From Persephonella sp. (GTDB taxonomy: Bacteria > Aquificota > Aquificia > Aquificales > Hydrogenothermaceae): a stretch of DNA of 34,942 nt. The stretch is taken from contig NZ_WFPS01000044.1 of the NCBI RefSeq assembly GCF_015487465.1, positions 1 through 34,942 of the forward strand, written 5' to 3'. The translations under genes were made by a program, and so were the position numbers. Below, piece by piece: positions 1-34,942 of this stretch (the first letter of the stretch is position 1; each line of letters starts with the position of its first letter). A model generated the notes under the pieces. That model was not told the DNA's origin, did no database searches, and saw nothing but the letters and a program-made list of their open reading frames with translations.

Positions 1-341
1 AGGCACAGAGGATAAAACTAACAAGAGAGCTTTCCAAAAGGGACACAGGAAGAACCCTTTACCTTCTTGACGAGCCAACAACTGGACTACATTCCCATGA
101 TGTTGAAAAACTGATAAGGGTTCTAAACAAACTTGTTGAAAAAGGAAACACCGTGGTTGTGATTGAACACAACCTTGATGTTATAAAAAATGCAGACTGG
201 ATAATAGATCTTGGTCCCGAAGGTGGAGAAAAAGGAGGTAAGATCGTTGCAACAGGAACACCGGAACAGATAACGAACAACCCAAACTCCCACACAGGAA
301 GATTTTTGAAAAAATACCTTCAGGAGAGGGTAAGGGTTTAA
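1..341 (+). CDS. uvrA: UvrA, excinuclease ABC subunit A (C-terminal fragment)
   Basis: This is the last part of UvrA, the DNA-damage-recognising ATPase of nucleotide excision repair. The gene enters from the left edge and reads in the frame beginning at base 3, giving about 112 residues before the TAA. The fragment shows the Walker B and D-loop of the second ABC domain ([12 protein letters not shown]), the H-loop ([10 protein letters not shown]), and the UvrA-specific continuation [11 protein letters not shown] followed by a GTPEQI and [11 protein letters not shown] ending. These last motifs separate UvrA from ordinary ABC transporters. The N-terminal ABC domain, zinc modules and UvrB-binding region lie outside the window. 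No terminator is obvious after the stop. Confidence 0.95.
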
Positions 342-539
342 AGTGATTGATTTTAAAATATACATTTAGCTGTATAAGTTTTGGAAATTTATTGGAAAAA
401 AGAGAAAAAGGCAGTATTAACATTAAAAAAGAAGTATTGAAGTTGGATAAAAAAGCAAAAAAGATTATTTATGGTTCCAAAAGTAAGAATAGAAAACTTT
501 ATACCTGCTCTATTACTTTATTTTTTATATTGACCTTTA

Positions 540-568
540 TTGACAAAAGAACAAGGAAATTATAAATT
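540..568 (+). promoter_or_regulatory. Probable sigma-70 promoter of mazEF
   Basis: TTGACA at 540-545 is a perfect -35 box. A -10 is available either as TATAAA at 561-566 (15 bp spacing) or TAAATT at 563-568 (17 bp spacing). The predicted start would give a very short leader containing the AAGGAGG ribosome site at 575-581 just before the mazE ATG. The rest of 342-589 is AT-rich and I see no convincing gene in it. Confidence 0.5.
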
Positions 569-589
569 GAACTAAAGGAGGATAAAACT

Positions 590-748
590 ATGTATCTTAA
601 AAATAAAAAAGAACCTAATCAAACTTCTAAAGATAGAAAAAAAGAGGAAAATAGGAAAAAACTTGAAGCAATCGTATCCAAAATCACCCCTGAAAACAGA
701 CACAAAGAGATAAACTGGGGCAAACCTATTGGTAAAGAAGTCTGGTAA
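590..748 (+). CDS. mazE: MazE-type short antitoxin
   Basis: This 52-residue ORF has a strong ribosome site (AAGGAGG, 8 bases before ATG). It is very rich in Lys, Glu and Asn and ends in the block ITPENRH, INWGKP, GKEVW. From memory of the family, such an NRH...W.KP.GKE.W ending is common in short antitoxins paired with MazF-type toxins; I could not check this against a database. There is no visible AbrB/SpoVT DNA-binding domain like that of E. coli MazE, so autoregulation by this protein alone is uncertain. The gene overlaps the toxin start by 20 bases, which implies translational coupling. The function follows mainly from the position in front of a clear MazF and from the C-terminal motif. 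Confidence 0.75.
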   Translation: MYLKNKKEPNQTSKDRKKEENRKKLEAIVSKITPENRHKEINWGKPIGKEVW

Positions 749-1076
749 AAGATACATTCCAGATTCAGGAGATATTGTGTGGCTTGATTTCGATCCACAA
801 GTGGGAAGAGAACAGTCAAAAAGAAGACCAGCATTGTGTATGTCTCCAAAAATCTATAATGAAAAATCAGGGCTTGCAATTTTCTGCCCAATAACTTCTA
901 TTTCTAAGGGGTATCCGTTTGAAGTTGAAATAAATACAGAACAAATAAAAGGTGTAATATTGGCAGATCAGGTAAGAAGCCTTGATTACAAAGAAAGAAA
1001 AGCTCAGTTTGTAGAAAATGCTCCAACTTCTGTTTTAGAAAAAGTTAAAGAATATATTTGTTTGTTAATAAATTAG
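729..1076 (+). CDS. mazF: MazF-type endoribonuclease toxin
   Basis: MazF toxins are small ribosome-independent mRNA interferases that cut at short single-stranded sequences. The 115-residue product lines up through its length with E. coli MazF: YIPDSGDIVWLDFDP near the start, then REQSKRRPALCMSP with the conserved basic and Pro residues, CPITS, SKGYPFEVE, and LADQVRSLD. There is no ATG near the expected start. TTG at 729 is the best start and lies inside the end of the antitoxin gene, so toxin translation probably depends on ribosomes finishing mazE. The length matches the family (about 110). Nothing looks truncated. The RNA target cannot be read from sequence. Confidence 0.92.
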   Translation: MVKKSGKRYIPDSGDIVWLDFDPQVGREQSKRRPALCMSPKIYNEKSGLAIFCPITSISKGYPFEVEINTEQIKGVILADQVRSLDYKERKAQFVENAPTSVLEKVKEYICLLIN

Positions 1077-1122
1077 CATTCTCTTTTATACAGTTGTGTC
1101 TGGTTTTTTAATCTATCAATTT

Positions 1123-1163
1123 GCTGGAGCCGTCCGCAGAAAAGTCGGAAGGTAGCAACCAGT
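1123..1163 (+). other. Candidate structured RNA element or hairpin
   Basis: The bases fold into a long hairpin. GCTGG (1123-1127) pairs with CCAGT (1159-1163), GCC (1129-1131) with GGT (1151-1153), and TCCG (1133-1136) with CGGA (1146-1149). There is an asymmetric internal loop (A opposite AGCAA), a G/A mismatch and a 9-base apical loop. It is locally GC-rich within a very AT-rich gap between mazF and the hydrolase gene. The promoter-like boxes at 1190-1218 lie downstream of it, so it may be a 3' element of the mazEF transcript rather than a leader of the next gene. No T-run follows directly, so it is a poor terminator. I do not recognise a named RNA family. Confidence 0.3.
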
Positions 1164-1189
1164 ATTGCCCAGTTCTTTAAAAATTTTTA

Positions 1190-1218
1190 TAGACCAGCTG
1201 CATTATAAACTCTATAAT
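1190..1218 (+). promoter_or_regulatory. Probable promoter of the alpha/beta hydrolase gene
   Basis: A perfect -10 box TATAAT lies at 1213-1218, with TAGACC as a -35 at 1190-1195 and 17 bp between. It is followed by an AT-rich leader and a strong AAGGAGGG ribosome site at 1250-1257 before the ATG at 1264. Confidence 0.5.
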
Positions 1219-1263
1219 TTAAAAAATAAACAGTTAATTTTTTTACAATAAGGAGGGAGGAAG

Positions 1264-2664
1264 ATGGAGGAAATCACAGTTATAATCCACGGCTGGAGCG
1301 ACTGCTCAGAGTCTTTTGTCAGGATGAAGCAGTTCCTGATTGAAAACGGAATGGGAACTGTAGAAACCATCTACTACGCAGATTACGAATCAAGGGAAGA
1401 CAACATAACCTATGAAGATGTTATTGACGGTCTTTACGACAGATTTAAAGAAAAAGGATTTATTGATAAAGACGGAAATCCTTTAAAAAGTCTAAATGTG
1501 ATAGTCCACTCAACAGGAGGACTTGTTATAAGACATTTTATAGCAGAGTATTACAGCCACAGGATAGACAAATGTCCTGTAAAAAAGGTAATAATGCTTG
1601 CTCCGGCAAACTTTGGATCACCCCTTGCCCATTACGGAAAATCTCTTCTTGGTATGCTTTTTAAGGGAAGATACAAGTTCGGTGATATGTTTGAGGTTGG
1701 AAGGAAACTTTTGAACGGTCTTGAACTCGCAAGCCCTTACCAGTGGAAGTTAGCCCACAGGGATATACTTATAAAAGAGCCTTATTACAACCCTGACCAG
1801 ATACAGACATTTATATTTGTCGGGGCAAAGGGTTATGGAGGTCTCAGAAAGTTTGTGAACAAAAAAGGAACAGACGGGACAGTTGTTGTTTCAGGGACAA
1901 ACCTTAACTCTGTAAAGTTTTCTGTTGATTTTGCAGGGGAGAAAGAAAAAATATCCTTTGTTTATCCAAAAACAGATACAGCCTTCTGCGTTCTGAAAAA
2001 TTACGATCACGGATCAATAGTTGAGGATGTGAGACCTGATAAGGTGAGCAGGATAGGACAACTTATTCTTGAAGCACTGAAAGTTAAAACACCACAGGAC
2101 TTTAAAGATCTAAAAGAAAAACTGAAGACCATAACACAGGAAACCTACAGAGATAAGGAGATATACCAGCAGTTTTTTATCCACACAGTTGACGACCACA
2201 AGATGCCTGTTAAGGATTACACACTTGAATTTTTTGTTTATAGATACAAAGACAGGTATATATCAAAAGGTGAAGTAATCAAAAAAAGAATGTCAAACAA
2301 AGAGATAGAATGGAGTCAGAAAGTTCACAGCTACATAACAGATGAGTTTCACAACAACCTTACAGACCCAAGCTACAGGAGGTTTTTAGTGGGACTAAAG
2401 GGTTTAAAAAAACTGCTGAAAGAGTGTTATCAGGATATAGGAGATGTTATACTGAGTGTGAAGATACACATTCCAAGAGTTGATGAAGGGATATATTATG
2501 ATACGAAAAGGCTGAGGAATATATTCCTTTTGAGGACGGAAAATGGAGAGATAGTTGAGAGTAAACCTTCTTTATTCTATCCTAATACAACTACCCTTAT
2601 GGAACTTATGGTAAACAGATCAACAAAATATGTATCTGTCAGTCTCACACCAAAGAGACATTGA
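1264..2664 (+). CDS. Lipase/esterase-like alpha/beta hydrolase with unknown C-terminal domain
   Basis: The first 260 residues look like an alpha/beta hydrolase of the lipase class. HG at 9-10 forms the usual oxyanion loop. The nucleophile elbow is VHSTGG with Ser83, so the first Gly of GxSxG is replaced by Val. The likely acid is Asp204 in GTDGTVVVSGTN, and the likely base is His249 in YDHGS. No signal peptide is seen, so a cytoplasmic location is expected. Residues 270-466 have no family I recognise. They are rich in charged and aromatic residues and may handle substrate or partner binding. The substrate is unknown; lipids or esters are likely. The start is fixed by AAGGAGGG 6 bases upstream. 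Confidence 0.75.
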   Translation: MEEITVIIHGWSDCSESFVRMKQFLIENGMGTVETIYYADYESREDNITYEDVIDGLYDRFKEKGFIDKDGNPLKSLNVIVHSTGGLVIRHFIAEYYSHRIDKCPVKKVIMLAPANFGSPLAHYGKSLLGMLFKGRYKFGDMFEVGRKLLNGLELASPYQWKLAHRDILIKEPYYNPDQIQTFIFVGAKGYGGLRKFVNKKGTDGTVVVSGTNLNSVKFSVDFAGEKEKISFVYPKTDTAFCVLKNYDHGSIVEDVRPDKVSRIGQLILEALKVKTPQDFKDLKEKLKTITQETYRDKEIYQQFFIHTVDDHKMPVKDYTLEFFVYRYKDRYISKGEVIKKRMSNKEIEWSQKVHSYITDEFHNNLTDPSYRRFLVGLKGLKKLLKECYQDIGDVILSVKIHIPRVDEGIYYDTKRLRNIFLLRTENGEIVESKPSLFYPNTTTLMELMVNRSTKYVSVSLTPKRH

Positions 2665-2689
2665 CATTGTAATCAGTAATTATTACTAT
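2661..2689 (+). promoter_or_regulatory. Probable promoter of the bacterioferritin gene
   Basis: A perfect -35 TTGACA at 2661-2666 overlaps the stop codon of the hydrolase gene. It is followed after 17 bp by TACTAT at 2684-2689. The short leader carries AGGAGG at 2702-2707. I see no Fur-like palindrome in this gap. Confidence 0.45.
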
Positions 2690-2713
2690 TTAATAAAAAG
2701 CAGGAGGAAGATA

Positions 2714-3220
2714 ATGAACAGAGAAAGATCAGTAGAACTTCTGAATAAGGCTATATCAGAGGAATTAACAGCAATTCACCAGTATATGTATTTCCATTTT
2801 GTTCTTGATGATCTTGGTTACGATCTTTTGGCATCTATATTCAAAAAAACAGCTATAGATGAGATGCTTCACACAGAAAGATTTGCAGAAAGGATACTTT
2901 TTTTAGGTGGAGAAATTGAGATGAAGCCTGCAAAGGACATAGAGCATATAAGAGATCCTGAAAAAATGCTTGAGTGGGCTATGAAGGCAGAAGAGGAAGC
3001 TGTTGATATGTACAACGATTTTGCTGTTGAGGCTACAAACAACAGAGATGCCGGAACGAAACAGATATTTGAGGCTGTGATAATGGACGAGGAAAGGCAT
3101 TATGACACATTTAACATAGAGTATGAGAACCTTAAAAAATTTGGAACAGAATACCTTTCACAGCAGGCTATGGAAAGAAGTAAGAGAGTGGGATCACAGG
3201 GAGGTCAATCTCAGCAGTGA
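2714..3220 (+). CDS. bfr: Bacterioferritin-family iron-storage protein
   Basis: Bacterioferritins form 24-subunit shells that oxidise Fe(II) at a di-iron centre and store ferric mineral. The 168-residue protein carries the ferroxidase ligands: Glu17 in SEELTAIHQY, Glu50 and His53 in IDEMLHTERFAERILFL, a Glu around 93-95, and Glu/His in DEERHYDTF. Met51 matches the haem-ligand Met52 of E. coli Bfr, so haem may sit at subunit dimers. The ATG at 2714 is preferred over the longer frame because of AGGAGG 6 bases upstream and alignment to Bfr. The Gly/Gln/Ser-rich tail is longer than in E. coli. The stop abuts the convergent LysE gene. Confidence 0.9.
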   Translation: MNRERSVELLNKAISEELTAIHQYMYFHFVLDDLGYDLLASIFKKTAIDEMLHTERFAERILFLGGEIEMKPAKDIEHIRDPEKMLEWAMKAEEEAVDMYNDFAVEATNNRDAGTKQIFEAVIMDEERHYDTFNIEYENLKKFGTEYLSQQAMERSKRVGSQGGQSQQ

Positions 3221-3817
3221 TCAAAATTTTGAAAGACTGTCTTTTATTAGGATAAAACCAAAAACAATAAATAAAACTCCAATAAAACGGAGCAGGTAGA
3301 TGTAATACCTGCTCTCTATAAAACTTTTTAATCTTTGGGTAAAAACGGCTATCAAAATCATACTTCCTGTTATCCCTATAAAAAAGAAAATTGTAAAAAG
3401 AAAACCTCCTAAAAATCCTGCATTACTGACATATGGAGCTCCTATAAAAAACCAGAACAGATAGGTGTATGGATTTAGTATGTTGAGGATAATACCCTTT
3501 TTTAATGAGCCTGTTAGATCTGTCTCTATATGCAGTTCTTTCAGTTTTATATTTTTGTATCCTAAATAAAAAAGGACTAAAGCTCCAACAAAATAAACAG
3601 CAGAAAGCAGATGCTGAACCTCTTTTATCTGATCAAGTATAAACAGAGAAACAATCAGGATTGGAATGTCTGTTATAATCGGAGATATTGAAACAAGAAT
3701 GCCGTTTTTTTTGTGTCCCTTTAATGTTTCTGATATTAGAAGTGCCATCAAAGGACCTGGCGATAGTCCAGCGGCTACACCAAAAACAAATCCTGTAAGA
3801 ATGTCCTGAATTACCAT
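3221..3817 (-). CDS. LysE/RhtB-family amino-acid exporter
   Basis: This 198-residue inner-membrane protein has about six hydrophobic helices. It carries the LysE/RhtB family start motif: a first helix, then AGLSPGPLMALLISETLKGH, and later LNILNPYTYLFWFF, the conserved NP element of helix four. Family members export amino acids or related small cations. The substrate is not predictable here. The start ATG at 3817 shares one base with the upp stop (TGATG); a GTG one codon earlier is also possible. Coupling to upp suggests co-transcription, although the functions do not obviously connect. Confidence 0.85.
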   Translation of the reverse strand: MVIQDILTGFVFGVAAGLSPGPLMALLISETLKGHKKNGILVSISPIITDIPILIVSLFILDQIKEVQHLLSAVYFVGALVLFYLGYKNIKLKELHIETDLTGSLKKGIILNILNPYTYLFWFFIGAPYVSNAGFLGGFLFTIFFFIGITGSMILIAVFTQRLKSFIESRYYIYLLRFIGVLFIVFGFILIKDSLSKF

Positions 3818-4443
3818 CACTCAGTATTGAATGCCCTGTCTCCGGCATCTCCTATACCAGGGATAATGTATCCTTTGTCATTCAGTCTTTCATCTATTTG
3901 TGCTATGTAAACCTTAACATCAGGATGTTTTTCAGATATCCTTTTTAAACCTTCAGGAGCTCCTATAACATTAAGTGATAATATTCTTTCAGGTTTTTTT
4001 TCTTTAACCACCTTAATGGCATAGTCTAAAGATCCACCTGTGGCAACCATGGGATCAAGGATAACAGCTGTTTTGCCTTTTAGAGGTGGAACCCTATCGT
4101 AATATAAGACGCTCTCAAGTGTTTCTTCATTCCTCTTTATTGCAAGAAATCCTGATTTTGCAAGAGGTATGATCTCAAGAACACCATCAAGCATAGGAAG
4201 ACCTGCCCTGAGGATCGGGATAAAGACATAATTTTCTTCTTCCAAAACAGGAAAATTTCTTTTTCCTATCCATATCTCTAACTCTTTTTCCTTCATTTTT
4301 TCATTTTTTAAAGCCTCAACAAGCAAAATTCTCCCAACTTCAGACAGATACTTTCTAAAGTCATAGGGATTTGTATGAATGCTCCTCAGTTTTGAAACGA
4401 GATTTGTTAGTAGAGGGTGTTTGACATTTATAATATTTTCCAT
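3817..4443 (-). CDS. upp: Uracil phosphoribosyltransferase
   Basis: Upp salvages uracil by joining it to PRPP to give UMP. The 208-residue protein has the PRPP-binding loop DPMVATGGS, the family's RAGLPMLDG segment, YYDRVP, and the C-terminal uracil-binding stretch YIIPGIGDAGDRAFNT. I chose the ATG at 4443. It is preceded by AAAGGA at a good distance and starts MENIINVKHPLL, which matches the usual Upp N-terminus. A longer start six codons earlier (4461) lacks a clear ribosome site. Upp is followed by the one-base-overlapping exporter gene. PRPP comes from Prs, encoded at 15992-16927. Confidence 0.95.
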   Translation of the reverse strand: MENIINVKHPLLTNLVSKLRSIHTNPYDFRKYLSEVGRILLVEALKNEKMKEKELEIWIGKRNFPVLEEENYVFIPILRAGLPMLDGVLEIIPLAKSGFLAIKRNEETLESVLYYDRVPPLKGKTAVILDPMVATGGSLDYAIKVVKEKKPERILSLNVIGAPEGLKRISEKHPDVKVYIAQIDERLNDKGYIIPGIGDAGDRAFNTE

Positions 4444-4504
4444 TTTTATGTCCTTTTGCATATATTATATTGACCTGTATATTTTATCATTAAGGGGGTC
4501 TTGC

Positions 4505-5290
4505 ATGGAAAAAAAGGTTTGCAGAAAAGAAGGAGAAAATTTTCAGGAACTTGTTGACATTGTGGCAAGGCTCAGGAAGGAATGTCCATGGGATAAAGAG
4601 CAGACAAGCCAGTCAATAAAAAATAATCTTATAGAGGAAGCTTATGAGCTTTTTGAAGCGATAGAAAAAAATGACGAAAAGGCGATGGTAGAAGAGTTAG
4701 GGGATCTTCTTCTTCAGGTTGTTTTCCATTCACAGATAAAAAAAGATGAAGGTAGATTTGACATAAATGATGTTATCCAAAGCCTGATAGAAAAACTGAT
4801 CAGAAGACACCCACATGTTTTTGGTGGTGCTGAGTATGAACAGCTTGAAGGGGAAGACCACCTAAAAAAATGGGAGGCTATAAAACAAAAAGAGAAAAAA
4901 AGGGCATCTATCCTTGAAGGAATTCCAGAAAGAATGCCAGCTCTAATGAGAGCTGTAAAGATACAGAAAAGAATGGCAAAGGTTGGTTTTGACTGGGAAA
5001 ATCCTGAACAGGTTATGGATAAAGTTGAAGAGGAAATTCAAGAGCTTAAGCAGGCAAAAACAAAAGATGAGATAAAGCATGAGATAGGTGATATTTTAAT
5101 TGCCGTTACAAACCTCGCAAGGGCTTACGGGATAGATCCTGAAGAAGCTCTCCATCAGTCCATAGACAGAAGCATAAGAAGGTTTCAATACATAGAAAAA
5201 AAGGCAAAGGAAAAAAATAAAGACATTAAGGAGATGCCTTTAGATGATATGGAATACTACTGGCAGGAAGCCAAAAGCAAAGGATTATAA
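4505..5290 (+). CDS. mazG: MazG nucleoside triphosphate pyrophosphohydrolase
   Basis: MazG hydrolyses NTPs and dNTPs to monophosphates and helps remove abnormal nucleotides. The 261-residue product has the usual tandem all-alpha NTP-PPase domains. The first has CPWDKEQTSQSIKNNLIEEAYEL followed by the metal-binding EELGDLLLQVVFH. The second has KVEEEIQELKQA with HEIGDILIAVTNLAR. The length matches E. coli MazG (263). The start at 4505 follows AAGGGGGT, and the longer upstream frame runs through the divergent upp promoter region and is not used. Despite the name it is not adjacent to mazEF here. The 3' end overlaps the next gene by 47 bases. Confidence 0.94.
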   Translation: MEKKVCRKEGENFQELVDIVARLRKECPWDKEQTSQSIKNNLIEEAYELFEAIEKNDEKAMVEELGDLLLQVVFHSQIKKDEGRFDINDVIQSLIEKLIRRHPHVFGGAEYEQLEGEDHLKKWEAIKQKEKKRASILEGIPERMPALMRAVKIQKRMAKVGFDWENPEQVMDKVEEEIQELKQAKTKDEIKHEIGDILIAVTNLARAYGIDPEEALHQSIDRSIRRFQYIEKKAKEKNKDIKEMPLDDMEYYWQEAKSKGL

Positions 5291-6131
5291 ACTACACTCA
5301 AAGTTTATACTTGATGAGCATTCTCTTTTATACAGGGAGATAAAGTTTGCCCTGAGTCATGGTTATGATTTTATAGCAAATTTAGGGCATTCAACATTTT
5401 TGGTTTCGTATCAGGGTGTAAGGTTTCTGACAGATCCATTTTTAAGCCCACATATATTCGGAATAAGAAGACAAAAGCCAGCTCTAAGACCTGATCTTAT
5501 TCCTGAGGTGGATTTTATATTGATATCCCATGCCCATTACGACCATCTTGATATGAGAACCCTTAGGAGACTAAAAAGAAACACAACAATAATAATCCCA
5601 GAAAACACAAAACCTGTTTTAGGTAGAACTTATTTTAAAAAAGTTATAGAGCTTAAGCATCATGACAGCTTCTCAGAGGAAAACTTTGAGATCATATCCC
5701 TTCCGGTAAAGCATAACAAAGGAAGATCTTTGCTTTTTCCCAACACAGAAACATCAAGCTACATTATAAAAATAAAAGACAGAACATATTACTTTGCAGG
5801 GGATACAGCTTATTTTGATGGTTTTAAAAAATACGGAGAGATCTTTAATATACACACAGCATTTCTTCCAATAGGGGGATATGAGCCAACACTTCTTCTG
5901 CACAAGGTTCATATGAACCCTTTTGAAGCTGTTCAGGCTTTTGTTGATCTGAATGCAGACTTTGTTGTTCCTATCCATTACGGAACGTTTCATACAATAC
6001 CAAAATTTGTAAAAGTTGAGGCTCCACTGAAACACTTTAAAGAGGCTGTAAAAGTGAAAAACCTTCAGGAAAAAGCTCTCATAGTAGAACCAAACTCAAT
6101 AGATATCTGCATTCAAAAACAGGTAATATAG
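5244..6131 (+). CDS. Metallo-beta-lactamase-fold hydrolase (UlaG/NAPE-PLD-like)
   Basis: This 295-residue enzyme belongs to the UlaG/NAPE-PLD-like branch of the metallo-beta-lactamase fold. Residues 46-54 (NLGHSTFLV) and 61-66 (FLTDPF) are the branch signature. The metal-binding motif HAHYDH is at 96-101, with further ligands at His157, Asp187 in AGDTAYF and His245 in PIHYGTF. A di-metal phosphoesterase or lactonase activity is expected, but the substrate is unknown. The only ATG is at 5244, which overlaps mazG by 47 bases. A later near-cognate start just after the mazG stop cannot be excluded, since the first 15 residues look like an out-of-frame reading of mazG. Confidence 0.85.
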   Translation: MIWNTTGRKPKAKDYKLHSKFILDEHSLLYREIKFALSHGYDFIANLGHSTFLVSYQGVRFLTDPFLSPHIFGIRRQKPALRPDLIPEVDFILISHAHYDHLDMRTLRRLKRNTTIIIPENTKPVLGRTYFKKVIELKHHDSFSEENFEIISLPVKHNKGRSLLFPNTETSSYIIKIKDRTYYFAGDTAYFDGFKKYGEIFNIHTAFLPIGGYEPTLLLHKVHMNPFEAVQAFVDLNADFVVPIHYGTFHTIPKFVKVEAPLKHFKEAVKVKNLQEKALIVEPNSIDICIQKQVI

Positions 6132-6133
6132 TT

Positions 6134-7144
6134 TTATACAGATGTTTTGTGGAAGGAAAAGCTATCCCTTTTTGTTATGAGCTTTCTTCCCAGCCTTTTT
6201 ATCATCTCCTCATCTTTTCCGGGAGGTCTTCCTGCTCTTGTTAGATAACCTCCTGCCATAAGGCAGTTAGCTACATCCATAGCCTTGTCGTGATACTCTC
6301 TGAGGTTCTGTTCTCTTCCACCACAAAGCCTTAGCTCTGCCTGAGGGTTAAACAGTTTGAACAGGGATATTATCTTCAGGCATTTTTGTGGAGTTAACTG
6401 TTTGTTGTTGGCAAGGGGTGTTCCGGGGATTGGAATAAGAAAATTCATAGGTATAGAATCAACCCCAAGCTCTCTGTATGTATCGGCAAGATCAACTATG
6501 TCTTCATCTGTTTCCCCTATTCCGAAAATTCCCCCGCAACATGTGGAAAGACCTGTATTCTGTATTCTTTTTATAGTTTCGTATCTTTCTCTCCATGGGT
6601 GGGTTGAGACTATATTTGGAAAATGCTTTTCTGATGTTTCAAGATTGTGGTTAACCCTTTCAACACCTGCTTCTTTTAGTAGTTTTAGATCTTCCTCATC
6701 AATACTTCCTATTGATACGCACACCTTAACAGGTAGGGTCTGGGTTATCTCCCTCACAGCTTCAGCGATCTGCTGGATTTCTTCCTTTGTTGCTCTCCTT
6801 CCACTTGTTACAATGCAGTATCTATTTGCCTTTATTGAGACAGCCTTTACTGCTCCCTCAACAAGCTCTTTTTTTGGAACGAGGGAGTATGCGTTTATAG
6901 GTGTTGGGTATTTTGACGACTGGGCACAGAATGAACAGTCCTCTGTGCATGCACCGTTTTTTGCATTTATAAGTGAACAGAACTCAACCTCATTTTTGAA
7001 AACAGCTTCTCTTACCTTTGATGCCTGATCTATAAGATTTTCAAGAAGCTCATCTGGTGTATTCAGTATCTTCAGTCCTTCTTCTTTTGTAAGTTTTTCA
7101 CCAGAAAGAACCCTGTCTGCAAGGTTATTTATAAAATCTTTCAT
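6134..7144 (-). CDS. bioB: Biotin synthase
   Basis: BioB is a radical SAM enzyme that inserts sulfur into dethiobiotin. The 336-residue protein shows the [4Fe-4S]-SAM cysteines in [17 protein letters not shown]. It also has the [17 protein letters not shown] strand, [26 protein letters not shown] (auxiliary cluster cysteines) and LRLCGGRE with the conserved Arg. The ATG at 7144 follows GAGGTAGGT. No other biotin genes are nearby; it stands alone between convergent and divergent neighbours. The 3' end is 2 bases from the convergent hydrolase stop. Confidence 0.96.
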
Positions 7145-7198
7145 ACCTACCTCGTTAACCTAAATTTTTTGAATAGTTTACCATATATAAAAAAGTAT

Positions 7199-7228
7199 TT
7201 CCTGTTTGTGAATATTTTTGTGTATAAT
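7199..7228 (+). promoter_or_regulatory. Possible promoter of surE
   Basis: A perfect -10 box TATAAT lies at 7223-7228 in the bioB/surE divergent gap. The best -35 (around 7199-7204, TTCCTG) is weak. The GGGG ribosome site at 7250-7253 precedes the ATG at 7259. Confidence 0.35.
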
Positions 7229-7258
7229 GCTCTTGTTGATCGTAAAAAAGGGGTAAAG

Positions 7259-8032
7259 ATGGAAAAATACAGGGTTCTTCTTGTTAATGATGACGGCTAC
7301 CAGTCCAAGGGGCTAACAGCCATAAGGAGCAGGCTTATAGATGAGGGTTTTGATGTTGTAACTGTCACACCTGACAGGAATATGTCAGGATCAAGTCATT
7401 CCCTCACCTTTACGAGACCTTTAAAAATAGAAAGGTTAGAGGAAAACTTTTATTACATAGTTGATGGAACTCCGGCAGACTGTGTTCATCTGGGATACCA
7501 TGTTGTTTTAGAAGGAAAAAAGCCGGACATACTTGTGGCAGGGATTAACACAGGACCTAATCTTGGGAATGATATTTTTTACTCTGGAACTGTTGGGGCT
7601 GCAAGGGAAGGAACAATGCTTGGGATCATGTCTGTTGCTTTTTCGCCATCTTCAGCAAAAAATCCTGATTTTGAAGGAATGTCTCAGCTTGCCATAAAGA
7701 TAATAAGACAGGTTTTGTATAAGGGTCTGCCTGATAAGGTTTTTCTCAATGTTACATTTCCAAATATACCTGTTGATCAGATTAAAGGGTATCTTCTGAC
7801 TAGACAGGGGAGAAGTGCTTACAGGGAAGAGATAAAGAAATATATATCCCCTTCAAAAGAGGTTTACTGGTGGATTGGCGGTGAGGAAGCTCTTGAGGAG
7901 GAGTGTGAAAAGGGAACAGATTACACAGCTGTTAAAGAGGGTTTTGTTTCTATAACTCCCATAAGGCTTGATCTTACAGACTACAGGGGGATTGAGATAA
8001 TGGAAAGGTTTGATTTCCTCAGCATAGATTAA
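7259..8032 (+). CDS. surE: 5'/3'-nucleotidase SurE
   Basis: SurE is a metal-dependent nucleoside monophosphate phosphatase linked to stress survival and nucleotide balance. The 257-residue protein starts with [13 protein letters not shown], where the two Asp bind the divalent metal. It continues with [18 protein letters not shown] (metal-ligand Ser), [12 protein letters not shown], and [26 protein letters not shown], the active-site Asn and the dimer loop. The ATG at 7259 is chosen because it directly precedes the family N-terminus. The longer frame from 7169 lies in the promoter region. The stop overlaps the convergent spoVG stop by 4 bases. Confidence 0.95.
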
Positions 8033-8304
8033 GTTATACCCATAAGCTCTTTGTATCTGTCAACAACAGCCCTTCTGACCTTTTCTGTGAATTCATTATC
8101 AAGGGACTGGACAATATCAACATAGGTTCCTTTTGAACTTGCTTTTTTGGGAAAAGATATAAAAAGCCCCCCATGTTTAGACTCAACCACTTTTATGCCT
8201 TTTATAACAAGAACATCATCAATAGTTATGTCGGCTACAGCCCTTACTCTGCCACCTATTCTGCTTGTGTCAAAGGGGTATATCTTAACTTCTGTTATTT
8301 CCAT
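8029..8304 (-). CDS. spoVG: SpoVG family nucleic-acid-binding regulator
   Basis: The 91-residue protein matches SpoVG closely: [11 protein letters not shown] at the start, then [30 protein letters not shown], and a C-terminal helix with [17 protein letters not shown]. SpoVG was named for sporulation in Bacillus but occurs in many non-sporulating bacteria as a DNA- and RNA-binding regulator. Here it is the last gene of the dnaB, mlaE, lipoprotein, pfkA run, starting 4 bases after the pfkA stop, so its expression likely follows pfkA. No strong ribosome site of its own is visible, which supports coupling. Confidence 0.93.
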
Positions 8305-8308
8305 TTTT

Positions 8309-9283
8309 TCACAGCGTTAAAATGTTATTAAGCTCAAAGTCTGAAAGATCTGGCTTTTTGACCCTGCCGAAAGATATCTCAAGGGGTTTAGATACAACTT
8401 TTCCATTTTCAAGGGCAACCATAATGTTCTTTTTACCGTTAATATACTCCTCTACAGCAAAAACGCCAAATCTTGAGGCTATTATCCGATCGTAAACTGT
8501 GGGAGTTCCACCTCTCTGTATGTATCCTAAAACAGAGTATCTTACACCTCCAAAGTCGTAAGGTTTTAGTTTTTCTGCAAGGATTTCTGCTATCTCTTTT
8601 CCTGAGGCAACCCCTTCGGCAACTACGACTATAGAAAACCTTTTTCCCCTTTTCCTTGCCTGAAGGATTGAATCAATAATAGCATGCATTGGAAATGGAT
8701 ATTCGGGGATAAGTGTAACGTCTGCTCCTGAGGCTATTCCTGCAGCAAGGGCAATAAATCCGCTTTTTCTCCCCATCACCTCAACAACAAAGACCCTTTC
8801 GTGTGAAACTGATGTGTCTCTTATTTTGTCTATTGCATCAACGGCGTTATTTACAGCTGTGTCAAAACCGATTGTATATTCCGTTCCGTATGTATCATTA
8901 TCTATCGTTTTTGGAATTCCTATCACAGGAAAGTCAAACTCCTTAACAAGCAGGTTAGCCCCCTGAAAACTGCCGTTTCCTCCTATAACAAAAAGTGCAT
9001 CAATCCCCTCTTCTCTCAGGTTTTCTACAGCTTTTTTTCTGTATTCATACTGACGGAACCTGTTCTCCCTTGCAGAAAGCAAAAATGTTCCTCCCCTGTT
9101 TATTATCTGGCTGACATCCCTTGGTTTTAAATAAACAAACTCTTTTTCAATCAGACCTTTAAAGCCTCTTTTTACCCCAACAACCTTCAGGTTGTAGTAA
9201 TGTCCCGCCCTGACAACAGCCCTTATACAGGCATTAAGTCCGGGGGCATCGCCCCCGCTTGTTAAAACAGCTATCTTTTTCAT
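8309..9283 (-). CDS. pfkA: 6-phosphofructokinase family enzyme with hybrid nucleotide/PPi signature
   Basis: The 324-residue protein is a group A phosphofructokinase: TSGGDAPGLNACIRAVVR at the start, INRGGTFLLSAR, catalytic TIDND (Asp128), SHERVFVVEVMGRKSGFIAL and GYIQRGGTPTVYDRI. It phosphorylates fructose 6-phosphate. Two residues around the donor site are unusual. The loop usually read as GGDGS is GGNGS (Asn103), and the motif PGTIDND of classical ATP enzymes is PKTIDND with Lys125, as in PPi-using enzymes. Gly104 remains ATP-like. Phosphoryl donor and direction are therefore uncertain. Its ATG overlaps the upstream lipoprotein stop by 4 bases (ATGA). Confidence 0.93.
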   Translation of the reverse strand: MKKIAVLTSGGDAPGLNACIRAVVRAGHYYNLKVVGVKRGFKGLIEKEFVYLKPRDVSQIINRGGTFLLSARENRFRQYEYRKKAVENLREEGIDALFVIGGNGSFQGANLLVKEFDFPVIGIPKTIDNDTYGTEYTIGFDTAVNNAVDAIDKIRDTSVSHERVFVVEVMGRKSGFIALAAGIASGADVTLIPEYPFPMHAIIDSILQARKRGKRFSIVVVAEGVASGKEIAEILAEKLKPYDFGGVRYSVLGYIQRGGTPTVYDRIIASRFGVFAVEEYINGKKNIMVALENGKVVSKPLEISFGRVKKPDLSDFELNNILTL

Positions 9284-9633
9284 TTTTTGACCATGTAGCA
9301 GTAATCAAATGTTTCTGCCATTGTTGGATAAAGATCCCCTGTTATTTTGTTAACGTATATTTTTCTGATCACATCAATGTCCTCATAACCTTCAGTATAA
9401 ACCTCACCGATGTAGTATCTGTTTCCTTCGCACACTTTTAATTTTGAGGAAACATATTCAGTGCCTTTAATATAATCTTCAATCTCTTTTTTTGCCTGTT
9501 CAAGGGTTATAACGGGCTTTACATACTGTTCTTTCTGCGTAAAATCTTTAGACTTTCTCACTTCCTGTGAAGATACAGTTCCTGCACATCCTGCGATAAT
9601 AATAGCCCCTGCTGCCGCGAGTAATTTTTTCAT
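9280..9633 (-). CDS. Small predicted lipoprotein, PepSY-like, unknown function
   Basis: The 117-residue product begins with a lipoprotein signal, MKKLLAAAGAIIIAGC, so Cys16 is the likely lipidated residue. The mature part has a polar linker, a helix (TLEQAKKEIEDYIKG) and a beta-rich stretch with GEVYTEGYEDIDVIRKIYVNKITGDLYP. That pattern resembles PepSY-type domains, but the match is weak. Two Cys follow (near KVCEG and DYCYM). The ribosome site AGGAGG is strong. It sits between mlaE and pfkA with a 14-base gap and a 4-base overlap, clearly in one transcript. No function is assigned. Confidence 0.7.
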   Translation of the reverse strand: MKKLLAAAGAIIIAGCAGTVSSQEVRKSKDFTQKEQYVKPVITLEQAKKEIEDYIKGTEYVSSKLKVCEGNRYYIGEVYTEGYEDIDVIRKIYVNKITGDLYPTMAETFDYCYMVKK

Positions 9634-9647
9634 TTTTTTACCTCCTA

Positions 9648-10394
9648 TTAATATATTAAGGCTGTTAAAAAATAATCTAATATCAGAATTAGGACTGATG
9701 CAACCACAACCGCTGTGGTTGTTGATCTTCCTACTCCTTCAGCTCCCCCTTTTGTTATGTAACCAAAGTAGCAGGCAACGACTGTTATAACAACAGAAAA
9801 TGCTGCAGATTTGTATAGTCCTCCAAATATGTCGTGAAGTTCGGTAAGATCTTTCATCTTTTCAACGAACAGATATGGATTTATAGAATAAAGGTATGTC
9901 CCCACAAAATATCCCCCTAAAAGCCCTGAAGCATAAGAAAGTATAGTAAGAGCCGGAACCATTATGAGAGCTGCTATAAGTCTTGGGGCGATCAGGTATC
10001 TTAATGGATTTACAGCCATAACCTCAAGGGCATCTATCTGCTCAGTTATTCTCATTGTTCCTATATTGGCAGCCATAGCTGATCCGCTTCTTGCTGTTAC
10101 AAGAAGTGCAACCAGCACCGGTGATAGTTCTCTTGAAAGGGAGAGGGAAACGAGTGCTCCAATAAGAAACTCTGCATTAAATTTATGGAATGTTGGATAT
10201 GTTTCAACAACAAGAACGCCTCCTGTAAAAAAACCTGTTATAGCAATAAGTGGAGCTGCTGTAACTCCTATTTCTTCCATATATTTAAGGATATGTTTTA
10301 TTTTAGGAGGGTTTTTTAAAGTAATTAAAACCGTTTGCAAAAAAAGTATCGTTGCAGATCCAACATGTTCTACAAATCTTCTCAGTCTATCCAT
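9648..10394 (-). CDS. mlaE: MlaE-family ABC permease (phospholipid transport)
   Basis: The 248-residue inner-membrane protein belongs to the MlaE/YrbE permease family, which moves phospholipids between inner and outer membrane with MlaF (ATPase) and MlaD (MCE protein). Conserved blocks are GFFTGGVLVVE, ELSPVLVALLVTARSGSAMAANIGTMRITEQIDALEVM and a C-terminal YFGYITKGGAEGVGRSTT. There are about five hydrophobic helices. The partner genes mlaF and mlaD are not in this window, so the permease is separated from them. The ATG immediately follows the dnaB stop (TAAATG), indicating translational coupling to dnaB. Confidence 0.92.
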   Translation of the reverse strand: MDRLRRFVEHVGSATILFLQTVLITLKNPPKIKHILKYMEEIGVTAAPLIAITGFFTGGVLVVETYPTFHKFNAEFLIGALVSLSLSRELSPVLVALLVTARSGSAMAANIGTMRITEQIDALEVMAVNPLRYLIAPRLIAALIMVPALTILSYASGLLGGYFVGTYLYSINPYLFVEKMKDLTELHDIFGGLYKSAAFSVVITVVACYFGYITKGGAEGVGRSTTTAVVVASVLILILDYFLTALIY

Positions 10395-13091
10395 TTACAG
10401 CTCTGCTATATCTTCTTCATTGAGCAAATCAAGATTTTCCCCAAACTCTTCTTCTATTGTAACATGAGGCTCTTCTGATTTTTCCTCAATATGGGGAGTT
10501 GTGCTTTTTGCAAGGTTTTCAAACCTTGTTATCTCTTTTATGAATGCAAGGTTTATAACCCCTGTTGGACCGTTTCTCTGCTTTGCTATTATTATTTCTG
10601 CCAGACCTTCCTCTTCAGGTGTTGGGTTTTTCTTGTAATACTCTGGTCTGTGTATGAACATAACAAGATCAGCGTCCTGCTCTATACTGTTGTGAACAAC
10701 TATATCATTTGCCACAAAGTTGTGGGTATGTTCAACGGTCATATCATAAACATCTTCAACTCCAATCTCTTGTATGCTTACTATTTCATCCCAAAGGATA
10801 TCAGAAGTAGCCAGTCTGTACAGTTCAACAGCATTTAATATCTGTGCTATTTTAAGTAATCTGCTCCTTGATACACTGTTTTTAAATAGACTTGAACCAC
10901 AGTAAGACATCTCAAGTTTTTTAGCAAAGGTTCTCCATGAGATATCTGCAGTTTCCTTGAGTTTACGGATTTTTTGATGCCATATCTCTTTTGGCACTGT
11001 ATCTATGTTAGGGTTTTCTTTTTTATTTTTTAGAATATCAATGATATAAGAAATTTCTTTGCCTCTGCTTCCATGACTTCCGATATTTTCCAGAAATTTT
11101 AACTGATTTTCCTTTCCGTATATGTATATGTTGTAGTTTATCCTATATTTACCTTTTCTGCTTTGTTTTATAAAGGATATTATCCCCAGTTTGAGCAGTA
11201 AATGCTGTATCTGTAAAGAAAGTTTTTTACTGGTGGTGGAGTAGTAGATAGAAACATTTTTTGTTTTCCTGTTTAGGTAAATTGAGCCGTCTGTAGCCCA
11301 CAGATGTCTCAAAAACATAGCGATTTTTTCCCTGCTTGTTGAAAATACAGCAGATGGGATTTCTTTTTCGTATGATCTTACTCTTTTTATTCCTAATTTT
11401 TCAAACCATTTAGTTATAGGATGTTTTTTATCTCTTGAAAGTTTGTAAGGGGAAGGTAGGTAAAGATGATACCAGTTCTTTTGTTTTACAATTCGTGGGT
11501 TTATACCAAATAGTTTTTTTGCGGTTTCAGTTACTATTTTTATATTCTCCATGTCTGATGATGTGTACGGCTGTTTAGGCAGAATACATCCATCTCCAAT
11601 AAGATGGGCAAGAAGAATTATCTCCTCATCTGTAAGTTTGTTTACCGATCTTGTATTTATAAATCTTGGAACGGCTATTTTATCTCCAATTTTTAATTGA
11701 TCTAGTCTATACCAGCCGTCTATTTTAAGAAATGGGTGGTTTGCTGAAGCTTTAATTTCTCTTCCTGTTTTTGTTTTTAGCAGGAATACCTTTTTCTTTC
11801 CTGAGTAAAACACTTTTGAGACAAATGATTTTTTTAATTTGTAATCTTTATCCAGTGATAGTGTGTAAAACTGCTTTCCTACCAGTTCTTTTATAGGTTT
11901 AAGCTGTCCTGTGTTTGCATCTATCACGAGGGTATCTCCTGTTAGACAACCACTTTCTCTCAGGTCTGCAAGCTGTGGTCTTTTGTCTGCTCTCATTTCT
12001 GCCTGTCTTGATAGCTGTGCAAGGGAAATAACAGGTATGTTCAGCTCTTTTGCAAGGGCTTTTAAACCTCTTGATATTTCTGCAACTTCCTGCTGTCTGT
12101 TTTCCGTTCTTCTGTGGGATCTCATAAGCTGAAGATAATCAACAACAATAAGCTGTATATCTTTTTCTCTTTTTAGTCTTCTTGCTTTTGCCCTCAAATC
12201 AAGTATTGATATTGATGCTGTATCATCAACAAAAAGTGGAGATTTTGATATTTCCGCTGCTTTTTCTGTTAATTTTGCCAGTTTATCTTCACCTAAAAAA
12301 CCTGATCTTATGTCCTTCAGCCTTATTCTCGTTTCTAAAGAAAGCAGTCTCATTGCTATTTGTTCCTTTGACATCTCAAGGGAAAAGAATGCGGCAGGTC
12401 TTTTTTCTATAACTGAGATATTGTGGAGAATAGAAAGTGCGAATGATGTTTTTCCCATAGCTGGTCTTGCTGCTATTATTACAAGATCCCCCGGGTGAAA
12501 TCCAGTTGTCAGCCTGTCTATATCGTAAAAACCTGAAGGAATTCCTGTTATAAGAGTTTCCTTTTTGGAAAGCTCGTTTATTATTTTTAATGTTTCCTTT
12601 ATCACATCTTTTATCTCGTAATACTGGGTTACGGTTCTGTCTTCGTTCAGTTTGAATATTTCGGTTTCTGCTTCTTCAATAAGCTGATTTATATCCCTTG
12701 ATTTTTTTGATTTCTCAATGATGTTTTTTGCAACTATTATGAGATTTCTTGCTATAGCTTTTTCTTTGAGTTGATGGGCTAAAGTCTCTATTATGTTTGG
12801 AGGAGCAGCATCATTTCCTATAAGGGCTATGTATGATCTGCCTCCTACCAAATCAAGTTTTCCCTTTAAATCAAGATGATTGATAAGGACAAGAGGCTCT
12901 AACTCCTTACCTTCTTCAATCATCTGCAGTATTGCTTCATAAATTATTCTGTGCTTCTGGTTGTAAAAATCTTCTGGCTTTAATATGTTCAGCACCACAT
13001 CGGCTGCAGAAGGGTCTAAAAAAAGGGCACCTAAGACGGCTCTTTCTGTCTGATCGTCGTGGGGAAGAACAATATCAAATTCTTCTGCCAT
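10395..13091 (-). CDS. dnaB: Replicative DNA helicase DnaB, interrupted in frame by an intein
   Basis: DnaB is the hexameric helicase that unwinds DNA at the replication fork. The 898-residue ORF consists of an N-extein (1-381), an intein (382-801) and a C-extein (802-898). The joined extein protein would be 478 residues, the normal length. It has the N-terminal primase-interacting domain, Walker A ARPAMGKTSF (208-217), FSLEMSKEQ, Walker B IVVDYLQLM and LAQLSRQAE. The intein sits between LRESG and SIEQDADLV, within the conserved ATPase core, so splicing is needed for function. The tail after residue 860 is acidic. It lies downstream of the rplI terminator and probably has its own promoter. 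Confidence 0.96.
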   Translation of the reverse strand: MAEEFDIVLPHDDQTERAVLGALFLDPSAADVVLNILKPEDFYNQKHRIIYEAILQMIEEGKELEPLVLINHLDLKGKLDLVGGRSYIALIGNDAAPPNIIETLAHQLKEKAIARNLIIVAKNIIEKSKKSRDINQLIEEAETEIFKLNEDRTVTQYYEIKDVIKETLKIINELSKKETLITGIPSGFYDIDRLTTGFHPGDLVIIAARPAMGKTSFALSILHNISVIEKRPAAFFSLEMSKEQIAMRLLSLETRIRLKDIRSGFLGEDKLAKLTEKAAEISKSPLFVDDTASISILDLRAKARRLKREKDIQLIVVDYLQLMRSHRRTENRQQEVAEISRGLKALAKELNIPVISLAQLSRQAEMRADKRPQLADLRESGCLTGDTLVIDANTGQLKPIKELVGKQFYTLSLDKDYKLKKSFVSKVFYSGKKKVFLLKTKTGREIKASANHPFLKIDGWYRLDQLKIGDKIAVPRFINTRSVNKLTDEEIILLAHLIGDGCILPKQPYTSSDMENIKIVTETAKKLFGINPRIVKQKNWYHLYLPSPYKLSRDKKHPITKWFEKLGIKRVRSYEKEIPSAVFSTSREKIAMFLRHLWATDGSIYLNRKTKNVSIYYSTTSKKLSLQIQHLLLKLGIISFIKQSRKGKYRINYNIYIYGKENQLKFLENIGSHGSRGKEISYIIDILKNKKENPNIDTVPKEIWHQKIRKLKETADISWRTFAKKLEMSYCGSSLFKNSVSRSRLLKIAQILNAVELYRLATSDILWDEIVSIQEIGVEDVYDMTVEHTHNFVANDIVVHNSIEQDADLVMFIHRPEYYKKNPTPEEEGLAEIIIAKQRNGPTGVINLAFIKEITRFENLAKSTTPHIEEKSEEPHVTIEEEFGENLDLLNEEDIAEL
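10689..11948 (-). mobile_element. Intein with LAGLIDADG homing endonuclease inside DnaB
   Basis: The 420-residue intein begins with Cys (CLTGDTLV, splicing block A) and ends in VVHN followed by Ser of the C-extein, with the standard penultimate His and terminal Asn. Block B is ASANHPF and block F is VYDMTVEHTHNFV. The endonuclease has both LAGLIDADG-type motifs with their acidic residues: LAHLIGDG (Asp500 of the ORF) and LRHLWATDG (Asp601). A later region with ISWRTFAKKL resembles the DNA-binding helix-turn-helix of such endonucleases. The insertion point between RESG and SIEQ is, from memory, that of the Synechocystis DnaB intein. All key residues are present, so both splicing and homing may be active. 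Confidence 0.93.
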
Positions 13092-13111
13092 AAAATCACC
13101 GTTTTAAATTT

Positions 13112-13139
13112 TTATTACTAAAATTTGCATTTTTGTCAG
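13112..13139 (-). promoter_or_regulatory. Possible promoter of dnaB
   Basis: On the minus strand CTGACA (13134-13139) and TAATAA (13112-13117) are spaced by 16 bp, about 20 bases before the dnaB ATG. The boxes are imperfect. Support comes from the terminator-like hairpin that separates dnaB from rplI. Confidence 0.35.
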
Positions 13140-13205
13140 ATATATTTTTCGGAAGGTGATAAATTAAAATAACACAGAAAGTTAAATTTTTCTTTGATAA
13201 CGGGA

Positions 13206-13227
13206 AAGACCCGCCGGGGCGGATCTT
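13206..13227 (-). terminator. Hairpin terminator after rplI
   Basis: The arms AAGACCCGCC and GGCGGATCTT pair with one mismatch around a very short loop, 3 bases after the rplI stop. On the minus strand the stem is followed by TTT and then CCCG, so the U-tract is weak. Position and high GC in an AT-rich gap favour a terminator or attenuator at the end of the ribosomal-protein transcript. Confidence 0.5.
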
Positions 13228-13230
13228 CGT

Positions 13231-13683
13231 TTATTCAATATTTTCAGGGATTACATGGACTTTTATAACTTCGCTTACTTCAGGGTGAAGTCTGATTGTT
13301 ATGTTGTAAGCTCCTATGTTCCTTATTGGACTTCTAAGCATAATTTTTTTCCTGTCTATTTCTATTCCTTTTTCCTTCAGAGCCTCTGCTATGTCTGCTG
13401 TTGTTACTGATCCATAGAGTTTCCCTGTTGTTCCAACAGGTCTTTTAATCTCTATCTCAAGACCCTTTAGTTTTTGTGCCAATTCAACGGCTTTCTGTTT
13501 TTCCCTTTCAAGCTTTCTTGCTTTCTGTCTGAGAATTTCCTGAACCATTTTTATGTTACTGTCTGTAGCTTCGTATGCAAGACCTTTAGGAATAAGATAG
13601 TTTCTTGCAAAACCTCTTTTTACCTCTATGATATCCCCGATTGTTCCCCAGCCTTCAACATCTTTTGCCAGAATAACTTTCAT
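13231..13683 (-). CDS. rplI: 50S ribosomal protein L9
   Basis: L9 binds 23S rRNA domain V and stabilises the L1 stalk region. The 150-residue protein has the N-terminal RNA-binding domain with MKVILAKDVEGWGTIGDIIEVK and GFARNYLIPKGLAYEAT. A long charged connecting helix runs from about residue 42 to 75. The C-terminal domain contains LYGSVTTADIAEAL and YNITIRLHPEVSEVIKVHV. Length and architecture are typical. It follows rpsR by 14 bases and ends the rpsF-ssb-rpsR-rplI group just before a hairpin. Confidence 0.97.
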   Translation of the reverse strand: MKVILAKDVEGWGTIGDIIEVKRGFARNYLIPKGLAYEATDSNIKMVQEILRQKARKLEREKQKAVELAQKLKGLEIEIKRPVGTTGKLYGSVTTADIAEALKEKGIEIDRKKIMLRSPIRNIGAYNITIRLHPEVSEVIKVHVIPENIE

Positions 13684-13697
13684 CTTGTCTTAACCTC

Positions 13698-13946
13698 CTA
13701 CATTATTACATATGGTAAAAGTGCTAACTGTCTTGCTTTTTTGATTTCAACAGTCAGTTTTCTCTGATGCTTTCCGCATGTTCCTGAAATTCTTCTTGGT
13801 ATTATTTTTCCTCTTTCTGATATGAACTGTCTGAGATAATCAACATCTTTGTAAGACGGCTCCTTGCCTTCTGCACAGAACTTACAATATTTTTTCCTTT
13901 TCTGGAAGAATGGTTTATTCTGGACTGCAGGGTTTTTATTGTTCAA
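13698..13946 (-). CDS. rpsR: 30S ribosomal protein S18
   Basis: S18 sits on the 30S platform with S6. The 82-residue protein has [24 protein letters not shown], with a Cys pair as in zinc-binding-type S18, then [19 protein letters not shown] and [12 protein letters not shown]. The gene lies 21 bases after ssb with AAGGAGG in front. S6 and S18 form a dimer and in other bacteria can repress the rpsF mRNA; see the hairpin at 14766-14790. Confidence 0.97.
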
Positions 13947-13967
13947 TTTTTTTACCTCCTTAATTTT

Positions 13968-14384
13968 TTAAAATGGTACATCTTCATCTGAAGAAAAATC
14001 TTCAGGTTCAGTTGTTATATCAAGCTCAGGTTCTTCCTCTTTTTCTACAGGTTTTTCCTGAGATTTCCCTGAAATAATGTTTACTTTGTCTGCAACAACC
14101 TTGACTTTTGTTCTTTTTTCACCTGAAGCTGTTTCCCATCTGTCCTGTCTCAGTTGTCCTTCTATGAGTATTTGTGTTCCTTTGTTAAGCTGTTTTCCAA
14201 GTCTTTCTGCAAGCATTCCAAAACTTTCAATATCAAAAAAGTATGTTTCCTCTTTCCATTCGTTGTTTACCCTGTAAGGTCTGTTCACGGCTATAGTGAA
14301 GCTTGTTACCTGAGAACCGCTTGGAAGAAATCTTATTTCAGGATCCCTTGTAAGCCTTCCTATGAGAAAAACTTTGTTAAGCAT
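13968..14384 (-). CDS. ssb: Single-stranded DNA-binding protein
   Basis: SSB coats single-stranded DNA in replication and repair. The 138-residue protein has an OB-fold domain: MLNKVFLIGRLTRDPEIRFLPSG, then TSFTIAVNR, FFDIESFGMLAERLGKQLNKGTQ and GQLRQDRWETASGE. A Glu/Asp/Pro-rich linker leads to the acidic tip DEDVPF, which recruits partner proteins. It is embedded between rpsF (2-base gap) and rpsR, the usual bacterial arrangement. Confidence 0.97.
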   Translation of the reverse strand: MLNKVFLIGRLTRDPEIRFLPSGSQVTSFTIAVNRPYRVNNEWKEETYFFDIESFGMLAERLGKQLNKGTQILIEGQLRQDRWETASGEKRTKVKVVADKVNIISGKSQEKPVEKEEEPELDITTEPEDFSSDEDVPF

Positions 14385-14386
14385 AA

Positions 14387-14734
14387 TTATTCTCCTTCTT
14401 TTTCAGCAGCCTCAGAAACTTCCTTTTTTTCTTCCTCTTTTTTTGGTGGCTTGATCTTAAAGTTTAAAAATCTTATTACATCTTCATCAAGTCTGAGGTT
14501 GTACTCAAGCTTTTGGGGAAGTTCTGAGTTTTCTGTTTTGAAATTTAAAATGAAATAGTACCCGTTGTTAAAGTTTTGGATAGGATAGGCAAGCTCTTTT
14601 CTTCCCCATTTGTCAATGTTGTAGATCTCTCCACCGTTGGAGTTGATAATTTTCTGGATTGATTCAAGTTTTGAAGCCATCTCTTCTTCAGTCATTGTTG
14701 GCTTCAGAACAAAAACAAGTTCGTAATGACGCAT
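14387..14734 (-). CDS. rpsF: 30S ribosomal protein S6
   Basis: S6 binds with S18 to the central domain of 16S rRNA. The 115-residue protein begins MRHYELVFVLKPTMTEEE, then GGEIYNIDKWGRKELAYPIQ and GYYFILNF, ending DEDVIRFLNFKIK plus a Lys/Glu-rich tail. The start is set by AGAAGGAGG upstream. It opens the S6-SSB-S18-L9 group but sits only 65 bases after pth, so it may also be read through from prs. Confidence 0.97.
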   Translation of the reverse strand: MRHYELVFVLKPTMTEEEMASKLESIQKIINSNGGEIYNIDKWGRKELAYPIQNFNNGYYFILNFKTENSELPQKLEYNLRLDEDVIRFLNFKIKPPKKEEEKKEVSEAAEKEGE

Positions 14735-14765
14735 TTCTTACCTCCTTCTGGTTGATTTATAATCA

Positions 14766-14790
14766 GCCTCCGGTCATATATGCCGGAAGC
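14766..14790 (-). promoter_or_regulatory. Hairpin in the rpsF leader
   Basis: GCCTCCGG (14766-14773) pairs with CCGGAAGC (14783-14790) with one mismatch around a 9-base AT-rich loop. On the minus strand it lies between the pth stop and rpsF and is not followed by a U-run, so it is not a clear terminator. Its position, and the CCG bases in the stem, fit a binding site for the S6:S18 complex as known for rpsF leaders elsewhere, but the fold was not compared with those models. Confidence 0.35.
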
Positions 14791-14799
14791 AAGGATTTT

Positions 14800-15369
14800 T
14801 CATATTATTTTCTGGTTGCAAAAATTCATAGATTTATCAATACCATATTTTAACACATTTAAAACACACTGGGCAGCCGACTGTATCACTTTTTCAACTA
14901 TCAGCTGCTGATCCCTGCTAAATGGAGATAAAACATAATCAACAACCTGCTCTTTTCTTTCTGGTCTTCCTATCCCTATTTTGAGTCTTGGAAAGTTTTC
15001 TGTTTTTATGCTTTCAATTATTGATATCATACCTCTGTGTCCGCTACTTGATCCTTTCTTCCTCAGTCTTATTGTTCCAAGTGGAAGATCCAGATCATCG
15101 TATATTATTAGTATCTCTTCAGGTTTTAGCCTGTAATCTTCCAGTATATTTTTTACGGCAACCCCACTGTTGTTCATATATGTCTGGGGTTTAGCTATTA
15201 TCAGATCATGATCTGGACACTCATAAATGTGAGAAAAACATTTTTCAATGTAATTTTTGTTACACTTAAGAAGTGATGCCACAGCATCGGCAACCATAAA
15301 ACCGATGTTGTGGCGTGTTTTTTCGTACTGTTTTCCGGGATTTCCAAGTCCGATTATAGCTTTGATCAT
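14800..15369 (-). CDS. pth: Peptidyl-tRNA hydrolase
   Basis: Pth releases tRNA from peptidyl-tRNA that falls off stalled ribosomes. The 189-residue protein shows GLGNPGKQYEKTRHNIGF with Asn10 and the catalytic His20, KPQTYMNNSG with the conserved Asn, IIYDDLDLPLG with the catalytic Asp, and SSGHRGMISII. Length is normal. The gene starts 3 bases after the rplY stop and shares its transcript. Confidence 0.97.
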   Translation of the reverse strand: MIKAIIGLGNPGKQYEKTRHNIGFMVADAVASLLKCNKNYIEKCFSHIYECPDHDLIIAKPQTYMNNSGVAVKNILEDYRLKPEEILIIYDDLDLPLGTIRLRKKGSSSGHRGMISIIESIKTENFPRLKIGIGRPERKEQVVDYVLSPFSRDQQLIVEKVIQSAAQCVLNVLKYGIDKSMNFCNQKII

Positions 15370-15372
15370 CTA

Positions 15373-15975
15373 TTATGCTGTTTCTGTTGCCTCTTCGGCA
15401 GTTTCTTCTTCTATTACTTCCTCAACTTCAGGTTCAAGGACAACAGCAACAACCTCATCTCCAGGTGTCATTATCTTAACACCCTCAGGAGGCGTAATAT
15501 CCCTGACGTAAAGAACATCTCCCACATCAAGATTTGAGACATCAACAACGATCTTTTCAGGTATTTTTCTTGGAACTGTTCTAACCATTATAGTGTGGAG
15601 AGGTTTTTCAAGTATTCCGCCAACTTCAAGCCCTTTAGGTTTTCCTACTACTTCCACAGGAACCTCAACATCAAGCTCAACCCCAAATGTTACCTCGTAA
15701 AGATCAACATGGATAGGCTGATCCCCAAGGTAGTTATACTGCACATCTTTCAGTATGCATACCTTAGGTTCTTCCTCACCTTCTATTTTAAGGTCTATTA
15801 GAAACATTCCTGATGGTCTGTCTGCAAGATCCTTCCAGTATATATAAGCGTGAGCGTTTTCATGACCTTTTCCGTAAACCTCAACAGGAATGTATCCCTT
15901 TTTTCTGTATTCTTTTACTTCACTTTTCTTTCCTGGGGTCCTTGGGATAGCTTTCCATTCAATTCTCTGGATCAT
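15373..15975 (-). CDS. rplY: 50S ribosomal protein L25/CTC (5S rRNA-binding)
   Basis: This 200-residue protein is the long, CTC-type L25 that binds 5S rRNA. It has an N-terminal L25 domain (EWKAIPRTPGKKSEVKEYR, GYIPVEVYG) and a C-terminal beta domain (VPVEVVGKPKGLEVGGIL, VSNLDVGDVLYV, DEVVAVVL) ending in a Glu/Ala/Thr-rich tail. I chose the ATG at 15975, which has GGAGG at a suitable distance and gives the standard N-terminus. The longer frame from a TTG at 15999 overlaps the ribosome site itself. It lies 16 bases after prs, an arrangement common in bacteria. Confidence 0.95.
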   Translation of the reverse strand: MIQRIEWKAIPRTPGKKSEVKEYRKKGYIPVEVYGKGHENAHAYIYWKDLADRPSGMFLIDLKIEGEEEPKVCILKDVQYNYLGDQPIHVDLYEVTFGVELDVEVPVEVVGKPKGLEVGGILEKPLHTIMVRTVPRKIPEKIVVDVSNLDVGDVLYVRDITPPEGVKIMTPGDEVVAVVLEPEVEEVIEEETAEEATETA

Positions 15976-15991
15976 TTTTTTCTTTACCTCC

Positions 15992-16927
15992 TTATACAAA
16001 CAGTGAGCTTACTGAGCTTTCTATGTTTATTCTTTTTATTGCTTCACCTACAAGCTCTGATAATGAAAGAACTGTAAGTTTATCAAACTCTTTCCCTATT
16101 GTTGGTATTGTGTCAGTTACTATAACTTCCTCAATTTCTGAGTTTACAAGTCTATCAACAGCAGGTCCTGAAAATACAGGATGTGTACATGCGGCTATTA
16201 CAGATTGTGCACCTTTTTCTTTAAGCATGTTCGCAGCAGCAACAATTGTACCTGCTGTGTCTATTATGTCGTCAATAATAATCGCATTTTTTCCTTCTAT
16301 CTCGCCTATAACATCAAGTGTTTCAACAACATTTGGAGCAGGTCTTTTTTTGTATATGATTGCAAGGCTTGCACCAAGCCTGTTTGCAAGCATTCTTGCC
16401 CTTTCAACACCTCCTGCATCAGGAGATACAACAACCATATTTGGAAGGTTTTTCTTTTTCAGATATTCAAGTATCACAGGAAGTGCATACAGATTATCCA
16501 CAGGACAATCAAAAAACCCCTGTATCTGGGCTGAGTGCAAATCTACGGTAAGAACCCTGTCAGCCCCTGCCTTCTGTATCAGGTCTGCAAGAAGTTTTGC
16601 TGATATGGGAACCCTTGGTCTGTCCTTTCTGTCCTGTCTTGCGTAGGCAAAATAAGGTATTACAGCTGTTATTCTGTGGGTGGAAGATCTTTTAAGAGCG
16701 TCAAGTATAAGAAGAAGTTCCATTATGTGATCATTAACAGGAGATGTTAACGACTGGATAACAAATACATCAGCTCCTCTAACATTCTCTTTTATCTGAA
16801 CTCTTATCTCACCATCTGAAAATCTTGTGACAAGTGTATCAACAAGGGAGGTATGAAGATATTCTGCAACCTTTTGTGCGAACTCAATATTAGCGTTTCC
16901 ACTAATAAGTTTAAGATGCTTACTCAA
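15992..16927 (-). CDS. prs: Ribose-phosphate pyrophosphokinase (PRPP synthase)
   Basis: Prs makes PRPP from ribose 5-phosphate and ATP for nucleotide, His and Trp synthesis. Starting at TTG 16927 (GGAGGTAC ahead) the product is 311 residues, the usual size. Motifs are ISGNANIEFAQKVAEYL, RFSDGEIRVQIKENVRG, the flexible-loop ARQDRKDRPRVPISAKLLADL, TVDLHSAQIQGFF, and the PRPP loop IIDDIIDTAGT. An ATG at 17038 in the same frame exists but would run through the tRNA-Gln gene, so it is rejected. The gene supplies PRPP to Upp and is cotranscribed with translation genes. Confidence 0.96.
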   Translation of the reverse strand: MSKHLKLISGNANIEFAQKVAEYLHTSLVDTLVTRFSDGEIRVQIKENVRGADVFVIQSLTSPVNDHIMELLLILDALKRSSTHRITAVIPYFAYARQDRKDRPRVPISAKLLADLIQKAGADRVLTVDLHSAQIQGFFDCPVDNLYALPVILEYLKKKNLPNMVVVSPDAGGVERARMLANRLGASLAIIYKKRPAPNVVETLDVIGEIEGKNAIIIDDIIDTAGTIVAAANMLKEKGAQSVIAACTHPVFSGPAVDRLVNSEIEEVIVTDTIPTIGKEFDKLTVLSLSELVGEAIKRINIESSVSSLFV

Positions 16928-16961
16928 AAAAGTACCTCCAGCTTTGTATCTGATCTTTAAA

Positions 16962-17037
16962 TGGCTGGGGAGGCAGGACTCGAACCTGCGACACCCGGTT
17001 CCAAAGACCGGTGTTCTGCCAGCTGAACTACTCCCCA
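16962..17037 (-). tRNA. tRNA-Gln (UUG)
   Basis: The 76-base minus-strand sequence folds as a tRNA with CCA encoded. The acceptor stem is TGGGGAG with CTCCCCA. The anticodon stem CCGGT/ACCGG closes the loop CTTTGGA, giving anticodon TTG (reads CAA). The T-arm has GGTTCGAGTCC. It lies 3 bases before the ispE stop and 34 bases before prs, so it is probably processed from a common transcript. Confidence 0.96.
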
Positions 17038-17040
17038 ACT

Positions 17041-17877
17041 TTATTCAAGGGCAGTTTCTATCAGTTTCCATCCTTTGATCTGGCAGATTTTCTTCATCTC
17101 CTCTTTCGGAGTTCCTACCGCAAAAACGCTGCTTCCACTTCCGCTTACCAGAGGTCTGTAATTCAGGTGTCTCAGTGTGTTTAAAACTTCTCCGACCTCT
17201 GGATAACTCTCTTCAACAATTTTTCCCAGCGTATTCTCTAATTTTTCAAAAAAAGCCTCAGTTTCGCCTAACAGACTATCTATTATATGAATATCTTCCT
17301 TTTTTGTCAACATTTGTGGGGTTACTTTACTGTATATTTCAGATGTTTTTACCTGTATGTTAGGGTAAATAATAAATATCTTTTTTTCTAATTTTTTATC
17401 AAGATATGTTAGCCTTTCTCCTATTCCTTCTCCAATCGCTATACCTCCTTTCAGAAAAAAAGGAACATCAGCTCCAAGAGATAAAGCCAGTTTTTTCAGT
17501 TCTTCATCGGAAAGTGGAAAGTTGTAGTATTTGTTTAGAAACTTTAATACTGTTGCTGCATTTGAGCTTCCTCCACCTAAACCTGCCCCGATAGGAATGT
17601 TTTTCTCAATAAATATCTCAACCTCAGGGTGTATCCCTGTCCATTCCTCAAACCTTTTTAATGCTTTTGTTACTATATTTTCTTCAGGTTTTATAAATGG
17701 AGAAGTAGTTTCTACCTTCTGTTTAACAGATGGTTTTATGATTATCCTGTCGTGAAATGAAACAGTATGGAATACTGTGTATATCTCGTGATATCCGTCT
17801 GGTCTTTTTCCTGTAATCCACAGACCTAAATTTACCTTGGCAGAAGACTTTAAGATATAAACCTTTTCTTTTTTCAT
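17041..17877 (-). CDS. ispE: 4-diphosphocytidyl-2-C-methyl-D-erythritol kinase
   Basis: IspE phosphorylates CDP-methylerythritol in the MEP route to isoprenoids. The 278-residue GHMP kinase has AKVNLGLWITGKRPDGYHEI with the catalytic Lys and substrate-binding residues, the ATP loop PIGAGLGGGSSNAATVL, LGADVPFFLKGG with the catalytic Asp, and PLVSGSGSSVFAV near the end. Length is typical. It heads the minus-strand block that continues through the tRNA to prs, and is divergent from carA. Confidence 0.96.
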   Translation of the reverse strand: MKKEKVYILKSSAKVNLGLWITGKRPDGYHEIYTVFHTVSFHDRIIIKPSVKQKVETTSPFIKPEENIVTKALKRFEEWTGIHPEVEIFIEKNIPIGAGLGGGSSNAATVLKFLNKYYNFPLSDEELKKLALSLGADVPFFLKGGIAIGEGIGERLTYLDKKLEKKIFIIYPNIQVKTSEIYSKVTPQMLTKKEDIHIIDSLLGETEAFFEKLENTLGKIVEESYPEVGEVLNTLRHLNYRPLVSGSGSSVFAVGTPKEEMKKICQIKGWKLIETALE

Positions 17878-17952
17878 AACTTTTATTATAACCTTTAACC
17901 GCTTGTTATCAATATCTGTTAAAATATTTAAAATATTTTTCAGGGAGAAGGA

Positions 17953-19083
17953 ATGGAAAAAGCCATATTAGCCCTTGAGGATGGACATTTTTTCTACGGT
18001 TATGCATTTTCCGGTTTTGATAAAAAGGAAACAGGCGGTGAGGTTATATTCAATACCTCAATGACAGGTTATCAGGAGATCCTTACCGATCCATCTTACA
18101 AAGGACAGATTGTTGTGATGACCCCTTCTGAAGTTGGAAATTACGGAACAAACCCTGAGGATATAGAATCTGAAAAGGTTCATGTTAATGGTTTCGTTAT
18201 TAAGGATCTTTCATCTATCTCTTCAAACTGGAGATCAACTAAAACCCTTCAGCAGTATCTTAATGAGAACGGTGTTATAGGAATTTGCGGTATTGATACG
18301 AGGGCTCTTGTCAGAATTATAAGAAATTACGGAGTGATGAAAGGTTACATAGGTATAGGGGATATTTCTCCTCAAGAAGCTGTAAGAAAAGCAAGGTCTA
18401 TTCCAGACATATCAGAGCTTGATCTTGTTTCACAGGTAAGTCATAAAAGTGTTTACAAATGGAATGAAGGAACATGGAAGTGGTCTTACGGATACACAAA
18501 ACCGTCAGAAAAGAGGTTTAAAATAGCGGTTCTGGATTATGGAGTAAAAAGAAATATTCTCAGACTGATGGCTGACAGGGGAATGGACATAACCTGTTTT
18601 CCACACAGCACTACAGCTGAGGAGATCTTAGATTTTAATCCTGACGGGATTTTTCTTTCAAACGGACCTGGAGATCCGTCAATCCTCCATTATCAAATAA
18701 AACAGATAAAAAGGCTTATAACAACAGATATCCCTGTTTTTGGTATATGTCTTGGTCATCAGCTTTTGTCGTGGGCTGTGGGAGGAAAAACCTATAAGCT
18801 TGAGTTTGGTCACCATGGAGGAAACCACCCTGTAAAAAATCTAAAAACCGGCAAAGTTGAGATAACAGCCCAGAACCATAATTATGCAACCGATCCAGAT
18901 TCCCTTCCTTCCCATGTAGAAGTAACCCACATCAATCTAAATGATGATACTATAGAAGGAATCAGGTTAACAGACAGACCTGTGTTTTCAATCCAGTATC
19001 ACCCTGAAGCGTCGCCTGGTCCTCACGATTCACATTACATTTTTGATGAATTTTTGAAGCTTATTGAGGAAGTAAAAGGTTAG
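17953..19083 (+). CDS. carA: Carbamoyl-phosphate synthase small subunit
   Basis: CarA hydrolyses glutamine and passes ammonia to CarB for carbamoyl phosphate, used in pyrimidine and arginine synthesis. The 376-residue protein has an N-terminal CPSase small-chain domain (VIFNTSMTGYQEILTDPSY, ICGIDTRALVRIIR). The class I glutamine amidotransferase domain has FLSNGPGDPS, the nucleophile in FGICLGHQLLSWAVGGKTYKL, NHNYA and QYHPEASPGPHDS. GGGAGAAGG precedes the ATG. The partner carB is not in this window. Confidence 0.96.
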   Translation: MEKAILALEDGHFFYGYAFSGFDKKETGGEVIFNTSMTGYQEILTDPSYKGQIVVMTPSEVGNYGTNPEDIESEKVHVNGFVIKDLSSISSNWRSTKTLQQYLNENGVIGICGIDTRALVRIIRNYGVMKGYIGIGDISPQEAVRKARSIPDISELDLVSQVSHKSVYKWNEGTWKWSYGYTKPSEKRFKIAVLDYGVKRNILRLMADRGMDITCFPHSTTAEEILDFNPDGIFLSNGPGDPSILHYQIKQIKRLITTDIPVFGICLGHQLLSWAVGGKTYKLEFGHHGGNHPVKNLKTGKVEITAQNHNYATDPDSLPSHVEVTHINLNDDTIEGIRLTDRPVFSIQYHPEASPGPHDSHYIFDEFLKLIEEVKG

Positions 19084-19084
19084 T

Positions 19085-20296
19085 ATGGTAGAAAAACCTA
19101 CAGATCAGACACTAAAGGAAAGATGGGCGTTAGGTTCTCTTATTCTTAATACAACCCTTACAGTATTAAAATTTATATTTGCTCTTATAACAGGTTCTCT
19201 GGCACTTATGGCAGAAGCTATCCACTCTTTTTCTGATCTTATCGCATCTGTTATATCCCTTATTTCTGTAAAGCTTTCTGCTAAAAAAACTAAAGAATAT
19301 CCTTACGGACTTTACAAAGTAGAAAATATAGCATCTGTTGTAATCTCATTTTTTCTGTTTTTTGCAGCTTATGAGATACTGAGGGAGGCGTTTTTTTCTG
19401 AAGAAGAAAGGGTTGTTAAAAACACAGAGCTTGCTATAGGTGTTATGCTTTTTGCAATGATAGCTACCTTTATATACTCAAGGCTTGAGCTTAAAGCGGC
19501 AAAGAGATTGAACTCACCAGCTCTTATGGCAGATGCCCAGCATATATGGGCTGATTTTCTGTCTTCAGCTATTGTTATTGTGGGACTTGTGGGAACATAT
19601 TTCGGTTATAATCTTGACAAATACGCTGCTTCTATTGTTGCCCTTTTTGTTTTTTATAGCGGGTGGGAGATATTCAGTTCAGGGCTGAAAGTTTTGCTTG
19701 ATGTATCTCTTGAAAAAGATGAGATAGAAAAGATAAAAAAGATTATATACTCAAACCCTGCAGTTGTTGATATAAAACATATAAGAGGAAGGGTTGCAGG
19801 AAGTTTTAAATTCCTTGATGTTGAGCTTCTTCTTCACAACTACTCCTTAAGGGAAACCCACAGGATAGTTGATGAGATAGAAAGAAAGATAAAAGAAGAA
19901 ATACCTAATATAGATTCTGTTTTTATACATTACGAACCTGTAAGGCAGAAAGGTCTGAGAATAGCCTTTCTTACAGATGAGGAAAAAAATATTAAAGACT
20001 TTAAAACAGCAAACAAGATAATAACTGTTGATATATCAGACAGTGGGGAGATGCAGATAAACAACCCTCTTGAGGTAGAACCTGACGAAAAGGAGATTGG
20101 GGATATTTTATCAAAGATTAATATAGATATTGTTGTTGCTTCCCATCACCCTGAGGAGTTTGAGGTGAGATGGAATCTGGCAAGGGCAGGAGTTATGGTG
20201 TGGGAAACAGACAAAAAAAGTTTTGACGAGGCGGTTAAAGAGATAATAAACTCATATAAAGAGTTCAACAAAAAAGAAAAAGGGGAACAGATATGA
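19085..20296 (+). CDS. CDF metal-cation efflux protein fused to a NifX-like domain
   Basis: Residues 10-290 are a cation diffusion facilitator: six hydrophobic helices, then the cytoplasmic metal-binding domain (DIKHIRGRVAGSFKFLDVEL, HRIVDEIERKIKE). The transport-site motifs are H47xxxD51 and H153xxxD157, a pattern associated with zinc transporters. Residues 290-395 are an extra domain resembling the NifX/NifB dinitrogenase-cofactor fold: GLRIAFLTDEE, FKTANKIITVDI, DIVVASHHPEE and LARAGVMVWET, near the GI.v pattern of that family. It may sense or chelate metal. The start is 1 base after the carA stop, and the end overlaps the UspA gene by 4 bases. Confidence 0.85.
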   Translation: MVEKPTDQTLKERWALGSLILNTTLTVLKFIFALITGSLALMAEAIHSFSDLIASVISLISVKLSAKKTKEYPYGLYKVENIASVVISFFLFFAAYEILREAFFSEEERVVKNTELAIGVMLFAMIATFIYSRLELKAAKRLNSPALMADAQHIWADFLSSAIVIVGLVGTYFGYNLDKYAASIVALFVFYSGWEIFSSGLKVLLDVSLEKDEIEKIKKIIYSNPAVVDIKHIRGRVAGSFKFLDVELLLHNYSLRETHRIVDEIERKIKEEIPNIDSVFIHYEPVRQKGLRIAFLTDEEKNIKDFKTANKIITVDISDSGEMQINNPLEVEPDEKEIGDILSKINIDIVVASHHPEEFEVRWNLARAGVMVWETDKKSFDEAVKEIINSYKEFNKKEKGEQI

Positions 20297-21132
20297 TAAG
20301 CAGAATTCTGGTAGGTATAGACGGTTCAAAAAGTTCGTGGGTTGCTTCAGATTATGGCATATATCTGTCAAAAAAACTGAAGAAACCTGTAATAGGGGTT
20401 CATATAGTTGATATCAGGCTTCTTGAAACTCCTTTTGTTGAGGATCTTGCAGGGGCTTTAGGTTTTACTACATATGCTGATATAACACCGAAACTTAAAG
20501 AGGTTTTAGACGAAAGGGGAAGGGTTCTCCTTGATCAGTTTGCAAAAAAATGCAGGGAAGCTGGGGCAGACTGCTCTATAGCACAGGCGTTTGGGATAGT
20601 TGCAAATGAGCTTGTTGAAATGGCTGATCCTGACGATCTTATTATCGTTGGAAAAACAGGTATCCACAACAAATTTGCTCCCCTCTTTCTCGGGTCAACA
20701 TCTGAGGCTGTAGCAAGAAAATCAAAATGTCCAGTCATGATATCAACAGATAAGTTTTTAGAGATTAGAAAGGTTATTCTTGCTTTTGATGGAAGGGAAA
20801 AATCAATACATGCTGCCCAGTATATAAATGATCTTTACAACAATCTGGGAATAGAGGAGCTTACCGTTATTACGGTTCTTGAAGAAAAATCTGAAAAGGA
20901 AAAACATATAAAAGACCTTCTTGACAGCAGTCTTAAAGTTCCTTACAAACTTAACTTCCTGTATGGTTATCCTGATGAGGAGATAGAAAGGTTTATCATT
21001 GATAATAAAGATAAATACCAGCTTATTACGATGGGGGCTTACGGCGAAAGCAGGATCAAAGAACTAATTTTGGGAAGCACCACATCATTTATTATTAATA
21101 AATCACCTATACCTGTTCTCCTTGTTAAATAA
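20293..21132 (+). CDS. Universal stress protein, tandem UspA domains
   Basis: Two UspA domains lie in one 279-residue chain: 1-150 (ILVGIDGSKSS at the start, IIVGKTG...LGSTSEAVARKSKCPVMI) and 157-279 (KVILAFDGREKS, ITMGAYGESRIKELILGSTTSFIINKSPIPVLLV). The second half has the exact ATP-binding spacing G-x2-G-x9-GS. The first has one more residue between the glycines and GS, so ATP binding there may differ. Such proteins act in stress and energy sensing. ATGA overlap with the CDF gene suggests a shared role in metal stress. Confidence 0.9.
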   Translation: MISRILVGIDGSKSSWVASDYGIYLSKKLKKPVIGVHIVDIRLLETPFVEDLAGALGFTTYADITPKLKEVLDERGRVLLDQFAKKCREAGADCSIAQAFGIVANELVEMADPDDLIIVGKTGIHNKFAPLFLGSTSEAVARKSKCPVMISTDKFLEIRKVILAFDGREKSIHAAQYINDLYNNLGIEELTVITVLEEKSEKEKHIKDLLDSSLKVPYKLNFLYGYPDEEIERFIIDNKDKYQLITMGAYGESRIKELILGSTTSFIINKSPIPVLLVK

Positions 21133-21148
21133 AAAAGAGGTGAGGTGG

Positions 21149-22021
21149 TTGGAAAAGGATTTTGGCGGTTTTAAGGGTGTTCTTATTATCGGTCTGGGGC
21201 TTATAGGTGGTTCTATAGCAGTTTCCCTGAAAAGTTCCGGATACAGAGGAAAGATATACGGCTTTGATCTGTCTCCGGAAAGGATCAAAAAAGCCATTGA
21301 GCTTCAGGCTATAGATGAGGGTTTTACAAACCTTGATGGTATTCCGTGGGAAAATGTAGATCTTGTCATTATAGCAACACCTGTGAAAAATTTTGAAAAT
21401 GTGGCAAAAGAGATAAAACCTTATTTGAAGAAAGGGACTGTCGTTACAGATGTTGGAAGCGTGAAGGGAGATCTTGTGGAAAAACTTCAGAAGATACTTA
21501 GCCCAGTAAAATTTGTTGGGGCACACCCAATTGCAGGGACAGAAAAGGAAGGTGTTGAAAATGCAGTGGTGGGTCTTTTTAAAGGAAAAAAGCTGATACT
21601 TACTGTAAATGAAGAAGATCAGGATATTAAAAGGATAGAAAAGTTCTGGACAGATTTAGGCTCAAAAGTTGAAGTTATGGATCCCCATACCCATGATTTT
21701 GTTTTTGCGAGTGTTTCCCATCTTCCCCATGCTGTTGCTTTTGCCCTTGTTGATGCACTTATTGAGCTTTCAAAAGAGACAGGAATAGATCTTTTCCTTT
21801 ATCCGGGAGCCGGTTTTAAAGATTTTACAAGGATAGCAGCAAGTTCCCCTATTGTGTGGAAGGATATATTCCTTGAAAACAAAGAGAATGTTCTGCATAC
21901 CATAGACAGTTTTATAAAATCTATGGAAAAATTAAAAGAATTTATTGAGAAAGAAGATGAGGAAAATCTGTTGAAACTGCTTTCTGAAAGCAGAGAGAAG
22001 AGACTTTCCCTTGATAAATAG
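21149..22021 (+). CDS. tyrA: Prephenate (arogenate) dehydrogenase
   Basis: TyrA oxidatively decarboxylates prephenate in tyrosine synthesis. The NAD loop is LIIGLGLIGGSIAVSLK. It is followed by VIIATPV, TDVGSVKGDLVE, the active-site GAHPIAGTEKEGV, SHLPHAVAFALVD and GAGFKDFTRIAASSPIVW. I chose TTG 21149 (290 residues), placed after GAGGTGAGG. GTG 21140 and TTG 21122 are alternatives, and the latter would overlap the UspA gene. No ATG is available. The ACT domain found in some TyrA proteins is absent. Confidence 0.92.
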   Translation: MEKDFGGFKGVLIIGLGLIGGSIAVSLKSSGYRGKIYGFDLSPERIKKAIELQAIDEGFTNLDGIPWENVDLVIIATPVKNFENVAKEIKPYLKKGTVVTDVGSVKGDLVEKLQKILSPVKFVGAHPIAGTEKEGVENAVVGLFKGKKLILTVNEEDQDIKRIEKFWTDLGSKVEVMDPHTHDFVFASVSHLPHAVAFALVDALIELSKETGIDLFLYPGAGFKDFTRIAASSPIVWKDIFLENKENVLHTIDSFIKSMEKLKEFIEKEDEENLLKLLSESREKRLSLDK

Positions 22022-22030
22022 GAGGGTTAG

Positions 22031-22456
22031 ATGATGAAAAAAATTGTTCTAATCGGTGCAACAGCTATTATTTTTATTGGTTGTCAGGAAAAAAAGGAAG
22101 AAGCTGGAGGTTCTCATAAAATAGAAAAACAACAGACAGTCCAGATTGAAAAGGAGCAGAATAAACCTGAGACTGTAGAAAAGAAGGCTGTTAATCTAAA
22201 TGGGGAAGCACTTTTTAAGGCAAAAGGGTGCTCTGCCTGTCATCAGACTGAAAAAGAAAGTGTTGGACCTTCACTTTCTAAAATTTCACAGGTTTACAGT
22301 AAGGATAAATCAAAGCTGATAAGATTTTTGAAAGGAGAGGGAAAGCCGATTGTTGATCCCCAGAAATTTGGTATTATGTCTCCCCAGTTGAGCGTAACAA
22401 AAGCTATGTCTGATAAAGAGCTTTCTGCTCTTGCAGATTACATACTAAAATTTTAG
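22031..22456 (+). CDS. Lipoprotein c-type cytochrome, monohaem
   Basis: The 141-residue protein starts with a lipoprotein signal ending IIFIGC (Cys18). A Lys/Glu/Gln-rich tether runs to about residue 55. The class I cytochrome c domain then has C67SAC70H71 for haem c and Met116 in GIMSPQL as the likely sixth ligand. It would be anchored to a membrane facing the periplasm as an electron shuttle. Its partner is unknown; nearby respiratory candidates are the NosZ system and terminal oxidases. It follows tyrA by 9 bases and overlaps the convergent radical SAM gene by 4 bases. Confidence 0.88.
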   Translation: MMKKIVLIGATAIIFIGCQEKKEEAGGSHKIEKQQTVQIEKEQNKPETVEKKAVNLNGEALFKAKGCSACHQTEKESVGPSLSKISQVYSKDKSKLIRFLKGEGKPIVDPQKFGIMSPQLSVTKAMSDKELSALADYILKF

Positions 22457-23358
22457 TCGTTAACAACCTTCAGACCTGTCTGGAGGGCATACCTAACAGC
22501 TTCCTTGTATTCTAACTCTGTAATTCTTCTTGAGAGTTCAGGATACTCAAATGCTTTGTAATAGGGATAATACTGTGCCATTATGTTAACGTGCATGTTT
22601 GGGGAGACAGATTTTAAAAAATCAAGAACCTTTTTTGTTGTTGAGATATCATTTGGCAAAACAAGATGCCTTACAAGAACTCCCCTGTAGGCTATTCCTC
22701 TTTCATCAGTTTTAAGGTCTCCAACCTGTTTATGCATCAGTTTTATCACTTCCTTTGCTGTATCAGGGTAGTTTTTCACCTTTGAGTATTTTTTTCCGTG
22801 CTGATCATTCAGGTATTTTAAATCAGGCAGATATATATCAATTATTCCATCAAGAAGTTTTATGATTTCTGGACTGTCGTAAGATGATGTATTGTAAACA
22901 ATAGGTATTTTCAAACCTTTCTTAACAGCTATCTGTAGAGCTTTTATAAGCTGGGGAACCACATGGGAAGGTGATACCCAGTTTATGTTATGACAGCCTT
23001 CCTCCTGCAGATACAGCATTATTCCTGCTATCTCCTCAGGTGTATACTCTTTTCCTTCTCCCAGATGGCTTAACTCGTAATTCTGGCAATAAACACATCT
23101 CATGTTGCAGTAAGAGATAAAGATCGTTCCGCTTCCGCTGTATCCTCTAATAGGAAATTCTTCTCCCAGATGGGGAAAAAATGATGCAACCTTAACATTT
23201 AAGCCTGTTTTACAAAAACCTTTTTCGTCCTTTAGTCTGTTAATATCGCAGTTGTGGGGACAGACACTGCATTCTTCAAGAAAAGAGTATGCTTTTTCTA
23301 CTTTTTCCCCAAGTTTACCTTCTTCATAAAGTCTGATGTAAGAAGGTGCTGTGTCCAT
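22453..23358 (-). CDS. PflA-like radical SAM protein
   Basis: The 301-residue protein carries the radical SAM motif C84NMRC88VYC91QN. The N-terminal cysteine group C30SVC33PHNC37...C49 is typical of the pyruvate formate-lyase-activating-enzyme-like family and may bind another Fe-S cluster. Family blocks NWVSPSHVVPQLI, YNTSSYDS, DIYLPDLKY and VLVRHLVLPNDI are present. These proteins are often linked to the AmmeMemoRadiSam system in archaea and thermophiles, but the companion genes are not here. Substrate is unknown. Confidence 0.88.
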   Translation of the reverse strand: MDTAPSYIRLYEEGKLGEKVEKAYSFLEECSVCPHNCDINRLKDEKGFCKTGLNVKVASFFPHLGEEFPIRGYSGSGTIFISYCNMRCVYCQNYELSHLGEGKEYTPEEIAGIMLYLQEEGCHNINWVSPSHVVPQLIKALQIAVKKGLKIPIVYNTSSYDSPEIIKLLDGIIDIYLPDLKYLNDQHGKKYSKVKNYPDTAKEVIKLMHKQVGDLKTDERGIAYRGVLVRHLVLPNDISTTKKVLDFLKSVSPNMHVNIMAQYYPYYKAFEYPELSRRITELEYKEAVRYALQTGLKVVND

Positions 23359-23397
23359 AAGGGATTAATTTATGAAAAAAAAGAAAAAATCAAGTGT

Positions 23398-23697
23398 TTA
23401 CTCTTTCAGACTGTCAATACATGCTTTTTTTATCCCGTCCCTTATATTTGGGTATTTTCCTTCCGGTAGATTGCATATTTTTACACACTGCTGGTGAAAA
23501 TGTTTTGCAGTTTTTGGATCAACATCTCTTTTTAAAAGTGAGTTTTCAAGAGCCTGTCCAAGAGCTTCACAGTCGTAATTCTCAACATCACAGGTGTCCA
23601 GTATTGAGACATAAGCTTTGCATGCTTCCTCAACCTCCCCTGAGAAGGAAGAGGTGAAAGTAAGTAGAAAAATGAAAAACATCAGGAATTTTTTCAT
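23398..23697 (-). CDS. Small exported protein with six cysteines, unknown function
   Basis: The 99-residue product has a clear signal peptide (MKKFLMFFIFLLTFTSSFSG) and a mature domain of about 80 residues with six Cys, at EEAC, DTC, YDC, QQC, KIC and KKAC. They are spaced for two or three disulfides in a helical fold. A His pair (KHFHQQC) could bind metal. I recognise no family. A possible promoter -10 and a ribosome site (CTGGAGG) precede it, so it seems to be its own unit between scpA and the radical SAM gene. Confidence 0.7.
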   Translation of the reverse strand: MKKFLMFFIFLLTFTSSFSGEVEEACKAYVSILDTCDVENYDCEALGQALENSLLKRDVDPKTAKHFHQQCVKICNLPEGKYPNIRDGIKKACIDSLKE

Positions 23698-23726
23698 TAA
23701 ATCCTCCAGAAATTTTGATCAGGGAA

Positions 23727-23732
23727 ATTATA
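23727..23732 (-). promoter_or_regulatory. Possible -10 box of the six-cysteine protein gene
   Basis: TATAAT on the minus strand, about 30 bases before the ATG. The -35 region is not recognisable. Confidence 0.3.
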
Positions 23733-23757
23733 ATCTATAAGAACAACAAAAACCAGA

Positions 23758-24387
23758 TCAGGCAATCTTACGGAGTTTTTGATCATTTTTCTGGATATAT
23801 ATCTCTCCAAATTCCTCATCTTGATATATGTTGATTACACCTTCGTAGTTAAGGAAAAGAAGGGCAACAAATGCCTGTGCTTTATTCTGGTGGTTAAGTT
23901 CAGAAAGGGTTATAAAGCCCTCAAGGTTTTGAAACTCCTTTTCAAGGGCTTCTATAGTTTCTTCAAGGGTTGCGTGAAAAAGTGGTATCTCAAGGGTTTT
24001 AGGTTTTCTTCTGTAAGGCTTTCTTCTTGTGTATTTTCTTTTTGGCTTGAACTCAATAACAGGGGCGATATATTTTTTCAAAACATGGGCTATTTCGTCA
24101 ATTGTGTAGAACCTTTTTATACCAAAGATCCTTTTTCTTCCTGATTTTTGACTGCTGTCTTCTTCTTCTCCAAGATCAAGTGCGTCTGCTTTCATTTTTA
24201 GAAGGAGTGCGGCAGCTGACAGGGCTTTTGACGCAAGTCTCAGATCAGGAATATGCATCTTTTTTATTTCCTGAAGGTATTTGTCTGCAAGCTCAACTAT
24301 ATCCACATTCCATGGATCTATCTCCCCGTTTATCATAAGCTTTAAAACTATGTCAAAAGGGTGTTTTTCTCTTTTTTCATCAAACAT
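23758..24387 (-). CDS. scpA: Segregation and condensation protein A
   Basis: ScpA is the kleisin that bridges SMC heads and binds ScpB in chromosome condensation. The 209-residue protein has the N-terminal block HPFDIVLKLMINGEIDPWNVDIVELADKYL and SKALSAAALLLKMKADAL. A basic linker around residues 115-130 follows, then a winged-helix C-terminus (ITLSELNHQNKAQAFVALLFLNYEGVINIYQDEEFGEIYI). It is slightly shorter than many ScpA proteins (about 240). It overlaps lpxK by 8 bases. scpB and smc are not in the window. Confidence 0.93.
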   Translation of the reverse strand: MFDEKREKHPFDIVLKLMINGEIDPWNVDIVELADKYLQEIKKMHIPDLRLASKALSAAALLLKMKADALDLGEEEDSSQKSGRKRIFGIKRFYTIDEIAHVLKKYIAPVIEFKPKRKYTRRKPYRRKPKTLEIPLFHATLEETIEALEKEFQNLEGFITLSELNHQNKAQAFVALLFLNYEGVINIYQDEEFGEIYIQKNDQKLRKIA

Positions 24388-25402
24388 TTTCCAGCTCCGG
24401 TTTTTCGTTTTTTATCTTTTCGGAAAAAACCTTTCTTTCTAAATAGTTTACAAATTTCTCATCAAGCTCAAGGGAGTATTTAAGGGCATATATTCTGTAT
24501 TTGTCAATTAAATCTTGATTAATCTTTATTATATCTTTTTCTGTTGTCAGGTAAATGTCAGGCTTTTTTGTCAGAGACAGTTTTTTATAATCGTAATGAT
24601 CAGGAAAAGATTTTTTTTCTATTATCTTAAAACCTAAATCCTTTGAAAGTCTTATAGCTGTTTCAAAAAACTGGGTATTATTCCCAAGACCTGAAAATAT
24701 ACCTACCTTTTTCCCTTTTAAAAATGACAGATCTTTTTCTTCCATGATATTTGTTATCTTTTCCATTTTTTCCTTAGATATAAAAAATTCTTTCCCTGTT
24801 TTTTTTAGAAAATCTGTTATTTCTTCAGGGTTTTTTGATTTGTCTAATCTGTTAACAACTATTAAGTCTGCAAATCTATAGAAAGATGCAGGTTCCCTTA
24901 ATCTTCCTGCAGGTAGAAGTTTGTCATTCCAAAAGGGTTTTGTTGCATCAAAAACAAGAATGTCCAGATCTCTGTATAGCTGGTAATGTTGAAACCCATC
25001 GTCAAGAATGAAAATATCAGGGTTTATCTCTTTGATCGCTTTTTTTCCTGCTTCATACCTTGATTTTGAAACCACTACAGGGATACCGTTAAGTGCTATA
25101 AGAAAAGGCTCATCTCCTGCTTCTTCCCATCTTGTTAGTATTTTTTCTTTATTCCTAACAACTACTGTCCCGCTGCTTTTTCTTTTATACCCCCTTGAGA
25201 GCACAGCCACAGTATAGCCTTTTTTCTGGAGGCTTTTTGCCAGAAATATAGTGAGAGGAGTTTTTCCAGTTCCTCCAACAGAAAGGTTTCCTATTGATAC
25301 AACCGGAACAGGAAGTTTTTTCTTTTTAAAAAAAGCTTTCTCGTATAGAAATCTTCTAATATAAGCAAGAGTTCCGTATAACAGGCTTATAATTCTAAAC
25401 AT
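24380..25402 (-). CDS. lpxK: Tetraacyldisaccharide 4'-kinase (lipid A synthesis)
   Basis: LpxK phosphorylates the lipid A disaccharide at the 4' position at the inner membrane. The 340-residue protein has an N-terminal amphipathic region, the P-loop VSIGNLSVGGTGKTPLT (37-51), VAVLSRGYKRKSSG, EAGDEPFLIA, FILDDGFQHYQLYRDLDILVFD with the catalytic Asp, PAGRLREP, and FPDHYDY. It shows that the organism makes an outer membrane with lipid A. The gene overlaps scpA by 8 bases and is divergent from the diguanylate cyclase gene. Confidence 0.95.
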   Translation of the reverse strand: MFRIISLLYGTLAYIRRFLYEKAFFKKKKLPVPVVSIGNLSVGGTGKTPLTIFLAKSLQKKGYTVAVLSRGYKRKSSGTVVVRNKEKILTRWEEAGDEPFLIALNGIPVVVSKSRYEAGKKAIKEINPDIFILDDGFQHYQLYRDLDILVFDATKPFWNDKLLPAGRLREPASFYRFADLIVVNRLDKSKNPEEITDFLKKTGKEFFISKEKMEKITNIMEEKDLSFLKGKKVGIFSGLGNNTQFFETAIRLSKDLGFKIIEKKSFPDHYDYKKLSLTKKPDIYLTTEKDIIKINQDLIDKYRIYALKYSLELDEKFVNYLERKVFSEKIKNEKPELENV

Positions 25403-25492
25403 AAACTAATATATACACTAAAGCTATAATTTTGCAAAAGTTTTATCTTTTTATTATATTTTAATTTTAGCTTTTTGTTAGGGGTAGGGAGG

Positions 25493-26584
25493 TTGAAAAC
25501 AGGGAGGAATGATTTCTCATCTTTGGATATAGATAAGATCAGGCTGATTTACCTTTTTACAACTGTTGGATCGGTTGTTCTTATATCTATAGCTTTTCTT
25601 CATCTTTTAAAAGGCGACATAGATATGTTTGCCTTTGAGATGCTTATCGCTTCAGGCGGTATTCTAAACGCTGTCTTGCTTAAAATCACAAAAAATGTAA
25701 CAGTTGCAGAAAATTTTATCCTGTTTGGTATGCTAATCCTTATCTGTGGGATACTGGTTCACGGGGGATACAACAGAACAGGAATTTACTGGATATACAC
25801 CTATCCTCTGCTTACTTTTTTTCTCAAAGGAAACAAAACAGGTATTATCTGGAATTTTGTTTTCTTTTTGGCAGTGCTGATATTGGCATTTTTAGATTAC
25901 AAAAATATAGTTCCTGTGGCTTTTTCTCAAGATGAGATCAGACAGGCTCTTCTTGCTTACACAATTGTTATGGTTCTTGCTTACATATTTGAAGAAGCAC
26001 TGCTCAAATCTTACAAGGAGGTTTCAAGACTTGCTGTTACAGATCAGTTGACAGGTCTATACAACAGGCATTACATATTTGAGAAGCTTAATGATGAGAT
26101 AGAAAGGGCTAAAAGGTTTGGTAAGAAGTTTTGTTTGATTTTGCTTGATATTGATGATTTTAAAAATATAAATGACAGATTTGGTCATGATGTTGGAGAT
26201 TATGTTCTTTTTGAGGTTGCACAGGTGTTGAGAGATACAACAAGGTCTGTTGATACTGTAGGCAGACTTGGCGGCGAGGAGTTTATAATCATATGTCCCA
26301 ATACAGACATAGTAGGGGGATTAATAATAGCAGAAAAGATAAGATCCTCTGTTAGTGAACTTCATATTCCTGATGTGGGCAGGATAACTGTTAGTGTGGG
26401 AGTTGCAGAGTTTACCGGCGAAGAAACCCCACATGAACTGATAAAATTTGCTGATACAGCTCTGTATAGAGCAAAAAGATCAGGTAAAAATAAGGTTGAG
26501 ATATATTCTAAAAACGGAAATGTTATAAGATACGGTATTGATCTTCTCAAAATAAAAAGACCTGCCTCTGCAGGCAGGCATTGA
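25493..26584 (+). CDS. Membrane diguanylate cyclase (GGDEF)
   Basis: The N-terminal half holds about six hydrophobic segments. The GGDEF domain starts near residue 180 (AVTDQLTGLYNRHYIFEKL, LILLDIDDFKNIND). The active loop is GGEEF (260-264), with the product-inhibition site RSVD (251-254) at the standard distance upstream. It should make c-di-GMP and be feedback-inhibited. The start is uncertain: TTG 25493 follows GGGAGG directly, TTG 25475 and a later TTG are possible, and no ATG fits. The last 8 residues are encoded by a hairpin that works as the terminator of the convergent gene. Confidence 0.9.
   Translation: MKTGRNDFSSLDIDKIRLIYLFTTVGSVVLISIAFLHLLKGDIDMFAFEMLIASGGILNAVLLKITKNVTVAENFILFGMLILICGILVHGGYNRTGIYWIYTYPLLTFFLKGNKTGIIWNFVFFLAVLILAFLDYKNIVPVAFSQDEIRQALLAYTIVMVLAYIFEEALLKSYKEVSRLAVTDQLTGLYNRHYIFEKLNDEIERAKRFGKKFCLILLDIDDFKNINDRFGHDVGDYVLFEVAQVLRDTTRSVDTVGRLGGEEFIIICPNTDIVGGLIIAEKIRSSVSELHIPDVGRITVSVGVAEFTGEETPHELIKFADTALYRAKRSGKNKVEIYSKNGNVIRYGIDLLKIKRPASAGRH
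26549..26578 (-). terminator. Intrinsic terminator of the copper receptor gene, inside the cyclase coding region
   Basis: Read on the minus strand, CCTGCCT pairs with AGGCAGG (26572-26578 with 26561-26567) around a 4-base loop, followed by TCTTTTTATTTT. This is a strong rho-independent terminator about 47 bases after the receptor stop. It overlaps the final codons of the convergent gene. On the plus strand no T-run follows, so it is essentially one-directional. Confidence 0.8.
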
Positions 26585-26624
26585 AACAACACACCAAGAG
26601 CAGCAAGATTACTGGCAGCAGGAT

Positions 26625-28661
26625 TTAAAATCTATAACTAACATTCATATATACAAATCTGCCTGGTTCGGGAACTTTTGTTCCACTGCTAAATGGATTT
26701 CTCAGGTATGAAAGGTGGGTGTAGTAGTTTTTATCAAAAAGGTTGTCTATACCAAGTCCTATGAAGGCTCTGTTTCCTGCATTTAATCCTGTCTTTATGT
26801 TGATCACATAGTATGATTTTGTTTTTTGTTCGTTCAGATCGCTGTCAACATCTTCTTGAGGTGAAGCATAAATTCCCTCAATCTGTCCAAAGGCTGTTCC
26901 GTTGTCGTATTTTACGGCGATCCTTGTTTTAAGAGGAGGTATCTCTGCAAGATCGCTGTCTGTGTAATTTCCACTGTCCTTTTTTCCCCTCTGGTAAGCA
27001 ACCCCTGCCTCAACAGAAACAGTGTCTGTCAGCATACCTACAGCTGTCAGATCCCCACCGTATATGTGGGCATCAATGTTCTGGTAGGACTGAGCTGGTT
27101 TTGTTTCATACCTGATCGGGTTTATTCTTGTCAGGTATATGTAATCGGTCAGATCGCTGTAGAAAATATTCCCCTTTATCCCAAACAGACCCCGGTAATA
27201 CTCAAAACCTGCATCAATCTCGTTATTTTTTGTTGGATTAAGGTTTGGATTTCCCACCCAGTTAGGTTTTGTCATCGGTTTTTTAAGAGCTATAAATCTT
27301 TCTTCAGGATCAGGAACTCTGACTGTATGTCCAAGACCTACATAAACGCTTGATCTTTTATCTATTTTATATCTTGCCACGATGTTCCCTGAAAGATATG
27401 TGTCTGTCTGGGAAAGATCATAGCTGTTGTAGTATGAGTCGTAAAGTCTATTGTTTGCAGTTCCAAGTGCGTTCCTGTTTGCTTCAGATTTTGTGCTGTC
27501 AATTCTAACACCGGCTGAGATTATAATATTTCCAACAGGTTTTGTTCCTTTTATGTATGCACCTACATTCTTTATGTCAACATCAGGTATCATTCCTCTG
27601 TTGTCCAATGTCATAAGCTGATTGTCCGCTTTCCAGTTTCTCAAATAAGCATCAACACCGGTTTGCAGTTTGATATCACCTATACTGAGACCTTTTTCTA
27701 CCTTTGCACCGTATGTTTTTGTTTTTGCAAGGGTTCTCATCATGTAGCCTCTTGTCCATGTTGCTGATGTGGTTCTCCATCTGTCCTGCATGTCATGTTT
27801 TACAAAGTTCCAGTAGGCTGAAATTTTAACGCCCAGAGGCTTTATGAAATATTCACCATTTACTCTATGGGTTCTATCATAAACAGCGTCCATCAGAAGA
27901 TATGGATATAAAACATCTTTTGCTTCGTCAAAAGCGTAATTTATTTTTATCTCATTTTCATTGTTTGGGGTAATTACAATCTTTGCCCATGCGTTGTCTA
28001 TGTCAAACGCTGTGTGGTCTATCTCTGAAGATTTGTAATTAGCATACTCGGTAATTTTTTTCCCTTCTCCTGATTTGTAAGGTTTTGAATACTGTTTGGA
28101 ATATCCAACAAGCACTCTTGCAAGATCGTTACCTGCATAACCGTCAAAACCACCGTGAAGGTAATTAAAATATCCTCCTGTAAAATACAATGAACCTCCT
28201 TTACCTTTGTCTGGATCTTTTGAGATCAGATTTACAACGCCTGCAAGGGATCCCTGGTTTGCAACATCAAAAGGTCCCTCTAATATCTGAACCTCTTTAA
28301 CCTGTCTGGTTGACATATGAAAAATAGGTGGATCCATTCTATTAGGGCAGGCACCATATATTCTCTGTCCATCTATCAGAACATTTATGTTATCCCTTCC
28401 AAATCCTCTGATTGTTATGTCGTTTGCTGTTCCTCCTTTTCTTATGTGGTTAACTTCAGGGAAAAGGTTTGAAAGGATCTCTCCTACATCTATCTGTCTT
28501 GTTATTTTAATTTCTTCTCCTGTAGTTTCTCTTGTCTCTCCAACGGTTTCCTCTGCTGTTATCTCTTCAGCAACTGTTATTTTTTTGATCTTTATAACTT
28601 CCTGAGCTGAAGCATAAAAAAATGTTGGCAATACCAGTCCTGCTGCTAAAAGCTTTCTCAT
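26625..28661 (-). CDS. TonB-dependent copper receptor, OprC/NosA type
   Basis: This 678-residue outer-membrane protein has a signal peptide (1-20), a TonB-box-like region and a plug domain (FPEVNHIRKGGTANDITIRGFGRDNINVLIDGQRI, EVQILEGPFDV). A beta-barrel follows, ending in a terminal aromatic residue (VSYRF). The plug contains C105PNRM109 (CxxxM) and the barrel has H289DM291 (HxM). Together these match the copper-binding CxxxM-HxM site described for Pseudomonas OprC. Methionines elsewhere (MTLDNRGMIP) fit a Met-rich track. NosA of P. stutzeri is the homologue tied to N2O reductase, in line with the neighbouring nos genes. It is divergent from sco-pcuAC. Confidence 0.9.
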   Translation of the reverse strand: MRKLLAAGLVLPTFFYASAQEVIKIKKITVAEEITAEETVGETRETTGEEIKITRQIDVGEILSNLFPEVNHIRKGGTANDITIRGFGRDNINVLIDGQRIYGACPNRMDPPIFHMSTRQVKEVQILEGPFDVANQGSLAGVVNLISKDPDKGKGGSLYFTGGYFNYLHGGFDGYAGNDLARVLVGYSKQYSKPYKSGEGKKITEYANYKSSEIDHTAFDIDNAWAKIVITPNNENEIKINYAFDEAKDVLYPYLLMDAVYDRTHRVNGEYFIKPLGVKISAYWNFVKHDMQDRWRTTSATWTRGYMMRTLAKTKTYGAKVEKGLSIGDIKLQTGVDAYLRNWKADNQLMTLDNRGMIPDVDIKNVGAYIKGTKPVGNIIISAGVRIDSTKSEANRNALGTANNRLYDSYYNSYDLSQTDTYLSGNIVARYKIDKRSSVYVGLGHTVRVPDPEERFIALKKPMTKPNWVGNPNLNPTKNNEIDAGFEYYRGLFGIKGNIFYSDLTDYIYLTRINPIRYETKPAQSYQNIDAHIYGGDLTAVGMLTDTVSVEAGVAYQRGKKDSGNYTDSDLAEIPPLKTRIAVKYDNGTAFGQIEGIYASPQEDVDSDLNEQKTKSYYVINIKTGLNAGNRAFIGLGIDNLFDKNYYTHLSYLRNPFSSGTKVPEPGRFVYMNVSYRF

Positions 28662-28755
28662 TTTGCCCTCCTTGTTATTTTTAGTTTAATTTTAATATAA
28701 TTTTAACATTAATTAATCTCAGATTTTAAATTAAATTTTGTTATAAAAAGTAGCA

Positions 28756-28769
28756 TTGATATAGATCAA
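28756..28769. promoter_or_regulatory. FNR/CRP-family operator, perfect consensus
   Basis: TTGATATAGATCAA matches the FNR consensus TTGAT-N4-ATCAA exactly. It sits between the divergent copper receptor and sco genes, 95 bases before the receptor ATG and 66 bases before the sco ATG. An FNR- or Dnr/NNR-type regulator probably acts here. The direction of control is not settled because both genes could use it. Confidence 0.75.
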
Positions 28770-28772
28770 AGT

Positions 28773-28786
28773 TTGACATCAATCAA
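28773..28786. promoter_or_regulatory. Second FNR-type operator, one mismatch
   Basis: TTGACATCAATCAA differs from the consensus at one half-site base (TTGAC for TTGAT). Its centre is 17 bp from the first site's centre. It also contains TTGACA, a possible -35 for sco (28773-28778), with the AT-rich TAGGATAAAAT region downstream as -10. The remaining 28662-28755 is AT-rich, with no other signal that I can identify. Confidence 0.6.
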
Positions 28787-28834
28787 TGGATAAATAGGAT
28801 AAAATGTTATATTGTTATTGCTGGAGGTGGTAAA

Positions 28835-29434
28835 ATGAAGCGGCTGGCAGGAATTTTGAGTATTATTCTTATGTTTTGTCATATCTCTTTTGGATATCAG
28901 TTTTACGGTTATCCTTATGTTCAGAAAATCAAAAATTTCACGCTTATAGACCAGAATGGGAAAGAGGTGAGTTTTTATGATTTTAGGGGAAAATATCTTC
29001 TTGTATTCTTCGGATATACATACTGTCCTGATGTTTGTCCTACATCTATGCTCAGGATAAAAGAAACCCTCGACCACCTTGGCAGTTATAAAAGGTATGT
29101 CCATGTTCTTTTTATTTCTGTTGATCCTGAAAGGGATACACCTGAGCTTTTGAAAAAGTTTATTTCTTTTTATGATCCTTCAGGTAAGTATATAACGGGG
29201 CTTACAGGGAAACCTGAAGAGATAAAAAAGGTTGCCAAAATGTTCAAAGCATACTACGAGAAGGTTCCGATAAAGAACAATCCCGAGGTTGGTTATCTTG
29301 TGGATCATACTGCTTTTATATATCTTGTGGATAAAAACGGGATTTTAAGAATTATTTTTAGACCTGCAAATGATGATCCAAAAAGGATAGCTCAGGATAT
29401 AATACGGGTAATAAAAATTTTTGGAGTTGAATAA
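28835..29434 (+). CDS. SCO1/SenC-family copper chaperone
   Basis: SCO proteins are periplasmic thioredoxin-fold copper chaperones that help mature CuA centres. The 199-residue protein has a signal or anchor segment (1-20), the copper-binding C64PDVC68P and the His ligand H158 in VDHTAFIYLVD. Typical blocks are NFTLIDQNGKEVSFYDFRGKYLLVFFGYTYC, FISVDPERDTPELLKKF and GLTGKPEEI. The ATG follows CTGGAGGTGG. It overlaps pcuAC by one base (TAATG), so both are one unit behind the FNR-type sites. Confidence 0.94.
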   Translation: MKRLAGILSIILMFCHISFGYQFYGYPYVQKIKNFTLIDQNGKEVSFYDFRGKYLLVFFGYTYCPDVCPTSMLRIKETLDHLGSYKRYVHVLFISVDPERDTPELLKKFISFYDPSGKYITGLTGKPEEIKKVAKMFKAYYEKVPIKNNPEVGYLVDHTAFIYLVDKNGILRIIFRPANDDPKRIAQDIIRVIKIFGVE

Positions 29435-29850
29435 TGGGAAAAATATTTGCAGCTTTACTTGTAATTGTAGGATTTGTATATGCAAAGCCTGAAATTATAA
29501 TTGAGGATCCGTGGGTCAGGGCAGTTCCTCCAACAGCAAAAAATACAGCTCTTTTCATGGTTATAAAAAATGTTGGTGATGAAGCAGATATTCTAATCGG
29601 CGTAAAAACGAATATATCTAAAATGGTTTCCATACACAAAACTGTAAACCAGAATGGGGTAATGAAGATGGTTCATGTTGATAGGCTTCCTGTTCCTGCC
29701 GGCAAAAGTGTAGTGCTAAAGCCTGGAGGGTATCATATTATGGTTATGGGGCTGAAAAAGGATATAAAAGCAGGGGATAATGTTAAATTCACATTAATTT
29801 TTGAAAAATCAGGCGAAATAACCATAAAAGCACCTGTTAAAATGAAATAG
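29434..29850 (+). CDS. PCuAC periplasmic copper chaperone (DUF461)
   Basis: PCuAC proteins deliver Cu(I) in the periplasm, for instance to CuA sites. The 138-residue product has a signal peptide (1-17), DPWVRAVPPTAKNTALFM, and the complete copper-binding motif H-x10-M-x21-H-x-M: H68, M79, H101 and M103. It ends 0 bases from the convergent cytochrome c stop. Position beside sco, the copper receptor and the nos operon fits a role in building NosZ CuA or an oxidase CuA. Confidence 0.94.
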   Translation: MGKIFAALLVIVGFVYAKPEIIIEDPWVRAVPPTAKNTALFMVIKNVGDEADILIGVKTNISKMVSIHKTVNQNGVMKMVHVDRLPVPAGKSVVLKPGGYHIMVMGLKKDIKAGDNVKFTLIFEKSGEITIKAPVKMK

Positions 29851-30249
29851 CTATTTTTTTAGGGTCAGCAACCAGTCTACTATCAGTTTTATCTCCTCAT
29901 CTGTATAGTAAGGCTTTTGAGGAGGCATATACATAACATCTCCTTTGCCCAGTCTTGTTTGAACATGACCCTTTAGCCAGTCATGCCATTTTCCTTTACT
30001 TCCGTTTTTTATGGCATCAAAAAACTGTTTTTTTAAGGTTTCTTTAGGGATATCTTTATACCTTTTTAATATTACCTTGAAAGGAGGAGCTACTATTGTT
30101 TTATTTATGTCGTGACACCATGAGCATCTCTTTGCAAGCATCTTTCCTTTTAATATGGGATCTTTTTCAATCTCTTCTCTTGTTAAAGCATCGCTTGAAA
30201 AAGTAAGTGCTAATACCCCTGTTAAAGCTAAAAACATAATTTTTTTCAT
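29851..30249 (-). CDS. Monohaem c-type cytochrome of the nos operon
   Basis: The 132-residue protein has a signal peptide (1-20), one haem site C42SWC45H46, and a probable axial Met in DVMYMPPQKPYYTDEEIKLIVDWL. It is the last gene of the nos operon, 9 bases after nosY. Its likely role is to pass electrons to NosZ, comparable to NosC cytochromes of Campylobacterota. The loop WHDWLKGHVQTRLGKGD between the haem site and the Met is distinctive. Confidence 0.88.
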   Translation of the reverse strand: MKKIMFLALTGVLALTFSSDALTREEIEKDPILKGKMLAKRCSWCHDINKTIVAPPFKVILKRYKDIPKETLKKQFFDAIKNGSKGKWHDWLKGHVQTRLGKGDVMYMPPQKPYYTDEEIKLIVDWLLTLKK

Positions 30250-30258
30250 CTTTTCCTC

Positions 30259-31050
30259 CTAAAAATCTTTTTTCTTAAATTTATACAGCCCTGCAAATAA
30301 GGGGAGGAATATCCACACAAAGAGCACCCCCAGAGATAAAAATATGCCCAGTTTCGTGTCAAAAAATTTCTGGAATATTGCCCCTGTGTATCCTAAGAGA
30401 GCAGCTATGTCAAGTTTTAAAATAACAAAAATTCTTGCAATGTCCACAGGATTTAAAACCGAAAGGAGTAAAACAGGGTTTTCCAGAGGATAATCTTTGA
30501 AGTAAATAATGATAAACAGTATTATTCCGTCATAAATAAGTGTTGTGTAAAGCCACAGCAGAATTGAAGCTCCAAAACCTTTTACCCGATCTTCAAAAAA
30601 AGTAGCGATTAAAAAGGCAAAAGCTACAAATATTAGTGTTAAAAATATTCCTGATGCCACAAGGGAAAAATACAAAAAGTATTCAGGTGATTCTTCTAAA
30701 GATCTGATAAAAAAGAAATAAGGAAGTAAAACACCAAGGGCAAAACTTACAGACAGTGATATTGTTGTCCCTAAGTATTTTGATATGTATATACTGCTTC
30801 TTTTGATAGGTAGTGAAAGCAGTAGCTCAGTAAAGTTTCTTGAGTCATACATAAAGATAGTTCCTAAAATCAGGCTTATAAGAGGAATTACCAGAATAAC
30901 AAGCTGAAGCAGTGTTGCCACAACCTTTGCAGGTGATTTTGCAAAATAAAACAGAGCTGTTGTGAGCATAAGGAAAAACAGAAAATAAAATATTATCCAT
31001 TTATTTCTGAACATATTAAAAAATTCGTATTTTAAAAGTTTAAGAACCAT
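30259..31050 (-). CDS. nosY: NosY, ABC permease of the Nos maturation system
   Basis: The 263-residue inner-membrane protein has six hydrophobic helices and the ABC-2-type pattern of NosY: MFRNKWIIFYFLFF near the start, SLILGTIFMYDSRNFTELLLSLPIKRSSIYISKYLG, and a C-terminal helix with LPLFAGLYKFKKKDF. With NosF (ATPase) and NosD (periplasmic) it forms a complex needed for CuZ assembly in NosZ. The start overlaps nosF by 11 bases. Confidence 0.93.
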   Translation of the reverse strand: MVLKLLKYEFFNMFRNKWIIFYFLFFLMLTTALFYFAKSPAKVVATLLQLVILVIPLISLILGTIFMYDSRNFTELLLSLPIKRSSIYISKYLGTTISLSVSFALGVLLPYFFFIRSLEESPEYFLYFSLVASGIFLTLIFVAFAFLIATFFEDRVKGFGASILLWLYTTLIYDGIILFIIIYFKDYPLENPVLLLSVLNPVDIARIFVILKLDIAALLGYTGAIFQKFFDTKLGIFLSLGVLFVWIFLPLFAGLYKFKKKDF

Positions 31051-31759
31051 ACCCTCTCTCCATCAGCTTTGCGATCGCCCTTTCTAAATTTTTTTCGCCA
31101 GAATTTTCAATTATCTCTTTCACAGATCCCTGAACATAAACAACCCCCTCAAGCAGAAAAATTATATAGTCAGCTATTTCCTCAACCTCGCTCATTATAT
31201 GTGATGTCAAAACAACAAGCCTTTCCCTTTCAACCTGCTCTCTTATTTTATCTTTTAGAAAACTGCTTGATATAGGATCCAGCCCAACAGTGGGTTCATC
31301 AAGAAAGTAAAGCTCAGGATCAAACATAAAGGTTATTAGAGCACTAACCTTCTGTTTTGTTCCCCCTGATAATGTTTTAAGTTTTTTGTCCATATATTGG
31401 TGAAGTTTGAAGCCTTGTATGAAGCTTTCTTTAATGTTTGGGTTATAACCCTCTTTTCTGATATCAACAAGCATGTTTATAAGTTCCTTAAGCGTCAAAT
31501 TTTCCGGGAAAACTGCGGTCTGGGGCATATAACCGATATACTTTCTGTAATCCCAGCTGTAGGTTGCACTTTCCCCTTTTATGTATATTTCTCCTGATGT
31601 GGGAATAACAAGCCCTAAAATAGATTTTATAAGAGTTGTTTTTCCTGAGCCGTTTGGTCCCAGTATAGCAACAACCTGTCCTTTTTTCAGCTCAATATTT
31701 ATTCCTTTAAGGACTTCAATTTTTCCAAATTTTTTGTGAAGGTTTTTTACTTTGACCAT
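31040..31759 (-). CDS. nosF: NosF, ABC ATPase of the Nos maturation system
   Basis: The 239-residue ATPase has Walker A GPNGSGKTT (34-42), a Q-loop (GYMPQ), the signature LSGGTKQK (130-137), Walker B ELYFLDEPTVGLD and an H-loop (LTSHIMSEVEEIADY). It powers NosDFY, which works on sulfur or copper delivery to the CuZ site. The start lies inside nosD by 13 bases. Confidence 0.95.
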   Translation of the reverse strand: MVKVKNLHKKFGKIEVLKGINIELKKGQVVAILGPNGSGKTTLIKSILGLVIPTSGEIYIKGESATYSWDYRKYIGYMPQTAVFPENLTLKELINMLVDIRKEGYNPNIKESFIQGFKLHQYMDKKLKTLSGGTKQKVSALITFMFDPELYFLDEPTVGLDPISSSFLKDKIREQVERERLVVLTSHIMSEVEEIADYIIFLLEGVVYVQGSVKEIIENSGEKNLERAIAKLMERGYGS

Positions 31760-33024
31760 TCATATCTCCTCATCAACGGTCTGTTGTCCCTGAGTTCTGA
31801 TGGTATGATCATAGGAAAGTTTCTTTCTGTATAATCAAGCAGATATATAAAAAAACTTCTGGTCAAAACTAAGGAAAGGGGGTAATTCTCTGTGAAATAT
31901 CCAAAGAGAGAAACAGGTCTGTAAGGAACATCTCCTATTCCATCGCTGTTTAGATCATATCCTTTGTAGTCGCTCCAGTAGTTTTCTGTGTAGGTGTTAG
32001 GATTTTTAAAGCTGTTTGTCGCCACATTGAATGTGTTTGCTATAAAGTTGTTATGCCTGAAAATGTTATCCTGAGAGTTAGCCCATATTCTAATAGCCCA
32101 GCCGTTTTCTATAAAGTCATTTTCTTCTATAACTGTTCTGTTGGTGTTGTCTGCAAACACAGCTGTTGTGTTTTTATAAAATGTATTGTGGTATATGTAA
32201 CTGTCGTATATCTCCTTTAGAAGAAGTCCGTAAGATGCCATTCCCCAGTTGTGATCAAAAGTGTTGTGAGCCATGTAGACATACTTTGTGTACATAACAG
32301 CAACGCCGGCTCCATTTTTCCTGAAAATGTTGTTTATATAATTATCCCAGTTTGAAAACATAAAATGAAGCCCGTATCTAAGGTTTTTTTCACTTATGTT
32401 GTTTATTATTGTGCTGTTTTTTACAAACTCAAAATAGATGCCGTCCCTATGGTTTTTTACATGGTTTGATTCAATGAGCATGTTTTTGCAGTGCCATAGG
32501 TGTATGCCGTTTCCAAAGTTTGTTTCAATTCTTGTCCCGAAGGCAGACTTTAAATACTTTAATTTTGCTGGACCAAATATCTTGTTATTTTTTATAACCC
32601 CATTTTTTGAAGCTGCGAAATATATACCCCAGAAGTTGTCTTTTAAGATGCAGTCTTCTATACGGCAGTTTTTGGTTCTAAAAAACTTTATTCCTGCTAT
32701 GTCCTCTATGTCGCTTTTTCCTGAGTTTTGAATGACAAGACCCTTAACAACTACATTGTTTGCTTTTACTGTGATGACTTCGTATTTTTTTTGTCCGTCT
32801 ATTACAGGGTACCCTTCGCCAATAAGCTTTACAGATTTTTTTACAACTATATTTCCTTCTTTGTATACCCCTTTTTTGATTAAGATTGTGTCTCCATCTT
32901 CAGCTATCTGGAGGGCTTTTTTTATTGATGAGATTTCACAATCAGGACAAACTGTTATTGTTTTTGCATATGATAAAGTATATGTAATTAAAAATATTAC
33001 CTTTATGCAGAGGAGTTTTTTCAT
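31747..33024 (-). CDS. nosD: NosD, periplasmic beta-helix protein for CuZ assembly
   Basis: The 425-residue protein has a signal peptide (1-20) and a right-handed beta-helix of CASH/PbH1 repeats, seen as recurring short blocks such as NNKIFGP, IHLWHCKNMLIESNHV, DGIYFEFVKNSTIINN and YGLHFMFSNWDNYINN. The C-terminal part has YTENYWSDYKGYDLNSDGIGDVPYRP, the NosD hallmark. NosD contacts NosFY and NosL during CuZ maturation. Spacing to nosL is 1 base. Confidence 0.95.
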   Translation of the reverse strand: MKKLLCIKVIFLITYTLSYAKTITVCPDCEISSIKKALQIAEDGDTILIKKGVYKEGNIVVKKSVKLIGEGYPVIDGQKKYEVITVKANNVVVKGLVIQNSGKSDIEDIAGIKFFRTKNCRIEDCILKDNFWGIYFAASKNGVIKNNKIFGPAKLKYLKSAFGTRIETNFGNGIHLWHCKNMLIESNHVKNHRDGIYFEFVKNSTIINNISEKNLRYGLHFMFSNWDNYINNIFRKNGAGVAVMYTKYVYMAHNTFDHNWGMASYGLLLKEIYDSYIYHNTFYKNTTAVFADNTNRTVIEENDFIENGWAIRIWANSQDNIFRHNNFIANTFNVATNSFKNPNTYTENYWSDYKGYDLNSDGIGDVPYRPVSLFGYFTENYPLSLVLTRSFFIYLLDYTERNFPMIIPSELRDNRPLMRRYEWSK

Positions 33025-33025
33025 T

Positions 33026-33535
33026 TTACATGTTCATATGGTTGTGATTGTGCATTTTCATTTTATGTTTTTTCTGTATCCACTCCTTTTTTACAAGATC
33101 AATAACCTGATTCCAGTTTAATACCTCTCCACCGTATTTTTCTTTAACCTTTTCAAGCTCTTCTTTTTTTTCAAAGGCTGTAAGGTTCATACCCATTGGA
33201 CTTGGAAGCCCTTTTGAATGGAGATATAAAGCTTTTTCTGCAGGTATAAATTTTTTGCTTATAAAATCAGGAACCCATAAAGAATGTATTTTCATTTTTT
33301 CTTTATTCTCAATATAAAATGCTGTAAGGCATTCCACACTATCAAATTTATAGGGTTTACCGGTGTTTAAAATAAGTTCTGATCCGTATCTTGGGTCTGT
33401 TATTTTCATTCTGCAGTAATCACATTCGTCCTGTCCGTAATTAATAGGCACTGGTTTTATCTCTTTTTCGCATGAGACAAACATAAAAAAGAAAATCGCT
33501 GGAGCCACCAGCAGTATGAGCTTGATGGGTTTCAT
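33026..33535 (-). CDS. nosL: NosL copper-chaperone lipoprotein with His/Met-rich tail
   Basis: NosL binds Cu(I) and donates it to the NosDFY/NosZ maturation path. The 169-residue protein has a lipobox at VSC (Cys22) and the copper motif C38DYC41RM43, followed by DPRYGSELIL, YKFDSVECL and MGMNLTAFEKKEELE. The last 15 residues are unusually rich in Lys, His, Met and Asn (KKHKMKMHNHNHMNM), which is not usual for NosL and looks like an extra copper-binding appendage. Its ATG overlaps the upstream membrane-protein gene by 4 bases. Confidence 0.93.
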   Translation of the reverse strand: MKPIKLILLVAPAIFFFMFVSCEKEIKPVPINYGQDECDYCRMKITDPRYGSELILNTGKPYKFDSVECLTAFYIENKEKMKIHSLWVPDFISKKFIPAEKALYLHSKGLPSPMGMNLTAFEKKEELEKVKEKYGGEVLNWNQVIDLVKKEWIQKKHKMKMHNHNHMNM

Positions 33536-34116
33536 GCTTTTTTTCTACCTCTTAAAAATTCTATAAATGCAGATAATACACCAAGAGTTCCGGAAACGGC
33601 AAGTAAATATGTTCCAGAGGAAGGAAATGCACACGCCCTAAAATTAAGAAGATTTTTACAGCCGAACATAGGAGGCTGATAAGCCATTCCTGGTATTTTT
33701 ATTGGTGCATGGGGATTAAGGTTGTGTCCGTAATCGTATTCCCACCACCAGAAGTCTACTAACGATGCTACACCTATCAGGACTATCAAGACAGCCCATG
33801 CGTAAAGAAGTTTCTTGCTTCCGGTAGCGGCTGTTAATAGTCCCAGAAATATCATAAAGCCAAAAACAACAGGAAGTATTTTAAGTTCAGGAATGGAGTT
33901 TGGATCTATCTTTTTCATTCCAACGTAGTGGTTTAAAAGATTAATATTTTGGAGATCATGGGGATTTTTCCCTGTTATTTTGTTTACCCAGATTATCATT
34001 CCCAGTCCATCTGGATACTGTGGAGCATAAAGGCGTATTTTCCATAAAGGTTGAAAATAAATCCCTATCATTATTAAAGAAGCGAGGGCGATAAGCCCCC
34101 GTGAAATCCAGCTCAT
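33532..34116 (-). CDS. Conserved nos-cluster membrane protein, function unknown
   Basis: The 194-residue protein has four hydrophobic helices, near residues 4-25, 80-97, 103-124 and 167-188. The loop between helices 3 and 4 is striking: DFWWWEYDYGHNL, NPHAPIKIPG, then PPMFGCKNLL. It is Trp/His/Cys-rich and probably periplasmic, so a metal or redox role is possible. I recall similar genes beside nosL in clade II-type nos clusters, and the position resembles NosB, but I cannot assign that name. It sits 13 bases after nosZ with AAGGAGG and overlaps nosL. Confidence 0.8.
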   Translation of the reverse strand: MSWISRGLIALASLIMIGIYFQPLWKIRLYAPQYPDGLGMIIWVNKITGKNPHDLQNINLLNHYVGMKKIDPNSIPELKILPVVFGFMIFLGLLTAATGSKKLLYAWAVLIVLIGVASLVDFWWWEYDYGHNLNPHAPIKIPGMAYQPPMFGCKNLLNFRACAFPSSGTYLLAVSGTLGVLSAFIEFLRGRKKA

Positions 34117-34129
34117 ATTTTATACCTCC

Positions 34130-34942
34130 TTATTTTACTACGTGCATTTCTTCTCCTGTTCCGTACTTAATTGGTACGTTAGAACCTTTTGGAGATACCC
34201 TTACATAACCTTGCATTTCCTGATGTAGAGCTGAACAGAAGTCTGTGCAGTAGAATGGGAATACTCCAGGTTTTTGGGGTTTCCATTTGAGTGTGAGTGT
34301 TTCTCCAGGCATTATAAGGAGGTTTGATGTTCTTGCCCCGTATACAGCAAATCCGTGTGGTATATCCCAGTCCTGCTCAATGTTTGTGACGTGGAAGTAA
34401 ACGGTATCGCCCACTTTGATACCTTCTATGTTGTCAGGTGTAAAGTGAGATCTGATCGCTGTCATGTAAATGTGCACTTCATTTCCTTTTCTTACAACTT
34501 TAGCTTCTTCCTCGGATTTTGTAGCGTATGGGTGAGTATTCTTTTCAAGTTCAAAGATTTTCAGTGATTTTGGTGCAAGAATACTTGCAGGTATTGCCTG
34601 TGCATAGTGTGGTTCTCCAAGCTCTGTCAGATCAAGGAGGAATTGTGGTTTTGTATTTTCAACATTTGCAGAGATGTCATAAAGCTGTCCTGCGTGTGGA
34701 AGTTCTGGACCTGTTGGCAGAAATACATCTTTTGTAATTTTGTTCATAGGAAGGAGATATTTACCCCATGGCTTTGCAGAGTCTCCTCCTGGGATCATAA
34801 GGTGTCCAACAGAGTAATATGTTGGAACGTGTCCAAGAACTTTACATTTTTTGTAGTCGTAGTAAACAACATCAGAGGATATGAAACATGATGTGAATGC
34901 ATGTCCTCTTCCGTCAAACTCTGTGTGCAGAGGTCCAAGACA
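34130..34942 (-). CDS. nosZ: NosZ, nitrous oxide reductase (C-terminal 270 residues)
   Basis: NosZ reduces N2O to N2 in the periplasm using CuZ and CuA centres. The gene enters from the right edge without its start. The fragment contains GPLHTEFDGRGHAF (a CuZ His), VGHLMIPGGDS, ELPHAGQ and GEPHYAQ (further CuZ His). The cupredoxin domain follows with IPHGFAVYG and the CuA motif CTDFCSALHQEM. The wording CTDFCSALH rather than CNWFCHALH suggests the clade II (atypical) type. The C-terminus ends about 20 residues after the CuA domain, so there is no C-terminal haem domain as in Wolinella NosZ. The signal peptide type cannot be seen. Confidence 0.97.
   Translation of the reverse strand, partial: CLGPLHTEFDGRGHAFTSCFISSDVVYYDYKKCKVLGHVPTYYSVGHLMIPGGDSAKPWGKYLLPMNKITKDVFLPTGPELPHAGQLYDISANVENTKPQFLLDLTELGEPHYAQAIPASILAPKSLKIFELEKNTHPYATKSEEEAKVVRKGNEVHIYMTAIRSHFTPDNIEGIKVGDTVYFHVTNIEQDWDIPHGFAVYGARTSNLLIMPGETLTLKWKPQKPGVFPFYCTDFCSALHQEMQGYVRVSPKGSNVPIKYGTGEEMHVVK

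Follow-up and report, generated by a model that had tools for sequence, protein, structure and literature searches.

The class II geometry of Escherichia coli FNR consists of TTGAT-N4-ATCAA at -41.5, a -10 element and a weak -35 element, and -41.5 is the commonest place of a single activating FNR site in that species (as cited in PMC7349173). DNR of Pseudomonas aeruginosa (PDB 3dkw; comparative review PMC1274295) lacks the FNR cysteines and has an ETFSR recognition helix, and FNR-like palindromes are found at denitrification genes. The Nss regulators of Wolinella succinogenes (NssA, NssB and NssC) respond to nitrate, NO and N2O (PMC6682613). In Nitrosophilus labii, there are multiple sites of the form TTGA-N6-TCAA, the exact ones starting 48–49 bases from predicted start sites (PMC11539149). 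Herbaspirillum seropedicae has two Crp/Fnr paralogues, Fnr1 and Fnr3, on common promoters; tandem sites were sought there but none were found, and heterodimers on one site were proposed (PMC5934665). In the literature that we found, the coverage of which is incomplete, no FNR, Dnr or NNR boxes are described in tandem or overlapping at 17-bp spacing, and no paper on a Persephonella regulon appeared.

Here we describe such a double site in Persephonella sp., on a contig of 34,942 nucleotides (the window; contig C44, NZ_WFPS01000044.1). A TonB-dependent receptor gene that is closest to copper receptors (26625..28661, reverse strand; TIGR01778, 213 bits, below the cut-off of 472) is separated by a 173-bp gap from the divergent sco, which encodes a SCO1/SenC copper chaperone (28835..29434, forward strand; PF02630, 1.5e-44). 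The start codon of pcuAC, for a PCu(A)C copper chaperone (29434..29850, forward strand; PF04314, 3e-42), overlaps the stop of sco, and the two genes are probably co-transcribed. Convergent with pcuAC is a nos cluster (29851..34942, reverse strand) with genes for a cytochrome c, a permease, an ABC ATPase, NosD, NosL, a protein of 194 amino acids and the C-terminal end of a clade II NosZ (34130–34942), which runs off the right end of the window. The 194-residue protein, encoded between nosZ and nosL (33532–34116, reverse strand), has no Pfam or NCBIfam match.

A preliminary description of the window had claimed two FNR-type palindromes in the receptor/sco gap, 17 bp apart, one exact and one with a single mismatch. 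A pattern search of the window bore this out. Site 1, TTGATATAGATCAA (28756–28769), has no mismatches to TTGAT-N4-ATCAA, and site 2, TTGACATCAATCAA (28773–28786), has one, a C at position 5. Their centres, at 28762.5 and 28779.5, are 17 bp apart, leaving a 3-bp gap within a 31-bp element, and they are the only exact matches to TTGAY-N4-RTCAA in the whole window.

Each site is in the predicted activator position for one of the two promoters. The predicted -10 hexamer of the receptor promoter, TAATTT (28728..28733, reverse strand), is at offset 23 from site 1, and that of the sco–pcuAC promoter, TATATT (28808..28813, forward strand), is at offset 22 from site 2. With -10 elements and starts predicted by position, an offset of 23 (22 for sco) is the class II activator geometry of -41.5; site 1 is thus the predicted core site of the receptor promoter and site 2, at approximately -41.5, that of the sco promoter. 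The distance of 48–49 bases given for Nitrosophilus labii is the same geometry.

This placement recurs across related promoters. At all 14 nosZ-type, all 11 cytochrome c and all 4 nrdD promoters, a TANNNT hexamer begins 23 bases past the core site, as it does in 8 of 8 napA promoters when counted from the distal site. For sco it starts at 22–23 in most promoters, and in the receptor direction 10 of 11 aligned loci have it at 23. TANNNT is a loose criterion in AT-rich DNA and orthologous promoters are not independent observations; with near-identical sequences removed, 25 of 33 promoters share one offset, compared with a maximum of 9 at any offset in 2,000 shuffles.

The preliminary description had also judged the pair improbable by chance. 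The window is AT-rich (37% GC) and the genome has some exact single sites within genes, as might be expected if two AT-rich palindromes merely happened to adjoin. However, among 200,000 shuffles of the gap, at least one site arose in 343 and two sites arose in none. The 31-bp pattern with up to two mismatches occurs in 2–5 places per genome in 14 Persephonella genomes (reversed control, 0); with up to one mismatch, across 136 Aquificota genomes, it is confined to Persephonella and two genomes of other genera (G009 and G016), and reversed-pattern pairs are absent from all 136. Together with conservation at orthologous promoters, these controls rule out chance for the pair as a unit, and we regard a fortuitous origin as extremely improbable.

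The spacing itself, whose constancy across a whole regulon the preliminary description had not noticed, is strictly fixed. When the gap between the two sites was allowed to vary from 0 to 30 bases in the 14 Persephonella genomes, pairs were found only at a gap of 3, that is, in the 17-bp register. Gaps of 4–34 returned only 33, with no pairs at other gaps up to 32; the gap of 33 reflects an additional, third site that four genomes have at sco, and its recovery indicates that the variable-gap search works. This FNR-like site, TTRATATTTGTCAA, occurs in the sco gap of G019, G024, G027 and G028, 33 bp beyond the tandem towards the receptor gene, which it lies nearer and could repress.

Conservation in close relatives, which the preliminary description had named as a test of its claim, also came out in its favour: the tandem is kept upstream of sco, with its 3-bp gap and altered spacer bases, in several further genomes of Persephonella as well as the two other genera. 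The pair is dispensable at sco in several relatives, which have a single site there. In these relatives the sco -10 shifts to 22–24 from that site, and the -10 in the receptor direction is again at 23, save in L065, where a sequence other than that of the receptor lies upstream; that the -10 tracks the site is good evidence of function.

Five ortholog groups carry the tandem: sco; cytochrome c–nosZ; a stand-alone cytochrome c; napA, of a nap–nir gene run; and a PAS receptor gene. The preliminary description had placed nosZ just outside the right edge of the window and predicted a matching site upstream of it. The gene is in fact split, with its C-terminal end inside the window and its start on a different contig (G000:C42:34366, at the end of C42). 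The predicted site exists: on C42 a cytochrome c gene precedes nosZ, and a tandem operator, TTAATCTGGATCAA-TCC-TTGATGTCTGTCAA (C42:33819–33849), lies before this operon. Each end of the nos island therefore has one tandem operator, at C44:28756–28786 and C42:33819–33849, and in the relative G025 both are on a single contig with approximately 7.8 kb between them.

In the genome of the window (G000), napA appears to run on into contig C22, where the napA end overlaps the sequence of contig C53; downstream on the same strand, C22 carries nap genes, a PAS protein, a porin and nirS. We saw no intergenic site belonging to nirS itself, which is downstream of nap in this same-strand run. Weak tandem matches, found only at two mismatches, occur at nrdD and one multihaem cytochrome locus, and nrdD is convincing for the proximal site only.

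Single exact sites in the same genome are found before moaA, before nrdD and between the Crp/Fnr regulator gene on C53 and its neighbour. The site upstream of moaA, a molybdenum cofactor gene (L025, G000:C37:3108), is followed by TANNNT at offset 23; this arrangement suggests that cofactor supply for nitrate reductase also belongs to the regulon. The nrdD-like gene for anaerobic ribonucleotide reductase has a core site upstream (L022, G000:C23:3690), as do its counterparts at L127, L131, L136 and L138, and its -10, TATACT, is conserved at offset 23 in four relatives. In the PAS receptor group (L115, L123, L128 and L140), the tandem, at approximately 3001, ends approximately 10 bases before the start codon. 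This gene sits just after a sigma-factor-like gene and no fitting -10 lies downstream of the tandem, which here may repress rather than activate.

The preliminary description had tied the pair to oxygen or NO through an FNR/Dnr-type regulator and had named the absence of any Crp/Fnr-family regulator as a refutation. We found three such transcription factors in the genome (99.9% complete), on contigs C42, C53 and C82. The C42 and C53 proteins have an FNR-type recognition helix, PETFSR; the helix of the C82 protein reads VETAIR. The C42 regulator gene is divergent from cytochrome c–nosZ and the C53 gene is beside nap. An ExxSR helix reading TTGAT, present in both proteins, also occurs in Dnr, so it does not tell FNR from Dnr.

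The same proteins bear on the possibility that an oxygen-sensing FNR, as an iron–sulfur protein bound to both sites without O2, activates the receptor and sco genes. The sites do match the FNR consensus and a core site also occurs at nrdD, a typical anaerobic gene. However, the three factors have 1 (C42), 0 (C53) and 1 (C82) cysteines, and none could form the four-cysteine [4Fe–4S] cluster of FNR, which in a genome this complete makes the explanation very unlikely. The earlier proposal of a Crp/Fnr regulator is supported, with FNR-type helices encoded in the genome and the sites in activator-like positions at both genes; oxygen sensing through FNR is not supported. Because the FNR iron–sulfur cysteines are absent and both PETFSR proteins are encoded beside denitrification genes, Dnr/Nss-type control by nitrogen oxides is likelier, a reading based on the helix residues, the neighbourhood of the genes and the content of the regulon.

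Traits of Dnr/Nss-type regulators are present together here: a Crp/Fnr fold, the absence of the FNR cysteines, an FNR-like helix and linkage to denitrification genes. Among PDB entries the C42 regulator matches DNR best (3dkw; 1.1e-11), with which it shares the missing cysteines, the ETFSR helix and palindromes at denitrification genes, although the similarity is distant and the literature that we found on Dnr-type regulators describes no double site fixed at 17 bp. The C53 protein has no clear favourite in the PDB, where other Crp-family chains give about the same score. W. succinogenes and its relatives, of a different phylum, are described as having several Crp/Fnr paralogues over nap, nir and clade II nos, and the paralogues of Persephonella would have a similar role. 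The promoters share their core geometry with class II FNR promoters of E. coli; they differ in the second site in fixed register and in the absence of an O2-sensing cluster.

We consider it probable that the pair is a bidirectional class II operator for Dnr/Nss-like activators, which would switch on the receptor gene and sco–pcuAC together with denitrification, the two sites acting as one composite operator. One dimer would bind site 1 at -41.5 of the receptor promoter and another would bind site 2 at approximately -41.5 of the sco–pcuAC promoter, most likely simultaneously, approximately 1.6 helical turns apart. The active regulator, probably under low oxygen with nitrogen oxides present, would turn on both promoters along with nap–nir, cytochrome c and nosZ, and the uptake and loading of copper would thereby increase in step with NosZ, a copper enzyme. 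We infer joint action of the sites from the exact 17-bp register in all paired members of the regulon; the persistence of this register across differing promoter layouts would reflect cooperation between two bound dimers, by contact or through the DNA.

A Crp-type dimer covers approximately 22 bp, and footprints of that size at 17-bp spacing would overlap. The gap might therefore admit one dimer at a time and choose between the receptor and sco promoters, each of which is fitted by one site. We find such a mutually exclusive switch unlikely: exclusion needs no single exact spacing, and the 17-bp pair is also found at promoters without a divergent gene. The napA promoters and many cytochrome c copies, which have no divergent neighbour, likewise led us to reject the general rule that the tandem exists only for divergent promoters.

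Alternatively, the C42 and C53 proteins could take one site each and integrate two nitrogen oxide signals. The genome does encode two paralogues with the same helix type, and many groups combine a near-consensus site with one whose deviations are particular to the group, TTAAY at nos and RTTAG at cytochrome c; at napA, too, the second site is degenerate, and such degeneracy weighs against the composite operator favoured above. Close orthologs of the C42 protein are found in Persephonella and G016, and the C53 type is more widespread. Yet G009 (85% complete) has the sco tandem with a C53-type regulator only. In that genome the C53 type is a likely binder of the tandem, and a division of the sites between paralogues seems to us rather doubtful. 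The C53 gene itself (L016, G000:C53:3329–4406) is separated by an exact site, TTGATTATAATCAA, from a divergent gene for a small protein that we take to resemble DUF2249, and autoregulation through this site is possible.

Under the favoured composite operator, the side on which the second site falls becomes of interest. It lies upstream of the core site, at approximately -58.5, at nosZ, cytochrome c and sco, and downstream, at approximately -24.5, at napA. In the direction of the nos-linked regulator, TANNNT occurs at offset 6 in 7 of 11 de-duplicated promoters; by this weaker signal, the regulator gene would have the shared core at -41.5 with the second site at -24.5, an arrangement that suggests negative feedback. 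We tentatively propose, as a possibility short of an even chance, that TTGAY-N4-RTCAA-N3-TTGAY-N4-RTCAA is an operator for two touching Crp/Fnr dimers, either a dimer of dimers or one per paralogue, and that the side of the weaker site sets the effect, with occupancy at -24.5 blocking polymerase at napA and possibly at the regulator's own promoter. If true, strong induction would hold back both nitrate reduction and the regulator but leave N2O reduction and copper supply switched on.

These results provide a concrete, testable map of the regulon for denitrification and N2O reduction in a lineage of hot vents; we found no such map in the literature searched. The promoter architecture links the acquisition of copper to NosZ, a copper enzyme, and suggests that hot-vent Persephonella turns on copper delivery and denitrification together. 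If confirmed, the strictly fixed double site would represent cooperative operator binding in the Crp/Fnr family.
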